Source of the DNA: a virus
Length of the DNA: 45,995 bases
Virus record (IMG/VR): IMGVR_UViG_3300046660_000282
Coordinates: 1 to 45,995 of that record
Strand: one strand, 5' to 3'
Under the pieces are notes generated by a model. It had not been told where the DNA came from, made no database searches, and saw only the letters and a list, made by a program, of their open reading frames with translations. Shown here piece after piece: positions 1 to 45,995 of the stretch (position 1 is the stretch's first letter; the number at the start of each line of letters is the position of its first letter). The translations under genes and the position numbers were made by a program.

Positions 1-23
1 CTATTTGCTTATCCTAGGCCATT

Positions 24-86
24 CTAGAGCGGCCAAATGCACCATAGCAGCACGCAAGCCGCGATAAATCCCGCTAGTTGAAACAA
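24..86 (-). CDS. possible 20-residue membrane micro-protein
   Basis: A TTG-initiated ORF of 20 codons (MFQLAGF...WCIWPL if TTG is read as Met) directly follows the stop of the gene at 94. It is almost entirely hydrophobic, like a single short membrane helix. An AGGAGC lies about 11 bases before the TTG. No family is recognised, and a chance ORF this short cannot be excluded. Confidence 0.3.
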   Translation of the reverse strand: MFQLAGFIAACVLLWCIWPL

Positions 87-93
87 TCCGATT

Positions 94-333
94 CTAGCTC
101 CTTTTCGGCCTAGTTGCGGGAATGGCGATTCTTTGCCCATTAGCGAACCGGCAAGAGGCGAAACGCTCCTTAACGTCGTCTAGCGCGTCACTGTAAACGA
201 TTCGATTGGAGGGGCTGTTATTGATCGTTTCGGCCATGGCAAAGCAGGAGTCTTGCGTGCCAATGTCAAACCGCGACAATGTTGCGGTTTGATCGGGCGA
301 ATTGAGGATTAGAACAAGGATTAGCTTTTCCAT
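94..333 (-). CDS. hypothetical protein, 79 aa
   Basis: Begins MEKLILVLILNSPDQ. The ATG sits in TTTGACATGG, one base after the TGA stop of the upstream gene, so it is translationally coupled; an in-frame upstream extension would run inside that gene and is not preferred. The N-terminal eight residues are hydrophobic; the rest is polar and ends basic (ATRPKRS). Family not recognised. Confidence 0.6.
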   Translation of the reverse strand: MEKLILVLILNSPDQTATLSRFDIGTQDSCFAMAETINNSPSNRIVYSDALDDVKERFASCRFANGQRIAIPATRPKRS

Positions 334-334
334 G

Positions 335-931
335 TCAAATTGCCTGAATAACTTTGTAGCCAATGGCTCTAAGGTAATTCAAGCCGGATTCGCGGAAACA
401 TGAGCTATAGCCGGTTTCGCAATCATCCGACATTTCCCATTCCCTTTGCAGCTTGAAAGCCGTTTCTTTGACTTCCTCCCATCTTGCGTTTTTCGTGTCT
501 GCATCAGTGTCAGCGATTCCAAGCGCTTCATACGCCTTTTCATACCAGTCATTGCTGTAAACGGTTCTGCCGGTCGCCTTGCTGATACTGGTATAATTTG
601 CCAGACTATAACCCTTTTTGGGCTGATAGTCACGCGGATAAAGCTTGTGCCCTTTTGGCGGTTTCGGCGCGTCTTCACTGCTAGCGTGATTCGTCATCTT
701 GTGCCCGTCAATCGTCATTCCAGAAAGAGCGGCAGTGAATTTGTCATAGCCATAGCCTCCCGCCGTGGCATGCTGAAACTCGCCATTGAAATCATGCACA
801 TTGACAAGGCAAGTCCCGCCGTCGCTGAAATGCGCCTTGATCGTTGCGACATGTTCGCCTTTCTTGTTCAAGACGACATAGGCCGAAATGCTCTTGCCTG
901 CTTTGGTATCATGCACATATTTGGTCGCCAT
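335..931 (-). CDS. hypothetical protein, 198 aa
   Basis: Starts MATKYVHDTKAGKS after a good AAAGGAG. The N-terminal 70 residues alternate beta-like and Gly-rich segments. The middle has a Lys/Pro-rich linker (PKPPKGHKLYPRD) and the C-terminal 70 residues are helical and acidic, with three cysteines near the end (DDCETGYSSC). It is the first gene after the 961-983 hairpin. Looks like a two-part soluble protein; function unknown. Confidence 0.75.
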   Translation of the reverse strand: MATKYVHDTKAGKSISAYVVLNKKGEHVATIKAHFSDGGTCLVNVHDFNGEFQHATAGGYGYDKFTAALSGMTIDGHKMTNHASSEDAPKPPKGHKLYPRDYQPKKGYSLANYTSISKATGRTVYSNDWYEKAYEALGIADTDADTKNARWEEVKETAFKLQREWEMSDDCETGYSSCFRESGLNYLRAIGYKVIQAI

Positions 932-960
932 GCTTAAAACTCCTTTGTAAGCATTTAGGA

Positions 961-983
961 ATGGCGCTATGACATAGCGCCAT
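961..983. other. intercistronic hairpin (10-bp stem)
   Basis: ATGGCGCTAT-GAC-ATAGCGCCAT is a perfect hairpin between the stop of the gene at 995 and the ribosome site of the gene ending at 931. No U-run follows on the minus strand, so it is a poor Rho-independent terminator. Its flanks (CTTAAGCCTTTAG before, TTCCTAAATGCTT after, minus strand) resemble those of the hairpins at 3918 and 8034. Confidence 0.7.
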
Positions 984-994
984 GGTCTAAAGGC

Positions 995-1186
995 TTAAGC
1001 TTTCACCTTGTATTTAAGCGAGGCGAAAGAGTGGGATACACTTTCAACAAAAACGTTGTTTGTGTTGACAATAACCACGATACGAGACGTTACGGCGGAT
1101 ACAATGAATTCGCGGCGCTCCTCATTAACGAGAATCATGCCTTTAACAAACTGAATTCCCTTGTAATCTACATGGCCCATAAACAT
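995..1186 (-). CDS. hypothetical protein, 63 aa
   Basis: Start chosen at MFMGHVDYKG, preceded by AAGGAAATAAGCAG; the longer in-frame form would begin inside the promoter. The protein is rich in Val/Ile strands (SRIVVIVNTNNVFVES), like a small beta barrel, and ends basic. It is the only gene between the promoter at 1215-1243 and the hairpin at 961. Family unknown. Confidence 0.65.
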   Translation of the reverse strand: MFMGHVDYKGIQFVKGMILVNEERREFIVSAVTSRIVVIVNTNNVFVESVSHSFASLKYKVKA

Positions 1187-1214
1187 CTGCTTATTTCCTT
1201 GTTTCGATAGATGT

Positions 1215-1243
1215 AAGTTAGAACATTTCCTTACATCTGGCAA
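1215..1243 (-). promoter_or_regulatory. sigma70-type promoter with GATGTAAG inverted repeat
   Basis: Minus strand: TTGCCA, 17 bp, TAACTT. An inverted repeat GATGTAAG...CTTACATC (1210-1237) spans the spacer and -10. Drives the gene ending at 995. Confidence 0.7.
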
Positions 1244-1252
1244 GAGGGAATT

Positions 1253-1564
1253 TTAAAAAAGTTGCAGAGTGTTTATGTAAACGCGGAAATAAATCAAGCG
1301 TCCTGCATCGCTATCGGGATCAATACCGGCTTCATAGCAAGTATCTAATGCGTTTTGATCAGCTGAATCATGCTTCGCTTGTGTCGCCTTGCCGCGATAG
1401 TGAAGCGCGGTAGCGGCTTCATTGCGGATTGCCTCAAGCAATGCGGCAAAGGCTTTATCTTCCACGTTCCAAGCCTCAAGAGTTTGCGCATTATCGGCAA
1501 TTTCCTTTGCAGCCTGATATGCGAGAAATTCAGCCGCGAAGTTGGTTACAAGCTCATTTGCCAT
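1253..1564 (-). CDS. hypothetical helical protein, 103 aa
   Basis: Starts MANELVTNFAAEFLAYQAAKE after AAGAGGAAACGGCA. It is Ala-rich and almost wholly helical to about residue 75, then has an acidic stretch (GIDPDSDAG) and a short beta-like end. Alone in its unit, under the promoter at 1592-1620. Such short Ala-rich helical proteins are common among phage host-takeover genes; no family identified. Confidence 0.7.
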   Translation of the reverse strand: MANELVTNFAAEFLAYQAAKEIADNAQTLEAWNVEDKAFAALLEAIRNEAATALHYRGKATQAKHDSADQNALDTCYEAGIDPDSDAGRLIYFRVYINTLQLF

Positions 1565-1591
1565 TGCCGTTTCCTCTTGTTCGATAGATGT

Positions 1592-1620
1592 AAGTTAGAA
1601 CATTTTCTTACATCTGGCAA
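1592..1620 (-). promoter_or_regulatory. promoter with GATGTAAG inverted repeat (near copy of 1215-1243)
   Basis: TTGCCA, 17 bp, TAACTT on the minus strand, with the same GATGTAAG/CTTACATC arms (1587-1614). The sequence from TCGATAGATG to CTGGCAAGAG is nearly identical to that at 1205-1246, i.e. a duplicated promoter cassette. Confidence 0.75.
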
Positions 1621-1640
1621 GAGAGAATTTTAAAAAAGTG

Positions 1641-1660
1641 AAGCGCTCCTTAGAGCGCTT
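1641..1660 (-). terminator. Rho-independent terminator
   Basis: AAGCGCTC-CTTA-GAGCGCTT with CACTTTTTTAAAA following on the minus strand. The stop codon of the gene at 1650 lies in the stem. Confidence 0.75.
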
Positions 1661-2408
1661 TAGGCCGATTAACGATTGTCGTCTTGACGCCTTTATAATC
1701 GTTATGCTGCTTTACCGTCGCTTTGAAAGAGATGGTATCTCCCATTTTCCCCATCTCGTTATTGAAGAATGAAACAATGTCGTTACCGATTCTAACTTTC
1801 GTGATAGTGTAACCGGCTTGGAATTCCGTTTCCTGCTTTTCAATGAAAGCAAAAATTTCGCCTTTAAATTCGCGACGTTCGCCAATCGTGCCAATGAAGG
1901 AAGAAAGAGAGTCAACTGCGAAGCGTTCGGCGCGGATTGCCTCGCGTTTGGCAATCAAACCCTTTTCCAGTGCAACGCCTTGGCAAGCCGCAATCAAGGC
2001 ATTGGAAACCATGTTAGCTTCGCTCAAAGCTTGATCCGCAAAATACAGCACATATGAATCAGGAGCATCAACAATCTTGACGCCTTTGTGTTTACCGAAC
2101 GGAAAAACGCCGCTTTCAATCGCTTCAATGTTGCGCGTGTCATAGATCGAAAGTTTGCCACGGCGCTTGTCAGCGACAAATTCAGGGCAATCATCAAGAA
2201 TGATGACAAGGCTTTCTTGATCAGCAACGCGTTGCTGCAAACGCTCTACATAGTCCGTTGCCTTCTCAATTGCTTTTTCTTCCGTAGCAGCAAGATTGCA
2301 GATGTAGTTATCAAGAAAATGAACGTTGCCACGTACCGCGACTCGCAGTGTGTACATAGCATTTTTAGCGCCGGTCGAAATGTAGTAATTGCGAATCTGC
2401 TTTTCCAT
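1650..2408 (-). CDS. 252-aa protein with a GKxKG (DUF3820-like) motif
   Basis: Start chosen at MEKQIRNYYISTGAK (RBS AAAGGGAATACGGAA); the 24-residue upstream extension would come from the leader. Residues about 105-125 (FPFGKHKGVKIVDAPDSYVLYF) match the GKYKGxxxxDxPxxYLxW motif of DUF3820/exonuclease-associated proteins. The C-terminus (SFKATVKQHNDYKGVKTTIV) resembles a stretch, ATVKxHxxYKGVKxT, that recurs in phage replication-associated proteins. This suggests a nucleic-acid role, unproven. Ends in the terminator at 1641 and has its own palindromic promoter. Confidence 0.75.
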   Translation of the reverse strand: MEKQIRNYYISTGAKNAMYTLRVAVRGNVHFLDNYICNLAATEEKAIEKATDYVERLQQRVADQESLVIILDDCPEFVADKRRGKLSIYDTRNIEAIESGVFPFGKHKGVKIVDAPDSYVLYFADQALSEANMVSNALIAACQGVALEKGLIAKREAIRAERFAVDSLSSFIGTIGERREFKGEIFAFIEKQETEFQAGYTITKVRIGNDIVSFFNNEMGKMGDTISFKATVKQHNDYKGVKTTIVNRPKAL

Positions 2409-2430
2409 TTCCGTATTCCCTTTAATTGCG

Positions 2431-2473
2431 TTGACCATGTAAGGAAGATACGACTCTTTCCTTACATGGTCAA
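2431..2473 (-). promoter_or_regulatory. palindromic promoter, 16-bp perfect arms
   Basis: TTGACCATGTAAGGAA (2431-2446) and its exact complement (2458-2473). On the minus strand the right arm supplies -35 TTGACC; -10 TATCTT is 17 bp away at 2445-2450. The arms would be an ideal dimeric repressor site over the promoter. Drives the gene at 1650-2408. Confidence 0.85.
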
Positions 2474-2492
2474 TAGGCAAATCACGGAATTT

Positions 2493-2618
2493 TTAATAAA
2501 ACCGCTTTTCGTTTCCGTCGCGCTTATCCGCCGCAACGAAAGAGAAAACGTTGCGCCTTGCGGCCTTATCACGTCTTGCGTTCTGGATTGCGCGCTTGTT
2601 CATTTTGTTCTGCGACAT
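2493..2618 (-). CDS. basic 41-aa protein
   Basis: MSQNKMNKRAIQNARRDKAARR..., then FSFVAADKRDG, ending RFY. RBS GGAGTTAAGAGC. About a third of residues are Lys or Arg, mostly in the first half, so binding to nucleic acid or an acidic partner is plausible; no family known. It lies directly upstream of the promoter at 2431, with a hairpin (2643-2664) ahead of it. Confidence 0.6.
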   Translation of the reverse strand: MSQNKMNKRAIQNARRDKAARRNVFSFVAADKRDGNEKRFY

Positions 2619-2642
2619 GCTCTTAACTCCTTTTGAGCTTAT

Positions 2643-2664
2643 CCCGTTCCACCATTGGAACGGG
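2643..2664. other. intercistronic hairpin (9-bp stem)
   Basis: CCCGTTCCA-CCAT-TGGAACGGG lies between the stop of the gene at 2676 and the start of the 41-aa gene. It lacks a U-run on the minus strand, so it may be a processing or attenuation hairpin. Confidence 0.6.
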
Positions 2665-2675
2665 AAACGTTGCGG

Positions 2676-3062
2676 TTAATATTCGATATCTGCACTCAGC
2701 GCGGAATGAAAACATTCCGCGATGTAGTCTTTGATTTGGCGCTTGTCGCGTCCAGTGACGCGGATTGTGAAGCCATACACAAGAGAAGGCGTCACAATAA
2801 CCTTGTGCATGGTCCAACCATCGTAATAGCCTGCATCGTTCATGTGATGAAATCCCGTTTCAAAAACGAGACGTTCCGGCTTGCTTTCATCATCGTTGAA
2901 TTGCGTTCCAGAATCGAAGCCGGAACCGGATGGCATAACATTTTTGCAAATGTCTGTAATGGCGTCTTCGTGCTTTTCCAGCCATTCCACATTGCCGGAT
3001 TTCTCGCAATTCAGCATTGCTTGGAACCGATTCGCAATTTCCTGATAAACTTTGCGCTGCAT
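2676..3062 (-). CDS. hypothetical protein, 128 aa
   Basis: MQRKVYQEIANRFQAMLNCEK... begins helical (1-45). A Gly/Ser-rich turn (MPSGSGFDSG) follows, then a beta-rich half containing HHMNDAGYYDGWTMHKVIVTPS and a final helix. The order helix, loop, five-strand core suggests a compact alpha/beta fold. Five bases downstream of the 3068 gene, in one unit with it. RBS AAGGAGTAACGGA. Unknown function. Confidence 0.75.
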   Translation of the reverse strand: MQRKVYQEIANRFQAMLNCEKSGNVEWLEKHEDAITDICKNVMPSGSGFDSGTQFNDDESKPERLVFETGFHHMNDAGYYDGWTMHKVIVTPSLVYGFTIRVTGRDKRQIKDYIAECFHSALSADIEY

Positions 3063-3067
3063 TTCCG

Positions 3068-3274
3068 TTACTCCTTAACGGGCTCGATTGAAAAGATTTC
3101 GGACATTGCGCCTTCATAGGCAAAAACGTCGAAATGGTCTGGATTGTCGCTATCCTCTTCAATGAACATATCAGAGAACATTGTGAGAATGAACGCCTTT
3201 GCCGCATCAACCGTTTCCACGGTCTTGAGCAGCTTTTTCGCGCCATTCGCGATTGTCTCGATTTTGTAGGCCAT
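3068..3274 (-). CDS. hypothetical acidic protein, 68 aa
   Basis: MAYKIETIANGAKKLLKTVETVDAAKAFILTMF..., then strongly acidic (IEEDSDNPDHFDVFAYEGAMSE). First gene after the promoter at 3291-3333; RBS AAGGGATTGAAGAA. The pattern beta, helix (VDAAKAF), beta is like many small phage proteins that end in a conserved strand. Unknown. Confidence 0.7.
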   Translation of the reverse strand: MAYKIETIANGAKKLLKTVETVDAAKAFILTMFSDMFIEEDSDNPDHFDVFAYEGAMSEIFSIEPVKE

Positions 3275-3290
3275 TTCTTCAATCCCTTGT

Positions 3291-3333
3291 TTGACTATGT
3301 AAGGATATTAAAATCATTTCCTTACATAGTCAA
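3291..3333 (-). promoter_or_regulatory. palindromic promoter variant (TTGACTATGTAAGGA)
   Basis: Arms at 3291-3305 and 3319-3333 are exact complements. Both differ from the other cassettes by C to T (ACTATG for ACCATG), a compensated change that keeps the symmetry. -35 TTGACT, 17 bp, -10 TAATAT. Confidence 0.85.
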
Positions 3334-3342
3334 TACCTTTTT

Positions 3343-3663
3343 TCACTTAAATTTCACTTTGACGCTATGCCAGCCAGCCTTAACGCTTACAACGCGTTTT
3401 CCAGCCGGAACAAACGTTGTGTTGCCTACCTGCTTAAACTTGCCATTCGACAAGCGTCGAATCACGTTGAACGGTTCAAAGCCTGTTACAGCGTTCCACG
3501 CGGTAAAGAATGCCGCATCTCTTGCAACGCTATCGCCACGCAAGTTTTCGCTTGTGGCATGAATGCACTTGCCATTGTGCCACAACGTAAACGCGTTAGT
3601 TTGCGTTTCGTAGCACTTAATTTCCACTCCCATTTTATAGCGGGAAAAAATAAGGTTCTGCAT
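3343..3663 (-). CDS. hypothetical beta-rich protein, 106 aa
   Basis: MQNLIFSRYKMGVEIKCYETQTNAFTLWHNGKC..., beta-rich throughout with a conserved-looking AWNAVTGFEPFNVIRRLSNG core and a basic end (SVKAGWHSVKVKFK). RBS AAGGAGCTAAGCCA. A shorter start at MGVEIKC (residue 11) is possible. Four bases downstream of the 3668 gene, hence one operon. Function unknown. Confidence 0.7.
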   Translation of the reverse strand: MQNLIFSRYKMGVEIKCYETQTNAFTLWHNGKCIHATSENLRGDSVARDAAFFTAWNAVTGFEPFNVIRRLSNGKFKQVGNTTFVPAGKRVVSVKAGWHSVKVKFK

Positions 3664-3667
3664 TGGC

Positions 3668-3886
3668 TTAGCTCCTTAAAGCCGTTTTGGCTTCATTCAT
3701 GACACTGAAAAGCGCGCGGCGCGTTCTGGTAAACTGCGACGGCTCAGACACGCGGTTAAGCAGCCCTAGCGCCTTGCACATAGCGTTGTAACGCGTTTCA
3801 TGGCAAACCGTACCATCTCGGCTTTCAAGCCAGCGCAACCGGCTTACAATGTCGCTGATTTCAACATGAATAAGATTGTCAGTCAT
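3668..3886 (-). CDS. hypothetical protein, 72 aa
   Basis: MTDNLIHVEISDIVSRLRWLESR... is helical and mildly basic, with Arg pairs (TRTRRALFSVMNEAK). It lies between the 3918 hairpin and the 3343 gene. RBS GGAGATAGGGCA. No recognised domain. Confidence 0.7.
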   Translation of the reverse strand: MTDNLIHVEISDIVSRLRWLESRDGTVCHETRYNAMCKALGLLNRVSEPSQFTRTRRALFSVMNEAKTALRS

Positions 3887-3917
3887 TGCCCTATCTCCAT
3901 TGGCAAGCGTTTAAGAA

Positions 3918-3937
3918 TGGCGCTCCAATGAGCGCCA
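3918..3937. other. intercistronic hairpin (8-bp stem)
   Basis: TGGCGCTC-CAAT-GAGCGCCA after the stop of the 3949 gene. Flanks on the minus strand (CTAAGCCTTTAAATT ... TTCTTAAACGCTT) match those around the 961 and 8034 hairpins although the stem sequences differ. Confidence 0.7.
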
Positions 3938-3948
3938 AATTTAAAGGC

Positions 3949-4128
3949 TTAGTTGTTTCGTTCAGCTTCGATTGCTTCCATTGCCTCACGAATAACGCGA
4001 GTCATGTCGGAAAAATCGCCGTGGTTTTCGATGAAAGTAATGGCCCACTCTTTCAGTGAAGGGGAAATGATTCCCAACTCAGTCAAGACCATTTTTTCCT
4101 TCAAAGCCTTTGTTTCTGCGTTTGCCAT
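3949..4128 (-). CDS. hypothetical helical protein, 59 aa
   Basis: Start MANAETKALKEKM with AAAGGAAATACGGAA upstream; the extension MVNKGNTE is the common promoter leader being read through. Helix-rich, with LKEWAITFIENHGDFSDMTRVIREAMEAIEAE, which could be a short two-helix bundle. Sole gene between the palindromic promoter 4145-4187 and the 3918 hairpin. Confidence 0.7.
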   Translation of the reverse strand: MANAETKALKEKMVLTELGIISPSLKEWAITFIENHGDFSDMTRVIREAMEAIEAERNN

Positions 4129-4144
4129 TTCCGTATTTCCTTTG

Positions 4145-4187
4145 TTGACCATGTAAGGAACTTAAACGCTTTTCCTTACATGGTCAA
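4145..4187 (-). promoter_or_regulatory. palindromic promoter, 16-bp perfect arms
   Basis: TTGACCATGTAAGGAA (4145-4160) and its complement (4172-4187). -35 TTGACC, 17 bp, -10 TAAGTT on the minus strand. Confidence 0.85.
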
Positions 4188-4203
4188 TAGGCTTTTTAAA
4201 AAA

Positions 4204-4542
4204 TTACCATCTTTCGCCAGTAAGCCAAACTTTGAAGTTTTCAGGGAATTTCAAACCATAGGGCAAATCTTTGTTTGCGCGGCAGAACCTGTTATGGAGT
4301 GCAGGCTTTTCGCTATGCATCCATTTTTTGAAATCTTGATATTCCGGCAAAGCCGCATACATATCGTTTATCTTGTCGCGGTTATGGCAATAAACATAAC
4401 CGCCAAACGGTTGTGCCGTAACGCCTAATGCAGACATGCTGGCGACATAAGTGCGATATTCAGAAAAGAGCGGATGCGACTCATCTGCTTTAGTCGTAAC
4501 AGGCTGAATCGGAGCCATGGCGGCGCGTGACATATCAAACAT
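4204..4542 (-). CDS. hypothetical protein, 112 aa
   Basis: Start MFDMSRAAMAPIQPV, RBS AAAGGAACTAAGCAG. Pro-rich start, then aromatic-rich middle (FSEYRTYVASMSALGVTAQPFGGYVYCHNRDK) and a Trp/Phe-rich C-terminus (FPENFKVWLTGERW). It looks like a compact globular protein. Monocistronic under the promoter at 4559-4601. Unknown. Confidence 0.7.
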   Translation of the reverse strand: MFDMSRAAMAPIQPVTTKADESHPLFSEYRTYVASMSALGVTAQPFGGYVYCHNRDKINDMYAALPEYQDFKKWMHSEKPALHNRFCRANKDLPYGLKFPENFKVWLTGERW

Positions 4543-4558
4543 CTGCTTAGTTCCTTTG

Positions 4559-4601
4559 TTGACCATGTAAGGAAGATATGACTCTTTCCTTACATGGTCA
4601 A
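4559..4601 (-). promoter_or_regulatory. palindromic promoter, 16-bp perfect arms
   Basis: TTGACCATGTAAGGAA (4559-4574) and its complement (4586-4601). -35 TTGACC, 17 bp, -10 TATCTT. The leader down to the start codon (TTGACCATGTAAGGAA... AAAGGAACTAAGCAGATG) recurs in sister cassettes. Confidence 0.85.
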
Positions 4602-4609
4602 TAGGCTTT

Positions 4610-4894
4610 TTAAATTTTATTCAGCGCCAAGCGCAAATCATACGTGCGCTTGATATCTGCTCTAATCGCTGCAATCGTCTCAGCGCTAAGACCGTCAACA
4701 ATCATGAACGGTTCAACGATATTAGCGCCGCTCAAGTTTTGAACCGTGATAATCACGCCGCTAGCCATATACTTATCGGTATTGGCCTTTCCGATATCCC
4801 TGTTAGCACTTGCCAGCGTTCCTATATCATGCGCCTTGGATTGCAACAAATCTTTCGCGAGTTGCGCGGTGCGGGAAAGTTTCTTTGCAGTCAT
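4610..4894 (-). CDS. hypothetical protein, 94 aa
   Basis: MTAKKLSRTAQLAKDLLQSKAHDIG... has a basic helical N-terminus, a short beta segment (GVIITVQNLSGANIV), and a final helix (AETIAAIRADIKRTYDLRLALNKI). The ATG overlaps the stop of the 4894 gene (shared base), so translation is coupled. Unknown. Confidence 0.7.
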   Translation of the reverse strand: MTAKKLSRTAQLAKDLLQSKAHDIGTLASANRDIGKANTDKYMASGVIITVQNLSGANIVEPFMIVDGLSAETIAAIRADIKRTYDLRLALNKI

Positions 4895-5136
4895 TAGCTC
4901 AAATCCTCTTTTGCGTAACGGATTCGCCCGTCATAATCGATAAACAGGCCGGTTTCGTGGTTATAACCATCTCTAACCCATTTATGTGCCGTGGTACGAT
5001 GAATGGCCTTGTAGAGCCAAAAGCCGTTGCCTCCATCATCGTCACTTTCATAAACGAATCGATTGGCTTGCTCCATAGCCTTCTCCGACCTAAATTCAAC
5101 AAGCATGTCGCGGCGTTGATCGATGGCATAAATCAT
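4894..5136 (-). CDS. hypothetical protein, 80 aa
   Basis: MIYAIDQRRDMLVEFRSEKAMEQANRF... followed by DGGNGFWLYKAIHRTTAHKWVRDG. A mixed alpha/beta small protein. RBS GAGGAGCTAAGCAG. Middle gene of the three-gene unit that starts at the promoter 5516-5558. Unknown. Confidence 0.7.
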   Translation of the reverse strand: MIYAIDQRRDMLVEFRSEKAMEQANRFVYESDDDGGNGFWLYKAIHRTTAHKWVRDGYNHETGLFIDYDGRIRYAKEDLS

Positions 5137-5148
5137 CTGCTTAGCTCC

Positions 5149-5499
5149 TCACATAGCCACTTTGATAATAGTTGCGTCTTCAAAGCAAGCCCGGTAAAGC
5201 TGACCGCGAGTCACGCCTATCATGCGATAAGTTGAAAGCTTGCGAGTAGAACCGGGAACGGGAACGCCGCAAATCAATGCGCCGGTCTCAGTCCCTTCTA
5301 TCACATCGCCTTCAATGTCAAAGACGTTATATGTGACTCGCATGCCGCCGCGTTCAGGATGAAACTCTTTTTCCACAGTCACGGCGCGTTCCACAATGTT
5401 TGTTAGAACCATTGTGCCGCGTGCATATGGCTGCATATCAAACTTGACGGTTTTTCCAGTCATGTTATGCGCGAAAGATTCGTTTAGAAAAGAAGGCAT
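5149..5499 (-). CDS. hypothetical beta-rich protein, 116 aa
   Basis: Start MPSFLNESFAHNMTGK (RBS AAGGGATTAAGCAA); the MVKQGIKQ extension is leader. Alternating strands (TVKFDMQPYARGTMVLTNI, VTYNVFDIEGDVIEGTETGALICGVPV) suggest a beta-barrel or OB-like fold. The C-terminal half (KLSTYRMIGVTRGQLYRACFE) is mixed. First gene of its unit. Unknown. Confidence 0.7.
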   Translation of the reverse strand: MPSFLNESFAHNMTGKTVKFDMQPYARGTMVLTNIVERAVTVEKEFHPERGGMRVTYNVFDIEGDVIEGTETGALICGVPVPGSTRKLSTYRMIGVTRGQLYRACFEDATIIKVAM

Positions 5500-5515
5500 T
5501 TGCTTAATCCCTTGT

Positions 5516-5558
5516 TTGACCATGTAAGGAACTTAAACGCTTTTCCTTACATGGTCAA
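5516..5558 (-). promoter_or_regulatory. palindromic promoter, 16-bp perfect arms
   Basis: TTGACCATGTAAGGAA (5516-5531) and its complement (5543-5558). -35 TTGACC, 17 bp, -10 TAAGTT. Confidence 0.85.
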
Positions 5559-5593
5559 GCGTCCTTTCTCACAATTATGTGAAAAAGAACATT

Positions 5594-6181
5594 TTAAAAA
5601 CTAATTTCGCAGTAAACGAAACCGTCTTCATCGTACCATGTACTTGCCTCATGATAGCGGGCAATTTCGCTTAGCTTGTCGCCCAATGAAACAAGCTTTT
5701 TGCGTTCTGCTGGCGTTGCATCCCATTTAGGATTTCCGCGATTTTCAATCATGAGCGATGTTAACCGCTCATATTCTTCTTGATCGCTTCCGAATAGATC
5801 AAGTTGCTTGCGGTCCCAATAACCCACGCCGTGGCCTTGTGACGTGAACCACAAGTCACGACCGGCTTGCTCCGAATCATAATCCTCGCGTTCATAGGCT
5901 TGTTCAAGCAAATCCTTTGCCGCCGTTTCAAAGGCTTGGCAGAACGCAACAATTGTGGCAAGCGAATCAGGATGCAATTCCGCGAATCCTACATCACTTG
6001 GCAAATTACCGTCAATTTGCCCCTCTTCCAAAGCATGTTGATTTTCATCCGAAAACCAATCATCTGAATCAACGCGATTGGCGCAGTCCGTGAAAAACAT
6101 AGCTTCGATAAAGCCTTGCACGAAATAAGGCAACGCCTTGAATTCCGGCTTGTGCTTTCCATTCATCTGAAATTCTGGCAT
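5594..6181 (-). CDS. phage protein with WFTSQGHGVGYWDR motif, 195 aa
   Basis: Residues about 110-125 (LWFTSQGHGVGYWDRKQL) correspond to the FWLTRNGHGAGFWDR signature of a widespread phage family of unknown function, normally followed by a GDKLSE-type segment and an acidic aromatic C-terminus. Both are seen here (SLGDKLSEIARYHEAS, WYDEDGFVYCEI). The N-terminal part (FVQGFIEAMFFTDC) is also typical. Full length for the family, with an insertion between the two motifs. Driven by the promoter at 6210-6238. Family assignment is from memory of the motif. Confidence 0.75.
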   Translation of the reverse strand: MPEFQMNGKHKPEFKALPYFVQGFIEAMFFTDCANRVDSDDWFSDENQHALEEGQIDGNLPSDVGFAELHPDSLATIVAFCQAFETAAKDLLEQAYEREDYDSEQAGRDLWFTSQGHGVGYWDRKQLDLFGSDQEEYERLTSLMIENRGNPKWDATPAERKKLVSLGDKLSEIARYHEASTWYDEDGFVYCEISF

Positions 6182-6209
6182 TGGCTCGATTCCTTGTTTC
6201 GATAATCAC

Positions 6210-6238
6210 AATGTAAGGAAAGATTCGCGCCGCGTCAA
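6210..6238 (-). promoter_or_regulatory. promoter with single TGTAAGGAA box
   Basis: Minus strand TTGACG, 17 bp, TACATT. ATGTAAGGAA overlaps the -10 in reverse orientation. Confidence 0.65.
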
Positions 6239-6260
6239 CTGTAATTTTTAAAATAATTTG

Positions 6261-6320
6261 CCACTTTTTGTTCCACATATGTTCCGTTTTAAAAATATTG
6301 CAGCCTCGCCGTTCCCATCC
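6261..6320 (-). repeat. copy 1 of a three-copy non-coding element
   Basis: Minus strand: GGATGGGAACGGCGA, then TTTTTAAAACGGAACA, then GGAACAAAAA. The same order of blocks occurs on the plus strand at 9485-9520 (partial) and 10516-10570. It lies between a promoter and a terminator, in a stretch without a gene. A tiny ORF ATG-GGA-ACG-GCG (MGTARLQYF) is embedded and ends in TTTTTAA. Confidence 0.7.
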
Positions 6321-6335
6321 CAAGGATTGAAAAAA

Positions 6336-6361
6336 GACTAGCGCGATTCGTCGCGCTAGTC
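6336..6361 (-). terminator. Rho-independent terminator
   Basis: GACTAGCGCGA-TTCG-TCGCGCTAGTC, 11-bp perfect stem. On the minus strand it is followed by TTTTTTC, ending the unit of the genes 6374-6951. Confidence 0.9.
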
Positions 6362-6373
6362 AAATTAAATTTT

Positions 6374-6523
6374 TCAATTAACCAAAATAGCGGCATATGT
6401 CGCGCCAAATAAACGCGTAACATGATTGCGCAGCGTGGCACTAGCTGCGCTATCCATAACGCCCATTCTGTTACGATAGGCGTTGACATAGATAGCAGCA
6501 TTTTCCAAGATATGCGGATTCAT
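6374..6523 (-). CDS. hypothetical protein, 49 aa
   Basis: MNPHILENAAIYVNAYRNRMG... Helical and compact, with a hydrophobic last third (LFGATYAAILVN). RBS AAGGAGCTAGGTA eight bases before the ATG. Its stop lies 13 bases before the terminator at 6336. Unknown. Confidence 0.65.
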   Translation of the reverse strand: MNPHILENAAIYVNAYRNRMGVMDSAASATLRNHVTRLFGATYAAILVN

Positions 6524-6534
6524 TACCTAGCTCC

Positions 6535-6729
6535 TTAAAGCTCTACTGTTATCGAACGATTATGACGCGTTGCCATAAGAGCGGATTTCACAAACATGGT
6601 TTGTGCATTAATCATCACGTTACGAGTGAATTCGCGATAGGAAACGGCGCGCTTGTTGCCAATTACAGCACAGCGCAATTCCGCTCCTTTCCAAGTCTTT
6701 ACGTCTCTAAAAAACTCTCGCCTTGTCAT
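6535..6729 (-). CDS. hypothetical basic protein, 64 aa
   Basis: MTRREFFRDVKTWKGAELRCAVIGNKRAVSYREFTRNVMI..., with Arg/Lys throughout. A central strand (LRCAVIGNKRAV) leads into a helix that ends RHNRSITVEL. RBS AAGGAGCTAAGCAG. In one unit with 6374 and 6742. Nucleic-acid binding would suit the charge, but no motif is recognised. Confidence 0.65.
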   Translation of the reverse strand: MTRREFFRDVKTWKGAELRCAVIGNKRAVSYREFTRNVMINAQTMFVKSALMATRHNRSITVEL

Positions 6730-6741
6730 CTGCTTAGCTCC

Positions 6742-6951
6742 TTAAAGCCCTAACGTTGATTTGATTGCTTCATATCTATAGCAAATCCCGGCAAGGCTTG
6801 CAATAGAGAAAATCAAAGTTATAAAAATTAAGCAATAGCACATCATTATTTCGGCGTTACGTTTCGCGATGAATTCGAACGCGTCAAGATTGATTTCCTT
6901 GACAACGTTTTTCGAATTAATTTGAGAAACGTTATTGCGACGGTTTGTCAT
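6742..6951 (-). CDS. single-pass membrane protein, 69 aa
   Basis: Start at MTNRRNNVSQIN. The polar N-terminus (about 35 residues, net basic) precedes a clear membrane helix (MMCYCLIFITLIFSIASLAGICY), then a short tail. Orientation N-in is expected from the basic N-terminus. Its Shine-Dalgarno GAGGGA lies in the 3' arm of a perfect 10-bp hairpin (6960-6985), so translation may be controlled by opening of that hairpin. Confidence 0.7.
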   Translation of the reverse strand: MTNRRNNVSQINSKNVVKEINLDAFEFIAKRNAEIMMCYCLIFITLIFSIASLAGICYRYEAIKSTLGL

Positions 6952-6959
6952 GGCTTTAT

Positions 6960-6985
6960 CCCTCATAGCTTGATTGCTATGAGGG
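6960..6985 (-). promoter_or_regulatory. hairpin sequestering a Shine-Dalgarno
   Basis: Minus strand CCCTCATAGC-AATCAA-GCTATGAGGG, then ATAAAGCC-ATG. The RBS GAGGG is fully paired in the right arm. It fits an RNA thermometer, a protein-binding translational operator or a coupled-translation switch. Confidence 0.7.
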
Positions 6986-7015
6986 ATAATGTAGCGAACA
7001 ATTATGAAAGAAAGG

Positions 7016-7294
7016 TTAACGCAGTGAAGCTTTTCCCACGGCTCGTTTATAGACTTTAAGCGTCACTGCATCCTCGCCAGTCTCATATATGCCGCGCAAT
7101 TCGGCAAGCAAGGGCGCATAGTCCGTTTCCGTCGCCCGCTTGCCCTTGGATAGCCAAATGGGGCTTGCGCCGCCGTGTTGCCCTACATGAGCGTAACACG
7201 TTATATCACCGCTCTTGTTCCATTTGTCAGTAGGGAAATAAGCGGTGATTTCACCTTGGTATTTGCGAAATATTACGGGCAATGTGTCAATCAT
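7016..7294 (-). CDS. small phage protein, 92 aa (TLPVIFRKYQGEITAYFPT type)
   Basis: MIDTLPVIFRKYQGEITAYFPTDKWNKSGDITCYAHVGQHGGAS... I associate this pattern (FR...G.I.A.FP, CY.HVGQH..A) with small hypothetical proteins of alphaproteobacterial phages and prophages. Its C-terminus is helical and basic. The start overlaps the 3' end of the 7291 gene by 4 bp (ATGA). Function unknown. Confidence 0.75.
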   Translation of the reverse strand: MIDTLPVIFRKYQGEITAYFPTDKWNKSGDITCYAHVGQHGGASPIWLSKGKRATETDYAPLLAELRGIYETGEDAVTLKVYKRAVGKASLR

Positions 7295-7692
7295 TCGCCT
7301 TGCTCCTCATCTTCTCCATATGCAGACGGAATTTTCTTGCCGGTATGATCACAAGTCAATTCCGTGTCTTCATAGTTGATATCAACCGCAACCACTTTCC
7401 AGCCGTCGCGGATATCGTTAGCAACGCTATCCATAACGGTTCTAAGATTTTCCGTCACTGCGTCAAACGATAGTGCAGCGCCATCATTAGTGATGAAAAA
7501 GAGCGGATAACCGCCTAAGTCAGTGTAGCGACCGGCGCGCAGCGTGGCTTTCAAATCAGCCACGGTTTCAATCCGATTGTGACCGCGATTGTAGTTTGCA
7601 CGTAGCGGCGGATTAAGACTCCAGTTGTCTTTCCGCGTGTCATACAACGCGCCGTCACTGGAAGAAACGAAAAGATGATTTGGAAGGGACAT
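7291..7692 (-). CDS. hypothetical protein, 133 aa
   Basis: MSLPNHLFVSSSDGALYDTRKDNW... Strand-rich N-terminal half with a GGYPLFFITNDGAALSF core, a helix (SVANDIRDGWKVVAVDINYEDTEL) and an acidic tail. The C-terminal segment CDHTGKKIPSAYG resembles a one-knuckle metal site but has a single Cys. RBS AAAGGAGTTGGCGCA. Translationally coupled to the 7016 gene. Confidence 0.7.
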   Translation of the reverse strand: MSLPNHLFVSSSDGALYDTRKDNWSLNPPLRANYNRGHNRIETVADLKATLRAGRYTDLGGYPLFFITNDGAALSFDAVTENLRTVMDSVANDIRDGWKVVAVDINYEDTELTCDHTGKKIPSAYGEDEEQGE

Positions 7693-7725
7693 TGCGCCAA
7701 CTCCTTTAGGCGTTTCGATTTCCTT

Positions 7726-7754
7726 ACATTGAACCTATTAAAGATTCAAGTCAA
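7726..7754 (-). promoter_or_regulatory. promoter with TTCCTTACATT box
   Basis: Minus strand TTGACT, 17 bp, CAATGT; the box AATGTAAGGAA overlaps the -10. Drives 7016-7692. Confidence 0.6.
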
Positions 7755-7757
7755 GCG

Positions 7758-8006
7758 CTATTCTTCACTTTCTAGATAAAAATCAAACGATTTCCAGCAA
7801 GAGCCGGTCGCCTCTTTTGTATGCCGCGTCTCAGCGTAATATTCACCGCACCCGCAAGGGATATAACCATCGCTTTGATCAATCGTCAAATCGTTCGCCA
7901 TGGCCCATTTCTTGACATGAAATTCAGGATCAATTGACTCGTTTGGCGCAAGGCGGCGCAACAATTCTTGAGTCCCGCTTTGATTGTGATAGATCGAAAT
8001 GAACAT
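7758..8006 (-). CDS. hypothetical protein, 82 aa
   Basis: MFISIYHNQSGTQELLRRLAPNESIDPEFHVKKWAMAND... A short beta start, then helices. CGCGEYYAETRHTKEATGSC has three Cys and one His that could make a small metal site. RBS AAGGAGCTAAGCAG. Second gene of the unit beginning at 8287. Unknown. Confidence 0.7.
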   Translation of the reverse strand: MFISIYHNQSGTQELLRRLAPNESIDPEFHVKKWAMANDLTIDQSDGYIPCGCGEYYAETRHTKEATGSCWKSFDFYLESEE

Positions 8007-8033
8007 CTGCTTAGCTCCTTAAGCGTTAAAGAA

Positions 8034-8054
8034 TCCTGCCCTAGCAGGGCAGGA
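8034..8054. other. intercistronic hairpin (8-bp stem)
   Basis: TCCTGCCC-TAGCA-GGGCAGGA between the 8066 and 7758 genes. Minus-strand flanks (TAAGCCTTAAAATT ... TTCTTTAACGCTT) match those of the hairpins at 961 and 3918. Confidence 0.7.
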
Positions 8055-8065
8055 AATTTTAAGGC

Positions 8066-8287
8066 TTAAAAGCCACAAGCCTTTAAGAAACGTGTTTCAT
8101 CAAAGCGCGGATTAGTGCAGCGCAATTCCGCCGCGAAATGTTCTGCGACAAATCGCACGTCGTCGGCAGACATAGAACCTTTAAGGTTAAGAATGATCGA
8201 CGCGATGTTAGCAAAATGTCTATGCTCCATCGGATGTAGCGCGCCGATTGCATCTTTGCGCATTGCGGCTTTGGTGGAAAGTGTCAT
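8066..8287 (-). CDS. hypothetical helical protein, 73 aa
   Basis: MTLSTKAAMRKDAIGALHPMEHRHFANIASIILNLKGSMSADDVRFVAEHFAAELRCTNPRFDETRFLKACGF. Helix-rich, with two clear amphipathic helices (ANIASIILNLK, ADDVRFVAEHFAAELR). RBS AAAGGAGATTAGGCC. First gene after the promoter at 8327-8355. The shape is like a small DNA-mimic or adaptor protein but no family is recognised. Confidence 0.7.
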   Translation of the reverse strand: MTLSTKAAMRKDAIGALHPMEHRHFANIASIILNLKGSMSADDVRFVAEHFAAELRCTNPRFDETRFLKACGF

Positions 8288-8326
8288 GGCCTAATCTCCT
8301 TTAAGGCGTTGATTGACTGTGACCTA

Positions 8327-8355
8327 AACATATTCTTACATTCGAGTCACGTCAA
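8327..8355 (-). promoter_or_regulatory. promoter with GAATGTAAGAA box
   Basis: Minus strand TTGACG, 17 bp, TATGTT; AATGTAAGAA lies at the 3' end of the spacer. Drives 8066 and 7758. Confidence 0.7.
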
Positions 8356-8379
8356 GAGGCTTTTTGAATTTTTTATTCG

Positions 8380-8592
8380 TTACCATGTCCTGCCATGAAA
8401 ATTGCTTTGCGACGTGTCGCCTTCAATCCATTCTTCTTGTAGAGTCTTTTTCTTTGCCTCTTTCATTTCCGCTTTGAATTCGCGAATCGCCTCTTTCTTA
8501 GTATAATCGAGATAGGAGCGGCGCACTAGATAGCCGTCAACTATCTCCGATATATTCCACGCGCCACTATGTGGCGAACGTTCTACTAGCAT
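8380..8592 (-). CDS. hypothetical protein, 70 aa
   Basis: MLVERSPHSGAWNISEIVDGYLVRRSYLDYTKKEAIREFKAEMKEAKKKT... An N-terminal beta hairpin is followed by a long Lys/Glu helix; YTKKEAIREFKAEM is the pattern of proteins that fold a beta-hairpin on one helix. It starts after an AAGGAGCGGTTTAA that includes the stop of the 8593 gene. Unknown. Confidence 0.7.
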   Translation of the reverse strand: MLVERSPHSGAWNISEIVDGYLVRRSYLDYTKKEAIREFKAEMKEAKKKTLQEEWIEGDTSQSNFHGRTW

Positions 8593-8709
8593 TTAAACCG
8601 CTCCTTTGTAATAGTTCCAGCGACCGTTACGACTCTGGATTCGGTATAGGTCGGAATTCTTCAATCCGCCAAGTTTCAGCCACTCGGCTTTGCTGATTCG
8701 CTGTTTCAT
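8593..8709 (-). CDS. hypothetical basic protein, 38 aa
   Basis: MKQRISKAEWLKLGGLKNSDLYRIQSRNGRWNYYKGAV. A helix with an SKAEWLKLGG start (like HTH recognition pieces) and a short beta end. The ATG overlaps the stop of the 8706 gene (ATGA), so it is made by coupled translation. It ends 1 bp before the next start. Small enough that only its tight packing supports it. Confidence 0.65.
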   Translation of the reverse strand: MKQRISKAEWLKLGGLKNSDLYRIQSRNGRWNYYKGAV

Positions 8710-9302
8710 CCGAATCGTTCCCCATCTTCCGAAAACGTATATTCATTGATACGAATAATGTCATCAACATTTTCGTTGCTCATGAAATAGTCATAGGCGC
8801 GTTCTAGTTCGCGATAGGTCCAACGCATGAAATCGCGCAACGATGCAGCGATTTCATCACATTGTTCATTTGTGGCATAGTCGCCAGTCATGCCGTTGTA
8901 TGTGTCGATATCGGTGCAATTTTCATGCATGTAATGCCCGTTATGCTTTACCTTAGCAGTGAGGCGATAGAACGCCTTGCGCTGCGTTTCCTGCAAAGCG
9001 GCGGCAATGTTCTGCAACTTATCGCAACCGCCCGTATGTGCCGCAATGGCGGCGCTAGCGCCTTTCTTATAGGCGTAACTACCTTCAAAGCAAGCCCCAT
9101 CGCCTTGCGAAGAGAATCCGCTGAAATAGATACGATCAACCGTTATCCCAATCAATGCGCCGCACTCTTTCACGTCTTCATACGTGTATTCATACCAGTC
9201 ATCGTCAGCGCTTGCGGATTTCCACCAATTGCGCGCCGCGTCTTTCGCGGACTCGCTCAATTCGTCAAACTGGTAAACCGTTGTCTCGATTGTTTCCGGC
9301 AT
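8706..9302 (-). CDS. conserved phage/bacterial protein, FSGFSSQGDGACFEG family, 198 aa
   Basis: Start MPETIETTVYQFDELSESAK. The block VYQFDELSExAKxxARxWW, a YEDVKECGALIGITVDRIYFSGFSSQGDGACFEGSYAYKKGA core, and GHYMHE with Asp-rich ends define a family I recall being labelled antitoxin-of-toxin-antitoxin-stability-system in Rhizobiales and phages; the label is not experimental. Length is typical. First gene of the 9302-8380 unit, from the promoter at 9340-9368. No toxin partner is visible. Confidence 0.8.
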   Translation of the reverse strand: MPETIETTVYQFDELSESAKDAARNWWKSASADDDWYEYTYEDVKECGALIGITVDRIYFSGFSSQGDGACFEGSYAYKKGASAAIAAHTGGCDKLQNIAAALQETQRKAFYRLTAKVKHNGHYMHENCTDIDTYNGMTGDYATNEQCDEIAASLRDFMRWTYRELERAYDYFMSNENVDDIIRINEYTFSEDGERFG

Positions 9303-9339
9303 GGCCTTAGCTCCAATGTGAAGGCGTTTCGATACACGC

Positions 9340-9368
9340 AACATAGATGTAAGAAAATATCGTGTCAA
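9340..9368 (-). promoter_or_regulatory. promoter with TTTTCTTACATC box
   Basis: Minus strand TTGACA, 17 bp, TATGTT, with TTTTCTTACATC directly before the -10. Divergent from the plus-strand promoter at 9404. Confidence 0.8.
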
Positions 9369-9377
9369 GTGAGAATT

Positions 9378-9409
9378 TTTATAAAATTAAATTATTTTCC
9401 CTATTGACT
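9378..9409 (+). repeat. 32-bp direct repeat, copy A (also 10415-10446)
   Basis: An AT-rich 21-mer (TTTATAAAATTAAATTATTT plus one T), two variable bases and CTATTGACT recur exactly 1,037 bp downstream. The repeat carries the -35 of a plus-strand promoter in both places. Confidence 0.85.
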
Positions 9410-9432
9410 TCGATAGTGGAATCACTTAAATT
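9404..9432 (+). promoter_or_regulatory. plus-strand promoter without a long ORF downstream
   Basis: TTGACT, 17 bp, TAAATT. A transcript would run from about 9439 into the strong hairpin at 9525-9551. Confidence 0.65.
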
Positions 9433-9438
9433 AAAACT

Positions 9439-9552
9439 ACATCAAAGAGAGCGGTAGCGGTAGCGAAGCGGGAGGTGGGGAGAATGAGGGATGGAATTTT
9501 TTTAAAACGGAACAAAACGAGAATAAGCCGCCGCTACATTAGCGGCGGCTTT
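9439..9552 (+). ncRNA. candidate short transcript (copy 2 of the three-copy element)
   Basis: Lies between a plus-strand promoter and a strong terminator, antisense to nothing but the last codons of the 9556 gene. Contains GCGGTAGCGGTAGCGAAGCGG, GGATGGAA and TTTTTTTAAAACGGAACAAAAC, blocks shared with the elements at 6261 and 10516. It holds a possible 28-codon ORF at 9484 (GGAGG eight bases upstream) that reads into the terminator. Existence of the RNA is inferred. Confidence 0.45.
9525..9551. terminator. bidirectional terminator hairpin
   Basis: AAGCCGCCGCT-ACATT-AGCGGCGGCTT, an 11-bp GC-rich perfect stem just after the stop of the gene at 9556. The minus-strand continuation ATTCTCGTTTTG has a weak U-run, the plus strand TTTAGG. 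Confidence 0.75.
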
Positions 9553-9555
9553 AGG

Positions 9556-9777
9556 TTAAAGTTTAGATAATAATTTCTCTGCTATCGCCAAGGCTTGGCC
9601 GGGCGACACTTCATAATTGCCGGAAAAATCCATGCAATTATTTTTGAATATGTCAAAGATTTTTTGTTTCTTAACATATTCAAGCGCCGCGCTTTGAGTG
9701 TTAAACGAATCTTGGAATCTGTCGCCAGACATGACAATCCAAGAACCTTTTCCGTTATACTCTACTGAGTAATCCAT
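9556..9777 (-). CDS. hypothetical protein, 73 aa
   Basis: Start MDYSVEYNGKGSWIVMSGDRF; the ATG follows the stop of the 9779 gene by one base. Strands (SWIVMSGD) then helix (SAALEYVKKQKIFDIFKN) and a C-terminal helix (GQALAIAEKLLSKL). Alpha/beta small protein of unknown role; last gene before the terminator at 9525. Confidence 0.7.
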   Translation of the reverse strand: MDYSVEYNGKGSWIVMSGDRFQDSFNTQSAALEYVKKQKIFDIFKNNCMDFSGNYEVSPGQALAIAEKLLSKL

Positions 9778-9778
9778 G

Positions 9779-9997
9779 CTATTCCACCTTTGCAATCAAG
9801 CCGTCGCGCATAGTGACCTTTGCGAAAAATTCCCTGCCGCCAATTTGCGGATTGATTGCCGGTCTATGCGCCACAACAAAAGAGCCGGTCGCCTTGTATT
9901 CCTCGCCAAACATAGACGTTTCGCGATACTTGAGCGGCTTTCCAGTCGCCTCTTTAAGCTCTTTCTTGCTCTTATAACCTGTAACCAAAAGTGTCAT
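9779..9997 (-). CDS. hypothetical protein, 72 aa
   Basis: Start MTLLVTGYKSKKELKEATGKPLKY. The strand, KSKKELKEATGKPL helix, and C-terminal REFFAKVTMRDGLIAKVE form a pattern (FFAxVTMxDGxIxKV) that I recall in small hypothetical proteins of alphaproteobacterial phages. RBS AAAGGAGCTAACGAC. First gene after the promoter 10055-10083. Unknown role. Confidence 0.72.
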   Translation of the reverse strand: MTLLVTGYKSKKELKEATGKPLKYRETSMFGEEYKATGSFVVAHRPAINPQIGGREFFAKVTMRDGLIAKVE

Positions 9998-10020
9998 GTC
10001 GTTAGCTCCTTTGTTAACTA

Positions 10021-10083
10021 CGCTCAAGTTGTCTTGAGCGTTGTTTGATAAGTCACCTTAGATGTAAGGAAACGTTTCGTCAA
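10021..10083 (-). promoter_or_regulatory. promoter with TTTCCTTACATC box plus leader hairpin
   Basis: Minus strand TTGACG (10078-10083), 17 bp, TAAGGT (10055-10060), box directly before the -10. The leader forms CGCTCAA-GACAAC-TTGAGCG (10021-10040) before the RBS. Confidence 0.75.
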
Positions 10084-10092
10084 GCGGTTTAA

Positions 10093-10350
10093 TCAGTTAC
10101 TATTTGAAATTTCCAGAGCCTCCATCTCCAATTCATTATAGAGCTTGTTAAGCATGGCTTGCCGCTCATTATAAATTTGCATATCGGCATAGAGTCGCAC
10201 CATGTCGCCCAAATAATCGCGGCCATGCGGGCGCAATTCAGACATTGCCTCAATAGCCTTAAGCATGTAAGCGCGGGCGTCAAGTCTAGCTTGAACGTGA
10301 GACTCACGCGTTGCGCCATTGATATTAATGATGGGTTTCATGTAAGCCAT
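10093..10350 (-). CDS. hypothetical helical protein, 85 aa
   Basis: MAYMKPIININGATRESHVQARLDARAYMLKAIEAMSELRPHGRDYL... After a short strand and an INGxTRE turn, the protein is two helices with HGRDYLGDMVRLYADMQIYNERQAML between. I have seen the INGxS....Q.......L..A...L....PHGRDYQ pattern in several phages; function is not known. RBS AAAGGAGCAAGGCGC. Monocistronic under the 10378 promoter. Confidence 0.78.
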   Translation of the reverse strand: MAYMKPIININGATRESHVQARLDARAYMLKAIEAMSELRPHGRDYLGDMVRLYADMQIYNERQAMLNKLYNELEMEALEISNSN

Positions 10351-10377
10351 GCGCCTTGCTCCTTTGTTGATGCAGTG

Positions 10378-10406
10378 ATCTTAGATGTAAGGAAAAGGAA
10401 GGTCAA
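10378..10406 (-). promoter_or_regulatory. promoter with TTTTCCTTACATC box
   Basis: Minus strand TTGACC, 17 bp, TAAGAT; the box lies directly before the -10. Divergent from the plus-strand promoter at 10441. Confidence 0.8.
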
Positions 10407-10414
10407 CAAAAATC

Positions 10415-10446
10415 TTTATAAAATTAAATTATTTTGTCTATTGACT
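10415..10446 (+). repeat. 32-bp direct repeat, copy B
   Basis: Same AT-rich block and CTATTGACT as 9378-9409; only the two bases between them differ (GT for CC). Confidence 0.85.
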
Positions 10447-10469
10447 ACATATCAGAATCAGCATATTCT
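10441..10469 (+). promoter_or_regulatory. plus-strand promoter reading into the repeat island
   Basis: TTGACT, 17 bp, TATTCT. The transcript would cross the 10516 element, the GGAACA array and possibly the 22-codon ORF at 10892. Confidence 0.65.
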
Positions 10470-10515
10470 AAAAACAATTCAAAGACGCCGCAAAAGCCCG
10501 AAGGGCGAGGCCGAG

Positions 10516-10570
10516 GATGGGAACGGCGAACCTGCCCGCTTTTTAAAACGGAACAAAAGGGGAACAAACC
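10516..10570 (+). repeat. copy 3 of the three-copy element
   Basis: GGATGGGAACGGCGA, then TTTTTAAAACGGAACAAAAG. The first block is identical to that at 6306-6320 on the minus strand. The embedded ATG-GGA-ACG-GCG reading frame (MGTANLPAF) ends in the TTTTTAA block as at 6261. Confidence 0.75.
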
Positions 10571-10693
10571 GTGAACAGGAACAAAACGGGAACAAAGATA
10601 TAACATATAGGGAACAAAACTGTAACAAAAGGTGAACAGCGGAACAAACCGTGAACAAAACGGGAACACGGCAATGTTCACGGTTTGTTCCCC
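10549..10693 (+). repeat. array of about 12 GGAACAAA-type short repeats with a 19-bp inverted repeat
   Basis: Units such as GGAACAAAAC, GGGAACAAACC and GTGAACAAAAC follow each other every 10-12 bp, about one helical turn. GGGGAACAAACCGTGAACA at 10559-10577 recurs exactly inverted at 10675-10693 and nearly (CGGAACAAACCGTGAACA) at 10640-10657. Such phased short repeats are typical of protein-loading sites at origins or partition sites. Confidence 0.85.
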
Positions 10694-10697
10694 TTGA

Positions 10698-10739
10698 TTT
10701 TTAAAAAATTTTGAAATAATTTTAAATAAAATTGAAACG
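10698..10739. other. AT-rich stretch next to the repeat array
   Basis: Forty bases with almost only A and T between the GGAACA array and a 12-bp palindrome CTGGCGCGCCAG (10740-10751). A possible DNA-unwinding element. Confidence 0.55.
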
Positions 10740-10760
10740 CTGGCGCGCCAGAAATTGGGA

Positions 10761-10850
10761 TTTCTCGTGTCAAAAAATGGGAGTCTGTGATGAAGGAAAA
10801 ATGGGACAGCGTGATAAAAAAATTACGAGTCTGTGATGAATGAAAAAACC
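10761..10850 (+). repeat. four tandem 22-24-bp repeats (iteron-like)
   Basis: Units at 10761-10782, 10783-10806, 10807-10828 and 10829-10850. Units 2 and 4 share GTCTGTGATGAA then GAAAAA; units 1 and 3 are looser (CTCGTG-TCAAAAAATGGGA, CAGCGTGATAAAAAAA). Period and number match iterons of plasmid-type replication origins. Confidence 0.7.
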
Positions 10851-10911
10851 GGCTCTCTCGATCCTCACGTTGCGATAAGGAGGATCGCGTCATGGGAGAG
10901 ATGAGCCGGTT
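10847..10911 (+). promoter_or_regulatory. leader stem-loop covering a Shine-Dalgarno
   Basis: AACCGGCTC (10847-10855) pairs with GAGCCGGTT (10903-10911) and CGATCCTC (10859-10866) with GAGGATCG (10880-10887). The inner helix hides the AAGGAGG that serves the ATG at 10892. Confidence 0.7.
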
Positions 10912-10960
10912 CTTAGCAGCGTTTGGTAAAGAGGTTGAAACCAAACGCTGTTTCTCGTGA
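10892..10960 (+). CDS. 22-aa peptide ORF with near-ideal RBS
   Basis: MGEMSRFLAAFGKEVETKRCFS, with AAGGAGG eight bases before the ATG. The coding region also contains a second perfect hairpin, CAGCGTTTGGT/ACCAAACGCTG (10917-10950), so a ribosome translating the ORF would melt it. This is the arrangement of a leader peptide that controls a downstream structure by attenuation or coupling. No long ORF follows on the plus strand, which makes its role unclear. Confidence 0.55.
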   Translation: MGEMSRFLAAFGKEVETKRCFS

Positions 10961-11236
10961 TAGATATTAAAACTGGTGCCACGTTCTAAGTGTATGCAGA
11001 GAAAGAGGTTACAAATCCAACATAGCAGGGCTTTAACCTGCGCACCATATTGTGACTAGACTAGCTTAGGCTGGTTTTCAGAGACCATTTGGCGAGCCTC
11101 CTGATCACTTTAGCAACAACCTTGTTGTGGTAAACCACATCTTTAAAAGAGGCTACTCGTCTGCCCGCGTCTCACTGACACGGTCTAAAGATTCGCTTCG
11201 TCACGGTTACTGTGATACAGACACTAAATGATTCTG
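10961..11236. other. 276-bp structured non-coding stretch
   Basis: No ORF is credible. Local pairings include GGTGC...GCACC (10976/11040) enclosing about 70 nt with an internal GCAGG/CCTGC arm, AGGCT...AGCCT and ACAACCTTGTTGT (11117-11129). On the minus strand the 10976-11044 part has the size and an anticodon-like loop (TTTGTAA) of a tRNA, but no canonical T-loop. It could be the structured tail of a plus-strand RNA. Confidence 0.4.
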
Positions 11237-11452
11237 TCAAGCATTCATTTTCGAAACGCGTCTCACTTGGAATTCAGGATCGTTTACCGTCTCGCCACTG
11301 AGCCGAACCGCGACACGTCGCACGGTGCAATGCTCAGCGCCGGGATACTCCTTGAAGAAGTCCTGCGTTGCCTGTTTGATCTCACGGTGCGGCTTGGTTA
11401 CCCTGATTGCGCCCTTTGCGATACCGAACGCGACATATTTGTTGTAAATCAT
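11237..11452 (-). CDS. hypothetical basic protein, 71 aa
   Basis: MIYNKYVAFGIAKGAIRVTKPHREIKQATQDFFKEYPGAEHCTVRRVAVRLSGET... Strand, helix (REIKQATQDFFKEY), strands. RBS AGGGAGAACAAAAG. Net basic. Second gene after 11481-11693, ending directly at the non-coding island. Unknown. Confidence 0.7.
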   Translation of the reverse strand: MIYNKYVAFGIAKGAIRVTKPHREIKQATQDFFKEYPGAEHCTVRRVAVRLSGETVNDPEFQVRRVSKMNA

Positions 11453-11480
11453 CTTTTGTTCTCCCTTATATTAGCAAATC

Positions 11481-11693
11481 CTAAATCGTGATTTCACTGC
11501 GATGCAAGTAGGCCCTTTCCAAATTTCTGGAGGGTCCCTGACCCTGATCAAATTCTAGAAGGGTCCCTGCCTCATCCAAGACCTTATGGAACCTACCTCT
11601 AGCCAGCGAGCAAGCCAGCACGACAAGCTCAGCCAGATCAAGGTCTGCCGTTTTAATGATAGTGTTATTATCGCTGTCCCTCACTGAATACAT
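11481..11693 (-). CDS. hypothetical protein, 70 aa
   Basis: MYSVRDSDNNTIIKTADLDLAELVVLACSLARGRFHKVLDEAGTLLEFDQGQGPSRNLERA. The layout, short beta hairpin (YSVRDSDNNTIIKTADL), helix (AELVVLACSLARG), strand, is that of many small single-domain phage proteins. RBS GGGGGAGTTGACCA. GGGTCCCTGACC and GGGTCCCTGCC form a short internal repeat in the DNA coding for residues 45-60. Confidence 0.7.
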   Translation of the reverse strand: MYSVRDSDNNTIIKTADLDLAELVVLACSLARGRFHKVLDEAGTLLEFDQGQGPSRNLERAYLHRSEITI

Positions 11694-11764
11694 TGGTCAA
11701 CTCCCCCAAATACTGTTCTTCCAATTAATTGGAGGAACAATGCCACTATGAGTCGTTTTAACAT

Positions 11765-11794
11765 ATGTTAGATGTAAGGTAAAGTGGGAAGTAA
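11765..11794 (-). promoter_or_regulatory. probable promoter with ACCTTACATC box
   Basis: Minus strand TTACTT, 18 bp, TAACAT with the box directly before the -10; the -35 is weak. Upstream of the 11693-11237 pair. Confidence 0.5.
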
Positions 11795-11801
11795 CAAAAA
11801 A

Positions 11802-11827
11802 GGTCCGGTGGATTACTCTACCGGACC
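11802..11827 (-). terminator. Rho-independent terminator
   Basis: GGTCCGGT-GGATTACTCT-ACCGGACC followed on the minus strand by TTTTTTG. Ends the 11896 gene. Confidence 0.85.
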
Positions 11828-11895
11828 TTGACTTATTATATTGATTAACGCAGCGCCTGAGTGATTCAAGCAGTCCACTGCTGTTTGATTACAAA

Positions 11896-12147
11896 TCAAG
11901 CAGCAGTCTTCCAAGACTTGCTCAGGTTGATTAGCTGCTTGCCGCGAGCCGTTGCGCCATAGACGATCTTCTTGCGACCACGAGTCGCGGCCTTAATAGC
12001 GTCTGTGACGATGCGTTCCTTTTCAGCGATGAAGCCGAGGTCGATCAGTTCCTGTTTAACCGCGTAAGGCACAACATCCTGATTGGTCAGGAGGGCCTTA
12101 AGCTGAGCCACGATGCCGGGGTTGGTGCGAAGTTCCTTGCGAGCCAT
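11896..12147 (-). CDS. small basic protein, possible winged-helix, 83 aa
   Basis: MARKELRTNPGIVAQLKALLTNQDVVPYAVKQELIDLGFIAEKERIVTDAIKAATRGRKKIVYGATARGKQLINLSKSWKTAA. Two helices with a turn (VPYAVKQELIDLGFI), then a beta-hairpin-like basic wing (RGRKKIVYGATARGKQLINL); the ending TARGKxLI is common in winged-helix proteins. RBS AAAAGGAGATTACATC. DNA binding is an inference. Own promoter and terminator. Confidence 0.7.
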   Translation of the reverse strand: MARKELRTNPGIVAQLKALLTNQDVVPYAVKQELIDLGFIAEKERIVTDAIKAATRGRKKIVYGATARGKQLINLSKSWKTAA

Positions 12148-12203
12148 GATGTAATCTCCTTTTCAGTTGGTTGATGGACTTTCTTGTCCGTTTCAATGAC
12201 CTT

Positions 12204-12232
12204 AATCTAGTATTCTTTTCTTACTTCGTCAA
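12204..12232 (-). promoter_or_regulatory. promoter with diverged box
   Basis: Minus strand TTGACG, 17 bp, TAGATT; GAAGTAAGAAAAG lies in the spacer, one base off the GATGTAAGAA box. Confidence 0.7.
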
Positions 12233-12256
12233 GCGGTATTTTTAAGTTTTGTAGAA

Positions 12257-12502
12257 TTATTTTAGCGCCAACCCGATGTACAGATTAATCGAGGCAGTGG
12301 CCGCAATGTCAATCACACAATATCCAATGGTGATTTGACCGTTCGTGCCTTCACCATAGCACTTAGCAATCATGTTTCTGAGATGCGATACGACCTTTGT
12401 TATATCGCCCATGTTAGCCTCTGCTTCATCGAATGACTCGCCATAAAAATTTTTCTCCGTGCCGCTCTTAAATACTACTTCTGCAACGAGACGCTTCATC
12501 AT
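12257..12502 (-). CDS. hypothetical protein, 81 aa
   Basis: MMKRLVAEVVFKSGTEKNFYGESFDEAEANMGDITKVVSHLRNMIAKCYGEGTNGQITIGYCVIDIAATASINLYIGLALK. Beta, helix (DITKVVSHLRNMIAKC), then hydrophobic beta strands. RBS GAAGGAG, start ATG-ATG; either Met could be used. Monocistronic. Function unknown. Confidence 0.68.
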   Translation of the reverse strand: MMKRLVAEVVFKSGTEKNFYGESFDEAEANMGDITKVVSHLRNMIAKCYGEGTNGQITIGYCVIDIAATASINLYIGLALK

Positions 12503-12539
12503 GTGTTGTGCTCCTTCTGTTTGAAACTTTAATAAATTC

Positions 12540-12567
12540 AAGATAGCAGATTTGGTGAGGGTGTCAA
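12540..12567 (-). promoter_or_regulatory. sigma70 promoter without the box
   Basis: Minus strand TTGACA, 16 bp, TATCTT, overlapping the end of the 12564 gene. Its leader TGAATTTATTAAAGTTTCAAAC recurs after the promoter at 12949. Confidence 0.65.
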
Positions 12568-12908
12568 TCCTCCCGGTCCAAAACATTATCCTCGTGGTGC
12601 CACCACTGACTCTTGGCTTCATTGTATTGAAGCACTTGATACATGGTGCAGCCGTGGCCACCAATGGAAGTGATATGGCCATCGTTGAAACGATCTTCAA
12701 AGCCGTTCCAAACTTTTACCAAGTCACCGATCTTTCTGAACTTCTGCTCCATCGCGGGCTCCTCCTTAACCGAATCATATCCGGCTCGATAGTTGTTGTA
12801 ACTATCCATCTGGTGCCACATGTCATACGGATTGTCATAATCCGATCCATTCTTTGCATCCCTGTGGCCCTGAACATAAGGCCAAGAAGTCGGATCGATG
12901 GTGGCCAT
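12564..12908 (-). CDS. hypothetical protein, 114 aa
   Basis: Start MATIDPTSWPYVQGHRDAKNGSDYDNPYD (RBS AAAGGAGCTACCAA). N-terminal half Asp/Tyr/Asn-rich with a GHRDAKNGSDYDNPYD segment typical of short phage proteins named after that pattern. The second half is SH3-like: GDLVKVWNGFEDRFNDGHITSIGGHGCTMYQV reads as a KOW/SH3 barrel strand order, and the end is His/Trp/Asp-rich (SQWWHHEDNVLDRED). Unknown role. Confidence 0.72.
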   Translation of the reverse strand: MATIDPTSWPYVQGHRDAKNGSDYDNPYDMWHQMDSYNNYRAGYDSVKEEPAMEQKFRKIGDLVKVWNGFEDRFNDGHITSIGGHGCTMYQVLQYNEAKSQWWHHEDNVLDRED

Positions 12909-12948
12909 TTGGTAGCTCCTTTGTTGGGTTTGAAACTTTAATAAATTC

Positions 12949-12977
12949 ACAATAAGCCGAGTGGAGTCCCCTGTCAA
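12949..12977 (-). promoter_or_regulatory. sigma70 promoter without the box
   Basis: Minus strand TTGACA, 17 bp, TATTGT; followed by the same leader as the promoter at 12540. Confidence 0.7.
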
Positions 12978-13175
12978 GGGGAATTGTAAGGAAAGTACCA
13001 GATTCTTACTGTTCAAAACATTACAAGTAAGAAAAAATTATTGTTAAATATCAATAGGATATGAAGCATTTTAGGCGGAACTAAATTACGATTTGTTACA
13101 TAGGAATTTATTCATGCGTATCTTTTAAGAAAAAGTGAAGTCTTGTGATGATAGATATTTTCTTACATGGCAGGT

Positions 13176-13199
13176 GTCCTCTGTCCTAGGACCGAGGAC
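13176..13199. promoter_or_regulatory. 24-bp near-perfect palindrome
   Basis: GTCCTCTGTCCTAGGACCGAGGAC pairs at 11 of 12 positions. It lies beside TTTTCTTACATGG (13159-13171), which has no TTGACA at the expected distance. An operator for another regulator, or a transcription-stop hairpin, is possible. Confidence 0.5.
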
Positions 13200-13234
13200 A
13201 GATAGTGAGATTGCTATATGTCCAGACATGAATT

Positions 13235-13255
13235 GGGCCAGCGGATAGCTGGCCC
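13235..13255. terminator. probable terminator hairpin
   Basis: GGGCCAGC-GGATA-GCTGGCCC, 24 bp after the stop of the 13279 gene; no strong U-run on the minus strand. Confidence 0.55.
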
Positions 13256-13278
13256 TTGGTAAATCTGGAATGAGGCTG

Positions 13279-13494
13279 TCAGTCAGCGTTGTTGTAGTAA
13301 TCAACTCCTTCGTAGAGCGAATCAAAACCGAAGGTGACTGAGCCAACCGTGACTATGAAAGTCTTCTCGCCAGTTCCGACGTTGTAGCGGAATGTGAGTT
13401 TTTTAGAAAAGCCTCCGATGTGAGAAGAGGCGAGCGTGGTTTCAATTTCATGATGTGCGAAGTCTTCAACTTTTACGGTGTGTGGCTTAGACAT
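13279..13494 (-). CDS. MSKPHTV protein, paralogue 1, 71 aa
   Basis: MSKPHTVKVEDFAHHEIETTLASSHIGGFSKKLTFRYNVGTGEKTFIVTVGSVTFGFDSLYEGVDYYNNAD. Shares MSKPHTVxxxDFxHHxIxxTLAxSxI with its upstream neighbour, then beta strands and a short acidic helix that ends in a Tyr pair. The copy is diverged after residue 25. The pair is one unit under 13799-13827. The conserved DF-HH core could bind a metal or be an N-terminal docking segment. Unknown. Confidence 0.75.
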   Translation of the reverse strand: MSKPHTVKVEDFAHHEIETTLASSHIGGFSKKLTFRYNVGTGEKTFIVTVGSVTFGFDSLYEGVDYYNNAD

Positions 13495-13508
13495 TTTTTA
13501 GGTCTCCT

Positions 13509-13739
13509 TTAAAGTTCGTTGTAGCGGCGGATCGCTTCAGCCAGCGTGGCATACTTTTCGTAGCCGTGGGCTTTGATGACGACTTCGTAATGAAAGTTGG
13601 TAGGGTCATTGGCCCAAATAAAAACTCTCAATTGTTTCATTGTCTGATCGCCTTGGTATTCAATGTCCGAGGCTGCAAGAGTGTCACTGATTAGATGGTG
13701 AGAGAAGTCAGCGAGTGTGACGGTGTGCGGCTTAGACAT
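13509..13739 (-). CDS. MSKPHTV protein, paralogue 2, 76 aa
   Basis: MSKPHTVTLADFSHHLISDTLAASDIEYQGDQTMKQLRVFIWANDPTNFHYEVVIKAHGYEKYATLAEAIRRYNEL. Same N-terminal 25 residues as 13279, then TxxxRVxxxxN and a strand/helix ending (YATLAEAIRRYNEL, matching FDSLYEGVDYYN of the sister). RBS AAGGAGAATATGAA. A tandem duplication, now about 35 percent alike by eye. Confidence 0.75.
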   Translation of the reverse strand: MSKPHTVTLADFSHHLISDTLAASDIEYQGDQTMKQLRVFIWANDPTNFHYEVVIKAHGYEKYATLAEAIRRYNEL

Positions 13740-13798
13740 TTCATATTCTCCTTATGTTTCGTGTAAGAAATACAGGCTGATTTAAACTTTATAAAGCC

Positions 13799-13827
13799 AA
13801 TGTAAGAAAATGTAAAACGGTTGTCAA
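13799..13827 (-). promoter_or_regulatory. promoter with TTTTCTTACATT box
   Basis: Minus strand TTGACA, 17 bp, TACATT; first promoter of the minus-strand left block. Confidence 0.7.
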
Positions 13828-13849
13828 GCCCTTGATGCGCCAATTTTCA

Positions 13850-14097
13850 ACTATTTTTGATTTAATTCGGACTTTAATTTTTAAAAAATTAATAAAAAGG
13901 AGAAAGTTTACCGTTTGGCTAAGTATCGGAGGGAGAAAATTCGTTTTTTCTTATAAAAATTAAGGGGTTACAAATCGAAGCCAAAGAATCTTTTTAAAAA
14001 ATGAAAATTTTGGATCAAAAAATCTATTTTAAACTTTTAAAAAATTAAAAATCGGGCAGGTTTTATTCACTAAATGAAATATTGTAATTAGTGTAAG
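13850..14097. other. AT-rich intergenic stretch between divergent blocks
   Basis: No ORF above chance. Several runs of TTTTTAAAAAATT, and GGAGAAAG/GGAGGGAG. It separates the minus-strand left block from the plus-strand block. Confidence 0.6.
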
Positions 14098-14114
14098 TTT
14101 GCACTGAGTGCAAA
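14098..14114. promoter_or_regulatory. operator-like palindrome TTTGCACTGAGTGCAAA
   Basis: Perfect 8-bp arms around one G. It ends 12 bp before the -35 of the plus-strand promoter, a normal place for an activator or repressor dimer. Seen once in the window. Confidence 0.6.
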
Positions 14115-14126
14115 AATATTTTCGCC

Positions 14127-14155
14127 TTGACATTATAAATATGGTCAGCTAGGTA
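14127..14155 (+). promoter_or_regulatory. plus-strand promoter
   Basis: TTGACA, 17 bp, TAGGTA, 26 bp before the GTG start at 14181. It reads the first three plus-strand genes. Confidence 0.7.
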
Positions 14156-14180
14156 GGATCAACGACTTAGGAGAATCAAA

Positions 14181-14360
14181 GTGACTGTAAAACTTAAAGA
14201 GGTTGAAGGTTCGGCTGGAAGTAAGTTTGTGGCGGTAGAGGGCTATATAAAAGTCGAATATTGTGATAACGGTATTTGGTATTTCTTCGACGGCGATATC
14301 ATCTACAATGGTTATCTCAGTCTGGAAGAGCTTTTGGAACGTCACGGTTTGGAACTTTAA
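14181..14360 (+). CDS. hypothetical protein, 59 aa (GTG start)
   Basis: VTVKLKEVEGSAGSKFVAVEGYIKVEYCDNGIWYFFDGDIIYNGYLSLEELLERHGLEL. GTG start with AGGAGAATCAAA upstream; no ATG is available in frame. Beta-rich, with a C-terminal helix (LSLEELLERHGLEL). First gene of the plus-strand block. Unknown. Confidence 0.7.
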   Translation: MTVKLKEVEGSAGSKFVAVEGYIKVEYCDNGIWYFFDGDIIYNGYLSLEELLERHGLEL

Positions 14361-14371
14361 AGGAGATTATA

Positions 14372-14665
14372 ATGTCTGATTTTATGGATGAGTCTTACGC
14401 AGCAGCTGACGAGGTAATTGAAGACGTGCTTGCCGCGACAGGTAAAGATTATTCAGCGGTTCGTGAAGAGATTGCTGGTGTTTTTGACGGGTATCTTTTT
14501 CACGGTGTATGGGATATGAGCACAGGGATTGAGAACACCGAACTTAAAGACCTTCGCTTTATTCAGGAAGATGAATATGATCAACGCATGGATGATGATC
14601 CAGACAAGCCTGATTGGGATAGTCAGATTTGCTACAGTGCCGGTCACTACGTTTTCTTTGTGTGA
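14372..14665 (+). CDS. hypothetical acidic protein, 97 aa
   Basis: MSDFMDESYAAADEVIEDVLAATGKDYSAVREEIAGVFDGYLF... Very acidic (more than 20 Asp/Glu), helical first half. A beta-rich second half ends QICYSAGHYVFFV. RBS AAAGGAGATTATA. Such charge could mimic DNA, but no known DNA mimic is recognised. Cotranscribed with 14181 and 14674. Confidence 0.72.
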   Translation: MSDFMDESYAAADEVIEDVLAATGKDYSAVREEIAGVFDGYLFHGVWDMSTGIENTELKDLRFIQEDEYDQRMDDDPDKPDWDSQICYSAGHYVFFV

Positions 14666-14673
14666 GTGATATC

Positions 14674-14874
14674 ATGTTCAAATCTGGTCATACATATCTC
14701 AACAAGCAGGGTGGCCGTAACCAAATTCTCTGCATCAGTGTTAATCACAGAACCGCCGTGTTTCGGAACGGTGATTCCTTTTCAGTCAAGAGCTTGGACA
14801 AGGTCAAGGATTATAACGATCTAGGCGTCAGAGTTATGGATTGGAAAAGTTGGTTTTATAAAATTTTGGGATAA
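14674..14874 (+). CDS. hypothetical SH3-like small protein, 66 aa
   Basis: MFKSGHTYLNKQGGRNQILCISVNHRTAVFRNGDSFSVKSLDKVKDYNDLGVRVMDWKSWFYKILG. Short strands around a GG turn are typical of small SH3/KOW barrels (KxGHTYxxxxG...I). No strong RBS; the GTGAGTGAT stop/start area suggests coupling to 14372. Unknown. Confidence 0.65.
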   Translation: MFKSGHTYLNKQGGRNQILCISVNHRTAVFRNGDSFSVKSLDKVKDYNDLGVRVMDWKSWFYKILG

Positions 14875-14881
14875 ATAGTTC

Positions 14882-14910
14882 TTGACTTAGAATCATAAAT
14901 CTTCTAAAGT
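14882..14910 (+). promoter_or_regulatory. plus-strand promoter
   Basis: TTGACT, 17 bp, TAAAGT; 35 bp before the start of the 14945 gene. Confidence 0.75.
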
Positions 14911-14944
14911 TTAATCATCGAAGGAAAGAACTTAGGAGGTTGAC

Positions 14945-15145
14945 ATGGTTACGGATCGTGCTACTTACACCAACGGTAAAGGCAGTCACGCTTATGAAGT
15001 GTATGTCTACGAGGATAAGCAGTGCCGCGTGACCAAGAATTTCAAAGAGAAAATCTTTGAAGTTCATGCTTCAAATCGTGCCCAAGCCGCTAGGCGGGTC
15101 GAACGTGACGGTTACGAGGTTAGCTCAGTGAATATGATCGGTTAA
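14945..15145 (+). CDS. hypothetical protein, 66 aa
   Basis: MVTDRATYTNGKGSHAYEVYVYEDKQCRVTKNFKEKIFEVHASNRAQAARRVERDGYEVSSVNMIG. RBS AGGAGGTTGAC. Beta hairpin, then an ASNRAQAARRVERDGYEV helix-strand ending, the classic layout of small proteins in which ASxxxAxxxxxxxGY closes the fold. Basic. Unknown role. Confidence 0.72.
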   Translation: MVTDRATYTNGKGSHAYEVYVYEDKQCRVTKNFKEKIFEVHASNRAQAARRVERDGYEVSSVNMIG

Positions 15146-15155
15146 GGAGGAAGTT

Positions 15156-15446
15156 ATGGAAAAGAAGATTTACATTCTCAAGAATGGCTCTGAATATATC
15201 GGTGACGACTATGCTTCGGGTGGTTATCCTTATTCCTCAAAGGATATTTTCTCAGCCAAGCGCTTTGATTCTCCTGAAAAACCTCTGGCATGGCTTGGTT
15301 CTTCTATTAACCAATACCCAGCAGCTAGGACAGTTCGTTTGGTGGCCTATGTAGAAGAGGTTGATCAAACCGAAATAGCTAAGGCTCTGCGGGAAGCTGC
15401 CTTGGGCAAACTTTCGGACGCAGAAAAGAAGGCTCTTGGACTTTAA
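15156..15446 (+). CDS. hypothetical protein, 96 aa
   Basis: MEKKIYILKNGSEYIGDDYASGGYPYSSKDIFSAKRFDSPEKPLAWLGSSINQYPAARTVRLVAYVEEVD..., ending LREAALGKLSDAEKKALGL. A beta-rich domain of about 65 residues (YILKNG..YIG.DY.SGGYPY.....A..F) is followed by a C-terminal helix whose KLSxxExxxLGL end is like that of many small phage proteins. RBS AAGGAGGAAGTT. Unknown. Confidence 0.72.
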   Translation: MEKKIYILKNGSEYIGDDYASGGYPYSSKDIFSAKRFDSPEKPLAWLGSSINQYPAARTVRLVAYVEEVDQTEIAKALREAALGKLSDAEKKALGL

Positions 15447-15449
15447 TTC

Positions 15450-15478
15450 TTGACAATCAGATAGTTAATTGGTATGTC
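15450..15478 (+). promoter_or_regulatory. promoter of the tRNA-Leu unit
   Basis: TTGACA, 17 bp, TATGTC, eleven bases before the 5' end of tRNA-Leu. Confidence 0.75.
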
Positions 15479-15488
15479 AATACTTATA

Positions 15489-15571
15489 GCGCCCTTGGTG
15501 TAACAGGTAGCCACGAGTGACTTAAAATCACTTTCTTCGGAGTGCCGGTTCGAGTCCGGCAGGGCGCACCA
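15489..15571 (+). tRNA. tRNA-Leu (UAA)
   Basis: Acceptor GCGCCCT/AGGGCGC, class II variable arm, anticodon stem AGTGA/TCACT with loop CTTAAAA (anticodon UAA), T arm GCCGG-TTCGAGT-CCGGC. Encodes ACCA at the 3' end (83 nt including CCA). Directly downstream of a promoter and followed by two protein genes, so it is the 5' end of a mixed transcript. UUA is a rare codon in many high-GC hosts, which would explain why the phage keeps it. Confidence 0.95.
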
Positions 15572-15587
15572 AATCATAGGAGATGAA

Positions 15588-15797
15588 ATGATTACGGAAG
15601 CACTCAAACGTAGATGGGTTGTGATATTTCATCATCCTTATTATCCTGAAGTTAATTTCTTTGACAATGTCGCTGAAGCGTATAAATACGCGGCTGAGAT
15701 AGTTGAAGAGAATCACAGAGACGACGGTCATAACGATGGTTATGTTTTCGTTGGTGAGATGGCAGGCATTTATACTGACATTAAGACATATTACTAG
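15588..15797 (+). CDS. hypothetical protein, 69 aa
   Basis: MITEALKRRWVVIFHHPYYPEVNFFDNVAEAYKYAAEIVEENHRDDGHNDGYVFVGEMAGIYTDIKTYY. A strand (RWVVIFHH), helix (NVAEAYKYAAEIVEEN), strand (GYVFVGEM) fold; the phrase VFVGEMAGIYTDIKTYY suggests a compact beta sheet on one helix. RBS ATAGGAGATGAA, 16 bp after tRNA-Leu. Confidence 0.72.
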   Translation: MITEALKRRWVVIFHHPYYPEVNFFDNVAEAYKYAAEIVEENHRDDGHNDGYVFVGEMAGIYTDIKTYY

Positions 15798-15806
15798 GAG
15801 GCCGTC

Positions 15807-16100
15807 ATGAAGCTTTTTCACTGGAACATGAGCGAAACATTGAAGCAATATGCTTGCGGCGATATCGTTGTCATGGCTGAGACGGTGGAACAGGCTAGAA
15901 TTAAAGCTTTTGATGGTTTCATTGAGTGGATTAAAGATGAAGATAGTTCTTTAAATCATTTAATCTGGTTTCAAGGAACAGAGAATTGGGACGAAGATTG
16001 TGAAGAGGAATATCAAGAGGTTTTGCAAAAATTAAAAGATGATTTAAGCAAAGAACCGCTTGACAAACAGGAAGTTATCTTTATAATGGGAAGCAGTTAA
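15807..16100 (+). CDS. hypothetical acidic protein, 97 aa
   Basis: MKLFHWNMSETLKQYACGDIVVMAETVEQARIKAFDGFIEWIKDEDSS... Begins beta (KLFHWNM) and continues with GDIVVMAETVEQARIKAFDGF, a typical strand-turn-helix motif of small acidic proteins. Then come a Trp/Glu-rich segment and a helix (YQEVLQKLKDDLSKEP). RBS AGGAGGCCGTC. Last gene before the structured tRNA region. Unknown. Confidence 0.72.
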   Translation: MKLFHWNMSETLKQYACGDIVVMAETVEQARIKAFDGFIEWIKDEDSSLNHLIWFQGTENWDEDCEEEYQEVLQKLKDDLSKEPLDKQEVIFIMGSS

Positions 16101-16585
16101 ACAGCATACCTTGTCTGAAGATGCTAAGCGTTACAGGGCCGATACGGTAATCTTCAGAATCCGTATTGAAAAACTACTTAGGTGGGGATCGCGGGGCGCA
16201 AAAAGTCGCAGTTCCTTCTACGACGCAATAGAGTAAAGAATGGTAATACTGCGAGGTTCTAGGACACTGGCAGGTTGCATAAGGACATTCGGTTCAAATC
16301 CACTCTGGTCCCTTCCTAAGTAGTTTATAAAAGCACGGCGTACTCTGAAGGCGTTTGGCGCGTCAGGGATTACAGGTGGTAAGAGGTACAGAACAGGTCA
16401 TTGACTTGCTTATGAGAAGACTACTTGCCGTGCTTTTATAAACTAATTCTAAAGTTTGGCGCAATCTGAATTGACAGGTACTGAACCGCTGGAACAGAGG
16501 CACACAGTCTTGATCGGGCGGAATGGATAAAGTAAATGAAACTCCATTAGTAGAGATAACATTGCTTGTCCCGCCTTTTTTATTC
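16101..16585 (+). ncRNA. 485-nt structured non-coding stretch between tRNA genes
   Basis: No ORF is credible. Two long helices dominate. First, 16171-16191 pairs with 16306-16326: a 12-bp perfect AAACTACTTAGG/CCTAAGTAGTTT, one T-T mismatch, then 7-8 more pairs, enclosing a GGTTCAAATCC segment like a T-loop. Second, a 19-bp perfect repeat at 16321-16339 and 16427-16445. The two share 16321-16326 and so cannot both form fully. CTGAAGAT/ATCTTCAG (16115/16150) is a further arm. CCCGCCTTTTTT near 16571 may terminate. Resembles split, extended or degenerate tRNA-like RNAs. Confidence 0.5.
16321..16445 (+). repeat. 19-bp perfect inverted repeat
   Basis: TAGTTTATAAAAGCACGGC at 16321-16339 and its exact complement at 16427-16445, enclosing 87 nt without an ORF. 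Confidence 0.9.
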
Positions 16586-16660
16586 GGACGCGTAGCTCAG
16601 AGGCAGAGCATCCGGCTTTTAACCGGAGGGTCGAGATTTCAAAATTCTCCGCGTCTACCA
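16586..16660 (+). tRNA. tRNA-Lys (UUU)
   Basis: Acceptor GGACGCG/CGCGTCT, D stem GCTC/GAGC, anticodon stem TCCGG/CCGGA with loop CTTTTAA (UUU), T arm GAGAT-TTCAAAA-TTCTC, encoded CCA. The first acceptor pair is G-U and the T stem ends in T-T, slightly off the ideal, but the cloverleaf is complete. Confidence 0.93.
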
Positions 16661-16944
16661 AGATTAGCGCAACGTGAGAGTTGCACTTATATGCGTGAGC
16701 TAGCTACCACGATATGAGGAGCGGAGCATGACCGGCCTGCTGATACGTATTTAGTCGAAGGCTATGTGTGCTAGAAATAGGGTAATTCAATTTAGACACT
16801 CACGATTGGGAATTGACTCAGTCTGGAATATACGAGAGTATCAGTTTAGCGCTGAATCGGTACGGAAACGGTATTCTGCGACGTAGGCTCCGACTCTGAC
16901 TCGGATGATGCTTGCGGTGAGTAAAATTTAAAAGGAGGGTTGAG
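16661..16944 (+). other. 284-bp stretch after tRNA-Lys
   Basis: No ORF is supported. Short pairings are seen (ACTCAC at 16798 with GTGAGT at 16917; ATAC-GAGA-GTAT at 16829; AACGTGAGAGTT at 16671). A loose TTGACT...GAGTAT (about 16813) could be a promoter for the 16945 gene. The stretch may hold more tRNA-like RNA as in the preceding gap. Confidence 0.35.
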
Positions 16945-17148
16945 ATGGGACAGACTATTCTAGTGTATGACGAGCGGTTCGAGGCAGGGCCTAAGTTTGT
17001 TTCGATGTTCGACAAGGTGCCGGAAGAGTGGACCACGGAAGAGATGATGAAGCGTTACGGCATTGGCAAGCATCTCTGCGTCTACGCCGAGAGATTTGTG
17101 CCTCAGAACTGCGTCCATCACGGAACAAGATTCAGGAACTACTACTGA
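16945..17148 (+). CDS. hypothetical protein, 67 aa
   Basis: MGQTILVYDERFEAGPKFVSMFDKVPEEWTTEEMMKRYGIGKHLCVYAERFVPQNCVHHGTRFRNYY. A pseudo-repeat (LVYDERFEAG, CVYAERFVPQ) brackets a helix. C-terminal Cys/His pairs (C...C.HH) might bind metal. RBS AAAGGAGGGTTGAG. Embedded between tRNA genes. Unknown. Confidence 0.72.
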   Translation: MGQTILVYDERFEAGPKFVSMFDKVPEEWTTEEMMKRYGIGKHLCVYAERFVPQNCVHHGTRFRNYY

Positions 17149-17156
17149 GTCGTAAA

Positions 17157-17246
17157 CTACACGTACCGGTCAGGGTTTCTACCCCTCAGTAACCGTAATT
17201 GGAGGCGATAGCATCAATGGGGGTTCGAGTCCCTCCGTGTAGGCCA
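17157..17246 (+). tRNA. atypical tRNA-like element
   Basis: Perfect acceptor CTACACG/CGTGTAG, a good T arm (GGGGG-TTCGAGT-CCCTC), a discriminator G and encoded CCA make the 3' half convincing. The 5' half is not canonical. There is no D stem with a GG loop; AGGG-TTTCTAC-CCCT (17171-17185) would be an anticodon arm with loop UUUCUAC (UCU, Arg), reached after only eight bases, and about 32 bases separate it from the T arm. It may be a divergent class II tRNA, a D-armless or permuted tRNA, or a decayed gene. Confidence 0.55.
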
Positions 17247-17262
17247 ATTCATTAACTATTAA

Positions 17263-17338
17263 GGTCCTGTAGCTCAATTGGTAGAGCCGGTCGCTCATAA
17301 CGGCTTGGTTGCAGGTTCGAGTCCTGCCGGGACTACCA
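17263..17338 (+). tRNA. tRNA with CAU anticodon (Met, or Ile2 if lysidine-modified)
   Basis: Acceptor GGTCCTG/CGGGACT, D arm GCTC-AATTGGTA-GAGC, anticodon arm GGTCG-CTCATAA-CGGCT, T arm GCAGG-TTCGAGT-CCTGC, encoded CCA. The 5' G-U first pair is unlike the unpaired C1-A72 of initiator tRNA, so it is an elongator Met or a TilS-modified Ile2. Confidence 0.93.
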
Positions 17339-17353
17339 CTACCAAGGATTTTT

Positions 17354-17575
17354 ATGACAGTAGATTTTTATGTTAATGATCTTGGACATGATAACATGGT
17401 CCGAGTTACTTTTTACAATTGTTTTGGTGATAATTTCTGGTATGATATTAAAGCGACATTTGCTCGCGAGCACTATTTCTGGTATCCAGAATCAGAAGGT
17501 TACGCAAAGCTATACTTTATCGGAGAAGGCTTTTCCGCTCCGAAATGGGTAAAACAAGGTTGCGGTTGGCGATAG
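17354..17575 (+). CDS. hypothetical protein, 73 aa
   Basis: MTVDFYVNDLGHDNMVRVTFYNCFGDNFWYDIKATFAREHYFWYPESEGYAKLYFIGEGFSAPKWVKQGCGWR. Start chosen at the ATG after the tRNA (AAGGATTTTT upstream). Very aromatic (Tyr, Trp, Phe about one fifth) and beta-rich, like a small jelly-roll or beta sandwich piece. Unknown. Confidence 0.7.
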   Translation: MTVDFYVNDLGHDNMVRVTFYNCFGDNFWYDIKATFAREHYFWYPESEGYAKLYFIGEGFSAPKWVKQGCGWR

Positions 17576-17586
17576 AGGATAATACA

Positions 17587-17922
17587 ATGCTTACGATTAA
17601 TGGTCTAGAAATCTACAGCATCAAAGATGGCATGGTAAATTATGCCTACGCAGATGGGATGTCTACTTTGCTGCCGTTGTATCAGTCAATAGCGTGGTTC
17701 AAGGCGCAAGGCGTTGATATCGTGACTCAAAAAGAGCTTATTGAAATCTTAGGTCTAGACATTGACGAAGATTTCGATGAAGACTTTTGGATCGGTGATT
17801 CCGCTTTGATCCAAGTCTGCGCCGGTACGTGGGCCAGATTTAACGATGACTATTGGATTTTCATGATCGATCCAGAATGGAATGAAGAAAATTTAGTTGT
17901 AGTGAGCGGTCCTGCTTGGTAA
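17587..17922 (+). CDS. hypothetical acidic protein, 111 aa
   Basis: Start MLTINGLEIYSIKDGMVNYAYADGM (RBS AGAGGATAATACA). A beta start, a LPLYQSIAWFKAQGVDIVTQKELIEILGLDIDEDFDEDFW helix and acidic linker, then a beta end (YWIFMIDPEWNEENLVVVSG). Acidic and aromatic; possible DNA-mimic-like charge only. Unknown. Confidence 0.7.
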   Translation: MLTINGLEIYSIKDGMVNYAYADGMSTLLPLYQSIAWFKAQGVDIVTQKELIEILGLDIDEDFDEDFWIGDSALIQVCAGTWARFNDDYWIFMIDPEWNEENLVVVSGPAW

Positions 17923-17930
17923 TTTTCTGG

Positions 17931-17959
17931 TTGACAAATCAATCGGATTTGATTATCAA
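17931..17959 (+). promoter_or_regulatory. promoter of the 17993-20768 operon
   Basis: TTGACA, 17 bp, TATCAA; 34 bp before the ATG at 17993. Confidence 0.75.
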
Positions 17960-17992
17960 CGTGATGTTATTGTAATAAAAGGAGAAAATTTC

Positions 17993-20011
17993 ATGACAGA
18001 TTTTCGCGTCTTCGCTGCGGCGGTAAAAGAGCGTTTCAACGAGCTTTCGAAGCAGGAACTTTTTGTCGTCAACATTAATGGTGACGATCTTTACGAATTT
18101 TATCTAGATGCGTTCCCGGTAGGGACGAACGAGATTTATCGTACACGTCGCGAGTTTGATTGCAGCGCGGATAAGAACTTTATCCGCAACATCGGTAACG
18201 TAGTTGCTATCGTAAACGATGGTAACAAGTCGTTCTCGCTCGCCACGGTTTGGGACGTAGCAGCGGATGAGCCTTTTAATACCGTGGCTCAAAAGCTTGC
18301 TGAATTGGTTCGGAATGCTTCGGTCAAGACTTTGTTCCGTACCAAAGAAACCAACTATGGCGCTGAACTTATCCGCGAATTGCTGGATAATGGTACTACG
18401 CATCCGTGGTATAATCTCAACGCTAAGGTCGATCCCAAGCATCGCACCGATAAGCCGGAAGAGATTCGCGGAACAAAGAACACCTTTGCTCAGGTCTTTA
18501 AGCGTGGCCTTGAAGAGCTTACAGCTTCGGCGGTTGAAACTGTAACCGATCTTATCGCCAGTGATTCAATTTATCGTGGCGCTGAGCATAAGGTTGCAGT
18601 CACTGAATTCTCAAAGCTTCAGAAGGAATATCTGCTGCTTAATTCAGATGAGGCTAGAAACCTTTTCATTTGGGCCAATATTGATAGCAGGGCGGCAGGT
18701 TTCCGCAACACTGCAATTGGTACTCTGGTGGAGGATTTGTCTAAGGGCGTTGATCTTGATCGCGCCGTTGGCTCGTTTGAGGCTAAGGTTGCGCCGTCTA
18801 ACTACAAGCGATCTAAGTCTCTCATCACGCCTGCCATGATTAAGGACGCGATGAAGACGATCACTGGTCTTGGACTGGAAACAGCATTGGAGCGTCGTTT
18901 CGCTGTGATTTCTGACGTATCGGTCAATAATGTTTTGTTCGTTGACAATTCTGTCAAGGGCAAGATGAAGGGTGGGATCGAATCACTGCTGATGGAGCAA
19001 GCCGTGACTAAGGCTCCTGATGTGAAAAAAGCGGAGAACATCACTATCGATGATTTCCTTGCCAACGTTGTTCCAAAGGCTTCATCGATTGATGTCATGG
19101 TCAAGAACACTATGGCGGCAAATTTCATGAGCCTTACCGCGCCGGTTCACGATGAGGTTGAGCGTCTGTTCAAGTGGGATAATAATTTCGCTTGGAGCTA
19201 TGACGGCAATATCACTGACTCTGAAATCAAGGAGAAGGTGGCTCGTGCCGGTGGTAACGTTACGAACGCTGCGTTGCGTATCAGCTTGGCTTGGTATAAC
19301 ACTGATGATCTTGATCTTCATGTCTTTACGCCGCGCCGTAACCATATCTATTTTGGTAATCCTGAAGGCGCTCTTGACGTGGATATGAATGCTTACGGTC
19401 GCATCGTTCGCAATCCGGTGGAGAACGTTAGCTTCACGCCGCGTAATCTTGAAGATGGCGTTTATAAGGTCGTGGTGAATAACTACAATCGCCGCGAATC
19501 CGTTGACGTTGGTTTCGTTATCGAGGTGGAAAATTCAGGAGTTGTTAATTCATATTCCTATCGTTTCCCTGTAGATCATAAAGAGGATATCAAAGTCGTT
19601 GACATTACTATTAAAAATGGTATTGTCTCAGATATTAAGGTTTATCCTAAGATCGACGGGACGGCTCTGTCTAAGGAGAAGTGGGGCGTTAAAACCGAAA
19701 CTCTTGTACCGGTAGAAACGCTTATTCTCAGCCCCAACTATTGGGATGACAATGCATCTGGTAACAAGCACTGGTTCTTCATTCTGAAGGATTGTGTTAA
19801 TCCAGAGCCGACGCGAGGGATTTATAACGAATTCTTGCGCGGCGATCTTGACAAGCATAGGAAGGTATTTGAAATTCTTGGTGACAAGACAAAGTGCCAG
19901 CCTAGCGATAACCAGCTTAGCGGAATTGGTTTCAGTTCCACAAAGAGAGAACAGCTAATTGCCGTGGTTAAAGGCGAGAAGCTGAACAAAGTTTACAACA
20001 TCAACTTCTAA
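17993..20011 (+). CDS. 672-aa protein with DUF2135/YfaP-like beta domain
   Basis: The largest ORF of the window. Residues 1-330 are alpha/beta with long helices, no known catalytic motif. Residues about 410-560 hold ALRISLAWYNTDDLDLHVFTPRRNHIYFGNPEG...LDVDMN...GVYKVVVNNYNRR, which follows the pattern LxWxxxxDLDLxVxxPxGxxIxYxNxxGxxLDxDxN...GxYxVxVxxY of DUF2135/YfaP proteins (Ca-binding-like beta sandwich, role unknown, often with VWA or tellurite-type proteins and common in large phages). The C-terminal 100 residues hold a WFxLKDCxNxEPTRGxYNEFL stretch. RBS AAAGGAGAAAATTTC. Confidence 0.75.
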   Translation: MTDFRVFAAAVKERFNELSKQELFVVNINGDDLYEFYLDAFPVGTNEIYRTRREFDCSADKNFIRNIGNVVAIVNDGNKSFSLATVWDVAADEPFNTVAQKLAELVRNASVKTLFRTKETNYGAELIRELLDNGTTHPWYNLNAKVDPKHRTDKPEEIRGTKNTFAQVFKRGLEELTASAVETVTDLIASDSIYRGAEHKVAVTEFSKLQKEYLLLNSDEARNLFIWANIDSRAAGFRNTAIGTLVEDLSKGVDLDRAVGSFEAKVAPSNYKRSKSLITPAMIKDAMKTITGLGLETALERRFAVISDVSVNNVLFVDNSVKGKMKGGIESLLMEQAVTKAPDVKKAENITIDDFLANVVPKASSIDVMVKNTMAANFMSLTAPVHDEVERLFKWDNNFAWSYDGNITDSEIKEKVARAGGNVTNAALRISLAWYNTDDLDLHVFTPRRNHIYFGNPEGALDVDMNAYGRIVRNPVENVSFTPRNLEDGVYKVVVNNYNRRESVDVGFVIEVENSGVVNSYSYRFPVDHKEDIKVVDITIKNGIVSDIKVYPKIDGTALSKEKWGVKTETLVPVETLILSPNYWDDNASGNKHWFFILKDCVNPEPTRGIYNEFLRGDLDKHRKVFEILGDKTKCQPSDNQLSGIGFSSTKREQLIAVVKGEKLNKVYNINF

Positions 20012-20025
20012 AAGGAGAAAAACAT

Positions 20026-20427
20026 ATGAGCGACACTAACATTTTTGAACAGGCGACACGTGCCAGCCTTCGATTTAAAACGGATCGTGGCGAACTTACC
20101 ACGGAACAGGTTTGGGACCTCATGCTCACAAGCCTTGACTCACTGGCACGCGGCGTCAACAAGGAACTGAAGGACGTTTCGGAAGAAAGCTTCATTCCAA
20201 AGGCAAAGAGCGCGGCTCAGACAAAGCATCAGAAGCTTCTCGAACTTCGACTCGAAATCCTGAAGCATATCATCGCTGTCAAGATCGAAGAAGCCGACGC
20301 CAAGGAAGCAGCTGCGGTTAAGGCTGCTAAGCGAACGAAGATTCTTGAAGCTCTGGCTGAAAAGGATGATGACGCGCTGAAGGGCAAGACGAGAGAAGAA
20401 CTTCTCAAGGAATATGACGAGCTTTGA
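20026..20427 (+). CDS. helical, highly charged protein, 133 aa
   Basis: MSDTNIFEQATRASLRFKTDRGELTTEQVWDLMLTSLDSLARGVNKEL..., then long Lys/Glu/Ala helices (AADAKEAAAVKAAKRTKILEALAEKDDDALKGKTREELLKEYDEL). The start FEQATRASLRFKTDRGELTTEQVWDLML is a signature I have seen in small proteins of Rhizobiales and other phages paired with a larger beta protein. RBS AAAGGAGAAAAACAT. Likely partner of the 672-aa protein. Confidence 0.8.
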   Translation: MSDTNIFEQATRASLRFKTDRGELTTEQVWDLMLTSLDSLARGVNKELKDVSEESFIPKAKSAAQTKHQKLLELRLEILKHIIAVKIEEADAKEAAAVKAAKRTKILEALAEKDDDALKGKTREELLKEYDEL

Positions 20428-20768
20428 TTGCCAATTCAGAGCTAGCGGTTTACATGGTTTCCGGGGGCGCTGTTGCCCTCGGATTTCTTTTATGTGTGCA
20501 TCAAACTCTGCGTCTAAGAGCGGTACGTGACGCAACGATAGTAGGAAAGGAAGATGGAATGACAAGACTGGCATACGATAGCGTTTGGGAAATGATGTTC
20601 GAAGGTGATCCAGAAAAGATCGCGGATTACAACGAACTGAGTCGCTTGGCATTGAAGTACAGAGATGAAGTTCAGCTACACTTCGGTACGGAAGAGGAAT
20701 TCAAATACCTCAAGGAACTGAAGTTGCAGGAGTTGGAACGCCAAGGCGTTGAAGTAATCAGAGATTGA
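20424..20768 (+). CDS. N-terminally anchored membrane protein, 114 aa
   Basis: TTG at 20424 overlaps the previous stop (TTGA); an ATG at 20454 is the alternative. The first 28 residues make one membrane helix (LAVYMVSGGAVALGFLLCVHQTL), followed by a soluble charged part (DSVWEMMFEGDPEKIADYNELSRLALKY, EEEFKYLKELKLQELERQG). The topology fits a spanin-like or signal-anchored protein; no lysis gene is nearby. Ends 5 bp before the terminator at 20773. Confidence 0.7.
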   Translation: MIANSELAVYMVSGGAVALGFLLCVHQTLRLRAVRDATIVGKEDGMTRLAYDSVWEMMFEGDPEKIADYNELSRLALKYRDEVQLHFGTEEEFKYLKELKLQELERQGVEVIRD

Positions 20769-20772
20769 GAAT

Positions 20773-20807
20773 CAAAAGGCCTTCAGGATTAGTTTCTGAA
20801 GGCCTTT
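20773..20807. terminator. bidirectional terminator
   Basis: AAAAGGCCTTCAG-GATTAGTTT-CTGAAGGCCTTTT, 13-bp perfect stem with T-run on the plus strand and A-run (T-run) for the minus strand. Lies between the convergent 20768 end and the terminase operon. Confidence 0.93.
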
Positions 20808-20830
20808 TTCTTTTGTAAATCTTTTTAGAT

Positions 20831-20850
20831 TTTAGGATTTTAATCCTAAA
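20831..20850. terminator. second hairpin, minus-strand side
   Basis: TTTAGGATT-TT-AATCCTAAA 32 bp after the stop of the large terminase gene; AT-rich stem. Confidence 0.5.
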
Positions 20851-20881
20851 TTGTGGCTGCTCCAATTCACGCGCCATCGGG

Positions 20882-22624
20882 TTACGTGGCGCTGGAGGTT
20901 TCTGCTTCGGCTTGCTCATTTTTAAGTTTCTCCCTTGCTAAACGTTTCTGCTCCATCTCAGCCTGAATCGCTCTTTCGACCATATCTTTTTTTACTTGGG
21001 AAGAAGGCGAAGAGCCTGATCCATGTAATTTTTGCGTTCCTAATTTTCTCTGTCTGCCTCTGGCCCACTCTAAATATTGACTGGTACTATCAACCATGTC
21101 GTCATTCTTACCATAAGGGAAGGCCATTAGCTCACGTTCGTATTCTGCGAGCCATGTTGCAGCTTCAGGAAGATAGACCATACCTGATTCTATGGTTGGG
21201 GCTACTGCATCGAACCTGAATTCCTTAGAGTTATTATCTGTGCTGATAGGAATGATCGGGATATTGGTTTTTCCTTGGCGCACTTGAATGTACTGTGTTC
21301 CAGAACCTTTATCTTCGATCAGAATGCATGACACGTTCCAGCGCTGCGCCGTCTCATCAACTAGCTTGCACATTTCGGGGAATTCAACTTTAGCTCTGAT
21401 GCAATCTAAGAGATAATGCAAGCCGAATTCAGTCTCTAACCAAACCGTAATAGCGGTAAAGTCGTGACGCTCTTGAGCCTTCTGCGCCGTATCGACTGAC
21501 ATAGTGATACGACGTGTTTTGATTTCAGGATTTTTCCTTACATCGCCTTTATAACGATTGAACCACGAAGATTTTAAGAGAACGCCTTCAGCGTCTACCG
21601 GAACGCCTTGCATCATAGAGCCCCACATTGCTCCTGTGAGCGTGGCGCGCTTGTTTAGGTAATCCTGATGGTAAAAGTCCCACAACGGCATGTCAGGCTC
21701 TGTGCGGCCCATAGGATCGTCTTCATCACCAAGCTCCGACAATGCTTTCAGGTTGATGATTTCGTAAGGGATAATATTTCCCTTTTTACCTTCAGTCTCA
21801 AGCCTGCCGATCATGTCGTCAGAGTTATAACGCGTGTTGACTAGAACGATTGGGGCGCGGGGCAGAAGTCGGGTCTGAAAGTCTGACAGGAACCATGAAT
21901 AAGCATCATCTCTGACTTTAGGATTCTGTGCCTCAAGATAGCTTGCATACAAGTCATCGATGCAGCCAATATTCGCTCTGATACCCATGATACCAGCGCC
22001 GACGCCACGAGCCACATATTCAGATTTGTTCGTCAATGCCCAACGATCACCGGCTCTCATGTCAGATTGAAGTGCGACCTCGCCAAACACTTCCTTAAAT
22101 GCTTCGCTGTTTACATATGCCTTAGTCTTTTTACCAAGTTCGCTTGTTGCGAATGATGCGGCATAACTGGCCTGTAACCATTTAGTCTTTCTGCGGCCCA
22201 TGCACCAAACAGCAAAGCGACGGGAAGAGTATTCGCTCTTACCGCCGCCAGCCGGAACGCTGAGTGCTAGTCTAGGGATCGTGCCGTTTTCTACCAGTTC
22301 AAGTTTTTCGCAAATGAAATGATGGTGAGGCGCGGGTGGCTCATCCATATTCAGATACTCAGCGAAACAAGAATAGCTATTAAAACTTGCGCTTCTCAGC
22401 TTCTCTTTGTATTCGTTTTCGTAATGCTCTAAAACATCTTGAACCGCTGCATATTGGTTCTCAGGTATCGCGGTCTTCGTCAGACTCAAAATTGCTGATG
22501 ACAAGTGTGTCGGGATCGGGGATTTCAATCGCAAATGGTCTTGAAGAACTTCCTCCATCCTGCGAAGATTCGTGATTGATGACCTGTATACTAATCGGTC
22601 GTTCCATGTTAGGGTATTTGTCAT
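20882..22624 (-). CDS. terL: terminase large subunit
   Basis: DNA-packaging ATPase-nuclease that pumps phage DNA into the prohead. ATPase: Walker A-like VPAGGGKSEYSSR (about 122-134; GGGKS, a deviant form common in phages), Walker B IGCIDDLYAS (about 216-225), coupling motif VLVNTRYNSDDMIGR. Nuclease: SVDTAQK, ILIEDKGSG, and FPYGKNDDMVDSTSQYLEW, giving the three acidic positions of the RNase H-like fold. Full length about 580. The proposed ATG lies 164 bp inside the small-subunit gene and lacks a clear RBS; the ATG at 22558 or an inner TTG near 22520 is possible. The order small-large is standard. Confidence 0.95.
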   Translation of the reverse strand: MTNTLTWNDRLVYRSSITNLRRMEEVLQDHLRLKSPIPTHLSSAILSLTKTAIPENQYAAVQDVLEHYENEYKEKLRSASFNSYSCFAEYLNMDEPPAPHHHFICEKLELVENGTIPRLALSVPAGGGKSEYSSRRFAVWCMGRRKTKWLQASYAASFATSELGKKTKAYVNSEAFKEVFGEVALQSDMRAGDRWALTNKSEYVARGVGAGIMGIRANIGCIDDLYASYLEAQNPKVRDDAYSWFLSDFQTRLLPRAPIVLVNTRYNSDDMIGRLETEGKKGNIIPYEIINLKALSELGDEDDPMGRTEPDMPLWDFYHQDYLNKRATLTGAMWGSMMQGVPVDAEGVLLKSSWFNRYKGDVRKNPEIKTRRITMSVDTAQKAQERHDFTAITVWLETEFGLHYLLDCIRAKVEFPEMCKLVDETAQRWNVSCILIEDKGSGTQYIQVRQGKTNIPIIPISTDNNSKEFRFDAVAPTIESGMVYLPEAATWLAEYERELMAFPYGKNDDMVDSTSQYLEWARGRQRKLGTQKLHGSGSSPSSQVKKDMVERAIQAEMEQKRLAREKLKNEQAEAETSSAT

Positions 22625-23039
22625 TTGAAGGCAACATCTTATTGTTATTGTTATTTGGTGCCGGGTCTGGCTGAACTTTGTTTAATTCCGCCATGTCTTT
22701 TAAGATAACAGTGCCCATTTTTAGGTCATCCATTTCTATAGCTTTGTTTAGGAGCTTGACATATTCACGATTGATCCAATCAAGATCGATTTCTTGGCTG
22801 TCGCTCTTTCTAATAGGAAGAGGGGGAGCGGTTGAAAGAGCTTCCTTTTCTGCTGTTTTCATTTTTAATTCTTGAATTCTGGTTTGAATTTCAGGACTAT
22901 TAGCAAGTTTGGAAGCATTAGCGGCTGCTGCTGCGTTTTTACAAGTAAAGCCAGCCGCTTTATAAGCCGCCAGCTGAGTATAACCATTCGCCAAATAGTT
23001 GGCGTACATTTCTTGTTTTTGGGAACTAAGTCTTGGCAT
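22461..23039 (-). CDS. terS: terminase small subunit
   Basis: MPRLSSQKQEMYANYLANGYTQLAAYKAAGFTCKNAAAAANASKLANSPEIQTRIQEL matches the Terminase_2/DNA-binding N-terminus (LTxKQExFxxxYxxxGNxxxAYxxAGY......AAxxLxxxPxVxxRIxEL). Middle helices follow (WINREYVKLLNKAIEMDDLKMGTVILKDMAEL, the oligomerisation part). Then comes a low-complexity linker (PAPNNNNNKMLPS) and a C-terminal tail ending EDRDT that would contact the large subunit. Start at MPRLSS, overlapping the next gene by 14 bp. Confidence 0.92.
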   Translation of the reverse strand: MPRLSSQKQEMYANYLANGYTQLAAYKAAGFTCKNAAAAANASKLANSPEIQTRIQELKMKTAEKEALSTAPPLPIRKSDSQEIDLDWINREYVKLLNKAIEMDDLKMGTVILKDMAELNKVQPDPAPNNNNNKMLPSNDKYPNMERPISIQVINHESSQDGGSSSRPFAIEIPDPDTLVISNFESDEDRDT

Positions 23040-23301
23040 TTGAGATATACTTAATTAGATCGTTCATTACTAGATAGTTACCATAGGCATTGATACTATC
23101 AATTATATTTCTGTATAGTTCTACTACTTTAAAACTTTGATCGTCTATTACTTTACTTAGTTCAGGTGTTCTGACATGATATGCCAATAGTAGATCGTAA
23201 GCTTCTGTGTGATGCTTGGACGCATGCGCAATATCTGCGACAAGTTCTTTAAGCTTTGCGTGATGTTCTTTAGGAAATACAGAAACATTATAAATGAACA
23301 T
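23026..23301 (-). CDS. hypothetical helical protein, 91 aa
   Basis: MFIYNVSVFPKEHHAKLKELVADIAHASKHHTEAYDLLLAYHVRTPELSKVIDDQSFKVVELYRNIIDSINAYGNYLV... is helical after a short strand, with conserved-looking HAKLKELVADIAHASKHHTEAY. It lies between resolvase and small terminase with overlaps at both ends, so it is cotranslated with packaging genes. A packaging or replication accessory is a guess. Confidence 0.72.
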   Translation of the reverse strand: MFIYNVSVFPKEHHAKLKELVADIAHASKHHTEAYDLLLAYHVRTPELSKVIDDQSFKVVELYRNIIDSINAYGNYLVMNDLIKYISNAKT

Positions 23302-23825
23302 TAGTCAGCAAGCTCGCCAATGAGAGTAAAGGGCTTTTGTAACTGATAACCAAGGGCGCAGAAACCATAGAAACTGATAAGTGCTGCTTCGGCCCTGCCA
23401 TCATCCATCTTGCGCTTCCAAGCCGTGGCGCATTTAGGAAAGTATTGACTAGCTCTGTATCGAGCCGCATCTTTTTCAGCCGGAATTTTAAGCTGACTTT
23501 TCCAAAGTGCGGGACGTACCTGAGAAACAGGGATTTTCAAACCACCACAAGCTCCTAGGATAGTTCCGAAAGCTCTTCCGAATGTAAATGAGGAAACCAC
23601 GCCTTCACCGGGTCTTGCTGAGACTTCCTCAATGTACAGGTGCATAATGCGATCATCATCTAGGATGTTGCCAATACCTACGTGGTCCATTACGGTCTTT
23701 TTCTTTTGACCTGTCTTGATCTCGAACGTTGGCATGTCAAAGATTTCAATGGTGTGCTCAACCGGATCAAGTTTGGCAAATGCGCCTTTCGCACCCGGAT
23801 CAGCGCCTACAATTATTCCTGCCAT
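23301..23825 (-). CDS. RuvC-like Holliday junction resolvase
   Basis: Phage RuvC-type nuclease that resolves branched DNA before packaging. Motifs: IVGADPGAKGAFAKLD (first Asp, residues about 6-20), LYIEEVSARPGEG (Glu, about 83-95, with the SARPGxGV signature followed by SxFxFGxxFG), and MDDGRAEAALISFYG (final acidic pair, about 142-156). 174 aa, family size. Basic mid-region KSQLKIPAEKDAARYRAS is typical. Start ATG at 23825, overlapping the 23813 gene. Confidence 0.93.
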   Translation of the reverse strand: MAGIIVGADPGAKGAFAKLDPVEHTIEIFDMPTFEIKTGQKKKTVMDHVGIGNILDDDRIMHLYIEEVSARPGEGVVSSFTFGRAFGTILGACGGLKIPVSQVRPALWKSQLKIPAEKDAARYRASQYFPKCATAWKRKMDDGRAEAALISFYGFCALGYQLQKPFTLIGELAD

Positions 23826-24517
23826 ATTTCATCAACTTCTTTTTGGCCGCGCTTTTGTGCGTCTATCGCATCTTCAATGTTTTTCTCGTAAGAATAATGG
23901 CTAAATTTGCCATTGACTTTTACTTTGACCATATATAGGTTACGCGGCTTGTGAAAATACACACCTATGATTGGCGTTTCTTTTATGTCGTCTTCGCTGG
24001 TATTAAGGGCTGAAGCTTCGGTGTATGAAGCGTAAAGATTATAAAGTTTAAGCTGTTTCTCAGCCCATTTCTCAGCTATATATTTATTCTTGAAGCTCGA
24101 TCCACGGTAGAAATATGGATGGTGCCACACTTTGACTTGCCACATGTCATCTCGATAAGGAGCGATCAGGTAATTGCCTAACCTTTCCTTGGTCGTAGAT
24201 TCAGCGACCATGTTTTCTTTATGCGTGTCGTACAAATCACCGCTTAGCGCAGCGATAGGTTCTTTTGGCCAATCTCCGTAGCAGAGAAGCCAAGCAATAT
24301 GAGGGACTTCTAGAAGCACGCCTTTGAACCGGCAAACATACCTGCCGGGATAGTACATATTGAGGCGCTTGCAGACCTTCCATTGATCCTTGAAAACTCT
24401 GTAAACCCTACCTGTATCCTCATCGTACTTGAATTTTTCTTTTACCTGTTTTTTATCGATAGTAGGATATAGGTCAAGATATTTATCAAAGTCTCTAACT
24501 ACTGGTTTGTTCGCCAT
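23813..24517 (-). CDS. HNH/AP2-type protein with altered active site, 234 aa
   Basis: FKYDEDTGRVYRVFKDQWKVCKRLNMYYPGRYVCRFKGVLLEVPHIAWLLCYGDWPKEPIAALSGDLYDTHKENMVAES aligns with the HNH-AP2 pattern (GxLYxR...G....Y..V...G..Y..HRLVWLLHYGxWPxxxIDHINGDxxDNRxxNLRxAT). The usual IDHINGD is IAALSGD and DNR is DTH, so the metal/catalytic His is gone. The C-terminus (GVYFHKPRNLYMVKVKVNGKFSHYSYEKNIEDAIDAQK) matches an AP2-like DNA-binding end. Probably a retired homing endonuclease kept for DNA binding, or an inactive remnant. In the terminase operon. Confidence 0.8.
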   Translation of the reverse strand: MANKPVVRDFDKYLDLYPTIDKKQVKEKFKYDEDTGRVYRVFKDQWKVCKRLNMYYPGRYVCRFKGVLLEVPHIAWLLCYGDWPKEPIAALSGDLYDTHKENMVAESTTKERLGNYLIAPYRDDMWQVKVWHHPYFYRGSSFKNKYIAEKWAEKQLKLYNLYASYTEASALNTSEDDIKETPIIGVYFHKPRNLYMVKVKVNGKFSHYSYEKNIEDAIDAQKRGQKEVDEIWQE

Positions 24518-24686
24518 CCGTCTTTTTCACTTTTTTCTTTTTTGTAACGACAAGCTCAGTAATTTGATTTTCTAAAAATTCAACTTTTAGATAAAGTTCT
24601 TCGACACACTTTTTCAGTGTTTCGAGGTTTCTCCGATCCATCTTAATTTTATTTTCTAAATTTTCAATTTCTTCGGAGTAGTTCAT
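24495..24686 (-). CDS. coiled-coil protein, 63 aa
   Basis: MNYSEEIENLENKIKMDRRNLETLKKCVEELYLKVEFLENQITELVVTKKKKVKKTDGEQTSS. Heptad-patterned Leu/Ile from residue 6 to 46, then a Lys-rich tail. Its ATG directly precedes the stop of the 24687 gene and it overlaps 23813 by 23 bp. No family known; it might pair with the longer coiled coil upstream. Confidence 0.7.
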   Translation of the reverse strand: MNYSEEIENLENKIKMDRRNLETLKKCVEELYLKVEFLENQITELVVTKKKKVKKTDGEQTSS

Positions 24687-25226
24687 TTAATTATAATTCC
24701 GCCATCCGTGGGCATAAGGTTCAAACGCTTCATCGATCTTATCCATCAATTCGTCGGACCAGAAATCACCGGCTGGTGTCAGAGACATTCCTTGCTCAGT
24801 AACGATCCATTCCCATCCAAACTTCTGCGCCGTGATGCGGGCGTCAATCAAATCAGTGATCTTGTTTATGATCGCGTCTCTATCTTCATAATGTAGTAGT
24901 TTAGAGTTTAAATTATCTCTTAGTTTCCACTGTTCAACTTTGATATTTTTTACTTCAATGCTGTGTTCGTTCTCTAGTTCGTTAATTTCATTTAATAGTT
25001 TAACGTGCGCTACTTCGTACTCTTTAAGTTTTAGTTCTACTTCGGTAATTTCACTTAATAGTTTTAAGTTTAATGCTCTATAATTCTCTTTTAAAGTTTC
25101 TACGTTCAATACGTCAATATTTAATTCGTTTACGGTTTGTTCTAGTTCAGAATTTACACTTCTAAGTTCAGCGTTCTCAGCTTCTAATTTCTCGTTTAAT
25201 ACTGCTAGTGCTAAGTTCTCGTCCAT
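24687..25226 (-). CDS. long coiled-coil protein, 179 aa
   Basis: MDENLALAVLNEKLEAENAELRSVNSELEQTVNELNIDVLNVETLKENYRAL... A coiled coil to about residue 110. Codon use there is repetitive (many AAA, GTT, TTA). The C-terminal 60 residues (DAIINKITDLIDARITAQKFGWEWIVTEQGMSLTPAGDFWSDELMDKIDEAFEPYAHGWRNYN) look globular. First gene of the packaging operon after the 25335 promoter. Could be a scaffold-like or adapter protein. Confidence 0.75.
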   Translation of the reverse strand: MDENLALAVLNEKLEAENAELRSVNSELEQTVNELNIDVLNVETLKENYRALNLKLLSEITEVELKLKEYEVAHVKLLNEINELENEHSIEVKNIKVEQWKLRDNLNSKLLHYEDRDAIINKITDLIDARITAQKFGWEWIVTEQGMSLTPAGDFWSDELMDKIDEAFEPYAHGWRNYN

Positions 25227-25334
25227 ACTTTGCTACTTCCTATTTCTCACTGACTATTCAGGACGCGCCGCATCGAAGGGACCGCGATTTTGATAATGTA
25301 TACTTCAGAGTTAATAATTCAAAATTTAAATATC

Positions 25335-25363
25335 ATAATATCATAGCTTTTCGAGTTTGTCAA
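25335..25363 (-). promoter_or_regulatory. promoter of the terminase operon
   Basis: Minus strand TTGACA, 17 bp, TATTAT, close to the sigma70 consensus, without the GATGTAAGAA box. About 110 bp before the 25226 start; the leader holds nothing else that I recognise. Confidence 0.85.
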
Positions 25364-25479
25364 GCTTTTTATTCATTTCATATAAAAGATGGTGATTTTC
25401 TTGGTTCACTATCTTCATTTCCGCTATCTGACCTAGCATCACCAAGACCATGGCCCATATTGAAAGCAGGAGGACGTCT

Positions 25480-25692
25480 TTAAGCATTTTCACTTTCTTT
25501 CGTTACCGGCATGAATCCTTGAACCTTTAGAAAACTTCCTCTCGGGCCGAAGTCAAAGGTAGCTAATCCCTTATTTACAAGGGACCAGCCACAACGATTT
25601 CGCTGTGATCGGCCAAAGGTGACACGATGCATCACAAAGCCTTCACGCTCCAACTCTTCCAAGAATGCGATTTCACCTTTAGTGAGTTTCAT
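25480..25692 (-). CDS. small winged-helix-like protein, 70 aa
   Basis: MKLTKGEIAFLEELEREGFVMHRVTFGRSQRNRCGWSLVNKGLATFDFGPRGSFLKVQGFMPVTKESENA. The LTKGEIxFLExLEREG...GWSLVNKGLA...F...GFMPVTKE pattern is like single wHTH proteins in which a helix pair is followed by a beta wing. Start at the ATG in TTGATGAAACTC, which overlaps the stop of the 25692 gene. DNA binding is inferred. Confidence 0.7.
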   Translation of the reverse strand: MKLTKGEIAFLEELEREGFVMHRVTFGRSQRNRCGWSLVNKGLATFDFGPRGSFLKVQGFMPVTKESENA

Positions 25693-25874
25693 CAAGGTTT
25701 GTATTCCTCGCAAATGTAATCAATATCGACGCCGACAGTTTTGTGATGATCGCGGATGTAACCTTCAGCAAAATCTAAACACTGAGACATAGATTCGGTT
25801 GGAAGTAATGAGGCTGATCGGTTAGGATCGGGCTCACCATTTACGAGCCAAATTAGCGTTAGGTAAACTATCAA
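25692..25874 (-). CDS. small secreted two-Cys protein, paralogue A, 60 aa
   Basis: TTG start overlapping the previous TGA (GGGAGAAATGTATTGA), so MIVYLTLIWLVNGEPDPNRSASLLPTESMSQCLDFAEGYIRDHHKTVGVDIDYICEEYKP. A hydrophobic start of about 11 residues acts as a signal or anchor, then MSQCLDFAE...YICEE. Same plan as 25871 and 30497 (signal, SMxQCLxxAE, 20-25 residues, C). A disulphide in the periplasm is likely. Confidence 0.7.
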   Translation of the reverse strand: MIVYLTLIWLVNGEPDPNRSASLLPTESMSQCLDFAEGYIRDHHKTVGVDIDYICEEYKP

Positions 25875-26050
25875 TACATTTCTCCCTTGACGTAGCAGCC
25901 TGATTGTACGATCACTTTAGCTGGATTGTCATAATTCTTATAGATGTACTCTTCTTGGTGCTTGCACTGCTCCAACGTGTCAGTGGTGTAGGTATAAAGC
26001 TTGGCAGGCTCGCCAGTGATACTAGCAATAATGATTAATAGGATGTACAT
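25871..26050 (-). CDS. small secreted two-Cys protein, paralogue B, 59 aa
   Basis: MYILLIIIASITGEPAKLYTYTTDTLEQCKHQEEYIYKNYDNPAKVIVQSGCYVKGEMY. A clear short signal (MYILLIIIASITG), then TLEQCKHQEEYI and SGCYVK, aligning with paralogues at 25692 and 30497. RBS is AGGAAAATATT (AAGGA). This family resembles the DUF1482-type prophage proteins (signal plus MxxC...C), but identity is not proven. Confidence 0.72.
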   Translation of the reverse strand: MYILLIIIASITGEPAKLYTYTTDTLEQCKHQEEYIYKNYDNPAKVIVQSGCYVKGEMY

Positions 26051-26061
26051 AATATTTTCCT

Positions 26062-26748
26062 TTAAATGGTGTATGGCACCCTGTCGCGGAAGCCGTTTTC
26101 TGATTTACATTGATTGATATAAGCATACACTTTATTAAATCTTTCGAAGGAAACATCCTCCAAACTAGGATCATACCTAAGAGCCGCGTCAATCAGTTCA
26201 ATATTCTCAGCCGCAAATTCATCTCTGCCGCAGAGGCAATCGGGGATGCGGGCGTTATCAATCGCGATACGCGGCACGCCCAATGCTTCACAAATCTCAA
26301 GGATTGTGGACTTGTAAAGGGTCTGGATCGGCTGAAGCGAAACGGCGGTGCTAAGCAGGCTGTACTTACCAAGCGCTTTCTCAGTCGCGTTCATGGTGCC
26401 CACGGTCCAGCAATTGAATTTCTTTGCTTCTTCGTGTAGTCTGGCCCAACGGTTTTCATCGTTGTAACGCTCTAGGTAATAAGGAACAGCTAAGGTTGAA
26501 TAATTATCGTGGAGCCACGGTAAAATTCGACACGCGAACCAGCCAAGAAATGGTACTTGTTTAACGAAATTTATGCCGTATACCTTATGAGAAATTCCGA
26601 GTCGCTCCGCAGCTTTGTAGCAAAGGATATATGCAACGATGCTATCAGTCCCGCTCAGCCCTATCATGAAGCCGGGAACCGGGGTTTGGGAGCGTTCCAT
26701 CTTATAGACCAAGCGATCCACGAGGGCGTCAAATTTGGGGTGAATCAT
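26062..26748 (-). CDS. nadE-like: NAD synthetase-like PP-loop ATP pyrophosphatase, 228 aa
   Basis: NadE makes NAD from deamido-NAD, ATP and ammonia. MIGLSGTDSIVAYILCYKAAERLG (residues about 28-50) is the PP-loop (SGxxDS) with the GTDS form. WTVGTMNATEKALGKYSLLSTAVSLQPIQTLYKSTILEICEALGVP (about 114-160) parallels NadE GTxNxSExxLGYFTxxGDxxxDxxPIxxLYKTQVxxLxxxLGVP, and the C-terminus has a GRDEFAAENIELIDAAL stretch like DExxLGxxYxxID. It lacks a glutaminase domain, so ammonia-dependent. The GD pair before the Pro is replaced (STAVSLQPI), so specificity could differ. Phage NAD genes counter NAD-depleting defences such as Thoeris. Confidence 0.83.
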   Translation of the reverse strand: MIHPKFDALVDRLVYKMERSQTPVPGFMIGLSGTDSIVAYILCYKAAERLGISHKVYGINFVKQVPFLGWFACRILPWLHDNYSTLAVPYYLERYNDENRWARLHEEAKKFNCWTVGTMNATEKALGKYSLLSTAVSLQPIQTLYKSTILEICEALGVPRIAIDNARIPDCLCGRDEFAAENIELIDAALRYDPSLEDVSFERFNKVYAYINQCKSENGFRDRVPYTI

Positions 26749-26852
26749 TGACTATCATCCCAAACGTAATTACCAATCTCTTCGGAATAGGTGCCAGCGA
26801 GATAAACTGTAGCAGTCACCAAGAGGACCAAAACTATAAATGTTCTAAACAT
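26745..26852 (-). CDS. 35-aa membrane protein
   Basis: MFRTFIVLVLLVTATVYLAGTYSEEIGNYVWDDSQ. One hydrophobic helix (FIVLVLLVTATVYLAG) and a short acidic tail. Stop overlaps the start of the NadE-like gene (ATGA). Too short for the ORF list but has AGGAAATAGC upstream. Confidence 0.6.
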   Translation of the reverse strand: MFRTFIVLVLLVTATVYLAGTYSEEIGNYVWDDSQ

Positions 26853-26861
26853 GCTATTTCC

Positions 26862-27074
26862 TCACTCATCATTTAAACTAATTTTAGCTTTTTCAAACGC
26901 ATCTTTGACAACCTCTTCGGCTTGTGCCCAAGACATACCTGAACCGGGGCTAAAAATACGATAGCCAGTAACAAGAAGTTGATATAGCGTCTCCGAATTC
27001 AAACTATCGCAAGCATTGAAGACGGATTCTCTAATAAGCGTTTCGCGCCACTCTTCTTTCCGCCTGTGCGTCAT
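26862..27074 (-). CDS. hypothetical protein, 70 aa
   Basis: MTHRRKEEWRETLIRESVFNACDSLNSETLYQLLVTGYRIFSPGSGMSWAQAEEVVKDAFEKAKISLNDE. Helical with a GSGMSWAQAEEVV turn that starts a helix. Overlaps the 27074 gene by one base. Unknown. Confidence 0.7.
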   Translation of the reverse strand: MTHRRKEEWRETLIRESVFNACDSLNSETLYQLLVTGYRIFSPGSGMSWAQAEEVVKDAFEKAKISLNDE

Positions 27075-27295
27075 TATTCCAACCCCTCCACACTTGATTT
27101 AACGCCGCGCTCGAATCGTTGCTGCGCCGCATAAGAATAATAACCTACCTTGCCGCAACCTTTACACTTATAGCGGTGCGTGTCAATATCTTCGTTCAGC
27201 GAAATGCTTTCCCAATCTTCAACAACTTCCCAATCGCCATCATCGTTGCGGAAGCCGTGTTTGACACGTCTAGTGGTGTAATGATCACAACTCAC
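27074..27295 (-). CDS. small zinc-ribbon-like protein, 73 aa
   Basis: MSCDHYTTRRVKHGFRNDDGDWEVVEDWESISLNEDIDTHRYKCKGCGKVGYYSYAAQQRFERGVKSSVEGLE. CDHxxT at the start and CKGCGKVGYYS (residues about 44-54) give a Cx1H...CxxC site, i.e. a plausible zinc ribbon; the second half is helical. The motif order C-x-H ... CKxCGxxxxS is like transcript-binding zinc ribbons. Overlaps the 27292 gene by 4 bp. Confidence 0.7.
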   Translation of the reverse strand: MSCDHYTTRRVKHGFRNDDGDWEVVEDWESISLNEDIDTHRYKCKGCGKVGYYSYAAQQRFERGVKSSVEGLE

Positions 27296-27519
27296 TCAAG
27301 AATCTCCTTGATCAACGTGACACGAACCAGTCGAGCTTTCATCTCAGGATCGTCAGGGAACAGAGATAGGAAAAGCTTCATGGTTTTACGTGCCGCCTTC
27401 ACCGTATCTCCGATACTAGCACCAGAATTCCAAACCTTCCATTTGCGCTCGCCGGTATGAGGGTTCTTGTAATAACCTTCAATGGCGTAATACGTTTCAG
27501 TCTCTATCACTTCTGCCAT
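27292..27519 (-). CDS. hypothetical protein, 75 aa
   Basis: MAEVIETETYYAIEGYYKNPHTGERKWKVWNSGASIGDTVKAARKTMKLFLSLFPDDPEMKARLVRVTLIKEILE. A beta hairpin of YYxxExYYKNPxTGxRxWxVWNSG form is followed by a helix and a final strand (ARLVRVTLIKEIL). This IEG-Y-KNPxTGxxxWxVWN...R-VRVTxxxEVL order is a known small phage domain of unknown role. Confidence 0.72.
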   Translation of the reverse strand: MAEVIETETYYAIEGYYKNPHTGERKWKVWNSGASIGDTVKAARKTMKLFLSLFPDDPEMKARLVRVTLIKEILE

Positions 27520-27872
27520 TAAATCTTCTCCCTCATATCTTCCATCACCGACATAGCGGCTTGGGCATGGCTCAACTGCTTCAATATGTCTAGAATAGCT
27601 TCGCGCTTCTTCAGTATCCGCCGTTCAAAATAATCAACTGCATCAGCTTTCGTAGCAATGGTGCATTCATCCATGACAGTGGTATGGCCTACCGTGTTGT
27701 TCTTCATATCATCGAAACCGAGAATGGTTACGCGATGGTAAGGCTTGCCCTCATAATCACCATCAGGCTCAATCTCTACGATCTTGCCATGAATGTCCCA
27801 TCCGCCCATGTAGCGATCCGCGATCCAATGGACATACACACCTTCTTGAATATCTTCAAACTTCATCGTCAT
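27519..27872 (-). CDS. hypothetical protein, 117 aa
   Basis: MTMKFEDIQEGVYVHWIADRYMGGWDIHGKIVEIEPDGDYEGKPYHRVTILGFDDMKNN... The first 75 residues form a beta barrel of SH3 kind (GVYVHWI...G.WDIHGKIVEIE...YHRVTILGFDDMK), followed by two helices (FERRILKKREAILDILKQLSHAQAAMSV). RBS GAGGAGAAGAAATTA; the start may be the first or second Met. Unknown role. Confidence 0.7.
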   Translation of the reverse strand: MTMKFEDIQEGVYVHWIADRYMGGWDIHGKIVEIEPDGDYEGKPYHRVTILGFDDMKNNTVGHTTVMDECTIATKADAVDYFERRILKKREAILDILKQLSHAQAAMSVMEDMREKI

Positions 27873-27889
27873 TTAATTTCTTCTCCTCA

Positions 27890-28084
27890 TCACCACGTCG
27901 TGCCGACTTCTACGAAAGAGGTGTGACGTTCCATCAGTTCCTTGATTCCTTCAACCAACATCACTGCGTCACTCTCAGTGGGGCAGTTGTAGGGGAAGCC
28001 GTTGAGGATAACGTTAAACACTTCCGAACCGTCTGTCAAAGTCTCTGACACGATCCACAGCACGAGATTATCTTTGCCACCCAT
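27890..28084 (-). CDS. hypothetical protein, 64 aa
   Basis: Start MGGKDNLVLWIVSETLTDGSEVFNVI (GGGAGAGTTTCAAA upstream; the longer form lacks an RBS). A beta hairpin, then ESDAVMLVEGIKELM helix and a strand (SFVEVGTTW), i.e. the small layout of strand-strand-helix-strand with NGFPYNCPTESDA as the turn. First gene after the promoter 28128-28156. Confidence 0.7.
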   Translation of the reverse strand: MGGKDNLVLWIVSETLTDGSEVFNVILNGFPYNCPTESDAVMLVEGIKELMERHTSFVEVGTTW

Positions 28085-28127
28085 TTTGAAACTCTCCCTT
28101 CTAATCTGAATCACTTTATCTGCACTC

Positions 28128-28156
28128 TTAATAGCATAATGATTTAGTCATGGCAA
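28128..28156 (-). promoter_or_regulatory. promoter of the 28084-25480 unit
   Basis: Minus strand TTGCCA, 17 bp, TATTAA, no GATGTAAGAA box. Confidence 0.7.
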
Positions 28157-28416
28157 GCCCCCCTAACGGGGGCGACCATTAGGCATAGGATTATTTATCG
28201 GGAGACCATCGTTCCGTTTGACGCAAGGTTGACATTAGACATTATTTTATTCGGAGCATTTGCTGACCTGTGTCACAACGTCCCTCCATTTTTAATGGAA
28301 GGACGTTAACGCCCTCGCTCCGCTACCGCTATTCTGTGTGTCACACCGGGTTCGAAAAACGTTCCATTACTTCTAAGTTTAATAGCCTTTTCTTTTTCTA
28401 AAAATTCTTGTCAAAG
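28157..28416. other. non-coding, with hairpins
   Basis: CCCCCTAACGGGGG (about 28159-28172), and AACGTCC-C-TCCATT-TTT-AATGGA-A-GGACGTT (28277-28307), a 14-bp stem with one mismatch. The 28308-28332 part read on the minus strand (AGCGGTAGCGGAGCGAGGGCG) resembles 9451-9478. No ORF. Confidence 0.55.
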
Positions 28417-28705
28417 TTCTTGGGAAAGTGTAGGAGTTAACTCGATTGTTGTCTTATATTATTTAATAAAAACAATAAGATAAGTAAGTTAATAATATAA
28501 AATAGAGAGTCAAAGTAAGAGTAATTGAGAAAAACAGAAAAAACACAGTCAGAAAAATATCAAAAATTTTCACACATTGCAAAATGCCCTGTTTTCAAAT
28601 CTCTCAATAATCCTTACTTTTACGCTTATTTTCACATAGTATCTTATTGAAATCATTAGGAAAATGTACTTAAAAATCGAGTTAACAACAACGCTTTCCC
28701 AAGAA
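28417..28705. repeat. large imperfect palindrome (inverted block repeat)
   Basis: 31-bp arms 28417-28447 and 28675-28705 share TTCTTGGGAAAG and GTTAACTCGATT in inverted orientation. Moving inwards, CAATAAGATA is found at the same distance on each side, and then AGTAAG-(8)-TTGAGA. About 230 bp of AT-rich sequence lies between the outer arms. Further GTTAAC sites are at 28305 and about 28734. Either a divergent control region or a replication origin. Confidence 0.8.
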
Positions 28706-28747
28706 TGTTGAATCGCCAGAAAAATGCTGCTAGCGTTAACTCAAGGC

Positions 28748-28776
28748 TTGACAAATCGATTTAAGTGTGTTAAGCT
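28748..28776 (+). promoter_or_regulatory. promoter of the zinc-finger/pentapeptide pair
   Basis: TTGACA, 17 bp, TAAGCT, just after a GTTAACTC (28734-28741) that may be an operator half-site. Confidence 0.75.
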
Positions 28777-28808
28777 TCGTTTTTAATTATGAAATTAAGA
28801 GTAATACC

Positions 28809-29726
28809 ATGACAAGAATTAAGCACGAATTACGCTGTGTCGCGCCGGGATGTGGCAACATTTTCCTTGCCTCCAAACTCAACAAAGAGACTTGCAGCAC
28901 CAAGTGTCACATGCGACTCAAGCGTCACAGGACCGAGCCGCGCGCCACAAAATCAGTCTGCCTCTTCCCAAAATGTCAAGAAGTAATTTCGACAAAGACG
29001 GCGCGTGGCAGGCCTAAACTATATTGTTGCGACGACCACATGAAGCGTCATTACTACAATAAGAATTTTGGCATGTCTCACGAAGATAGAGACGCGATTT
29101 GCCCCAATCCCTATTGTGACGTGAAAAATTTCGTCAAGCATCACGGAAGGCAAATTTATTGCACCGATGATTGCAGGAAAGAACACGCCAAGATCAAAAA
29201 TCTCCCCTCCACGACGGAAGAGCCAAAAAAGCTTCCTCATCTCATGCTATGCAATTATTGTGGCACTGAGTATAGATCGGCCCGCACCTCGTCTCAGTTC
29301 TGCGGCACGTCTTGCCGCGTCATGTTCTACAATCAAAATAGAATGGCTGAGTGGGTCCATAAGAGGCGGACCTATGCCGAAGAAGATTATATGGAAGACA
29401 TTTTAGATGGAGAAGTCTATATCGAATGTGAATTCAATGACGTGGATTTTTCCGGCAAGAGTATGTCAAAGGTGAAATTCATTAATTGCGTCATTAATAA
29501 TTGCTGCTTCGATAAGACCTTCTTCGACGGTGTTGAACTGATTGATACTGATTTCGAAGGTCATAACACTTTTAAAGGCGCGATGATTCGCTTCACCAAG
29601 TTCCCCGGTCTAGTTGAAGAAATCCTTGACCTCAGAGGGGCTATCACGTCTACCTTGAAACGCCGCGCCGTGTTAGCCATGCATCGAGACAAATTAGAAG
29701 CAAGAAAGATGAGCTATTATGAATAA
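28809..29726 (+). CDS. four zinc-knuckle protein with pentapeptide-like tail, 305 aa
   Basis: Start MTRIKHELRCVAPGC (AAGAG upstream; an earlier start would precede the transcription start). Four Cys-rich modules: CVAPGC...CSTKC, CLFPKCQ...CCDDH, CPNPYCD...CTDDC, CNYCGTEY...CGTSC (to about residue 178), each a Cx3-4C-x(15-22)-Cx2-3C/H zinc site as in nucleic-acid-binding fingers. After a linker, VYIECEFNDVDFSGKSMSKVKFINCVINNCCFDKTFFDGVELIDTDFEGH (about 200-250) reads as pentapeptide-like repeats (A/C-x-F/L-x-x). This fusion is unusual. DNA or RNA binding likely. Confidence 0.8.
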   Translation: MTRIKHELRCVAPGCGNIFLASKLNKETCSTKCHMRLKRHRTEPRATKSVCLFPKCQEVISTKTARGRPKLYCCDDHMKRHYYNKNFGMSHEDRDAICPNPYCDVKNFVKHHGRQIYCTDDCRKEHAKIKNLPSTTEEPKKLPHLMLCNYCGTEYRSARTSSQFCGTSCRVMFYNQNRMAEWVHKRRTYAEEDYMEDILDGEVYIECEFNDVDFSGKSMSKVKFINCVINNCCFDKTFFDGVELIDTDFEGHNTFKGAMIRFTKFPGLVEEILDLRGAITSTLKRRAVLAMHRDKLEARKMSYYE

Positions 29727-30300
29727 GTATCAAGTCCTATGCGGTAACGAATACCTTAAAACGGGGCAGGTGGTCCAGCCCCATACCATCACGAACCGTG
29801 GCGCGTTTATCGTTGATTGTGACATTGTTGTCACAATGAGGAGCTTAAGACTATTAAGCGAAGGCGATAAATTATGGTCCGTGAGCCAATGTTTGACCGA
29901 GTTTTATAGTAATTGGAATCTTAGATCACTCCTAGACTATGCCAAGTACAGCACCATAGATGGCGAAGACTTGACCAGAACTCGTCAACACGATGTGAGG
30001 ATGAAAGGTGTAATCTATAATAATTGTAACCTGAATGATGTATCGTTCCACGGCGGAACATTGAACAAAGTCGTGTTTCTCAACTGCGACATTGATATTC
30101 TTGACCTGAGACATGCCGCCCTTATCGATGTCCTGTTCCTACATTGCAACAAGACTTATGGCATTAAATTAGACAACGTAAAACCGAGGCGGGTCATCTT
30201 TAAAAAGACCAGCCACCCTAAAGATTTAAAAAGTTTAGGTTTTACCATGGTAAAAAATGAGTCACAAGATTATTTCTGGCTCAAGAAGGAATACCGATAA
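29719..30300 (+). CDS. pentapeptide-repeat-like protein, 193 aa
   Basis: MNKYQVLCGNEYLKTG... begins with a beta/helix cap. Residues about 95-145 (VIYNNCNLNDVSFHGGTLNKVVFLNCDIDILDLRHAALIDVLFLHCN) resemble the tail of the upstream protein (FxNCxxxxxxFxxxxLxxVxFxNC). It lacks the zinc fingers. The ATG overlaps the previous stop by 8 bp, so the two are cotranslated and perhaps form a complex. The gene converges on and overlaps the 30270 gene by 31 bp. Confidence 0.75.
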   Translation: MNKYQVLCGNEYLKTGQVVQPHTITNRGAFIVDCDIVVTMRSLRLLSEGDKLWSVSQCLTEFYSNWNLRSLLDYAKYSTIDGEDLTRTRQHDVRMKGVIYNNCNLNDVSFHGGTLNKVVFLNCDIDILDLRHAALIDVLFLHCNKTYGIKLDNVKPRRVIFKKTSHPKDLKSLGFTMVKNESQDYFWLKKEYR

Positions 30301-30500
30301 TACCAAAACCCGTTCAGCACAACCACATCACTGATACAGCCGCCCATCTCATCCACCGTTCTATAGAACCGATCTATCTCGGCGGCATAGAAGAGTGGAT
30401 AGGTGCGGCACCAGTTCCGGTTCAAGGTGAGGCTGACACTGACACGGTTATTCCTCTCATTGGCTCGAATCAGTGTGAACCTTGCGCCATGTCTCATCAC
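30270..30500 (-). CDS. hypothetical protein, 76 aa
   Basis: MMRHGARFTLIRANERNNRVSVSLTLNRNWCRTYPLFYAAEIDRFYRTVDEMGGCISDVVVLNGFWYYRYSFLSQK. Arg- and Tyr-rich, beta-patterned. Its 3' end overlaps the convergent plus-strand gene by 31 bp, and it overlaps the upstream 30497 gene by 4 bp. Unknown. Confidence 0.65.
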   Translation of the reverse strand: MMRHGARFTLIRANERNNRVSVSLTLNRNWCRTYPLFYAAEIDRFYRTVDEMGGCISDVVVLNGFWYYRYSFLSQK

Positions 30501-30706
30501 TTATTTCCTCTGGCATACTCATCCCTTGTGACGCAGCGGGTATACATTCCTGTATTCTTGCCTTGCTCCATCAGTGTCTTATTCAACTCGGCGCTAAGTG
30601 TCAAACACTGCGCCATCGAGTCAAGCTCTACGTGGTGCACCTCGTGGGCCGGGTCCATCCCAAGAAACGAGACGAAGACGAGATAAGCCCCAATCATGTT
30701 AAGCAT
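30497..30706 (-). CDS. small secreted two-Cys protein, paralogue C, 69 aa
   Basis: Start MLNMIGAYLVFVSFLGMDPAHEVHHVELDSMAQCLTLSAELNKTLMEQGKNTGMYTRCVTRDEYARGNK (AAGGAGTAACACA upstream). A signal segment of about 15 residues, then SMAQCLTLSAEL and YTRCV, the same plan as 25692 and 25871 although 4.6 kb away. Likely exported and disulphide-bonded. Confidence 0.75.
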   Translation of the reverse strand: MLNMIGAYLVFVSFLGMDPAHEVHHVELDSMAQCLTLSAELNKTLMEQGKNTGMYTRCVTRDEYARGNK

Positions 30707-30710
30707 TGTG

Positions 30711-31046
30711 TTACTCCTTCTCAAACATAAAGGCGATGCGGGGATAAGCCTCGTCATGAATTTCAGCCACGAAATATCTAAACGTGAATCTTACCCCGTC
30801 CTTTAAGATAACGACCTTTTTAATAAATTCCATTTCATCCGTATCGATAGATTCCCTATCGACATGGAGATTTAGGTTGTTATAGTATTGTGTCATATCG
30901 TTCAGCCTGAAACGGCCCAAGGCTTCCTCGATATAGAACAAGACAGGCGCGACATATCCCAGCCGATGCTTTTGTCTGAAGTTCTTTTCCTTATTAGCTT
31001 CGTACCATTCCGACGTGACGTGGTCTAAATTGATAACTAGGCTCAT
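30711..31046 (-). CDS. hypothetical protein, 111 aa
   Basis: Start MSLVINLDHVTSEWYEANKEKNFRQKHRL (GGAGGAATAGAT). Alpha/beta; the Asp/Glu-rich middle (RESIDTDEMEFIKKVVILKDGVRFTFRYFV) is a beta sheet edge. Overlaps nothing; 2 bp after 31049's stop. Unknown. Confidence 0.68.
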   Translation of the reverse strand: MSLVINLDHVTSEWYEANKEKNFRQKHRLGYVAPVLFYIEEALGRFRLNDMTQYYNNLNLHVDRESIDTDEMEFIKKVVILKDGVRFTFRYFVAEIHDEAYPRIAFMFEKE

Positions 31047-31048
31047 AT

Positions 31049-31219
31049 CTATTCCTCCACATATCCATAACGAGACATGGTTTGGTCCGTTTCGATCCAA
31101 GTAAAGGCATGAACCGATTTGGCGAAGCTGATCGGCACCCTGATCCAGAATATCAAGGCGTAGCGCTTCTCCACCATGTAAGTCTCATCACGGCGCATCG
31201 TAACTCTGTATCTGCTCAT
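31049..31219 (-). CDS. hypothetical protein, 56 aa
   Basis: MSRYRVTMRRDETYMVEKRYALIFWIRVPISFAKSVHAFTWIETDQTMSRYGYVEE. Strand/helix pattern with aromatic core (YALIFWIRV), and basic N-terminal half. Its ATG is the last 3 bases before the 31220 gene ends. RBS GGATTAAGTAA is weak, so translation is probably coupled. Unknown. Confidence 0.65.
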   Translation of the reverse strand: MSRYRVTMRRDETYMVEKRYALIFWIRVPISFAKSVHAFTWIETDQTMSRYGYVEE

Positions 31220-31480
31220 TTACTTAATCCTCCCCGTTGTGAAATACTCCAATTCATTAGCGATTTGCAACAGGTGAGCCGCGTTATACAACTGCTCCCC
31301 ACCACTCTGAACATCGTGGTCCGCGACATATCGTAACGCTTCTATCGCCCTGCCGAGACAATCATTGGGCCACTTAAACGATTCGATATGGCGTGCCGCA
31401 GCTTCCAAGCCCTTCTCAATCCCAGCTTCATACGCGGCCCAATCAGACAGACCATGACACGATAACGTCGAATATGTCAC
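31220..31480 (-). CDS. hypothetical helical protein, 86 aa
   Basis: MTYSTLSCHGLSDWAAYEAGIEKGLEAAARHIESFKWPNDCLGRAIEALRYVADHDVQSGGEQLYNAAHLLQIANELEYFTTGRIK. Helical, His- and Ala-rich, with two Cys. The CHGLSDWAAYEAGI and YNAAHLLQIANEL segments are amphipathic. Unknown. Confidence 0.68.
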   Translation of the reverse strand: MTYSTLSCHGLSDWAAYEAGIEKGLEAAARHIESFKWPNDCLGRAIEALRYVADHDVQSGGEQLYNAAHLLQIANELEYFTTGRIK

Positions 31481-31519
31481 GTCAAGGTTGCGAATCTATT
31501 ACCCTGATTGTTTCCAATG

Positions 31520-31723
31520 TCAATCCTCCTTATCTAGCAATGTACCACCTATAGGTGGTTCCGTGTTCCTTATCTTGAGACAGAGATTGAAACCCTGCCT
31601 CGTCAATGTTTCTAGATCGGCGGCGCGGTTCGGATTTCTATCCCCCGCCGCAGCGGCGATTCTGCCGAACAAGCTCTGACAATCTCCTAGCGCGATAAGG
31701 AGTTGCTTCCTAGTGTATTTCAT
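31520..31723 (-). CDS. hypothetical protein, 67 aa
   Basis: Start MKYTRKQLLIALGDCQSLFGRIAAAAGDRNPNRAADLETLTRQGFNLCLKIRNTEPPIGGTLLDKED (GGAGGCCGTCACG upstream). Helix-turn-helix-like spacing (RKQLLIALGDCQSLFGRIAAAAGDRNPN), polar tail. It overlaps the stop of the 31720 gene by 4 bp. Unknown. Confidence 0.68.
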   Translation of the reverse strand: MKYTRKQLLIALGDCQSLFGRIAAAAGDRNPNRAADLETLTRQGFNLCLKIRNTEPPIGGTLLDKED

Positions 31724-31965
31724 CGTGACGGCCTCCACGCCTCAATAGCTTCGCGCCAACGGTTAACCTCATTCATAAGGTCAAGCATGGGCGACACGGT
31801 AGAGACGATGTCCACGTTAGCGATATGATCGGCAAAGACATGGATGCGAAACGTTGTACCATCTCGGTTCATCATGGCCGTGCCATAAAAATTTTTGTGA
31901 CGGTTCAGATGCTCGAAATACTGATGCACGTTAAGTGAATAAGTCGATCCATTACTGAGAGACAT
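31720..31965 (-). CDS. hypothetical protein, 81 aa
   Basis: MSLSNGSTYSLNVHQYFEHLNRHKNFYGTAMMNRDGTTFRIHVFADHIANVDIVSTVSPMLDLMNEVNRWREAIEAWRPSR. A beta N-terminal half and a final helix (MLDLMNEVNRWREAIEAW). RBS TAGGAGAACGTC. First gene after the 32008 promoter. Unknown. Confidence 0.7.
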   Translation of the reverse strand: MSLSNGSTYSLNVHQYFEHLNRHKNFYGTAMMNRDGTTFRIHVFADHIANVDIVSTVSPMLDLMNEVNRWREAIEAWRPSR

Positions 31966-32007
31966 GACGTTCTCCTATGTTGAGGAATAATGTTTTTCTA
32001 TTATCTT

Positions 32008-32036
32008 TTCTTACATCCAAATTAAAACAAAGTCAA
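32008..32036 (-). promoter_or_regulatory. boxed promoter (GATG-TAAGAA)
   Basis: Minus strand TTGACT, 17 bp ending GGATG, TAAGAA. Drives the genes below 31965. Confidence 0.8.
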
Positions 32037-32038
32037 CA

Positions 32039-32281
32039 TTAAAAACGCTTCATCGCGTAACTAATCATTCCAGCCATGGAATGCCTGCCACGGTCATAAT
32101 CATCTAGTATAGGAATGGTTCTCATCTCATCCATGAGTCTGACCACGTCGGCCCGACTCAGATTATTCTCCTCGATAATCTTAATCACACGTTTCGCCGT
32201 GACATACTTACCGATATTGAAAGGTTCCGAGGAATATATGCTGCAAACGTCGTCTCTAATTTTTTCAATAATTTTAATCAC
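32039..32281 (-). CDS. hypothetical protein, 80 aa (GTG start)
   Basis: GTG one base after the stop of the 32283 gene. VIKIIEKIRDDVCSIYSSEPFNIGKYVTAKRVIKIIEENNLSRADVVRLMDEMRTIPILDDYDRGRHSMAGMISYAMKRF is helical with ENNLSRADVVRLMDEM like a HTH helix pair; the longer ORF would lie inside the neighbour. Function unknown. Confidence 0.65.
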   Translation of the reverse strand: MIKIIEKIRDDVCSIYSSEPFNIGKYVTAKRVIKIIEENNLSRADVVRLMDEMRTIPILDDYDRGRHSMAGMISYAMKRF

Positions 32282-32282
32282 G

Positions 32283-32486
32283 TCAAACCCCCAAAATTTC
32301 TTTACGCGCCGCGAGATAGCCCCCGACATAGCTGGCTCTATACTTCGCGAAAATGATTTGAGCATCATCAGGACCAGCCAAGTGGACCAAGTCACTTAAC
32401 ATGTCTCCATGTCGTTCCCTTAATTCATCCATCTTAGGCACGAACACTGTGTCAAAGTCACGACCAATTTCTTCCAACGATTTCAT
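32283..32486 (-). CDS. hypothetical protein, 67 aa
   Basis: MKSLEEIGRDFDTVFVPKMDELRERHGDMLSDLVHLAGPDDAQIIFAKYRASYVGGYLAARKEILGV. Start at MKSLEE (GGGGGAGAGCTGAG). Acidic helix, a PDDAQIIFAKYRASYVGGYL turn-helix. Unknown; cotranscribed with the neighbours. Confidence 0.68.
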   Translation of the reverse strand: MKSLEEIGRDFDTVFVPKMDELRERHGDMLSDLVHLAGPDDAQIIFAKYRASYVGGYLAARKEILGV

Positions 32487-32487
32487 C

Positions 32488-32652
32488 TCAGCTCTCCCCC
32501 GGCAAACGTTGTTCCGCAATCCTAATAATATCTTTGGCATAATCCATGATCCGCACCGCGTCATAGATAATATCCTGAGCCCAATTACGATCAGACATAT
32601 TCTCGGCCAAAGCAGCGATGAGGTCAGCCATTGGATCAATCGATTCTCTCAT
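32488..32652 (-). CDS. hypothetical protein, 54 aa
   Basis: MRESIDPMADLIAALAENMSDRNWAQDIIYDAVRIMDYAKDIIRIAEQRLPGES. One amphipathic and mostly acidic helix bundle (ADLIAALAENM, AQDIIYDAVRIMDYAKDIIRIAEQ). Overlaps the stop of the HNH gene by 4 bp. RBS GGTAATAAGGT. Unknown. Confidence 0.65.
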   Translation of the reverse strand: MRESIDPMADLIAALAENMSDRNWAQDIIYDAVRIMDYAKDIIRIAEQRLPGES

Positions 32653-33041
32653 ACCTTATTACCCTTCTCCACGTTACAGGTGAAACACATGGTTTGGTAG
32701 TTATCCATATGATTAGCTCCACCCTTCGACTTAGGAATGATATGATCCTTCGTGATCATAACCTCTTCCCCGTCACTATTCATGCCGTAAAGATTAAAGT
32801 GAAAACCTTTCGACATAGGAGTAATGCTGCCATCCGGCCTGCGTTTCACAGTCCGTTCCATGGCGTAATACAGACCAGCCGTGCCACAACTGACGCAGCA
32901 CCTATTCTTGGCAAAAAGCTTATATCTGTCACTACCAGTTTTCACTGTTGCGCCATCTAGCACAACTTTTTTATCGGGGTTGTCATAGGCAATCAGTGAA
33001 GTGACATGCTCAACACTATATGTCCCGCGCCGTTCATACAT
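32649..33041 (-). CDS. HNH endonuclease, 130 aa
   Basis: CCVSCGT (about 48-54) is the first zinc pair, and MITKDHIIPKSKGGANHMDNYQTMCFTCNVEKGNK (about 95-129) is an intact HNH core: DH..P.S.GG...N.Q..C..CN..KG. All catalytic residues are present, unlike the protein at 23813. Likely DNA nicking or cutting; stand-alone HNH genes can be homing elements or accessories to packaging, but it is far from the terminase here. The 5' half (MYERRGTYSVEHVTSL...) is unusual. Between overlapping small genes. Confidence 0.88.
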   Translation of the reverse strand: MYERRGTYSVEHVTSLIAYDNPDKKVVLDGATVKTGSDRYKLFAKNRCCVSCGTAGLYYAMERTVKRRPDGSITPMSKGFHFNLYGMNSDGEEVMITKDHIIPKSKGGANHMDNYQTMCFTCNVEKGNKV

Positions 33042-33336
33042 TCTCAGGAACCTTTACATTATTTAAAAATTTGGAAAACATCTCGGTACGAATTTGATCC
33101 AAAGGTTTAAAGTTCAAATGATTATAACTAGCAAAAGGATTTTTACCAATCTCCGCAAGGCTGAGATAGATATGACCCATATGCACCCCACCAGTACCCG
33201 GATTGATCGCATTAATGGTGTAGATTTTATTTATTACCGGAACGTCAGCACCAGTCTTCCTAGCTATATCATATGTCTCTTCGTCAAAATGTTTGACATA
33301 TACCACTTTCTGACCCACCACAAATTTACAATCCAT
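33034..33336 (-). CDS. GxxYTVREI-family small protein, copy 1, 100 aa
   Basis: MDCKFVVGQKVVYVKHFDEETYDIARKTGADVPVINKIYTINAINPGTGGVHMGHIYLSLAEIGKNPFASYNHLNFKPLDQIRTEMFSKFLNN. It follows the pattern VGxKVVYV...IYTIxxI....G...IYLxLxEIxNP...Y....FKPL.......F of short SH3-like proteins common in alphaproteobacterial phages (compare 35875). Overlaps the HNH gene by 8 bp. Function unknown. Confidence 0.75.
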   Translation of the reverse strand: MDCKFVVGQKVVYVKHFDEETYDIARKTGADVPVINKIYTINAINPGTGGVHMGHIYLSLAEIGKNPFASYNHLNFKPLDQIRTEMFSKFLNNVKVPENV

Positions 33337-33341
33337 GACAC

Positions 33342-33518
33342 TTAATCCTCTATCTTAACCGTGACAGCTTTTTCTGTAGCGCTGTAGAACCTAATCCCGC
33401 CGATATCAATCAGGCCATCGATCAGATTATCAACGACTGTAACAGCCATTTCCCTCGTGTCACAAACTTCGTGACACATCGCGCCGCTGCTTTCACGCCA
33501 CGTAACGATGTAAACCAT
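33342..33518 (-). CDS. hypothetical protein, 58 aa
   Basis: Start MVYIVTWRESSGAMCHEVCDTREMAVTVVDNLIDGLIDIGGIRFYSATEKAVTVKIED (GGAGGCGGAAGTAGT). A beta-strand, helix, strand module with CHEVCDT. Overlaps nothing but follows the 33520 stop by 1 bp. Unknown. Confidence 0.66.
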   Translation of the reverse strand: MVYIVTWRESSGAMCHEVCDTREMAVTVVDNLIDGLIDIGGIRFYSATEKAVTVKIED

Positions 33519-33519
33519 A

Positions 33520-33762
33520 CTACTTCCGCCTCCCGTCAAAACCCATTTCCTGAGCCCAACGAACCACGACGTAATGAAATCCGCGATGCAGGCTGTCAAC
33601 AGCTGGTTGCATATTAGCCTTCTCCTTATCAGAGAGGTCGCGCCACGCATCATCGAAGTGCCTCGACGGGTCACAAACGTTTTGGTTCCGAAGATTGTGA
33701 AGGTCCAACTTGTCAAGCAGGGATTGGTACTCAGCCTCAGTGATTACGTATTGTCTCGCCAT
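33520..33762 (-). CDS. hypothetical protein, 80 aa
   Basis: MARQYVITEAEYQSLLDKLDLHNLRNQNVCDPSRHFDDAWRDLSDKEKANMQPAVDSLHRGFHYVVVRWAQEMGFDGRRK. Helical; YVITEAEYQSLLDKLDL is a frequent start of small phage proteins. The end is basic (FDGRRK). RBS AGAAGTAATGTA (weak). Unknown. Confidence 0.68.
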   Translation of the reverse strand: MARQYVITEAEYQSLLDKLDLHNLRNQNVCDPSRHFDDAWRDLSDKEKANMQPAVDSLHRGFHYVVVRWAQEMGFDGRRK

Positions 33763-33766
33763 TACA

Positions 33767-34138
33767 TTACTTCTCCCAATACGGCTTCAGCAGATTACCG
33801 GCACTATCCAGAACGTCACGAAGATCATAGAGCTTGTCAATAATCGGCTGAGCCTCTTCTTTCATCCTAATTTCGAGTCGGCGCTGCACCTCGGCCTCAA
33901 TGTCTTTATAATTTTCTCTGATCTCACTCTCAAGACTTTTATAAACATCCTGAAAATAATTTTCAACAATGTCGAACCGAAGCTCTACCCCGTTAACAGT
34001 CACTTTAGCAGTGAGGCTTTTGTTATTTACCCAATCAGGAGTATTGCCGATAGCTTCAGCCGCGTCATTGTCACACAGCATCCAATGGTTAATGATCTTA
34101 TCCCGATCATCAAGGCTAAATTTAAGCTCTTTCGCCAT
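33767..34138 (-). CDS. hypothetical helical protein, 123 aa
   Basis: Start MAKELKFSLDDRDKIINHWMLCDNDAAEAIG (GGGAGAGAAGTAAC). Beta/alpha mixed first 60 residues, then a long charged helix (SLESEIRENYKDIEAEVQRRLEIRMKEEAQPIIDKLYDLRDVLDSAG) that may dimerise. First gene after 34180-34208. Unknown. Confidence 0.72.
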   Translation of the reverse strand: MAKELKFSLDDRDKIINHWMLCDNDAAEAIGNTPDWVNNKSLTAKVTVNGVELRFDIVENYFQDVYKSLESEIRENYKDIEAEVQRRLEIRMKEEAQPIIDKLYDLRDVLDSAGNLLKPYWEK

Positions 34139-34179
34139 GTTACTTCTCTCCCGTACTGTACGATGTTTCATTGAAGAAC

Positions 34180-34208
34180 TTTGTACAACCTAAATCACTT
34201 AGTGTCAA
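34180..34208 (-). promoter_or_regulatory. promoter without the box
   Basis: Minus strand TTGACA, 17 bp, TACAAA, overlapping the end of the 34205 gene. Confidence 0.7.
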
Positions 34209-34411
34209 TCACTATCTGTTTCGATCCAATGCGTAGCCTCGCCATAAATCGAATTCATCGTTTCGCATTGCTTCTCGGCCCACGCCTCCCGATCCACAGT
34301 GGCATGAAATTCATAGTTGACGATTTCCTGCCTCCCTGACGGGAGAGTATATCGCCCCGCCATCACAGGAATATCGCCCCAGCACAGATAATATTTGATG
34401 TTGAAGTTCAA
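34205..34411 (-). CDS. hypothetical protein, 68 aa
   Basis: MNFNIKYYLCWGDIPVMAGRYTLPSGRQEIVNYEFHATVDREAWAEKQCETMNSIYGEATHWIETDSD. Beta-rich first half (YYLCWGD...GRYTLPSGRQEIVNYEFHATVD) and a helix with WAEKQCETMNSIYGEAT. The stop lies in the next promoter. Coupled to the 34408 gene (4-bp overlap). Unknown. Confidence 0.7.
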   Translation of the reverse strand: MNFNIKYYLCWGDIPVMAGRYTLPSGRQEIVNYEFHATVDREAWAEKQCETMNSIYGEATHWIETDSD

Positions 34412-34812
34412 TGTTTCATCCCCGCTTCTAACTCATCCGCCAGCGGTTGGAGCACTTTGTCCCAAATCTCTTCACCAATCTTATTGGCGATATAATCCGA
34501 CACAACGTCATGGCCATCATTGCCATAGATCATGCGGAACCAGCACACATATTGATTCTTATCGTTCATGACATAGACCACATCTTCATCCGTGCTAAAC
34601 ATCGCGGCGAGGATAGCTACCTTATCACCAGAGTTATCGATGGCAAGCGCTCCACCATCATCGATGGTAACGAGATAGCCGCGATCCAAAATTGCTTGGA
34701 TCAGCGCGTCAGCCATTTTGCCTTCGACCCGGATACGCTCAGCCGTACCATTATCGCCACGTTTCGTTGCTTCGCGTGCCGCTTTGTTGAATGGGTTAAC
34801 TGACTTAGCCAT
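34408..34812 (-). CDS. hypothetical protein, 134 aa
   Basis: MAKSVNPFNKAAREATKRGDNGTAERIRVEGKMADALIQAILDRGYLVTIDDGGALAIDNSGDKVAILAAMFSTDEDVVYVMNDKNQYVCWFRMIYGNDG... A basic N-terminal helix, then a strand-turn-strand DRGYLVTIDDGGALAI and a WFRMIYGNDGHDVVSDY stretch recall a known Rhizobium/Sinorhizobium phage small protein. RBS AAAAGGAGAACGAC. Unknown role. Confidence 0.72.
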   Translation of the reverse strand: MAKSVNPFNKAAREATKRGDNGTAERIRVEGKMADALIQAILDRGYLVTIDDGGALAIDNSGDKVAILAAMFSTDEDVVYVMNDKNQYVCWFRMIYGNDGHDVVSDYIANKIGEEIWDKVLQPLADELEAGMKH

Positions 34813-34844
34813 GTCGTTCTCCTTTTAATCAGTGACTATATCTT

Positions 34845-34873
34845 TTCTTACATCTGTTTCAAGACAATGTCAA
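34845..34873 (-). promoter_or_regulatory. boxed promoter (GATG-TAAGAA)
   Basis: Minus strand TTGACA, 17 bp ending AGATG, TAAGAA. Drives 34812-34205. Confidence 0.85.
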
Positions 34874-35274
34874 GCCCCACTCCTATCCATTTCTTTCCAC
34901 CAAAGCGGATAGCCATTATATTCACTCATATCGATTTCAAGAAGATCGATGTACCACGAATAACTGGACGAACTGCCAGTGACGCGGCCAAAATCTCTGG
35001 TTGAATATCGATTCACGCCCATTTGATCCTCGATAGTCTCATAGATAGTGCCTTCGTTATGAATTTGAATTATTGTAACCATGGTCCCGTTAAGGAGTTT
35101 ATAGCTCTGACCCAACTTGAACGGAGAGGGTAAGAGACAGGCAGAAAGAAAATTACGAAGATCGCTCCTCGCCTTCTTCACCGTGGCGTGGTTATGATCG
35201 AAAAGAGTGTGAAGCTTGACCAAATCATTACTCAATTCAGCAAATCTCGACTTCTGTTCCTCAATGTTTAGCAC
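34870..35274 (-). CDS. hypothetical protein, 134 aa (GTG start)
   Basis: GTG chosen because AAGGAGAACAAC precedes it (VLNIEEQKSRFAELSNDLVKLH...); the annotated ATG 12 codons earlier has no RBS. A long N-terminal helix (about 1-50), then a small beta domain KLGQSYKLLNGTMVTIIQIHNEGTIYETIEDQMGVNRYSTRDFGRVTG, ending acidic and Trp-rich. Helix plus SH3-like barrel. Unknown. Confidence 0.72.
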   Translation of the reverse strand: MLNIEEQKSRFAELSNDLVKLHTLFDHNHATVKKARSDLRNFLSACLLPSPFKLGQSYKLLNGTMVTIIQIHNEGTIYETIEDQMGVNRYSTRDFGRVTGSSSSYSWYIDLLEIDMSEYNGYPLWWKEMDRSGA

Positions 35275-35303
35275 GTTGTTCTCCTTATTGTTAGGAACTA
35301 TGT

Positions 35304-35510
35304 TTAACAATTCATATCGACTTGAGCCATTTCGGTCATCACTTCGTCCCAGCTTAGAACCGTGTCAACGTTCCAGCCCCGAACCACAAAGCCATTGCTA
35401 GGCCCAAGTTCAGCGAGCCGCTTCACGTCTTCTTCTGACTTGACCGCGAAGGTAAGTAAATTGGGATAGCCATCATACATGATTCGAACGGCGTAGAATT
35501 TGTCAGTCAT
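35304..35510 (-). CDS. hypothetical protein, 68 aa
   Basis: MTDKFYAVRIMYDGYPNLLTFAVKSEEDVKRLAELGPSNGFVVRGWNVDTVLSWDEVMTEMAQVDMNC. Strand, helix (EEDVKRLAELGP), strand, helix. Start 87 codons into a longer ORF (AAGGGAAAAGTAAA upstream). Coupled to 35512 (stop and start one base apart). Unknown. Confidence 0.68.
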   Translation of the reverse strand: MTDKFYAVRIMYDGYPNLLTFAVKSEEDVKRLAELGPSNGFVVRGWNVDTVLSWDEVMTEMAQVDMNC

Positions 35511-35511
35511 T

Positions 35512-35817
35512 TTACTTTTCCCTTCCAATGTTTGGATGATCCGCGAGCCATTGTGTCCAATGCTCAGGCTTTTCACTGCTGCGATCCGTGACACGATGGC
35601 CCGCCGATTCGTAGGCCCGGTTATAGCCCTTGCTATAGAGCCACGGCTTGCGACGGTTGTAACACGCATCGGCGCACATGTCGCACTGCTTGTGATACGC
35701 GGAGCGAGGATTGTTATTGGCATAGGCGCTGAGCCAAACCATCTGCTCCGTCTCTTCCACCAATTCATTGTCCGTCATGGCTTTCAGCTTCGTGGCGTAT
35801 TCGTTAAAATCGGTCAT
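35512..35817 (-). CDS. hypothetical protein, 101 aa
   Basis: MTDFNEYATKLKAMTDNELVEETEQMVWLSAYANNNPRSAYHKQCDMCADACYNRRKPWLYSKGYNRAYESAGHRVTDRSSEKPEHWTQWLADHPNIGREK. A helical N-terminus (MTDNELVEETEQMVW is similar to small plasmid/phage proteins), then a Cys triad CDMCADAC that may bind zinc, and an Arg/Trp-rich tail. RBS AGGAGGGTTGAT. Unknown. Confidence 0.72.
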   Translation of the reverse strand: MTDFNEYATKLKAMTDNELVEETEQMVWLSAYANNNPRSAYHKQCDMCADACYNRRKPWLYSKGYNRAYESAGHRVTDRSSEKPEHWTQWLADHPNIGREK

Positions 35818-35849
35818 ATCAACCCTCCTTAAAATCACTTGAGGACTTA

Positions 35850-35878
35850 TTCTTACATCCACACCATTTCGAAGTCAA
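35850..35878 (-). promoter_or_regulatory. boxed promoter (GATG-TAAGAA)
   Basis: Minus strand TTGACT, 17 bp ending GGATG, TAAGAA. Drives 35817-34870. Confidence 0.85.
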
Positions 35879-36186
35879 GCATCAAGTGTCACAAATTCTT
35901 TCCGAAACTCCGACACGTCCCACTTTTGAAGCGGCTTGAACCTAGAAATACGAAACGCCTGTTCCGATTCACCCATAACTCTGTATATAATAAGTGGGTT
36001 AGTGATTTCCATCAATTTTATACAAGCATGCCAGCCTAGCTCGCCGGTGTACCATTCAAGAATTTCTCTTACGGTATAGACAATCCCCCTGACGGGGAAG
36101 ACCACTCCTCTATCCGCAGTCACCAAGGCTCTGCCGCTGTCCCAACCAGAATCATTTATAAGTTTAACGTGTTGACCTATTTGCAT
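35875..36186 (-). CDS. GxxYTVREI/RFKPL-family small protein, copy 2, 103 aa
   Basis: MQIGQHVKLINDSGWDSGR...VFPVRGIVYTVREILEWYTGELGWHACIKLMEITNPLIIYRVMGESEQAFRISRFKPLQKWDVSEFRKEF. Matches the family of SH3-like phage/prophage proteins with VxxGxVYTVRxI....IxLxEIxNP.......F...RFRPL...xxDISxF; the end KWDVSEFRKEFV is the family's signature. Paralogue of 33034. The role is unknown. RBS AGGAGGTTATGACTG. Its stop overlaps the -35 of the next promoter. Confidence 0.82.
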   Translation of the reverse strand: MQIGQHVKLINDSGWDSGRALVTADRGVVFPVRGIVYTVREILEWYTGELGWHACIKLMEITNPLIIYRVMGESEQAFRISRFKPLQKWDVSEFRKEFVTLDA

Positions 36187-36202
36187 CAGTCATAACCTCC
36201 TG

Positions 36203-36391
36203 TCAAGGGATAATAATTTCATCCCTAAGCTCTTCATAGGCCTTTAACGCAGCTTTATAGAGTCGTTCACGTTCAGGCCGTGCCGGTGCATCTGTGTCGC
36301 ACCAAGCCAAGTCATACAAAGTATCATCTACCTCTGACGCGGCTTGATCCAGCCTCTTAATTTTTTCTATCAACCCACCTAAAGTGATCAT
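36203..36391 (-). CDS. hypothetical helical protein, 62 aa
   Basis: MITLGGLIEKIKRLDQAASEVDDTLYDLAWCDTDAPARPERERLYKAALKAYEELRDEIIIP. Two helices with heptads (LIEKIKRLDQAASEVDDTLYDLA, LYKAALKAYEELRDEII), probable antiparallel hairpin. RBS AAGGAGAACTGAC. Starts one base after the 36393 stop. Unknown. Confidence 0.68.
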   Translation of the reverse strand: MITLGGLIEKIKRLDQAASEVDDTLYDLAWCDTDAPARPERERLYKAALKAYEELRDEIIIP

Positions 36392-36392
36392 G

Positions 36393-36530
36393 TCAGTTCT
36401 CCTTAACAGGACGTGGAATAATACCCTTTTGGATCAATTTGTTCCACGCCATACGTTCATAGACATAGCCGATGACGAAGCCGATACTGAACGTGGCGAT
36501 GAAGAAAATAGTGACAAAAAGAATTTCCAC
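36393..36530 (-). CDS. 45-aa membrane protein (GTG start)
   Basis: VEILFVTIFFIATFSIGFVIGYVYERMAWNKLIQKGIIPRPVKEN. One membrane helix (residues 3-23) and a basic cytoplasmic tail, as in positive-inside topology. GTG with GGGGG upstream; below the ORF-track size limit. Its stop overlaps the next RBS. Confidence 0.65.
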   Translation of the reverse strand: MEILFVTIFFIATFSIGFVIGYVYERMAWNKLIQKGIIPRPVKEN

Positions 36531-36564
36531 GTCACAACCCCCACTTTTCCATGACACCAATCAT

Positions 36565-36753
36565 TTAAATCTCCAATTTCCCCATTGAACTTAAAGAGAA
36601 GGCCCACGCCGTAGGTCCCTCCCGCATCTCTTTAAACATTTCCGCCGCGATTCTGTCAATATTATCCGGTGTCAATGTTTCACCACAATGACAAATAAGG
36701 ATGTGACGAATCGTAAATTCTTGTGTCGCGGCGCGGTTATTCTGATCAGCCAT
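36565..36753 (-). CDS. hypothetical protein, 62 aa
   Basis: MADQNNRAATQEFTIRHILICHCGETLTPDNIDRIAAEMFKEMREGPTAWAFSLSSMGKLEI. CHCGETL then helix (NIDRIAAEMFKEMRE). Shares one base with the stop of the 36753 gene. RBS GAGGAGGATAATTA. Unknown. Confidence 0.66.
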   Translation of the reverse strand: MADQNNRAATQEFTIRHILICHCGETLTPDNIDRIAAEMFKEMREGPTAWAFSLSSMGKLEI

Positions 36754-36980
36754 TAATTATCCTCCTCGATATTATTTTTATCAAACTTAGGATCGGGACG
36801 ACGGCCCGGTGCGAATCGTGGATGTGTCACATAATCCGAAACCGGGCCGAAATAGTATTGAGGCACGGCGTTGTTATAATAGACACGGCTGAGCCAGAAA
36901 CCCATATAGCGAGTCCCAAGCACCAAACCTTTCCGCCGAAGCCTTTTGCAACTTTTGCAATTGCAGAACCTACCACTCAT
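36753..36980 (-). CDS. hypothetical basic protein with CxCxxC, 75 aa
   Basis: MSGRFCNCKSCKRLRRKGLVLGTRYMGFWLSRVYYNNAVPQYYFGPVSDYVTHPRFAPGRRPDPKFDKNNIEEDN. CNCKSCKRLRRKG is a CxCxxC cluster with a basic helix, resembling half a zinc knuckle; the rest is aromatic-rich and ends acidic. RBS AGGAGAACTTCTG. Unknown. Confidence 0.68.
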   Translation of the reverse strand: MSGRFCNCKSCKRLRRKGLVLGTRYMGFWLSRVYYNNAVPQYYFGPVSDYVTHPRFAPGRRPDPKFDKNNIEEDN

Positions 36981-36998
36981 CAGAAGTTCTCCTACAAA

Positions 36999-37490
36999 TC
37001 AATCATAATCGTCATAGTCATCGTCAATATCACTAAACATTTCTGTGAATCTGGCGTGCCACTCCCTAACGCTCTGGATATAGCGCTCATCATTCTTCAA
37101 CTCATCGCTGTAACGCATCGCGATCATCTTGTTAGTGAAAGCGTAATGGCACGCATCGGCTGAGCTTTCGATGTTATAACTCCCAAGAAGCTCACCCTCT
37201 GCATTTTTGCGCCCCGGTCCCGTTCCATCATATTCACTGATAGTATTCGTGACGCAATAAAACTCAGGACCGGAACACAGCACGGCGTAGTCGCGGCGAA
37301 GAACTTTTGGCTCGCGCAACACGGATTTCGAAGTGATAAGGAAAGAGGAAAGATAACCACTCTGTGTCACGGTCCAGATACGAACCGGTTCCATCTTAGC
37401 CTCTTCGATGAGATGGATAATTTCGGCCCGATACTTGATTGAACCGGCAGGTGCGGGAGCATCGCTACGGTCGGCGCGGTACTGAGTCAT
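36999..37490 (-). CDS. hypothetical protein, 163 aa
   Basis: MTQYRADRSDAPAPAGSIKYRAEIIHLIEEAKMEPVRIWTVTQSGYLSSFLITSKSVLREPKVLRRDYAVLCSGPEFYCVTNTISEYDGTGPGRKNAEG... An alpha/beta middle, an alpha C-terminus (YAFTNKMIAMRYSDELKNDERYIQSVREWHARFTEMFSD) and an Asp-rich end (IDDDYDDYD), with a repeating GAC/GAT pattern in the DNA. First gene of the unit from 37527-37555. Unknown. Confidence 0.72.
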   Translation of the reverse strand: MTQYRADRSDAPAPAGSIKYRAEIIHLIEEAKMEPVRIWTVTQSGYLSSFLITSKSVLREPKVLRRDYAVLCSGPEFYCVTNTISEYDGTGPGRKNAEGELLGSYNIESSADACHYAFTNKMIAMRYSDELKNDERYIQSVREWHARFTEMFSDIDDDYDDYD

Positions 37491-37526
37491 TTTAAATCTC
37501 CTTAATCAGTTGATCTTATGAGTATT

Positions 37527-37555
37527 TTATTACATCTAAAATTGTCACGTGTCAA
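37527..37555 (-). promoter_or_regulatory. boxed promoter (GATG-TAATAA)
   Basis: Minus strand TTGACA, 17 bp ending AGATG, TAATAA; the TGA stop of the 37552 ORF lies in its -35. Confidence 0.85.
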
Positions 37556-37738
37556 TCACTTGTTTCAGAATTTAAATCACGGCCCTGAACATAAGCCTCT
37601 ATAGCTGCATCAACCGCTTTTCTAAGCGCTAAGGCAGAATACCTATAATCAGCTGGAACAGCTGCTTCATAAGCTGCTACGGCGGTGTCATGCACCCTCT
37701 GGTTACTCTACCGGATCGTTAATTACTCTCTCACTCAT
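37552..37738 (-). pseudogene. probable frameshifted gene (11-codon start, 47-codon remainder)
   Basis: MSERVINDPVE ends in TAA at 37703, while 37695-37552 has an open GTG frame VHDTAVAAYEAAVPADYRYSALALRKAVDAAIEAYVQGRDLNSETSD. If two bases were missing near 37703, the frame would join as ...PVE-SNQRVHDTAVAAYEAAV..., an Ala-rich helical protein of about 61 aa. The tail NSETSD resembles the end of the next gene (LNSES). Alternatively the GTG is a genuine start (AGAGG upstream). Confidence 0.5.
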
Positions 37739-37754
37739 TAATTTTCCTCCTAGG

Positions 37755-37940
37755 TCACGACTCAGAATTTAAATGATAAGCCCTATTGATCAACATCGAA
37801 AGCTGAAAAGCGCTTAGACCAAACATGTGAGCAATTTCAGCCTCAGTTCTACCGAGACGGAGCGCCGCTCTAAAACCTTTCATCCTCGCGTCAAGAAAGT
37901 CGGACCACCACGTCATTGATTCTGCTTCTTCACGAGTCAT
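37755..37940 (-). CDS. small HTH-like protein, 61 aa
   Basis: MTREEAESMTWWSDFLDARMKGFRAALRLGRTEAEIAHMFGLSAFQLSMLINRAYHLNSES. RTEAEIAHMFGLSAFQLSMLINRAY (residues 31-55) fits a helix-turn-helix: EIAxxFGLSxxxLSxLINR. N-terminal helix gives the scaffold. A DNA-binding role is inferred. Overlaps the stop of 37937. Confidence 0.72.
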   Translation of the reverse strand: MTREEAESMTWWSDFLDARMKGFRAALRLGRTEAEIAHMFGLSAFQLSMLINRAYHLNSES

Positions 37941-38107
37941 TCTGACACCTCTGCCGTTACGTCTTGACCAATAACGATATCGCCATAACCGTAGATTGCG
38001 CTGGTATGAAGTGTGACCTTCTTCATCATAGGATATCTTTCAACCAGTGAAGCAAGGATCACCTCTTTGATTTCCTGAGCCGTTAGTTCAATTTTTAAAC
38101 GAGCCAT
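37937..38107 (-). CDS. hypothetical protein, 56 aa
   Basis: MARLKIELTAQEIKEVILASLVERYPMMKKVTLHTSAIYGYGDIVIGQDVTAEVSE. LTAQEIKEVILASLVERYP helix and beta strand KVTLHTSAIYGYGD. The form (helix, strands) is like small phage proteins with LTEEEVxxxLxxHLxxRG. Overlaps both neighbours (ATGA). Unknown. Confidence 0.68.
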   Translation of the reverse strand: MARLKIELTAQEIKEVILASLVERYPMMKKVTLHTSAIYGYGDIVIGQDVTAEVSE

Positions 38108-38247
38108 TACTGCGCATCCCTCACTTCAACAACGGCGTGCTTGATTTGGACCGCAATCCCTTTGGTCCAATCCACCGTAGCACTAGTGTTACACACTAAG
38201 CAAATGACATAAATGAAAATTCCGAATCCTAAAACATTTCTAATCAT
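38107..38247 (-). CDS. 46-aa membrane protein
   Basis: MIRNVLGFGIFIYVICLVCNTSATVDWTKGIAVQIKHAVVEVRDAQ. A membrane helix (residues 4-20) and a short amphipathic tail. The first 19 residues resemble the 20-aa ORF at 38258 (MLGSVLALGIFLYVLWLVI): xxxVLxxGIFxYVxxLV. RBS GGAGTTTTAT. Not a clear lipobox. Confidence 0.65.
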   Translation of the reverse strand: MIRNVLGFGIFIYVICLVCNTSATVDWTKGIAVQIKHAVVEVRDAQ

Positions 38248-38257
38248 ATAAAACTCC

Positions 38258-38320
38258 TTAAATTATCACGAGCCAAAGGACGTAAAGAAAAATCCCTAGT
38301 GCTAAAACGCTTCCAAGCAT
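38258..38320 (-). CDS. 20-aa membrane micro-protein
   Basis: MLGSVLALGIFLYVLWLVII and stop; RBS GAAGGGATTGTT. Only a membrane helix, duplicated from or to the N-terminus of 38107. Too short for ORF callers; similarity to its neighbour and the good RBS argue that it is real. Confidence 0.6.
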   Translation of the reverse strand: MLGSVLALGIFLYVLWLVII

Positions 38321-38333
38321 AACAATCCCTTCT

Positions 38334-38810
38334 CTAATATTGATACCAGATCATACCATAATCAATGACATAATCAATCCAGAATTGCTCCATCAGCGGC
38401 AAAATCTTGGCCGTTTTCGTCTCGAATTCACTTAGAGCTAGGTCCTTAACCGTTAAAATTTCGGTAAAAGTGATTATGTCACAACGTTCACCTATTTTCA
38501 AGGCGTAATTTGAATGATAATTCGGGAGAAGCAGCTGCTCGGAGTGATGCTCAGGACTGAAAAGAGTATCTTCAAGGTCGTAGTTTTTCGTCTCAGAGAG
38601 AATGTGCCACAAGATATGCTGAGCCGATTCGATATTTTTTGTCACAGTATCAGGAATTTCCGACACAGTGCCGCCGCATGTCTCACAATATTTCCCGAGT
38701 CGAGACGTATCGCAACGGGCGCAGATTCGCCTAACCCCCTTTTCTGTCACGGTGAGCGGGCCGGTGAGACGGAGATAAGGACCGATATAGGTATAAGTGC
38801 TATGGCCCAT
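38334..38810 (-). CDS. zinc-ribbon protein, 158 aa
   Basis: Start MGHSTYTYIGPYLRLTGPLTV; RBS GGAGGAGTATTGAG. CARCDTSRLGKYCETCGG (residues 30-47) is CxxC...CxxC, a zinc ribbon. The C-terminal 100 residues are mixed, with a PEHHSEQLLLPNYHSNYAL segment and a final WIDYVIDYGMIWYQY. Overlaps nothing; the longer ORF upstream is in 38812's shadow. Function unknown. Confidence 0.72.
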   Translation of the reverse strand: MGHSTYTYIGPYLRLTGPLTVTEKGVRRICARCDTSRLGKYCETCGGTVSEIPDTVTKNIESAQHILWHILSETKNYDLEDTLFSPEHHSEQLLLPNYHSNYALKIGERCDIITFTEILTVKDLALSEFETKTAKILPLMEQFWIDYVIDYGMIWYQY

Positions 38811-38811
38811 C

Positions 38812-39060
38812 TCAATACTCCTCCACTTCAATCTCAATCGCTGGCTGATGAGCATTGAATCTTGCCACCAACCTCCAATCATCTTCATCAACATTTTCGA
38901 ATAGTGTGAAGTATGAATATGTTCCGAACAAGGCTCTAACAATTTCTAGAGCTTTAGTTCTGGCTTGGTCCACATCTGAAGCGTTACAGACAACGTCAAG
39001 AACCGGCTTAGTGATGTTGCCTTGGGCACGCAAAATGAATTCTTTCATACCTACTCTCAT
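38812..39060 (-). CDS. hypothetical protein, 82 aa
   Basis: Start MRVGMKEFILRAQGNITKPVLDVVCNASDVDQARTKALEIVRALFGTYSYFTLFENVDEDDWRLVARFNAHQPAIEIEVEEY (AAAGGAGATTTGAC). Strand, helix (DVDQARTKALEIVRALFG), strands: a small alpha/beta fold resembling ferredoxin-like modules. Unknown. Confidence 0.7.
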   Translation of the reverse strand: MRVGMKEFILRAQGNITKPVLDVVCNASDVDQARTKALEIVRALFGTYSYFTLFENVDEDDWRLVARFNAHQPAIEIEVEEY

Positions 39061-39061
39061 G

Positions 39062-39484
39062 TCAAATCTCCTTTGATTTAAGAACAACCCTGTATTGCTT
39101 CAACCAGCCATTATCGTTACGCATCTCATTGATTGTAACAATCCTATCTCCATATAGAGCGAAAAGGGTGTCACAGTCTTGATAGCTAGTATCGGTATAA
39201 TCGAAATAGAGGATTTCACCGTCTACCGGCGTTTCCAAATTGTCGCTCAGTGTGCGTGCCACGTCACGAGCAATGGCGGCGATATGATCCACATCAAATG
39301 CATCATTATCTTTCCATGCCCGTAGAATCCGGTACACATCGGCAGGATTGACCACGGCATGTTTCATCTCGCCCCAGCGAGACAGATTGCGATTTGGTGC
39401 TACTGGTTCCATATCTTTACAGTCACAGAGTTTTATTGGTGAGTGTGAGAAATTACATCCCGGTTTGTGGTAGCTGTTCGCCAT
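39062..39484 (-). CDS. hypothetical protein, 140 aa
   Basis: MANSYHKPGCNFSHSPIKLCDCKDMEPVAPNRNLSRWGEMK... The first 30 residues have H/C pairs (GCNFSHSPIKLCDC), perhaps one zinc site. A helical middle (DVDHIAAIARDVARTLSDNL) and a beta C-terminus (GEILYFDYTDTSYQDCDTLFALYGDRIVTI) follow. RBS AGGGATTGAA. Unknown. Confidence 0.7.
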   Translation of the reverse strand: MANSYHKPGCNFSHSPIKLCDCKDMEPVAPNRNLSRWGEMKHAVVNPADVYRILRAWKDNDAFDVDHIAAIARDVARTLSDNLETPVDGEILYFDYTDTSYQDCDTLFALYGDRIVTINEMRNDNGWLKQYRVVLKSKEI

Positions 39485-39485
39485 T

Positions 39486-39746
39486 TCAATCCCTCCTTAC
39501 CACTGCGCCGTCGATTTGGCGGAAATATGTATTTTGAACCGGAACCCAATCTTCAGGATTATTAAAGGGCCATGAAGAGTGTAGCGTAACTTCGCTAATC
39601 ATCATGCGTCGGTCGTACATATCTGTAAATGTTGCAGAGATATACTTCTCAGCCGCCTCAAAATTATCGAAATAACCATGGGCACCGGGAAGCATGACGT
39701 AACCATACTGATCCACTTCACACACTGCGAAAATTCTCTGAGACAT
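39486..39746 (-). CDS. hypothetical protein, 86 aa
   Basis: Start MSQRIFAVCEVDQYGYVMLPGAHGYFDNFEAAEKYISATFTDMYDRRMMISEVTLHSSWPFNNPEDWVPVQNTYFRQIDGAVVRRD (AAGGAGGTTAAT). Strand, FDNFEAAEKYISATF helix, strands: the beta-alpha-beta layout of many phage small proteins. Alone near the 39781 promoter. Unknown. Confidence 0.7.
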   Translation of the reverse strand: MSQRIFAVCEVDQYGYVMLPGAHGYFDNFEAAEKYISATFTDMYDRRMMISEVTLHSSWPFNNPEDWVPVQNTYFRQIDGAVVRRD

Positions 39747-39780
39747 ATTAACCTCCTTCAAAACCTCTTTTGATGACTTA

Positions 39781-39809
39781 TTATTACATCAGCATTGTGC
39801 CAGTGTCAA
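39781..39809 (-). promoter_or_regulatory. boxed promoter (GATG-TAATAA)
   Basis: Minus strand TTGACA, 17 bp ending TGATG, TAATAA. Drives 39746-37755. Confidence 0.85.
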
Positions 39810-40075
39810 TGCTTTAAATAATCTTGATACACCTCTGGAAAAACTGGCCAAGATTCTTCTAACGCATTGATTTTACGAGTCAAATATTCAAGGATGATGC
39901 GTTTTTCAGAGTTGGCGACATGAGGTTTTCCAAATTCATTAAATTTAAACAGCCGCCTCAGTCGAATATATTCTCTAAAATTTGAATGCATTTCTTCTAT
40001 TCCGACAGGCCCGAAATACTCCCGCACCGGTTCCGGTTCACGTTCGAAATTTTTAAATTTGGACCAATCAATCAT
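39806..40075 (-). CDS. hypothetical protein, 89 aa
   Basis: MIDWSKFKNFEREPEPVREYFGPVGIEEMHSNFREYIRLRRLFKFNEFGKPHVANSEKRIILEYLTRKINALEESWPVFPEVYQDYLKH. Helical, Arg/Glu-rich, with an RLRRLFKFNEFGKPHVANSEKRIILEYLTRKIN segment. Overlaps the 40068 gene by 8 bp; stop sits in the promoter -35. Unknown. Confidence 0.7.
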   Translation of the reverse strand: MIDWSKFKNFEREPEPVREYFGPVGIEEMHSNFREYIRLRRLFKFNEFGKPHVANSEKRIILEYLTRKINALEESWPVFPEVYQDYLKH

Positions 40076-40301
40076 GCTCTACGTCCCTCGTATGTTTAAA
40101 ATAAAACATGACCCATTTATGCCGGTCCCATGGATCACCGTCATAATCTCCCGTCACATATCCGCACCGGCTATGCCTGACATAGACTTGATCGGTGATA
40201 ATATTGTAACCGGTAGGGGCGTATCCCATACCAGTATCAGCGATGTACAAAAACTTAAAATTCTTTTTGAATCTGTACCAGAACAGGATTCTTTCTATCA
40301 T
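40068..40301 (-). CDS. hypothetical aromatic protein, 77 aa
   Basis: Start MIERILFWYRFKKNFKFLYIADTGMGYAPTGYNIITDQVYVRHSRCGYVTGDYDGDPWDRHKWVMFYFKHTRDVEHD. The ATG overlaps the stop of 40298 (ATGA); GAGGCTTGGG upstream. Tyr/Phe/Trp-rich with a GYVTGDYDGDPWD acidic loop. Unknown. Confidence 0.65.
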   Translation of the reverse strand: MIERILFWYRFKKNFKFLYIADTGMGYAPTGYNIITDQVYVRHSRCGYVTGDYDGDPWDRHKWVMFYFKHTRDVEHD

Positions 40302-40699
40302 GTCAACCCAAGCCTCTTTCCCATTCTCTTTTTCCACGCCAGATAGACCTCGCGGCCCCTTTGAGTCACTGTGATACGAGTCCTATTGATGGTAGGGTTT
40401 CCGCCATGAACATTATTATGACTCTGATACCTTGACAGTGTAACTTCACCATCTCTGATCATTTTCTTAACAACGGTGTCGAGTCCGAAACCGCCTTCGC
40501 AGTTCAATGCAGCCTGCCCCGTTCCGCCACGCCTCGTGCCACGATACGAAGACCATGACGGGTAGTCGTCAAAGCCTTCGATCATGAACATTAGCATGTA
40601 CATCCGCTTCGGCACGAGAGTTCTGATCCTGCTCCACCGGTTCAGAAATTCATCATATTGATTCGGCTTCGTTGTTATGACTTTTCTGAAATAGACCAT
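40298..40699 (-). CDS. hypothetical protein, 133 aa, possibly winged-helix
   Basis: Start MVYFRKVITTKPNQYDEFLNRWSRIRTLVPKRMYMLMFMIEGFDDY... (GAAAGGGATTGAT). FGLDTVVKKMIRDGEVTLSRYQSHNNVHGGNPTINRTRITVTQRGREVYLAWKKR (C-terminal half) ends ITVTQRGREVY, the usual ending of a winged helix (xxLTxxGxxxx). A small wHTH DNA-binding role is plausible. Basic C-terminus. Confidence 0.7.
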   Translation of the reverse strand: MVYFRKVITTKPNQYDEFLNRWSRIRTLVPKRMYMLMFMIEGFDDYPSWSSYRGTRRGGTGQAALNCEGGFGLDTVVKKMIRDGEVTLSRYQSHNNVHGGNPTINRTRITVTQRGREVYLAWKKRMGKRLGLT

Positions 40700-40700
40700 A

Positions 40701-40946
40701 TCAATCCCTTTCAAAAGCTTGGCGAAACTCATTCCTTACACTAATGAGTGTGTCTACCTCTTCCATCGTGAAGCGAACGATGAGAACTTTGTGAGAAGGA
40801 GTATCCTCATCATCAGACGGAACAGGTATCGTAACGCTGAAGTGCTGATTCCTAGGCAGTCCCGGCACGGCATAATCACCCATGCCAAAGCTAGGATCGC
40901 CAAGTGCCAACATCTTTTTCGAACCTGTCTTATGTATCACAGCCAT
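40701..40946 (-). CDS. hypothetical protein, 81 aa
   Basis: MAVIHKTGSKKMLALGDPSFGMGDYAVPGLPRNQHFSVTIPVPSDDEDTPSHKVLIVRFTMEEVDTLISVRNEFRQAFERD. A Gly/Pro-rich loop N-terminus and a beta (HFSVTIPVP, HKVLIVRF)-helix C-terminus. RBS AAGGAGAAACGAA. Two bases before 40298's start region. Unknown. Confidence 0.7.
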   Translation of the reverse strand: MAVIHKTGSKKMLALGDPSFGMGDYAVPGLPRNQHFSVTIPVPSDDEDTPSHKVLIVRFTMEEVDTLISVRNEFRQAFERD

Positions 40947-40960
40947 TTCGTTTCTCCTTT

Positions 40961-41578
40961 TTAACAGAATTTATAAATTCCTTGATGCAGTTCCATTAAC
41001 TCATCCAGCATATTTCGCCGCGCCTGTCGCTCCCATACCGGATGGTTCCAATAAATCTGAGGTGCATCGAGCATCCCTTTGAGGAACTTGGTCCGACCCT
41101 CAACGAATTGATCCAGTGACACAAAAGGTTTATATTCTTCCCAAATCTTCTTCCCATTATCTCGATAATTTAAACCGGCAAGGCCGGATAAGTCATAGTC
41201 AAGGAAATTTTTGGCCCAATGGGGAAGGGCGTCGTTAGACATGGCACAATGATTCTTTGACGCCTTGATAGCTTCAAATATATGTTCTTCGGCAGGACTG
41301 TGATAACCGTCACCGCCAACGCTCTGACTCCAATACACGTCAGCGCTTAGCTCTTCGTTATACCGACAAACGGGGTAGTACACAATGTCGTGGAACAGGA
41401 TCGCCGTCATAATCGGATCGGTGATCCCATAACCATGATGCATCGCTATAGCGATCAAGTCTTCGATATGATCAATGTTGTGATACTTGCGATGCGGCTC
41501 GCTATAAAGATCGATGATCATATCGATGCAATGAGAGAAACCATTCTGTTCCGCGATTTTCTTGATTAGTTCTGACAT
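40961..41578 (-). CDS. HD-domain metal-dependent phosphohydrolase, 205 aa
   Basis: Member of the predicted HD superfamily phosphohydrolases (COG4339 type). YHNIDHIEDL (about 31-40, first His), AILFHDIVYYP (about 60-70, HD pair), YNEELSADVYW (about 74-84), AIKASKNH (about 102-109), LDYDLSGLAG (last Asp, about 127-136), KIWEEYKPF, GRTKFLKGMLDAPQIYWNHPVWERQARRNM are the expected order of motifs, all present. Full length. Substrate is likely a nucleotide, not known for this subfamily. In a phage it might alter nucleotide pools or remove a host signal. RBS GTGAATG overlap with 41579. Confidence 0.9.
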   Translation of the reverse strand: MSELIKKIAEQNGFSHCIDMIIDLYSEPHRKYHNIDHIEDLIAIAMHHGYGITDPIMTAILFHDIVYYPVCRYNEELSADVYWSQSVGGDGYHSPAEEHIFEAIKASKNHCAMSNDALPHWAKNFLDYDLSGLAGLNYRDNGKKIWEEYKPFVSLDQFVEGRTKFLKGMLDAPQIYWNHPVWERQARRNMLDELMELHQGIYKFC

Positions 41579-41776
41579 TCACTGACTCCTCAAATATTTG
41601 ACCATAGCATCGATCAGTTCATTCTCTTCCGGCGTATTGCTGACATTCTTGCAATCTTGTTCCAATCGATCAGCAACGATATAGACATTTTCGCTACTAT
41701 ACATACTCCCTAGGGCGAAGAACCGCGTGGCGCAGTCGTAGAGCACAGCGCTTTCGAACGTGATAGGATAATTCAT
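41579..41776 (-). CDS. hypothetical protein, 65 aa
   Basis: MNYPITFESAVLYDCATRFFALGSMYSSENVYIVADRLEQDCKNVSNTPEENELIDAMVKYLRSQ. Helical; two Cys 28 apart. Stop and next start share bases (coupled with the HD gene). RBS AGGGAGAAGGG. Could assist the HD enzyme, but no family is recognised. Confidence 0.7.
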   Translation of the reverse strand: MNYPITFESAVLYDCATRFFALGSMYSSENVYIVADRLEQDCKNVSNTPEENELIDAMVKYLRSQ

Positions 41777-41813
41777 TTTGAAACCCTTCTCCCTCCTTAT
41801 AATTTCTTTTTAC

Positions 41814-41842
41814 TTTTTATTACATCGTGATCAATGTGTCAA
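41814..41842 (-). promoter_or_regulatory. promoter with shifted box
   Basis: Minus strand TTGACA, 17 bp, TAAAAA. ACGATGTAATAA lies 3 bp closer to the -35 than elsewhere, so box and -10 are out of register. Confidence 0.65.
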
Positions 41843-41864
41843 GTGATTTTAGCACGCAGCCTTA

Positions 41865-42188
41865 TCATGCCGCAGGATTATGGTTGAGCCTTATCATGCA
41901 CCAAGGATATTCTCGATTAACAACGACATAGCCTCGACGTTCCAGATAAGGCACAAGCCTATTGTTAAAAATGTTCTCGACATAGAAAATGTGATCCGGT
42001 TCGTACCGATCCAAAAATTTAGTCAATGCGCCGCGCCCCGGAACATCAGCCGTTATGTTAGCCAGATCGATGGTGTCGCAATTTTCTATCCGCCACGTCT
42101 TCCTGACATAGATATGCAGTCCCGGTTCTTCGATCCAGTAATTAGGCCAAGGACTGGCTAGGAATTTTTCAAACGATAGTTGTCCCAT
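41865..42188 (-). CDS. GNAT-acetyltransferase-like protein, 107 aa
   Basis: Start at MGQLSFEKFLASPWPNYWIEEPGLHIYVRK (GGGAGGAGGG upstream). RIENCDTIDLANITADVPGRGALTKFLDRYEPDHIFYVENIFNNRLVPYLERRGYVVV follows the acetyl-CoA fold end of small GNAT proteins (IxLANIxxxxxGxGxxxxFLxxxxxxxxxVENVxNxRLxxxLxRxGF), with an abbreviated P-loop (VPGRGA). I recall this form in several phages of alphaproteobacteria. Substrate unknown; might modify a host protein. Coupled to 42188. Confidence 0.72.
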   Translation of the reverse strand: MGQLSFEKFLASPWPNYWIEEPGLHIYVRKTWRIENCDTIDLANITADVPGRGALTKFLDRYEPDHIFYVENIFNNRLVPYLERRGYVVVNREYPWCMIRLNHNPAA

Positions 42189-42478
42189 CACCCTCCTCCC
42201 TTCTTCCTAACAACACGTACCGGCTTCAACTCGAAACCCAACATCCTATAAGCCATCTGCATCGTCACGCCTTGCGGTCTCCTAGTCTTACCGTCAATGA
42301 TATGTTTAATCGTGGCTGGTGCCAGCCCTGAACTATTCGCCTTGGCGTGATACGTGCGTTTATCCATGACAAGCGCGGCGCGCAACTCGGAAAGCAGTGG
42401 ATCAACATCAGGCCTCTTGGGCCGATCCTTGGACCAGAGCACTCTTTTGATTTTGCGGGGTTTGTTAGCCATGTCCAT
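42188..42478 (-). CDS. HTH (Cro/CI-like) regulator, 96 aa
   Basis: MDMANKPRKIKRVLWSKDRPKRPDVDPLLSELRAALVMDKRTYHAKANSSGLAPATIKHIIDGKTRRPQGVTMQMAYRMLGFELKPVRVVRKKGGG. A basic start, then KRTYHAKANSSGLAPATIKHIIDGKTRRPQGVTMQMAYRMLGFEL, a lambda-repressor-like HTH (LAxxxGLxxxTIxxxxxGKxxxPxxxTxxxxxRxLG). Probably binds DNA. Start ATG at 42478 or 42472. A candidate for the GATGTAAKAA binding factor, without evidence. Confidence 0.82.
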   Translation of the reverse strand: MDMANKPRKIKRVLWSKDRPKRPDVDPLLSELRAALVMDKRTYHAKANSSGLAPATIKHIIDGKTRRPQGVTMQMAYRMLGFELKPVRVVRKKGGG

Positions 42479-42479
42479 A

Positions 42480-42857
42480 TCACCTGTCTCCGACTTGGTG
42501 GCCCAATACGATAACGACGTTTTGCAGCGAATCTATCTTGGTATGAGCGTCTTCCAACTTGGCCAGCAGTTCGTCCCTGACCGAGAGGAGGGCCAAGACC
42601 TCAGCCCTAGCATCCCCTAGTTCGTCTCGGACCAATGCTTTACCATTAGCGATATGAGGAGTGACGGTATCGCCCCCGCCCCTCTTGGCCCTAGGCCTTG
42701 CCCCGCCAAATTTGTCGTGATACTGCTTCACCCAATATCCAATAGTGCTGGCTGGAAGGCCAAGTTGTTCCGCGTATTTCTCTTGACTCATGTCTGACTC
42801 GATCTGAGCCTTGGCATGTCTCATCCTCTCTTCAAAGGGTAGACTGGTTCGTGCCAT
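42480..42857 (-). CDS. HTH protein with coiled-coil end, 125 aa
   Basis: MARTSLPFEERMRHAKAQIESDMSQEKYAEQLGLPASTIGYWVKQYHDKFGGARPRAKRGGG... SQEKYAEQLGLPASTIGYWVKQY (24-46) is a homeodomain-like HTH as in IS-family or terminase-small-type proteins. The C-terminal half is coiled coil (ALLSVRDELLAKLEDAHTKIDSLQNVVIV). A transposase-orfA-like or DNA-binding dimer is likely; no transposase neighbour. Its stop overlaps 42478. Confidence 0.8.
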   Translation of the reverse strand: MARTSLPFEERMRHAKAQIESDMSQEKYAEQLGLPASTIGYWVKQYHDKFGGARPRAKRGGGDTVTPHIANGKALVRDELGDARAEVLALLSVRDELLAKLEDAHTKIDSLQNVVIVLGHQVGDR

Positions 42858-42928
42858 ATTTCAAACTCCTAAGACTCTGGTTACGAGTCCTAGGAGTATA
42901 GCAAGACCAAGAGTTATGCAAGCCCCTG

Positions 42929-43111
42929 CTATTTCAGGTGATCCCTCAGACTGTTACTAGTGGTGTAGAACAACAGAAACCCAATGGCGTAATCTATCCG
43001 CGACGTACCATGATTTGCATACGCGGCGATGTCACAGACGGCGAGGACGATCCACGAAACTATCATAGCCATGACAAATATAAAAACTTCTCTTAAAATA
43101 GTTTTTAGCAC
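42929..43111 (-). CDS. two-helix membrane protein, 60 aa (GTG start)
   Basis: MLKTILREVFIFVMAMIVSWIVLAVCDIAAYANHGTSRIDYAIGFLLFYTTSNSLRDHLK. Two hydrophobic segments (VFIFVMAMIVSWIVLAVC, YAIGFLLFYTT) with a basic N-terminus. GTG start with AGGAGGGGAATTGAA. No holin is otherwise found in the window, but a holin role is only a possibility. Confidence 0.68.
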   Translation of the reverse strand: MLKTILREVFIFVMAMIVSWIVLAVCDIAAYANHGTSRIDYAIGFLLFYTTSNSLRDHLK

Positions 43112-43124
43112 TTCAATTCCCCTC

Positions 43125-43328
43125 CTACTTCTTCTCCATCAGCCCTTCATCAAGAAAGTCATCATCGATTTCTGCCCCGATATCGGTCAGCACATCAACC
43201 ATTTCGAGAATCAGCAAGCGGCGAGCGTTGTGCTCTTCAGCGCTGAGACTGTCATCGTGAATCGATTCGCAGCAGTAGCGAAAATCGCTGAGCGTGTTGC
43301 GGAACTTACAATAAGACATGTTAGCCAT
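43125..43328 (-). CDS. MSYCxFxNTxxD-family protein, 67 aa
   Basis: Start MANMSYCKFRNTLSDFRYCCESIHDDSLSAEEHNARRLLILEMVDVLTDIGAEIDDDFLDEGLMEKK (GGGAGAGTAAC). The MxxMSYCRFxNTxxDLxxC start and an ExxARxxLIxL...Y helix are a family found widely in phages; role unknown. Acidic tail. Partner of 43330. Confidence 0.8.
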   Translation of the reverse strand: MANMSYCKFRNTLSDFRYCCESIHDDSLSAEEHNARRLLILEMVDVLTDIGAEIDDDFLDEGLMEKK

Positions 43329-43329
43329 G

Positions 43330-43716
43330 TTACTCTCCCTTCTCCCAAACCACTTCACCAGTTTCGATCAAGCGGTTCAGCGTGTCAATCGCTTCAGCCC
43401 TTGTAATATCCTTCCAAGATTTATGGCTTGGGTAAAAAAGATCATAGGAAAGCGTAGTATCGGTTACGAGCCCCATGAAAGCTCTTGCGACATCAAATCC
43501 ACAAGGTTCTGGATCATTGCCGCTAAGATATGTGGCCCAACCGCTGATGCAGGCCGGGGTGCCACAATTTGGAACAGCGATAGTCCCGAACGCTTCTTCC
43601 CAAAGCTCCATATCTCCTCCGAAAGGCTTTGGATAAACATAATCCGTAACCATTGAGAAAAAATTCTCTTCATCCGCAATAGCAGCAATAACCTTTTTGA
43701 TATTTTCGATGTTCAT
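43330..43716 (-). CDS. CGTPACIxGWA-family protein, 128 aa
   Basis: MNIENIKKVIAAIADEENFFSMVTDYVYPKPF...CGTPACISGWATYLSG... then LVTDTTLSYDLFYPSHKSWKDITRAEAIDTLNRLIETGEVVW. CGTPACIxGW, an ALGLxxxxxxxLFxP segment and ITRxEAIxTLxxLxxTGxVxW are the typical blocks of a widespread hypothetical family in phages and bacteria. First gene after the promoter at 43748. Function unknown. Confidence 0.82.
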   Translation of the reverse strand: MNIENIKKVIAAIADEENFFSMVTDYVYPKPFGGDMELWEEAFGTIAVPNCGTPACISGWATYLSGNDPEPCGFDVARAFMGLVTDTTLSYDLFYPSHKSWKDITRAEAIDTLNRLIETGEVVWEKGE

Positions 43717-43747
43717 GTCATAACCTCCTTCAAAATTTCATAATCTT

Positions 43748-43776
43748 TTATTACATCAATGAAGACAATGTGTCAA
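43748..43776 (-). promoter_or_regulatory. boxed promoter (GATG-TAATAA)
   Basis: Minus strand TTGACA, 17 bp ending TGATG, TAATAA. The 43773 gene ends inside it. Confidence 0.85.
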
Positions 43777-44114
43777 TAATTATCTTCAAAATACTTAATA
43801 CCCTTATCGGCGCGAATCGTGTCAAATTCGGCACGGCTTCCATGCGTAACACTGGCTAGGCCGCGCTGCGCCTCGGCCAGAACATCGAACCATTTATCAT
43901 GCTGTGTCCCACCATAACTCAGAAGTAGCGCAACAGCGACTTGCATCTCAAGAGCTTTCTGGCGAATCTTTTCGCCTTCATCTGCGACAGTGGCGAGCCT
44001 GACCAACTCTTGCCGTGCCATGTCCTGACCTTCGCCAGTGCCGTTTTCTAGCGCGATAAGGATGAGAGGCATGACGCCTTTCCAAGTGATCTTGACATCG
44101 ATAGGCTCGTTCAT
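43773..44114 (-). CDS. hypothetical protein, 113 aa
   Basis: Start MNEPIDVKITWKGVMPLILIALENGTGEGQDMARQELVRLATVADEGEKI (AGAGGAGATTTCAA). The GVMPLILxALENGTxEGxxxAxxELxRxAxxADxxxK block is common in phage small helical proteins. C-terminus mixed (DTIRADKGIKYFEDNY). Alone in its unit, from 44146-44174. Unknown. Confidence 0.75.
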   Translation of the reverse strand: MNEPIDVKITWKGVMPLILIALENGTGEGQDMARQELVRLATVADEGEKIRQKALEMQVAVALLLSYGGTQHDKWFDVLAEAQRGLASVTHGSRAEFDTIRADKGIKYFEDNY

Positions 44115-44145
44115 TTGAAATCTCCTCTTAATTGAACTAAGTATT

Positions 44146-44174
44146 TTCTTACATCTACGCCAAGCCCTTGTCAA
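44146..44174 (-). promoter_or_regulatory. boxed promoter (GATG-TAAGAA)
   Basis: Minus strand TTGACA, 17 bp ending AGATG, TAAGAA. Confidence 0.85.
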
Positions 44175-44183
44175 GCGGGGGCG

Positions 44184-44414
44184 TTATTTCCCGCCCGCAG
44201 CTAGTCGTTCGTCCCATATATCGAACATGTGTTGAACATATTCCTGAGAAATGTTTGAACCATTCTCGGCAAAGACGTAATCCCCGGTATCGAAATCAAC
44301 GGTACAGGAGATTACATTTTTGGAAAATGGTGATGTTACTTCGGCATAACCATCTTCCTCGGAATTGGCTTTGCAGATAAGATCGATGGCTTTAAAGTTC
44401 TTTACGTAACGCAT
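44184..44414 (-). CDS. hypothetical protein, 76 aa
   Basis: MRYVKNFKAIDLICKANSEEDGYAEVTSPFSKNVISCTVDFDTGDYVFAENGSNISQEYVQHMFDIWDERLAAGGK. Beta-rich, acidic, with a C-terminal helix (SQEYVQHMFDIWDERLAAG). Overlaps 44392 by 23 bp. RBS GAGGAGAATCGAAG. Unknown. Confidence 0.68.
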   Translation of the reverse strand: MRYVKNFKAIDLICKANSEEDGYAEVTSPFSKNVISCTVDFDTGDYVFAENGSNISQEYVQHMFDIWDERLAAGGK

Positions 44415-44640
44415 CTTCGATTCTCCTCCTCATACTCGGATGAGCTATTATGCCATAACGTGTTTGGTACATGCAAGGAACTTTTTTGAATTCAGAGCCA
44501 AATCGCTTAATTAACTTTTTATAAATTCTCTTGGACCTGTGACGACTTGTTGGGAAATTACGTACCTCTGTGTCTTCCATGGCGTGGTCAGAAAAAGTAA
44601 TTTTCAGGCCATTGAATGTATTTGGATAGGTATTAAACAC
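44392..44640 (-). CDS. hypothetical basic protein, 82 aa
   Basis: MFNTYPNTFNGLKITFSDHAMEDTEVRNFPTSRHRSKRIYKKLIKRFGSEFKKVPCMYQTRYGIIAHPSMRRRIEDALRKEL. Strongly basic with RHRSKRIYKKLIKRFGSEFKKxPCMYQTxxGIIAHPSMxxxIE, a pattern common among phage proteins (xxxxxRxxKKLxKRxGxxxxxxPxxYxxxxxIIAHP). Probably binds nucleic acid; unproven. Confidence 0.72.
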   Translation of the reverse strand: MFNTYPNTFNGLKITFSDHAMEDTEVRNFPTSRHRSKRIYKKLIKRFGSEFKKVPCMYQTRYGIIAHPSMRRRIEDALRKEL

Positions 44641-45082
44641 TCTTCACCTTCCCGTTCCAAAAATCTATCAATTCAGTTACCTTGGTACGCCTAATTGAAC
44701 TATTAATCATGCCACAGCATCTCAAATACCACGACTCAGCGCTCATTGGAGGTGCGCCGACCCAACTCCCGACAAACTGAAGCTCAGGAGATTTTTTGCA
44801 AAACGGGCATGGCAAGACTTCATAACCTGCGACCTCGATGCAGGCATAATCCCTAGTCCCTAGTTTTCTGTCCCGTTCGCCCAAGCTTAATATTTTGTAT
44901 CGTACATCTTTTGGAACCGTGACCCGAAATCCGTCCCAATGATCAAACTCAGGGCTGAGTACATTCGCATATCCAGCCCCTCTGACGCGATTCTTGGCCA
45001 AGAACGACAGGTTGCCGATGTTCCAACGATAAACGCCTTCAGGGAGAGAATTTACGCCTTGATAGGGGAGGTAATCATCCAT
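44633..45082 (-). CDS. protein with Lar-like zinc domain, 149 aa
   Basis: Start MDDYLPYQGVNSLPEGVYRWNIGNLSFLA... The last 55 residues (VLPCPFCKKSPELQFVGSWVGAPPMSAESWYLRCCGMINSSIRRTKVTELIDFWNGK) fit the restriction-alleviation (Lar) pattern LxPCPFCGxxxxLxxxx.......WxVxCxxCGxxxxxxxxxxEAIxxWN: CPFC first pair and CC second pair, WN end. An additional unknown N-terminal domain of 90 residues is fused. Possible anti-restriction function. Confidence 0.78.
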   Translation of the reverse strand: MDDYLPYQGVNSLPEGVYRWNIGNLSFLAKNRVRGAGYANVLSPEFDHWDGFRVTVPKDVRYKILSLGERDRKLGTRDYACIEVAGYEVLPCPFCKKSPELQFVGSWVGAPPMSAESWYLRCCGMINSSIRRTKVTELIDFWNGKVKSV

Positions 45083-45365
45083 TCGCGGCACACTCTGCCT
45101 TAACTTCATCGAACAACGGCCCGCCGATGAGATGGACCGTTGTCCCGCCGTGGGCAAAGCCACTACTCGTAGCGTCGGACGAAACAAATTCGTAACCCCA
45201 ACTATCTACGACTAGGTCATCCTCTTCCTGTGTCACGCCTAGGGCACACTGAATCGAGATACACTGAGCCCATGACACAGTCCTATCGTGAGCCTCGGAA
45301 GAATATAGGCCGGGGAAAACGAAACGGTTTCCCCTCTTATCAACGAACACTGGAAATTTGAACAT
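45075..45365 (-). CDS. hypothetical protein, 96 aa
   Basis: MFKFPVFVDKRGNRFVFPGLYSSEAHDRTVSWAQCISIQCALGVTQEEDDLVVDSWGYEFVSSDATSSGFAHGGTTVHLIGGPLFDEVKAECAANG. Beta-rich, two Cys (AQCISIQC). Overlaps 45082 by 8 bp. Unknown; cotranscribed with the Lar-like gene. Confidence 0.68.
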   Translation of the reverse strand: MFKFPVFVDKRGNRFVFPGLYSSEAHDRTVSWAQCISIQCALGVTQEEDDLVVDSWGYEFVSSDATSSGFAHGGTTVHLIGGPLFDEVKAECAANG

Positions 45366-45629
45366 TCAAAACCCTTTCTCTTTAAGTGAGTCTCTTACCG
45401 CCTCAACCAACGTATCACCTATTCCTAATTGGTTCAGGTGTTTCGCCGTAACTACGAATTGATCCTGCTCCTCCCATATCACGAAGGAGCCTTGATCTTG
45501 GCTTAACTCAACGATGCAGCCGTTGACAACATCTAGATTGACATACTTCCCGAACATGTTATCCCGCGCTTCTTCATACACCGATTCGACCATTTCTGGT
45601 ACGGTTACATAAGAATCATTGTTCCGCAT
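45366..45629 (-). CDS. hypothetical protein, 87 aa
   Basis: MRNNDSYVTVPEMVESVYEEARDNMFGKYVNLDVVNGCIVELSQDQGSFVIWEEQDQFVVTAKHLNQLGIGDTLVEAVRDSLKEKGF. Helix, strands (VVNGCIVELSQDQGSFVIWEE), helix; acidic. Ends one base before 45365. RBS AGGAGTGCTACGAG. Unknown. Confidence 0.7.
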   Translation of the reverse strand: MRNNDSYVTVPEMVESVYEEARDNMFGKYVNLDVVNGCIVELSQDQGSFVIWEEQDQFVVTAKHLNQLGIGDTLVEAVRDSLKEKGF

Positions 45630-45647
45630 CTCGTAGCACTCCTCTAG

Positions 45648-45863
45648 CTATTCGAGACTGTACCAACCATTACGTTCAACCAACGTTCCGTAGCGGCCAA
45701 GGTTCCACTCATAGTGGCCAATATCTATCAGGACCGGATCGGGAAGATCATCGACGGTGAGACCAGCCCTCCCCAAATCAGCCATGAATTGAAGGTTCGA
45801 GTGCAGCCCCGATTTGTTCCTGATGCTGATGAATTTTTTAATTTTTGCGGTAGAAATTGACAT
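45648..45863 (-). CDS. hypothetical protein, 71 aa
   Basis: MSISTAKIKKFISIRNKSGLHSNLQFMADLGRAGLTVDDLPDPVLIDIGHYEWNLGRYGTLVERNGWYSLE. A basic helix, then a GLTVDDLPDPVLIDIGHYEWNLGRYGTLVERNGWY strand-turn part. The ATG overlaps the previous stop (TAATG). RBS AAAGGGAGCGGCGTA. Unknown. Confidence 0.7.
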   Translation of the reverse strand: MSISTAKIKKFISIRNKSGLHSNLQFMADLGRAGLTVDDLPDPVLIDIGHYEWNLGRYGTLVERNGWYSLE

Positions 45864-45995
45864 TACGCCGCTCCCTTTGCGTTATCCAATGCCTCGAAAA
45901 TTTCATCCATCTGCCTCTCGAAATGCTCACCATCGAACGCGTCGATCAATGTATCAAGATCACTATCAACCGACTCCATGTCATTGATAGAATTT
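45863..45995 (-). CDS. partial gene at the window edge (44 codons shown)
   Basis: The minus-strand frame is open to the end of the window (NSINDMESVDSDLDTLIDAFDGEHFERQMDEIFEALDNAKGAA) and stops at 45863. Acidic and helical. The 5' end lies outside; an internal ATG at about 45979 could alternatively be the start. Confidence 0.6.
   Translation of the reverse strand, partial: NSINDMESVDSDLDTLIDAFDGEHFERQMDEIFEALDNAKGAA

Follow-up and report, generated by a model that had tools for sequence, protein, structure and literature searches.

A three-copy intergenic element in a phage genome contains predicted LexA-like docking sites

The conserved core of a three-copy noncoding element in this viral DNA looks like a docking site of the LexA type rather than a mini-ORF, as predicted from the letters. 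The window, as used below, is the whole stretch that was analysed, with a length of 45,995 nucleotides. We put the odds slightly above even (about 0.52) that the core is an operator for the host SOS repressor LexA, serving as a transcriptional roadblock and perhaps also as a LexA sink. This suggests that the virus reads or soaks up the damage alarm of its host.

A preliminary description had reported three copies of the element, always between genes. Its letters were confirmed, with copy 3 shortened, all copies sit between plausible genes, and no additional copy was found in the window or in two 120-kb relatives (G001 and G002). Block 1, GGATGGGAACGGCGA, matches exactly at 6306-6320 (minus) and 10515-10529 (plus), and block 2, TTTTTAAAACGGAACA, at 6280-6295 (minus), 9499-9514 (plus), and 10540-10555 (plus). 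The alignment of copies 1 and 2 gave 81% over 59 nt and that of copies 1 and 3 gave 88% over 26 nt; of block 1, only GGATGGAA remains in copy 3. A 36-nt AT-rich segment ending in TTGACT is common to copies 2 and 3 (92% identity) and shared by their upstream promoters. Block 2 forms the left border of a GAAC-N7-GAAC box and extends into GAAC-N7-GAA(C/T) in all copies. The blocks were correct as first given, but their description had missed this continuation, as well as the array at 10551-10690. Copies 1 and 3 contain one box each, while copy 2 opens this array, in which 14 GAAC/GTTC half-sites follow one another mostly at 11-bp steps. The features are as follows:

6210..6238, minus strand: TTGACG-N17-TACATT, promoter-like, for the 195-aa gene (5594-6181); the copy 1 box lies upstream
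6270..6284, minus strand: single LexA-type box of copy 1, GAACATATGTGGAAC, 20.9 bits by PWM, identical in G002
6306..6320, minus strand: block 1 of copy 1, a sequence match, present in G002 too
9404..9432, plus strand: promoter-like TTGACT-N17-TAAATT, upstream of copy 3
9489..9509, plus strand: shortened block of copy 3, GGATGGAATTTTTTTAAAACG, with the G001 counterpart GGATGGGATTTTTTTTAAAACG
9510..9524, plus strand: box of copy 3, GAACAAAACGAGAAT, one letter off, perfect in G001 and G003 (GAACAAAACAAGAAC)
9525..9551, no strand assigned: hairpin with T-rich tails on both strands, closing copy 3, a probable bidirectional terminator
10441..10469, plus strand: promoter-like TTGACT-N17-TATTCT, upstream of copy 2, in a region largely conserved in G002 and G001
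10515..10529, plus strand: block 1 of copy 2, a sequence match
10540..10550, plus strand: T/A block TTTTTAAAACG, absent from G002
10551..10667, plus strand: array of 12 direct half-sites (10 GAAC, 2 TAAC)
10676..10690, minus strand: inverted half-site pair ending the array, GAACAAACCGTGAAC on the minus strand, 18.9 bits
10697..10733, no strand assigned: AT-rich tract straight after the array, conserved

The direct half-sites start at 10551, 10562, 10573 / 10579, 10590, 10601, 10612, 10623, 10634 / 10642, 10653, 10664, with steps of 11 bp apart from two, of 6 and 8 bp, and the sub-arrays hold 3, 6, 3, and 2 half-sites. The array is the densest cluster of a repeated 6-mer in both the window and G001 (seven copies versus four for the next best) and leads by less in G002 (five versus four). 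Its most frequent spacers, AAACCGT and AAAACGT, are somewhat unlike those of lexA operators.

The sites were scored with a 17-column matrix derived from 57 distinct boxes upstream of lexA, which came from 77 of 80 alphaproteobacterial loci. The matrix was built independently of the phage sites, and its boxes are mostly from Rhizobiales. Its top 11 sites in the window, top 6 in G001, and top 3 in G002 all lie inside the elements, and the phage sites score at or near real lexA operators. The copy 1 box scores like a typical operator (20.9 bits versus a median of 21.0), while the copy 3 box reaches 15.6 bits in the window and 22.3 bits in G001, where it is the top-scoring site of the genome. The maxima of 200 shuffled windows averaged 13.2 bits, with 2 of the 200 reaching 20.9, and a column-reversed matrix run on the real window gave 14.3 at most. 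In the window, the full GAAC-N7-GAAC motif occurs in copy 1 and within the array, and copy 3 has it in G001. When the GAAC cores were excluded, the flanks and spacers of the tested sites scored 2.7 to 7.0, compared with 4.9 for the training boxes, while 66 background GAAC-N7-GAAC pairs averaged −5.3. These core-free scores lie above the background pairs or at their upper edge, with some array spacers at the weak end; the flanking letters of the copy 1 box outscore 66 of 66. The Caulobacter LexA box is documented as GTTCN7GTTC (PMC12700426).

Between the window, G001, and G002, the array differs at 2 of 56 half-site core positions versus 28 of 87 spacer positions (p = 1.6e-5), and the contrast peaks at exactly the GAAC half-site register. 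The mini-ORFs MGTARLQYF, MGTANLPAF, and MEFF do read as claimed, but they are not the conserved feature they were taken for, since the frame of copy 2 in G002 no longer ends at the block and the half-sites are conserved instead. Among the roles originally proposed, protein-binding sites fit the conservation of GAAC-N7-GAAC and are the predicted function here. Two other readings of the array were rejected: a GGA-motif RNA decoy, because the conserved letters are GAAC and not GGA, and a coding sequence, because the differences are evenly spread over codon positions.

A search of related phages, suggested at the outset as a test of conservation, did find the element, which is carried by only three relatives in IMG/VR; each block alone as a query yielded mostly chance matches. 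The 672-aa neighbour was found at 55 loci and the array only at those of the three relatives, with some of the other contigs ending before the region. The contig of a further close relative, G005, is without the element region; GAAC pairs do occur on it but do not represent copies of the element.

We infer that LexA is the ligand, and the following course is proposed. On infection, host LexA would bind the phage sites. At copies 2 and 3, LexA would sit some 70-75 bp past a phage promoter and stop elongation until it is cleaved in the SOS response. The copy 2 box would lie at about +75 from the predicted start (~10476) of the 10441 promoter, and the copy 3 box at about +71 from that (~9439) of the 9404 promoter. 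No box overlaps the −35 or −10 of a recognised promoter, a point against LexA; at copies 2 and 3, a roadblock could operate but occlusion could not. About 31 bp separate the copy 1 box from the downstream −35 of the 195-aa gene, whose promoter may be modulated by LexA bound at this box. The 14 half-sites of the array could accommodate about six or seven LexA dimers, and the array, amplified by phage genome replication, would draw LexA off host operators. Also counting against LexA, each dimer needs two half-sites, versus sub-arrays of 3, 6, 3, and 2. The AT-rich tract, the array-side hairpins, and block 1 are not explained by LexA binding. An intrinsic terminator made of block 1 and the T-run, for which copy 2 offers a possible GGGCGAGG...CCTGCCC stem, was rejected, since it folds no better than shuffles and G002 is without the T-run.

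Neither a LexA DNA-binding domain nor an S24 peptidase was found in G000 to G003, and no protein is common to all four array-bearing phages compared; therefore, a host ligand is likelier. The closest TerL matches were Microcystis phage Mwe-JY26 and phages of Ruegeria, Phaeobacter, Sphingobium, Rhodobacter, and Erythrobacter. Although the top match is a cyanophage, the TerL relatives mostly infect Alphaproteobacteria, and the host may be alphaproteobacterial, judging by these sequences.

The array may instead serve replication, as an origin of the iteron type, or partition, with its 11-bp repeats bound by an initiator or centromere protein of the phage; we regard this as unlikely. The bound protein would melt the adjoining AT-rich tract, and transcription from the 10441 promoter would aid opening, leaving copies 1 and 3 as autoregulatory side sites. 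An origin would suit the 12 direct repeats, whose period is mostly 11 bp and which form a single such cluster per genome, and the conservation beside them, the stretch 10694-10735 sharing 98% identity with G001 and 88% with G002. Nearby are another set of repeats, TGTGATGA at 10772-10847, and a palindrome, CTGGCGCGCCAG, and the cumulative GC skew turns near the array in three of three sequences. However, the genome-wide skew minimum is ~54-56 kb off and the local turn also tracks gene strand, the isolated boxes elsewhere match lexA operators with flanks included, and neither a replication initiator among the families listed for G001 nor a protein common to the array-bearing phages was found. 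If the ligand is not LexA, the array would be a strong candidate for the replication origin of this phage group.

Rather more doubtful is a LexA sponge, in which a phage without a LexA-type protein replicates stacked boxes that strip LexA from the host chromosome, turning SOS on without LexA cleavage. Similar arrays are present in some unrelated viral contigs. In the array scan, at least two extra phased pairs were found in 36 of 85 noncoding stretches versus 9 of 54 for the reversed-pattern control, an excess too moderate to serve as main evidence. Counting against the LexA reading, the isolate phages examined for resemblance to the other array-bearing contigs were without arrays. If the sponge were true, such arrays would represent a recurring phage strategy.

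The small RNA family raised in the preliminary description is weakly possible. Noncoding transcripts with GAACA repeats, short or long, made from the 9404 and 10441 promoters, would bind either an RNA-binding protein or host small RNAs, a reading to which we give little credence. The nearly equal promoter-to-box distances of copies 2 and 3 are in its favour, arrays in unrelated contigs face the downstream gene 66 versus 23, and conservation extends to ~11050, with hairpins in which up to three pairs changed on both sides. Yet the 5′ leaders fold like shuffles (z +0.9 to −1.3), and in G002 the T-run of copy 2 is lost and the array end hairpin, perfect in the window and G001, is mismatched. Copy 1 lies immediately behind a terminator directed at it (6361-6336), with no promoter recognised ahead, and the hairpin at ~10844-10914 fits a minus-strand terminator more naturally. 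No Rfam family matched, and a known large structured RNA was rejected, since searches at E up to 10 gave only chance-level matches.

It is improbable that a phage-encoded regulator with a LexA-like half-site binds the boxes in place of host LexA: phages frequently have their own regulators and many small proteins here are without assignment, but the missing LexA-type domain and common protein noted above speak against it. Leader peptides, in which translated mini-ORFs control downstream genes, are hardly credible, for although three window frames end at the same block, copy 2 of G002 keeps neither frame nor stop (TTCAAAGAACGG in place of TTTTTAAAACGG), the ATGs of copies 1 and 2 are without a sensibly spaced ribosome-binding site, the terminator faces copy 1, and no convincing gene follows copy 2 at close range on the plus strand.

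Among known systems, the CtrA motif consists of TTAA half-sites repeated with a 7-bp gap. The gap is the same here, while the half-site and the regulator differ. Alphaproteobacterial phages with CtrA sites likewise borrow the sites of a host master regulator (PMC9437464). Iteron origins and parC-type centromeres likewise combine phased tandem direct repeats with an adjoining AT-rich tract, but the phage repeat unit matches the LexA box, single boxes occur elsewhere, and no adjoining initiator or partition gene was recognised. The alphaproteobacterial LexA box (PMC12700426) has the same half-site and 11-bp step with similar flank and spacer preferences; unlike the boxes upstream of lexA, which are mostly single pairs, the phage has a 14-half-site array and no box on a recognised promoter. 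That phages borrow host LexA is already known from the Bacillus phage GIL01, in which host LexA acts from dinBox1/dinBox1b downstream of the transcription start (PMC4551915). GIL01 is alike in carrying host SOS repressor sites at such a position but differs in its Gram-positive box, two adjacent sites, temperate lifestyle, helper protein gp7, and lack of an array (PMC4551915). An 11-bp-phased array with two isolated boxes in a large phage without a recognised LexA would be a new layout, which poses the question of whether the phage is listening to the damage alarm of its host or disabling it.

Both short blocks shared by the intergenic copies were found where the preliminary description had placed them, with copy 1 matching copy 2 at 81% across 59 nt and copy 3 at 88% across 26 nt, and the mini-ORFs (MGTARLQYF, MGTANLPAF, MEFF) read as it had claimed. 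The element it proposed is real and conserved, being carried by three IMG/VR relatives: G001 (120 kb), G002 (120 kb), and G003, which is the same as G001 in sequence at the element. In copy 2 of G002, TTCAAAGAACGG replaces the window's TTTTTAAAACGG, and the block does not close the reading frame. Therefore, the mini-ORF frame is not what selection keeps, and the suggestion of leader peptides was rejected. In all window copies, block 2 continues into a GAAC-N7-GAA(C/T) box, and in copy 2 it runs into the start of an array of GAAC/GTTC half-sites.

Features of the element in the window
6261-6320, minus strand: copy 1, box GAACATATGTGGAAC
9404-9432: promoter-like TTGACT-N17-TAAATT, preceding copy 3
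9485-9520, plus strand: shortened copy 3, box GAACAAAACGAGAAT, perfect in G001 as GAACAAAACAAGAAC
10441-10469: promoter-like TTGACT-N17-TATTCT, preceding copy 2
10516-10570, plus strand: copy 2
10551-10690: array, with direct half-sites at 10551, 10562, 10573, 10579, 10590, 10601, 10612, 10623, 10634, 10642, 10653, and 10664
10676-10690: inverted half-site pair of the array

The array is the densest cluster of repeated 6-mers in the window and in G001, and likewise, by a smaller margin, in G002. When the three distinct sequences were aligned, 2 of 56 core positions varied versus 28 of 87 spacer positions (Fisher p = 1.6e-5), and this contrast peaked at exactly the GAAC half-site register. The differences were distributed over the three codon positions, and the stretch therefore does not look coding. 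The element core is probably a protein-binding operator.

The Caulobacter LexA box is GTTCN7GTTC (PMC12700426). To assess letters beyond the half-site core, lexA genes were gathered with an N-terminal LexA sequence as bait from 80 alphaproteobacterial contigs, 77 of which had a box of this type within 250 bp upstream, and a weight matrix was built from 57 distinct boxes. The top 11 window sites all fell inside the three copies (14.8 to 22.8 bits; training-box median 21.0), as did the top six sites of G001 and the top three of G002 within their elements. The best site of 200 shuffled windows averaged 13.2 bits, with 20.9 attained in two, while the column-reversed control matrix reached at most 14.3 on the real window. 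With the GAAC letters omitted, the tested sites scored 2.7 to 7.0, compared with a mean of -5.3 for 66 background pairs and 4.9 for the training boxes. The flanks of neighbouring array sites are not independent; the independent tests are copy 1 and G001 copy 3, each of which outscored all 66 background pairs.

The TerL of this 46-kb virus record has its nearest matches (39-41% identity) in cyanophage Mwe-JY26 and phages of Ruegeria, Phaeobacter, Sphingobium, Rhodobacter, Erythrobacter, and other Alphaproteobacteria. Neither the DNA-binding domain of LexA nor an S24 peptidase was found in the window or its three relatives, and no protein was common to the four array-bearing phages G001, G022, G025, and G026. 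Both results favour a host factor, although the G025 array has different spacer letters and no host is assigned to G022, G025, and G026. Host LexA is the most likely ligand of the element core, with a probability of about 0.52.

The first half-site begins 82 nt (copy 2) and 78 nt (copy 3) downstream of the end of the second promoter-like hexamer, at about +75 and +71 counted from the inferred starts. Copy 1, immediately preceded by a terminator, lies about 31 bp upstream of the promoter-like TTGACG-N17-TACATT of a 195-aa gene. Because of these positions, the boxes would act by roadblock, from upstream, or by titration, rather than by covering promoters; the array could hold some six or seven LexA dimers per genome.

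A serious alternative is that the array is an iteron origin, since it adjoins an AT-rich tract (98% and 88% conserved) with a second repeat set beyond it and a local turn of GC skew. The second set comprises three repeats of ~23 bp with TGTGATGA/CGTGATAA, kept in relatives, at 10772-10847 between this tract and a hairpin. A function as RNA is weaker, as the leaders fold like shuffled sequence and G002 has mismatches in the hairpin that ends the array. On the minus strand the conserved hairpin at about 10844-10914 precedes a T-run, and it may be no more than a terminator for the minus-strand genes on its right. A second conserved hairpin lies at 10918-10951, and a few pairs in these hairpins differ on both sides among relatives. 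The non-coding stretch 10955-11050 (75-91% kept in relatives) has tRNA-like pieces (GCAGGGCTTTAACCTGC...ACCA), in which ARAGORN called no tRNA.

Elsewhere in the window, five copies of one intergenic minus-strand module (2399-2478, 3270-3350, 4122-4200, 4540-4624, and 5494-5561) carry a long dyad (TTGACCATGTAAGGAAA...TTCCTTACATGGTCAA) directly ahead of small genes and are conserved up to 98.7% in G002. They are probably the phage's early promoters, each incorporating a palindromic operator. An NAD synthetase-like gene (26062-26748) and, in the right half of G001, genes for NAMPT/NAPRTase, NMN adenylyltransferase, and an NMN transporter make up an NAD+ salvage set, which perhaps serves against NAD-depleting defences. 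A protein of the tyrosine-recombinase family and a RecBCD inhibitor similar to T7 gp5.9 are also encoded in that half (alignment A5 members).

An IMG/VR scan for three phased half-sites returned at least 120 stretches. Among the matches listed, 85 counted as non-coding under one definition, of which 36 had at least two additional phased pairs close by, versus 9 of 54 non-coding stretches (85 in all) for the reversed-pattern control; 113 listed pairs whose letters the search pattern left free gave the consensus GAACAAANCGN. This wider occurrence is suggestive only. Two TerL proteins of scan contigs matched Rhodobacteraceae and Pelagibacter phages and one Vibrio and Pelagibacter phages, matches that do not establish hosts. 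At L336, L369, L376, L333, L371, L328, and L367, 11-bp-phased GAACAAAACG box arrays lie close upstream of terminase genes, often as two opposed blocks, on contigs otherwise unlike the window. G022, the contig of L306, has five single boxes at 31, 110992, 111811, 112914, and 115561 (minus), each with a hairpin (for example, GGTCGGAATTCCGACC) and a promoter-like -10 ahead of it; this is a repeated promoter-hairpin-box module.

Host LexA sites on phages are already known, and in phage GIL01, too, the sites bound by host LexA include positions past the transcription start (PMC4551915); the phased array is, as far as the literature searched shows, a new layout.

Follow-up and report, generated by a model that had tools for sequence, protein, structure and literature searches.

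A non-coding island in the genome of a phage, probably one that infects an alphaproteobacterium, carries a long array of GAAC repeats. The array is best read, with a probability of about 0.57, as a cluster of LexA operators (GAAC-N7-GAAC) that would control a promoter and possibly titrate LexA. That it is a conserved array loaded with protein is well supported by sequence comparison, since its cores are conserved relative to its spacers and the array has been kept in two independent relatives. It resembles a host switch taken over by the phage more than it does an established origin of replication.

The DNA analysed is IMG/VR record IMGVR_UViG_3300046660_000282 (the whole stretch of 45,995 bases, hereafter 'the window'). 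The island sits among small minus-strand genes, a run of which stops near 13.8 kb. The genes around the array are small orphans, and a 220-aa neighbour protein used as a query retrieved no relatives. The original prediction, that of a phage replication origin, had placed its elements in a 1.6-kb span without a long plus-strand gene. Three small genes do lie there on the minus strand, and the part that is properly non-coding is the island 10351-11236 (Table 1).

A search with the terminase retrieved seven more IMG/VR contigs, two of them of about 120 kb. By terminase (~41% identity), the nearest named phages, of ~150 kb and ~130 kb, have Ruegeria, Phaeobacter, Sphingobium, Rhodobacter, Erythrobacter and Citromicrobium as hosts. 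Most of these matches come from Alphaproteobacteria phages; one phage assigned to Microcystis is close as well. This points, across the distance of these terminase relatives, to an alphaproteobacterium as the probable host. The named relatives are without the array, which counts against the LexA reading. The island DNA gave only short unrelated matches to named phages, the array by itself matched nothing of use among named phages and plasmids under a low-complexity filter, and a search of Rfam yielded no credible family.

Table 1. Features of the island and its surroundings (window coordinates unless a relative is named)
Feature	Position	Strand	Remarks
Non-coding island, conserved	10351..11236		between minus-strand genes 10093-10350 and 11237-11452
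Island copies in relatives	G005:98788-99505; G002:21623-22302; G004:19751-20430		
ORFs with ribosome site	9556-9780, 9779-9998, 10093-10350	-	9779-9998 kept in both relatives
Large terminase gene	20882-22624		
Third partial module copy	6262..6320	-	exact box GAACATATGTGGAAC at 6270-6284
Paralogous module	9331..9551		minus-strand promoter 9368-9340; plus-strand promoter 9404-9432; hairpin terminator 9525-9551
Box in module	9510-9524		complete as GAACAAAACAAGAAC in G002/G004
Promoter-like TTGACT-N17-TATTCT	10441..10469	+	hexamers and spacing kept, spacer diverged
GC-rich block with hairpin, ends CTTTTT	10496..10540		covarying GCCC/GGGC to GCGC/GCGC; 88-98% identical in relatives
Array, 12 GAAC/TAAC half-sites	10551..10667	+	GAAC-N7-GAAC boxes: five exact, four in which one unit is TAAC
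Plus-strand half-site starts	10551, 10562, 10573, 10579, 10590, 10601 (TAAC), 10612, 10623 (TAAC), 10634, 10642, 10653, 10664	+	
Minus-strand half-site starts	10676/10687	-	
Exact GAAC-N7-GAAC box, inverted	10676..10690	-	still a box in G005 (GAACAAAACCAGAAC); inverted-repeat pairing gone there
Candidate promoter within array	10597..10626	-	GTTACA-N18-TATATC, extended -10 TGT
AT-rich block	10697..10738		one G in 10697-10734
Palindrome CTGGCGCGCCAG	10740..10751		relatives read CTCGCGCGCCAG and CTGGCGTGCCAA
Three imperfect 22-24-bp repeats	10772..10847	+	GTGATGAA-GGAAAAA type
Long hairpin then T6	10843..10911	-	outer stem paired 9/9, 8/9, 9/9
Second hairpin	10915..10952	-	compensatory changes: CAGCG/CGCTG, CAACG/CGTTG, CAGCA/TGCTG
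Candidate promoter	11205..11239	-	-35 TTGACA and adjacent bases invariant; -10 poorly conserved

Of the original description, about 12 units spaced 10-12 bp with a 19-bp inverted copy, both parts hold. There are 12 half-sites, far above chance and mostly exactly 11 bp apart, the exceptions being steps of 6 bp (10573 to 10579) and 8 bp (10634 to 10642), and the inverted copy is perfect over 21 nt (10557-10577 / 10675-10695). The unit GGAACAAA occurs 14 times in the window against 2.1 expected, a count reached in none of 100 shuffles, and half of these copies (7/14) fall within 10550-10691; GGTGAACAG has only a single copy. Exact GAAC-N7-GAAC boxes number 10 in the window, compared with 1.4 expected, and six of them lie in the array.

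A search for the repeat units in related phages, proposed with the original prediction, bears the array out: the island is present at 81-86% identity in G002, its near twin G004, and G005, and the array is kept in two independent relatives. Across the window, G002 and G005, only 2 of 56 positions vary in the half-site cores versus 28 of 84 in the spacers (Fisher P = 1.3e-5), a test on three independent sequences in which TAAC counted as a half-site. Open frames do cross the array (for example, 10445-10681 on the minus strand). The variable array positions follow no codon rhythm, however, so these frames do not account for the conservation. The inverted copy is unpaired in G005, yet it is an exact GAAC-N7-GAAC box, which indicates that selection acts on the box and not on a hairpin. 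Boxes also occur singly in G007, a more distant relative, but they lie inside coding frames and were left out as evidence for that reason.

The window, G002 and G005 agree at every base of 10590-10606 and 10612-10627, the longest invariant stretches, which cover two units with TAAC in each of the three phages. These two half-sites fall in the two hexamers of the candidate minus-strand promoter within the array, where the opposite strand of the TAAC units gives GTTACA and TGTTATATC, separated by 18 bp. The match to consensus is weak (8/12), and a promoter buried in the array at 10597-10626 is suggestive only. The main array overlaps no strong consensus promoter. Consensus promoters were not in excess at arrays in general, but the pattern used misses rhizobial sites as well, and the comparison is uninformative.

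The geometry of the boxes matches a known host operator. GTTC-N7-GTTC, which is GAAC-N7-GAAC on the other strand, is the published LexA operator of the alphaproteobacterial SOS response (PMC3323433, PMC9578287, PMC12700426). The two share the half-site, the 11-bp direct repeat and often an AAA after GAAC. The box was found upstream of lexA in all six alphaproteobacterial genomes examined, recA in one locus (L193) has a GAAC triple at 11 bp just upstream (GAACAAAACAAGAACAAAATAAGAAC), and many rhizobial promoters have such a triple after TTGACA. What sets the array apart from ordinary LexA control is its size, because ~97% of Caulobacter SOS promoters have a single box (PMC12700426), whereas here about ten overlapping boxes stand in a row, with an inverted one beside them. 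No S24-type repressor encoded by the phage was found in the related contigs. In rhizobia, a conserved promoter with TTGACA and then three GAAC units (L170, L180, L182, L204, L227 and about 20 other loci) precedes a small ORF starting MTDLVQDV/MTDFIRDV, which is probably an SOS gene.

We infer LexA as the bound protein, activity of the embedded promoter and a role for titration. LexA dimers would fill adjacent boxes of the array, and bound LexA would block the promoter inside it and perhaps also rightward transcription from the promoter at 10441. LexA would leave either through RecA-driven cleavage after DNA damage or through dilution over rising phage copies, at about ten boxes per genome, and its loss would open the island region.

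Similar arrays occur in other viral contigs. A scan for three GAAC-type units at 11 bp gave at least 120 triples, compared with 84 at 12 bp (mostly coding), 35 at 10 bp and 51 for a scrambled motif. This raw count is weak evidence by itself, and it is the extension statistics that carry the argument. In 96 non-redundant viral arrays among the matches listed, a spacing of 11 bp accounted for 59 cases of GAACA outside the selecting triple (next 8) and, on the opposite strand, where spacing had not been selected, for 56 (next 3). An opposite-strand 11-bp pair was present in 25 of these 96 listed arrays versus 1 of 47 for the scrambled motif, and was lacking in the 10-bp and 12-bp controls. About 1.0 Mb of viral array loci among the matches listed contain 588 boxes against 28 expected, an excess that is partly by construction because the loci were chosen for arrays.

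The viral arrays are mostly non-coding, often occupy both strands, and come from dozens of contigs of uncultured phages, whose terminases belong to three or more unrelated families. That 11-bp arrays occur with several unrelated terminases is better explained by a host protein common to these phages than by a single phage initiator. Against the LexA reading, one large-array group has a terminase nearest to Vibrio phages. It is a tentative further step, and a rather doubtful one, that many unrelated Alphaproteobacteria phages independently built LexA sponges in the form of arrays of 3-15 SOS boxes. Such boxes, multiplied by phage copies, would strip LexA off the host chromosome, or the LexA level would serve as a sensor of damage and copy number, in parallel with the CtrA-site clusters known from such phages.

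Some viral GAAC arrays have parS-like sites (TGTTTCACGTGAAACA type) inside or beside them (L101, at the array centre, L091, L115, L029 and L040), as though several DNA-binding proteins of the host had had their sites brought together there. A TGTTGCAAAATTGTCACACTGTTGC repeat adjoins the array in L023, L064, L075 and L084. Genome matches in Clostridia, Bacteroidetes and Oligoflexia were set aside as in-frame repeats within genes. Those with 11-bp GAACAAA repeats in an Oligoflexia MAG and Clostridia MAGs (L169:6247-7656, L187:863-1648, L235:2378-3379) may be true iterons in coding sequence.

The alternative that survives best, although it too is unlikely, is the replication origin itself. A phage initiator, such as a DUF5906 SF3-like primase-helicase, would bind the GAAC sites as iterons, the AT block would unwind and forks would leave. 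In its favour, an almost invariant AT block adjoins the array, with 44/45 and 41/45 positions of 10696-10740 identical in the relatives (98% and 91%); the predicted 40-bp AT-only stretch is indeed AT-rich (10697-10734), but not AT-only, as it holds one G. The island thus has the form of an iteron origin, array then AT block, but this pattern is not general among other arrays, whose AT-rich flanks barely exceed background. Contigs mostly have one cluster, and many arrays are head-to-head. In three small phages (G015, G017 and G018), the array and the skew minimum are within ~0.3-1.3 kb of each other, at gene-direction divergence. Cumulative GC skew, proposed as a check, does have a local minimum near the array, at a distance of 2.3 kb in the window and of 2.0 kb in G005, but the skew follows the coding strand and its switch coincides with the coding-strand switch, so it cannot decide. 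G005 encodes an SF3-like helicase, but this DUF5906 gene is 72 kb off and no initiator gene adjoins the array. The identical motif in phages with several unrelated terminases also speaks against an origin. A LexA-controlled divergent control region would occupy the same place.

Origins of the lambda type combine iterons of ~19 bp, an AT-rich stretch and a palindrome. The island likewise has repeats and then an AT stretch, but its units are of 11 bp, no initiator gene is found around them and the palindrome is not conserved: the predicted 12-bp palindrome is present in the window, but the readings of the relatives show that it has not been kept as one. The tandem 22-24-bp repeats exist, although as three imperfect copies and not four (67-87% alike mutually; 63% and 80% identity in the relatives), and these supposed 22-bp iterons are of poor quality and adjoin a terminator and a hairpin that covaries. 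The type I iterons of P4 ori/crr, reached by using as a query a short stretch of P4 alpha protein, are closer. They too have a GAACA core, in several copies and both orientations with AT-rich surroundings, and P4 alpha iterons (TGTTCACC) are in part 9-11 bp apart. However, P4 units (GGTGAACA) are irregularly spaced and always GTGAACA-like, whereas the base preceding GAAC varies freely in the arrays, and no P4-type alpha gene adjoins the island. On spacing and flank, P4-type iterons are rejected here. Of the predicted origin, then, the conserved repeat array stands, on its cores and its two relatives, and the step from array to origin is the less probable part.

It is improbable that another regulator, phage- or host-encoded and with the same GAAC-N7-GAAC geometry, for example a repressor of late or early phage genes, binds the array. 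The evidence for such a protein comes from the paralogous modules. The predicted 32-bp direct repeat pair with plus-strand promoters was recovered as 36 nt at 92% identity (9374-9409 / 10411-10446), each copy ending in a promoter-like TTGACT-N17-TAAATT/TATTCT. The pair is part of a longer module (9331-9530 / 10369-10571), and the copies at 9331-9530 and 6262-6320 each keep a nearby -35/-10 site and one box. The box of the third, partial copy is identical in G005 (103985-103999) and is followed 31 bp downstream by the TTGACG -35 of gene 5594-6181. Single boxes recur beside module promoters (6270, 9510), but unrelated phages would need identical specificity. The proteins scanned include no candidate, although small orphan proteins are abundant.

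It is very unlikely that transcript structure, as an RNA element or terminator, and not protein binding is what the inverted GAAC repeats and the hairpins serve. The array strand does fold strongly (z -4.1), the two downstream hairpins fold together with z -5.1, and the second of them covaries, but the unpaired inverted copy of G005 remains a box. The RNA reading holds for 10843-10952, where the long hairpin is a probable intrinsic terminator of leftward transcription, and not for the array. A chance or coding repeat is suggested by the open frames and by the GAACAAA repeats within genes of other bacteria, but has a negligible likelihood given the shuffles, the conservation in two relatives and changes without codon periodicity.

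Other features of these genomes were observed in passing. A second intergenic repeat family (window 1194-1262/1570-1639, 2396-2489, 3270-3381, 4115-4232, 4540-4621 and 5489-5577) has members 70-98% alike, partly self-inverted, between small minus-strand genes, and possibly represents shared early promoters or leaders. A 300-bp region of the window, 28411-28711, is imperfectly self-inverted (~65%) and immediately precedes pentapeptide-repeat genes (28767-30300). G005 carries an NAD-salvage set (L288-L293: NAPRTase/NAMPT, NMN transporter, nucleotidyltransferase-Nudix), alongside RIIA/RIIB, DNA and RNA ligases and a tyrosine-recombinase-family protein; in the window, 26062-26748 is NAD synthase-like.

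The LexA operator reading has precedents. Known cases of phages using host LexA are a few promoters that carry one box or two. In GIL01 of Bacillus, a phage promoter is under host LexA (PMC4551915); the two boxes of this temperate phage are palindromes, as is typical of Gram-positive LexA, in contrast to the long direct-repeat array described here. A close precedent is provided by the CtrA-site clusters in phages of Alphaproteobacteria, for which binding and regulation were shown by Mascolo et al. 2022 (PMC9437464). These also gather dense host-regulator sites in a large intergenic region and arose independently in several Alphaproteobacteria phage lineages, but the regulator is a different one. 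A CtrA-site cluster was rejected for the island itself, as TTAA-N7-TTAA occurs 0 times in the window. If the array were an origin, it would define an 11-bp iteron class across phage families, undescribed as far as found. If the LexA array is true, sensing or titration of LexA would be a common strategy in phages of Alphaproteobacteria.
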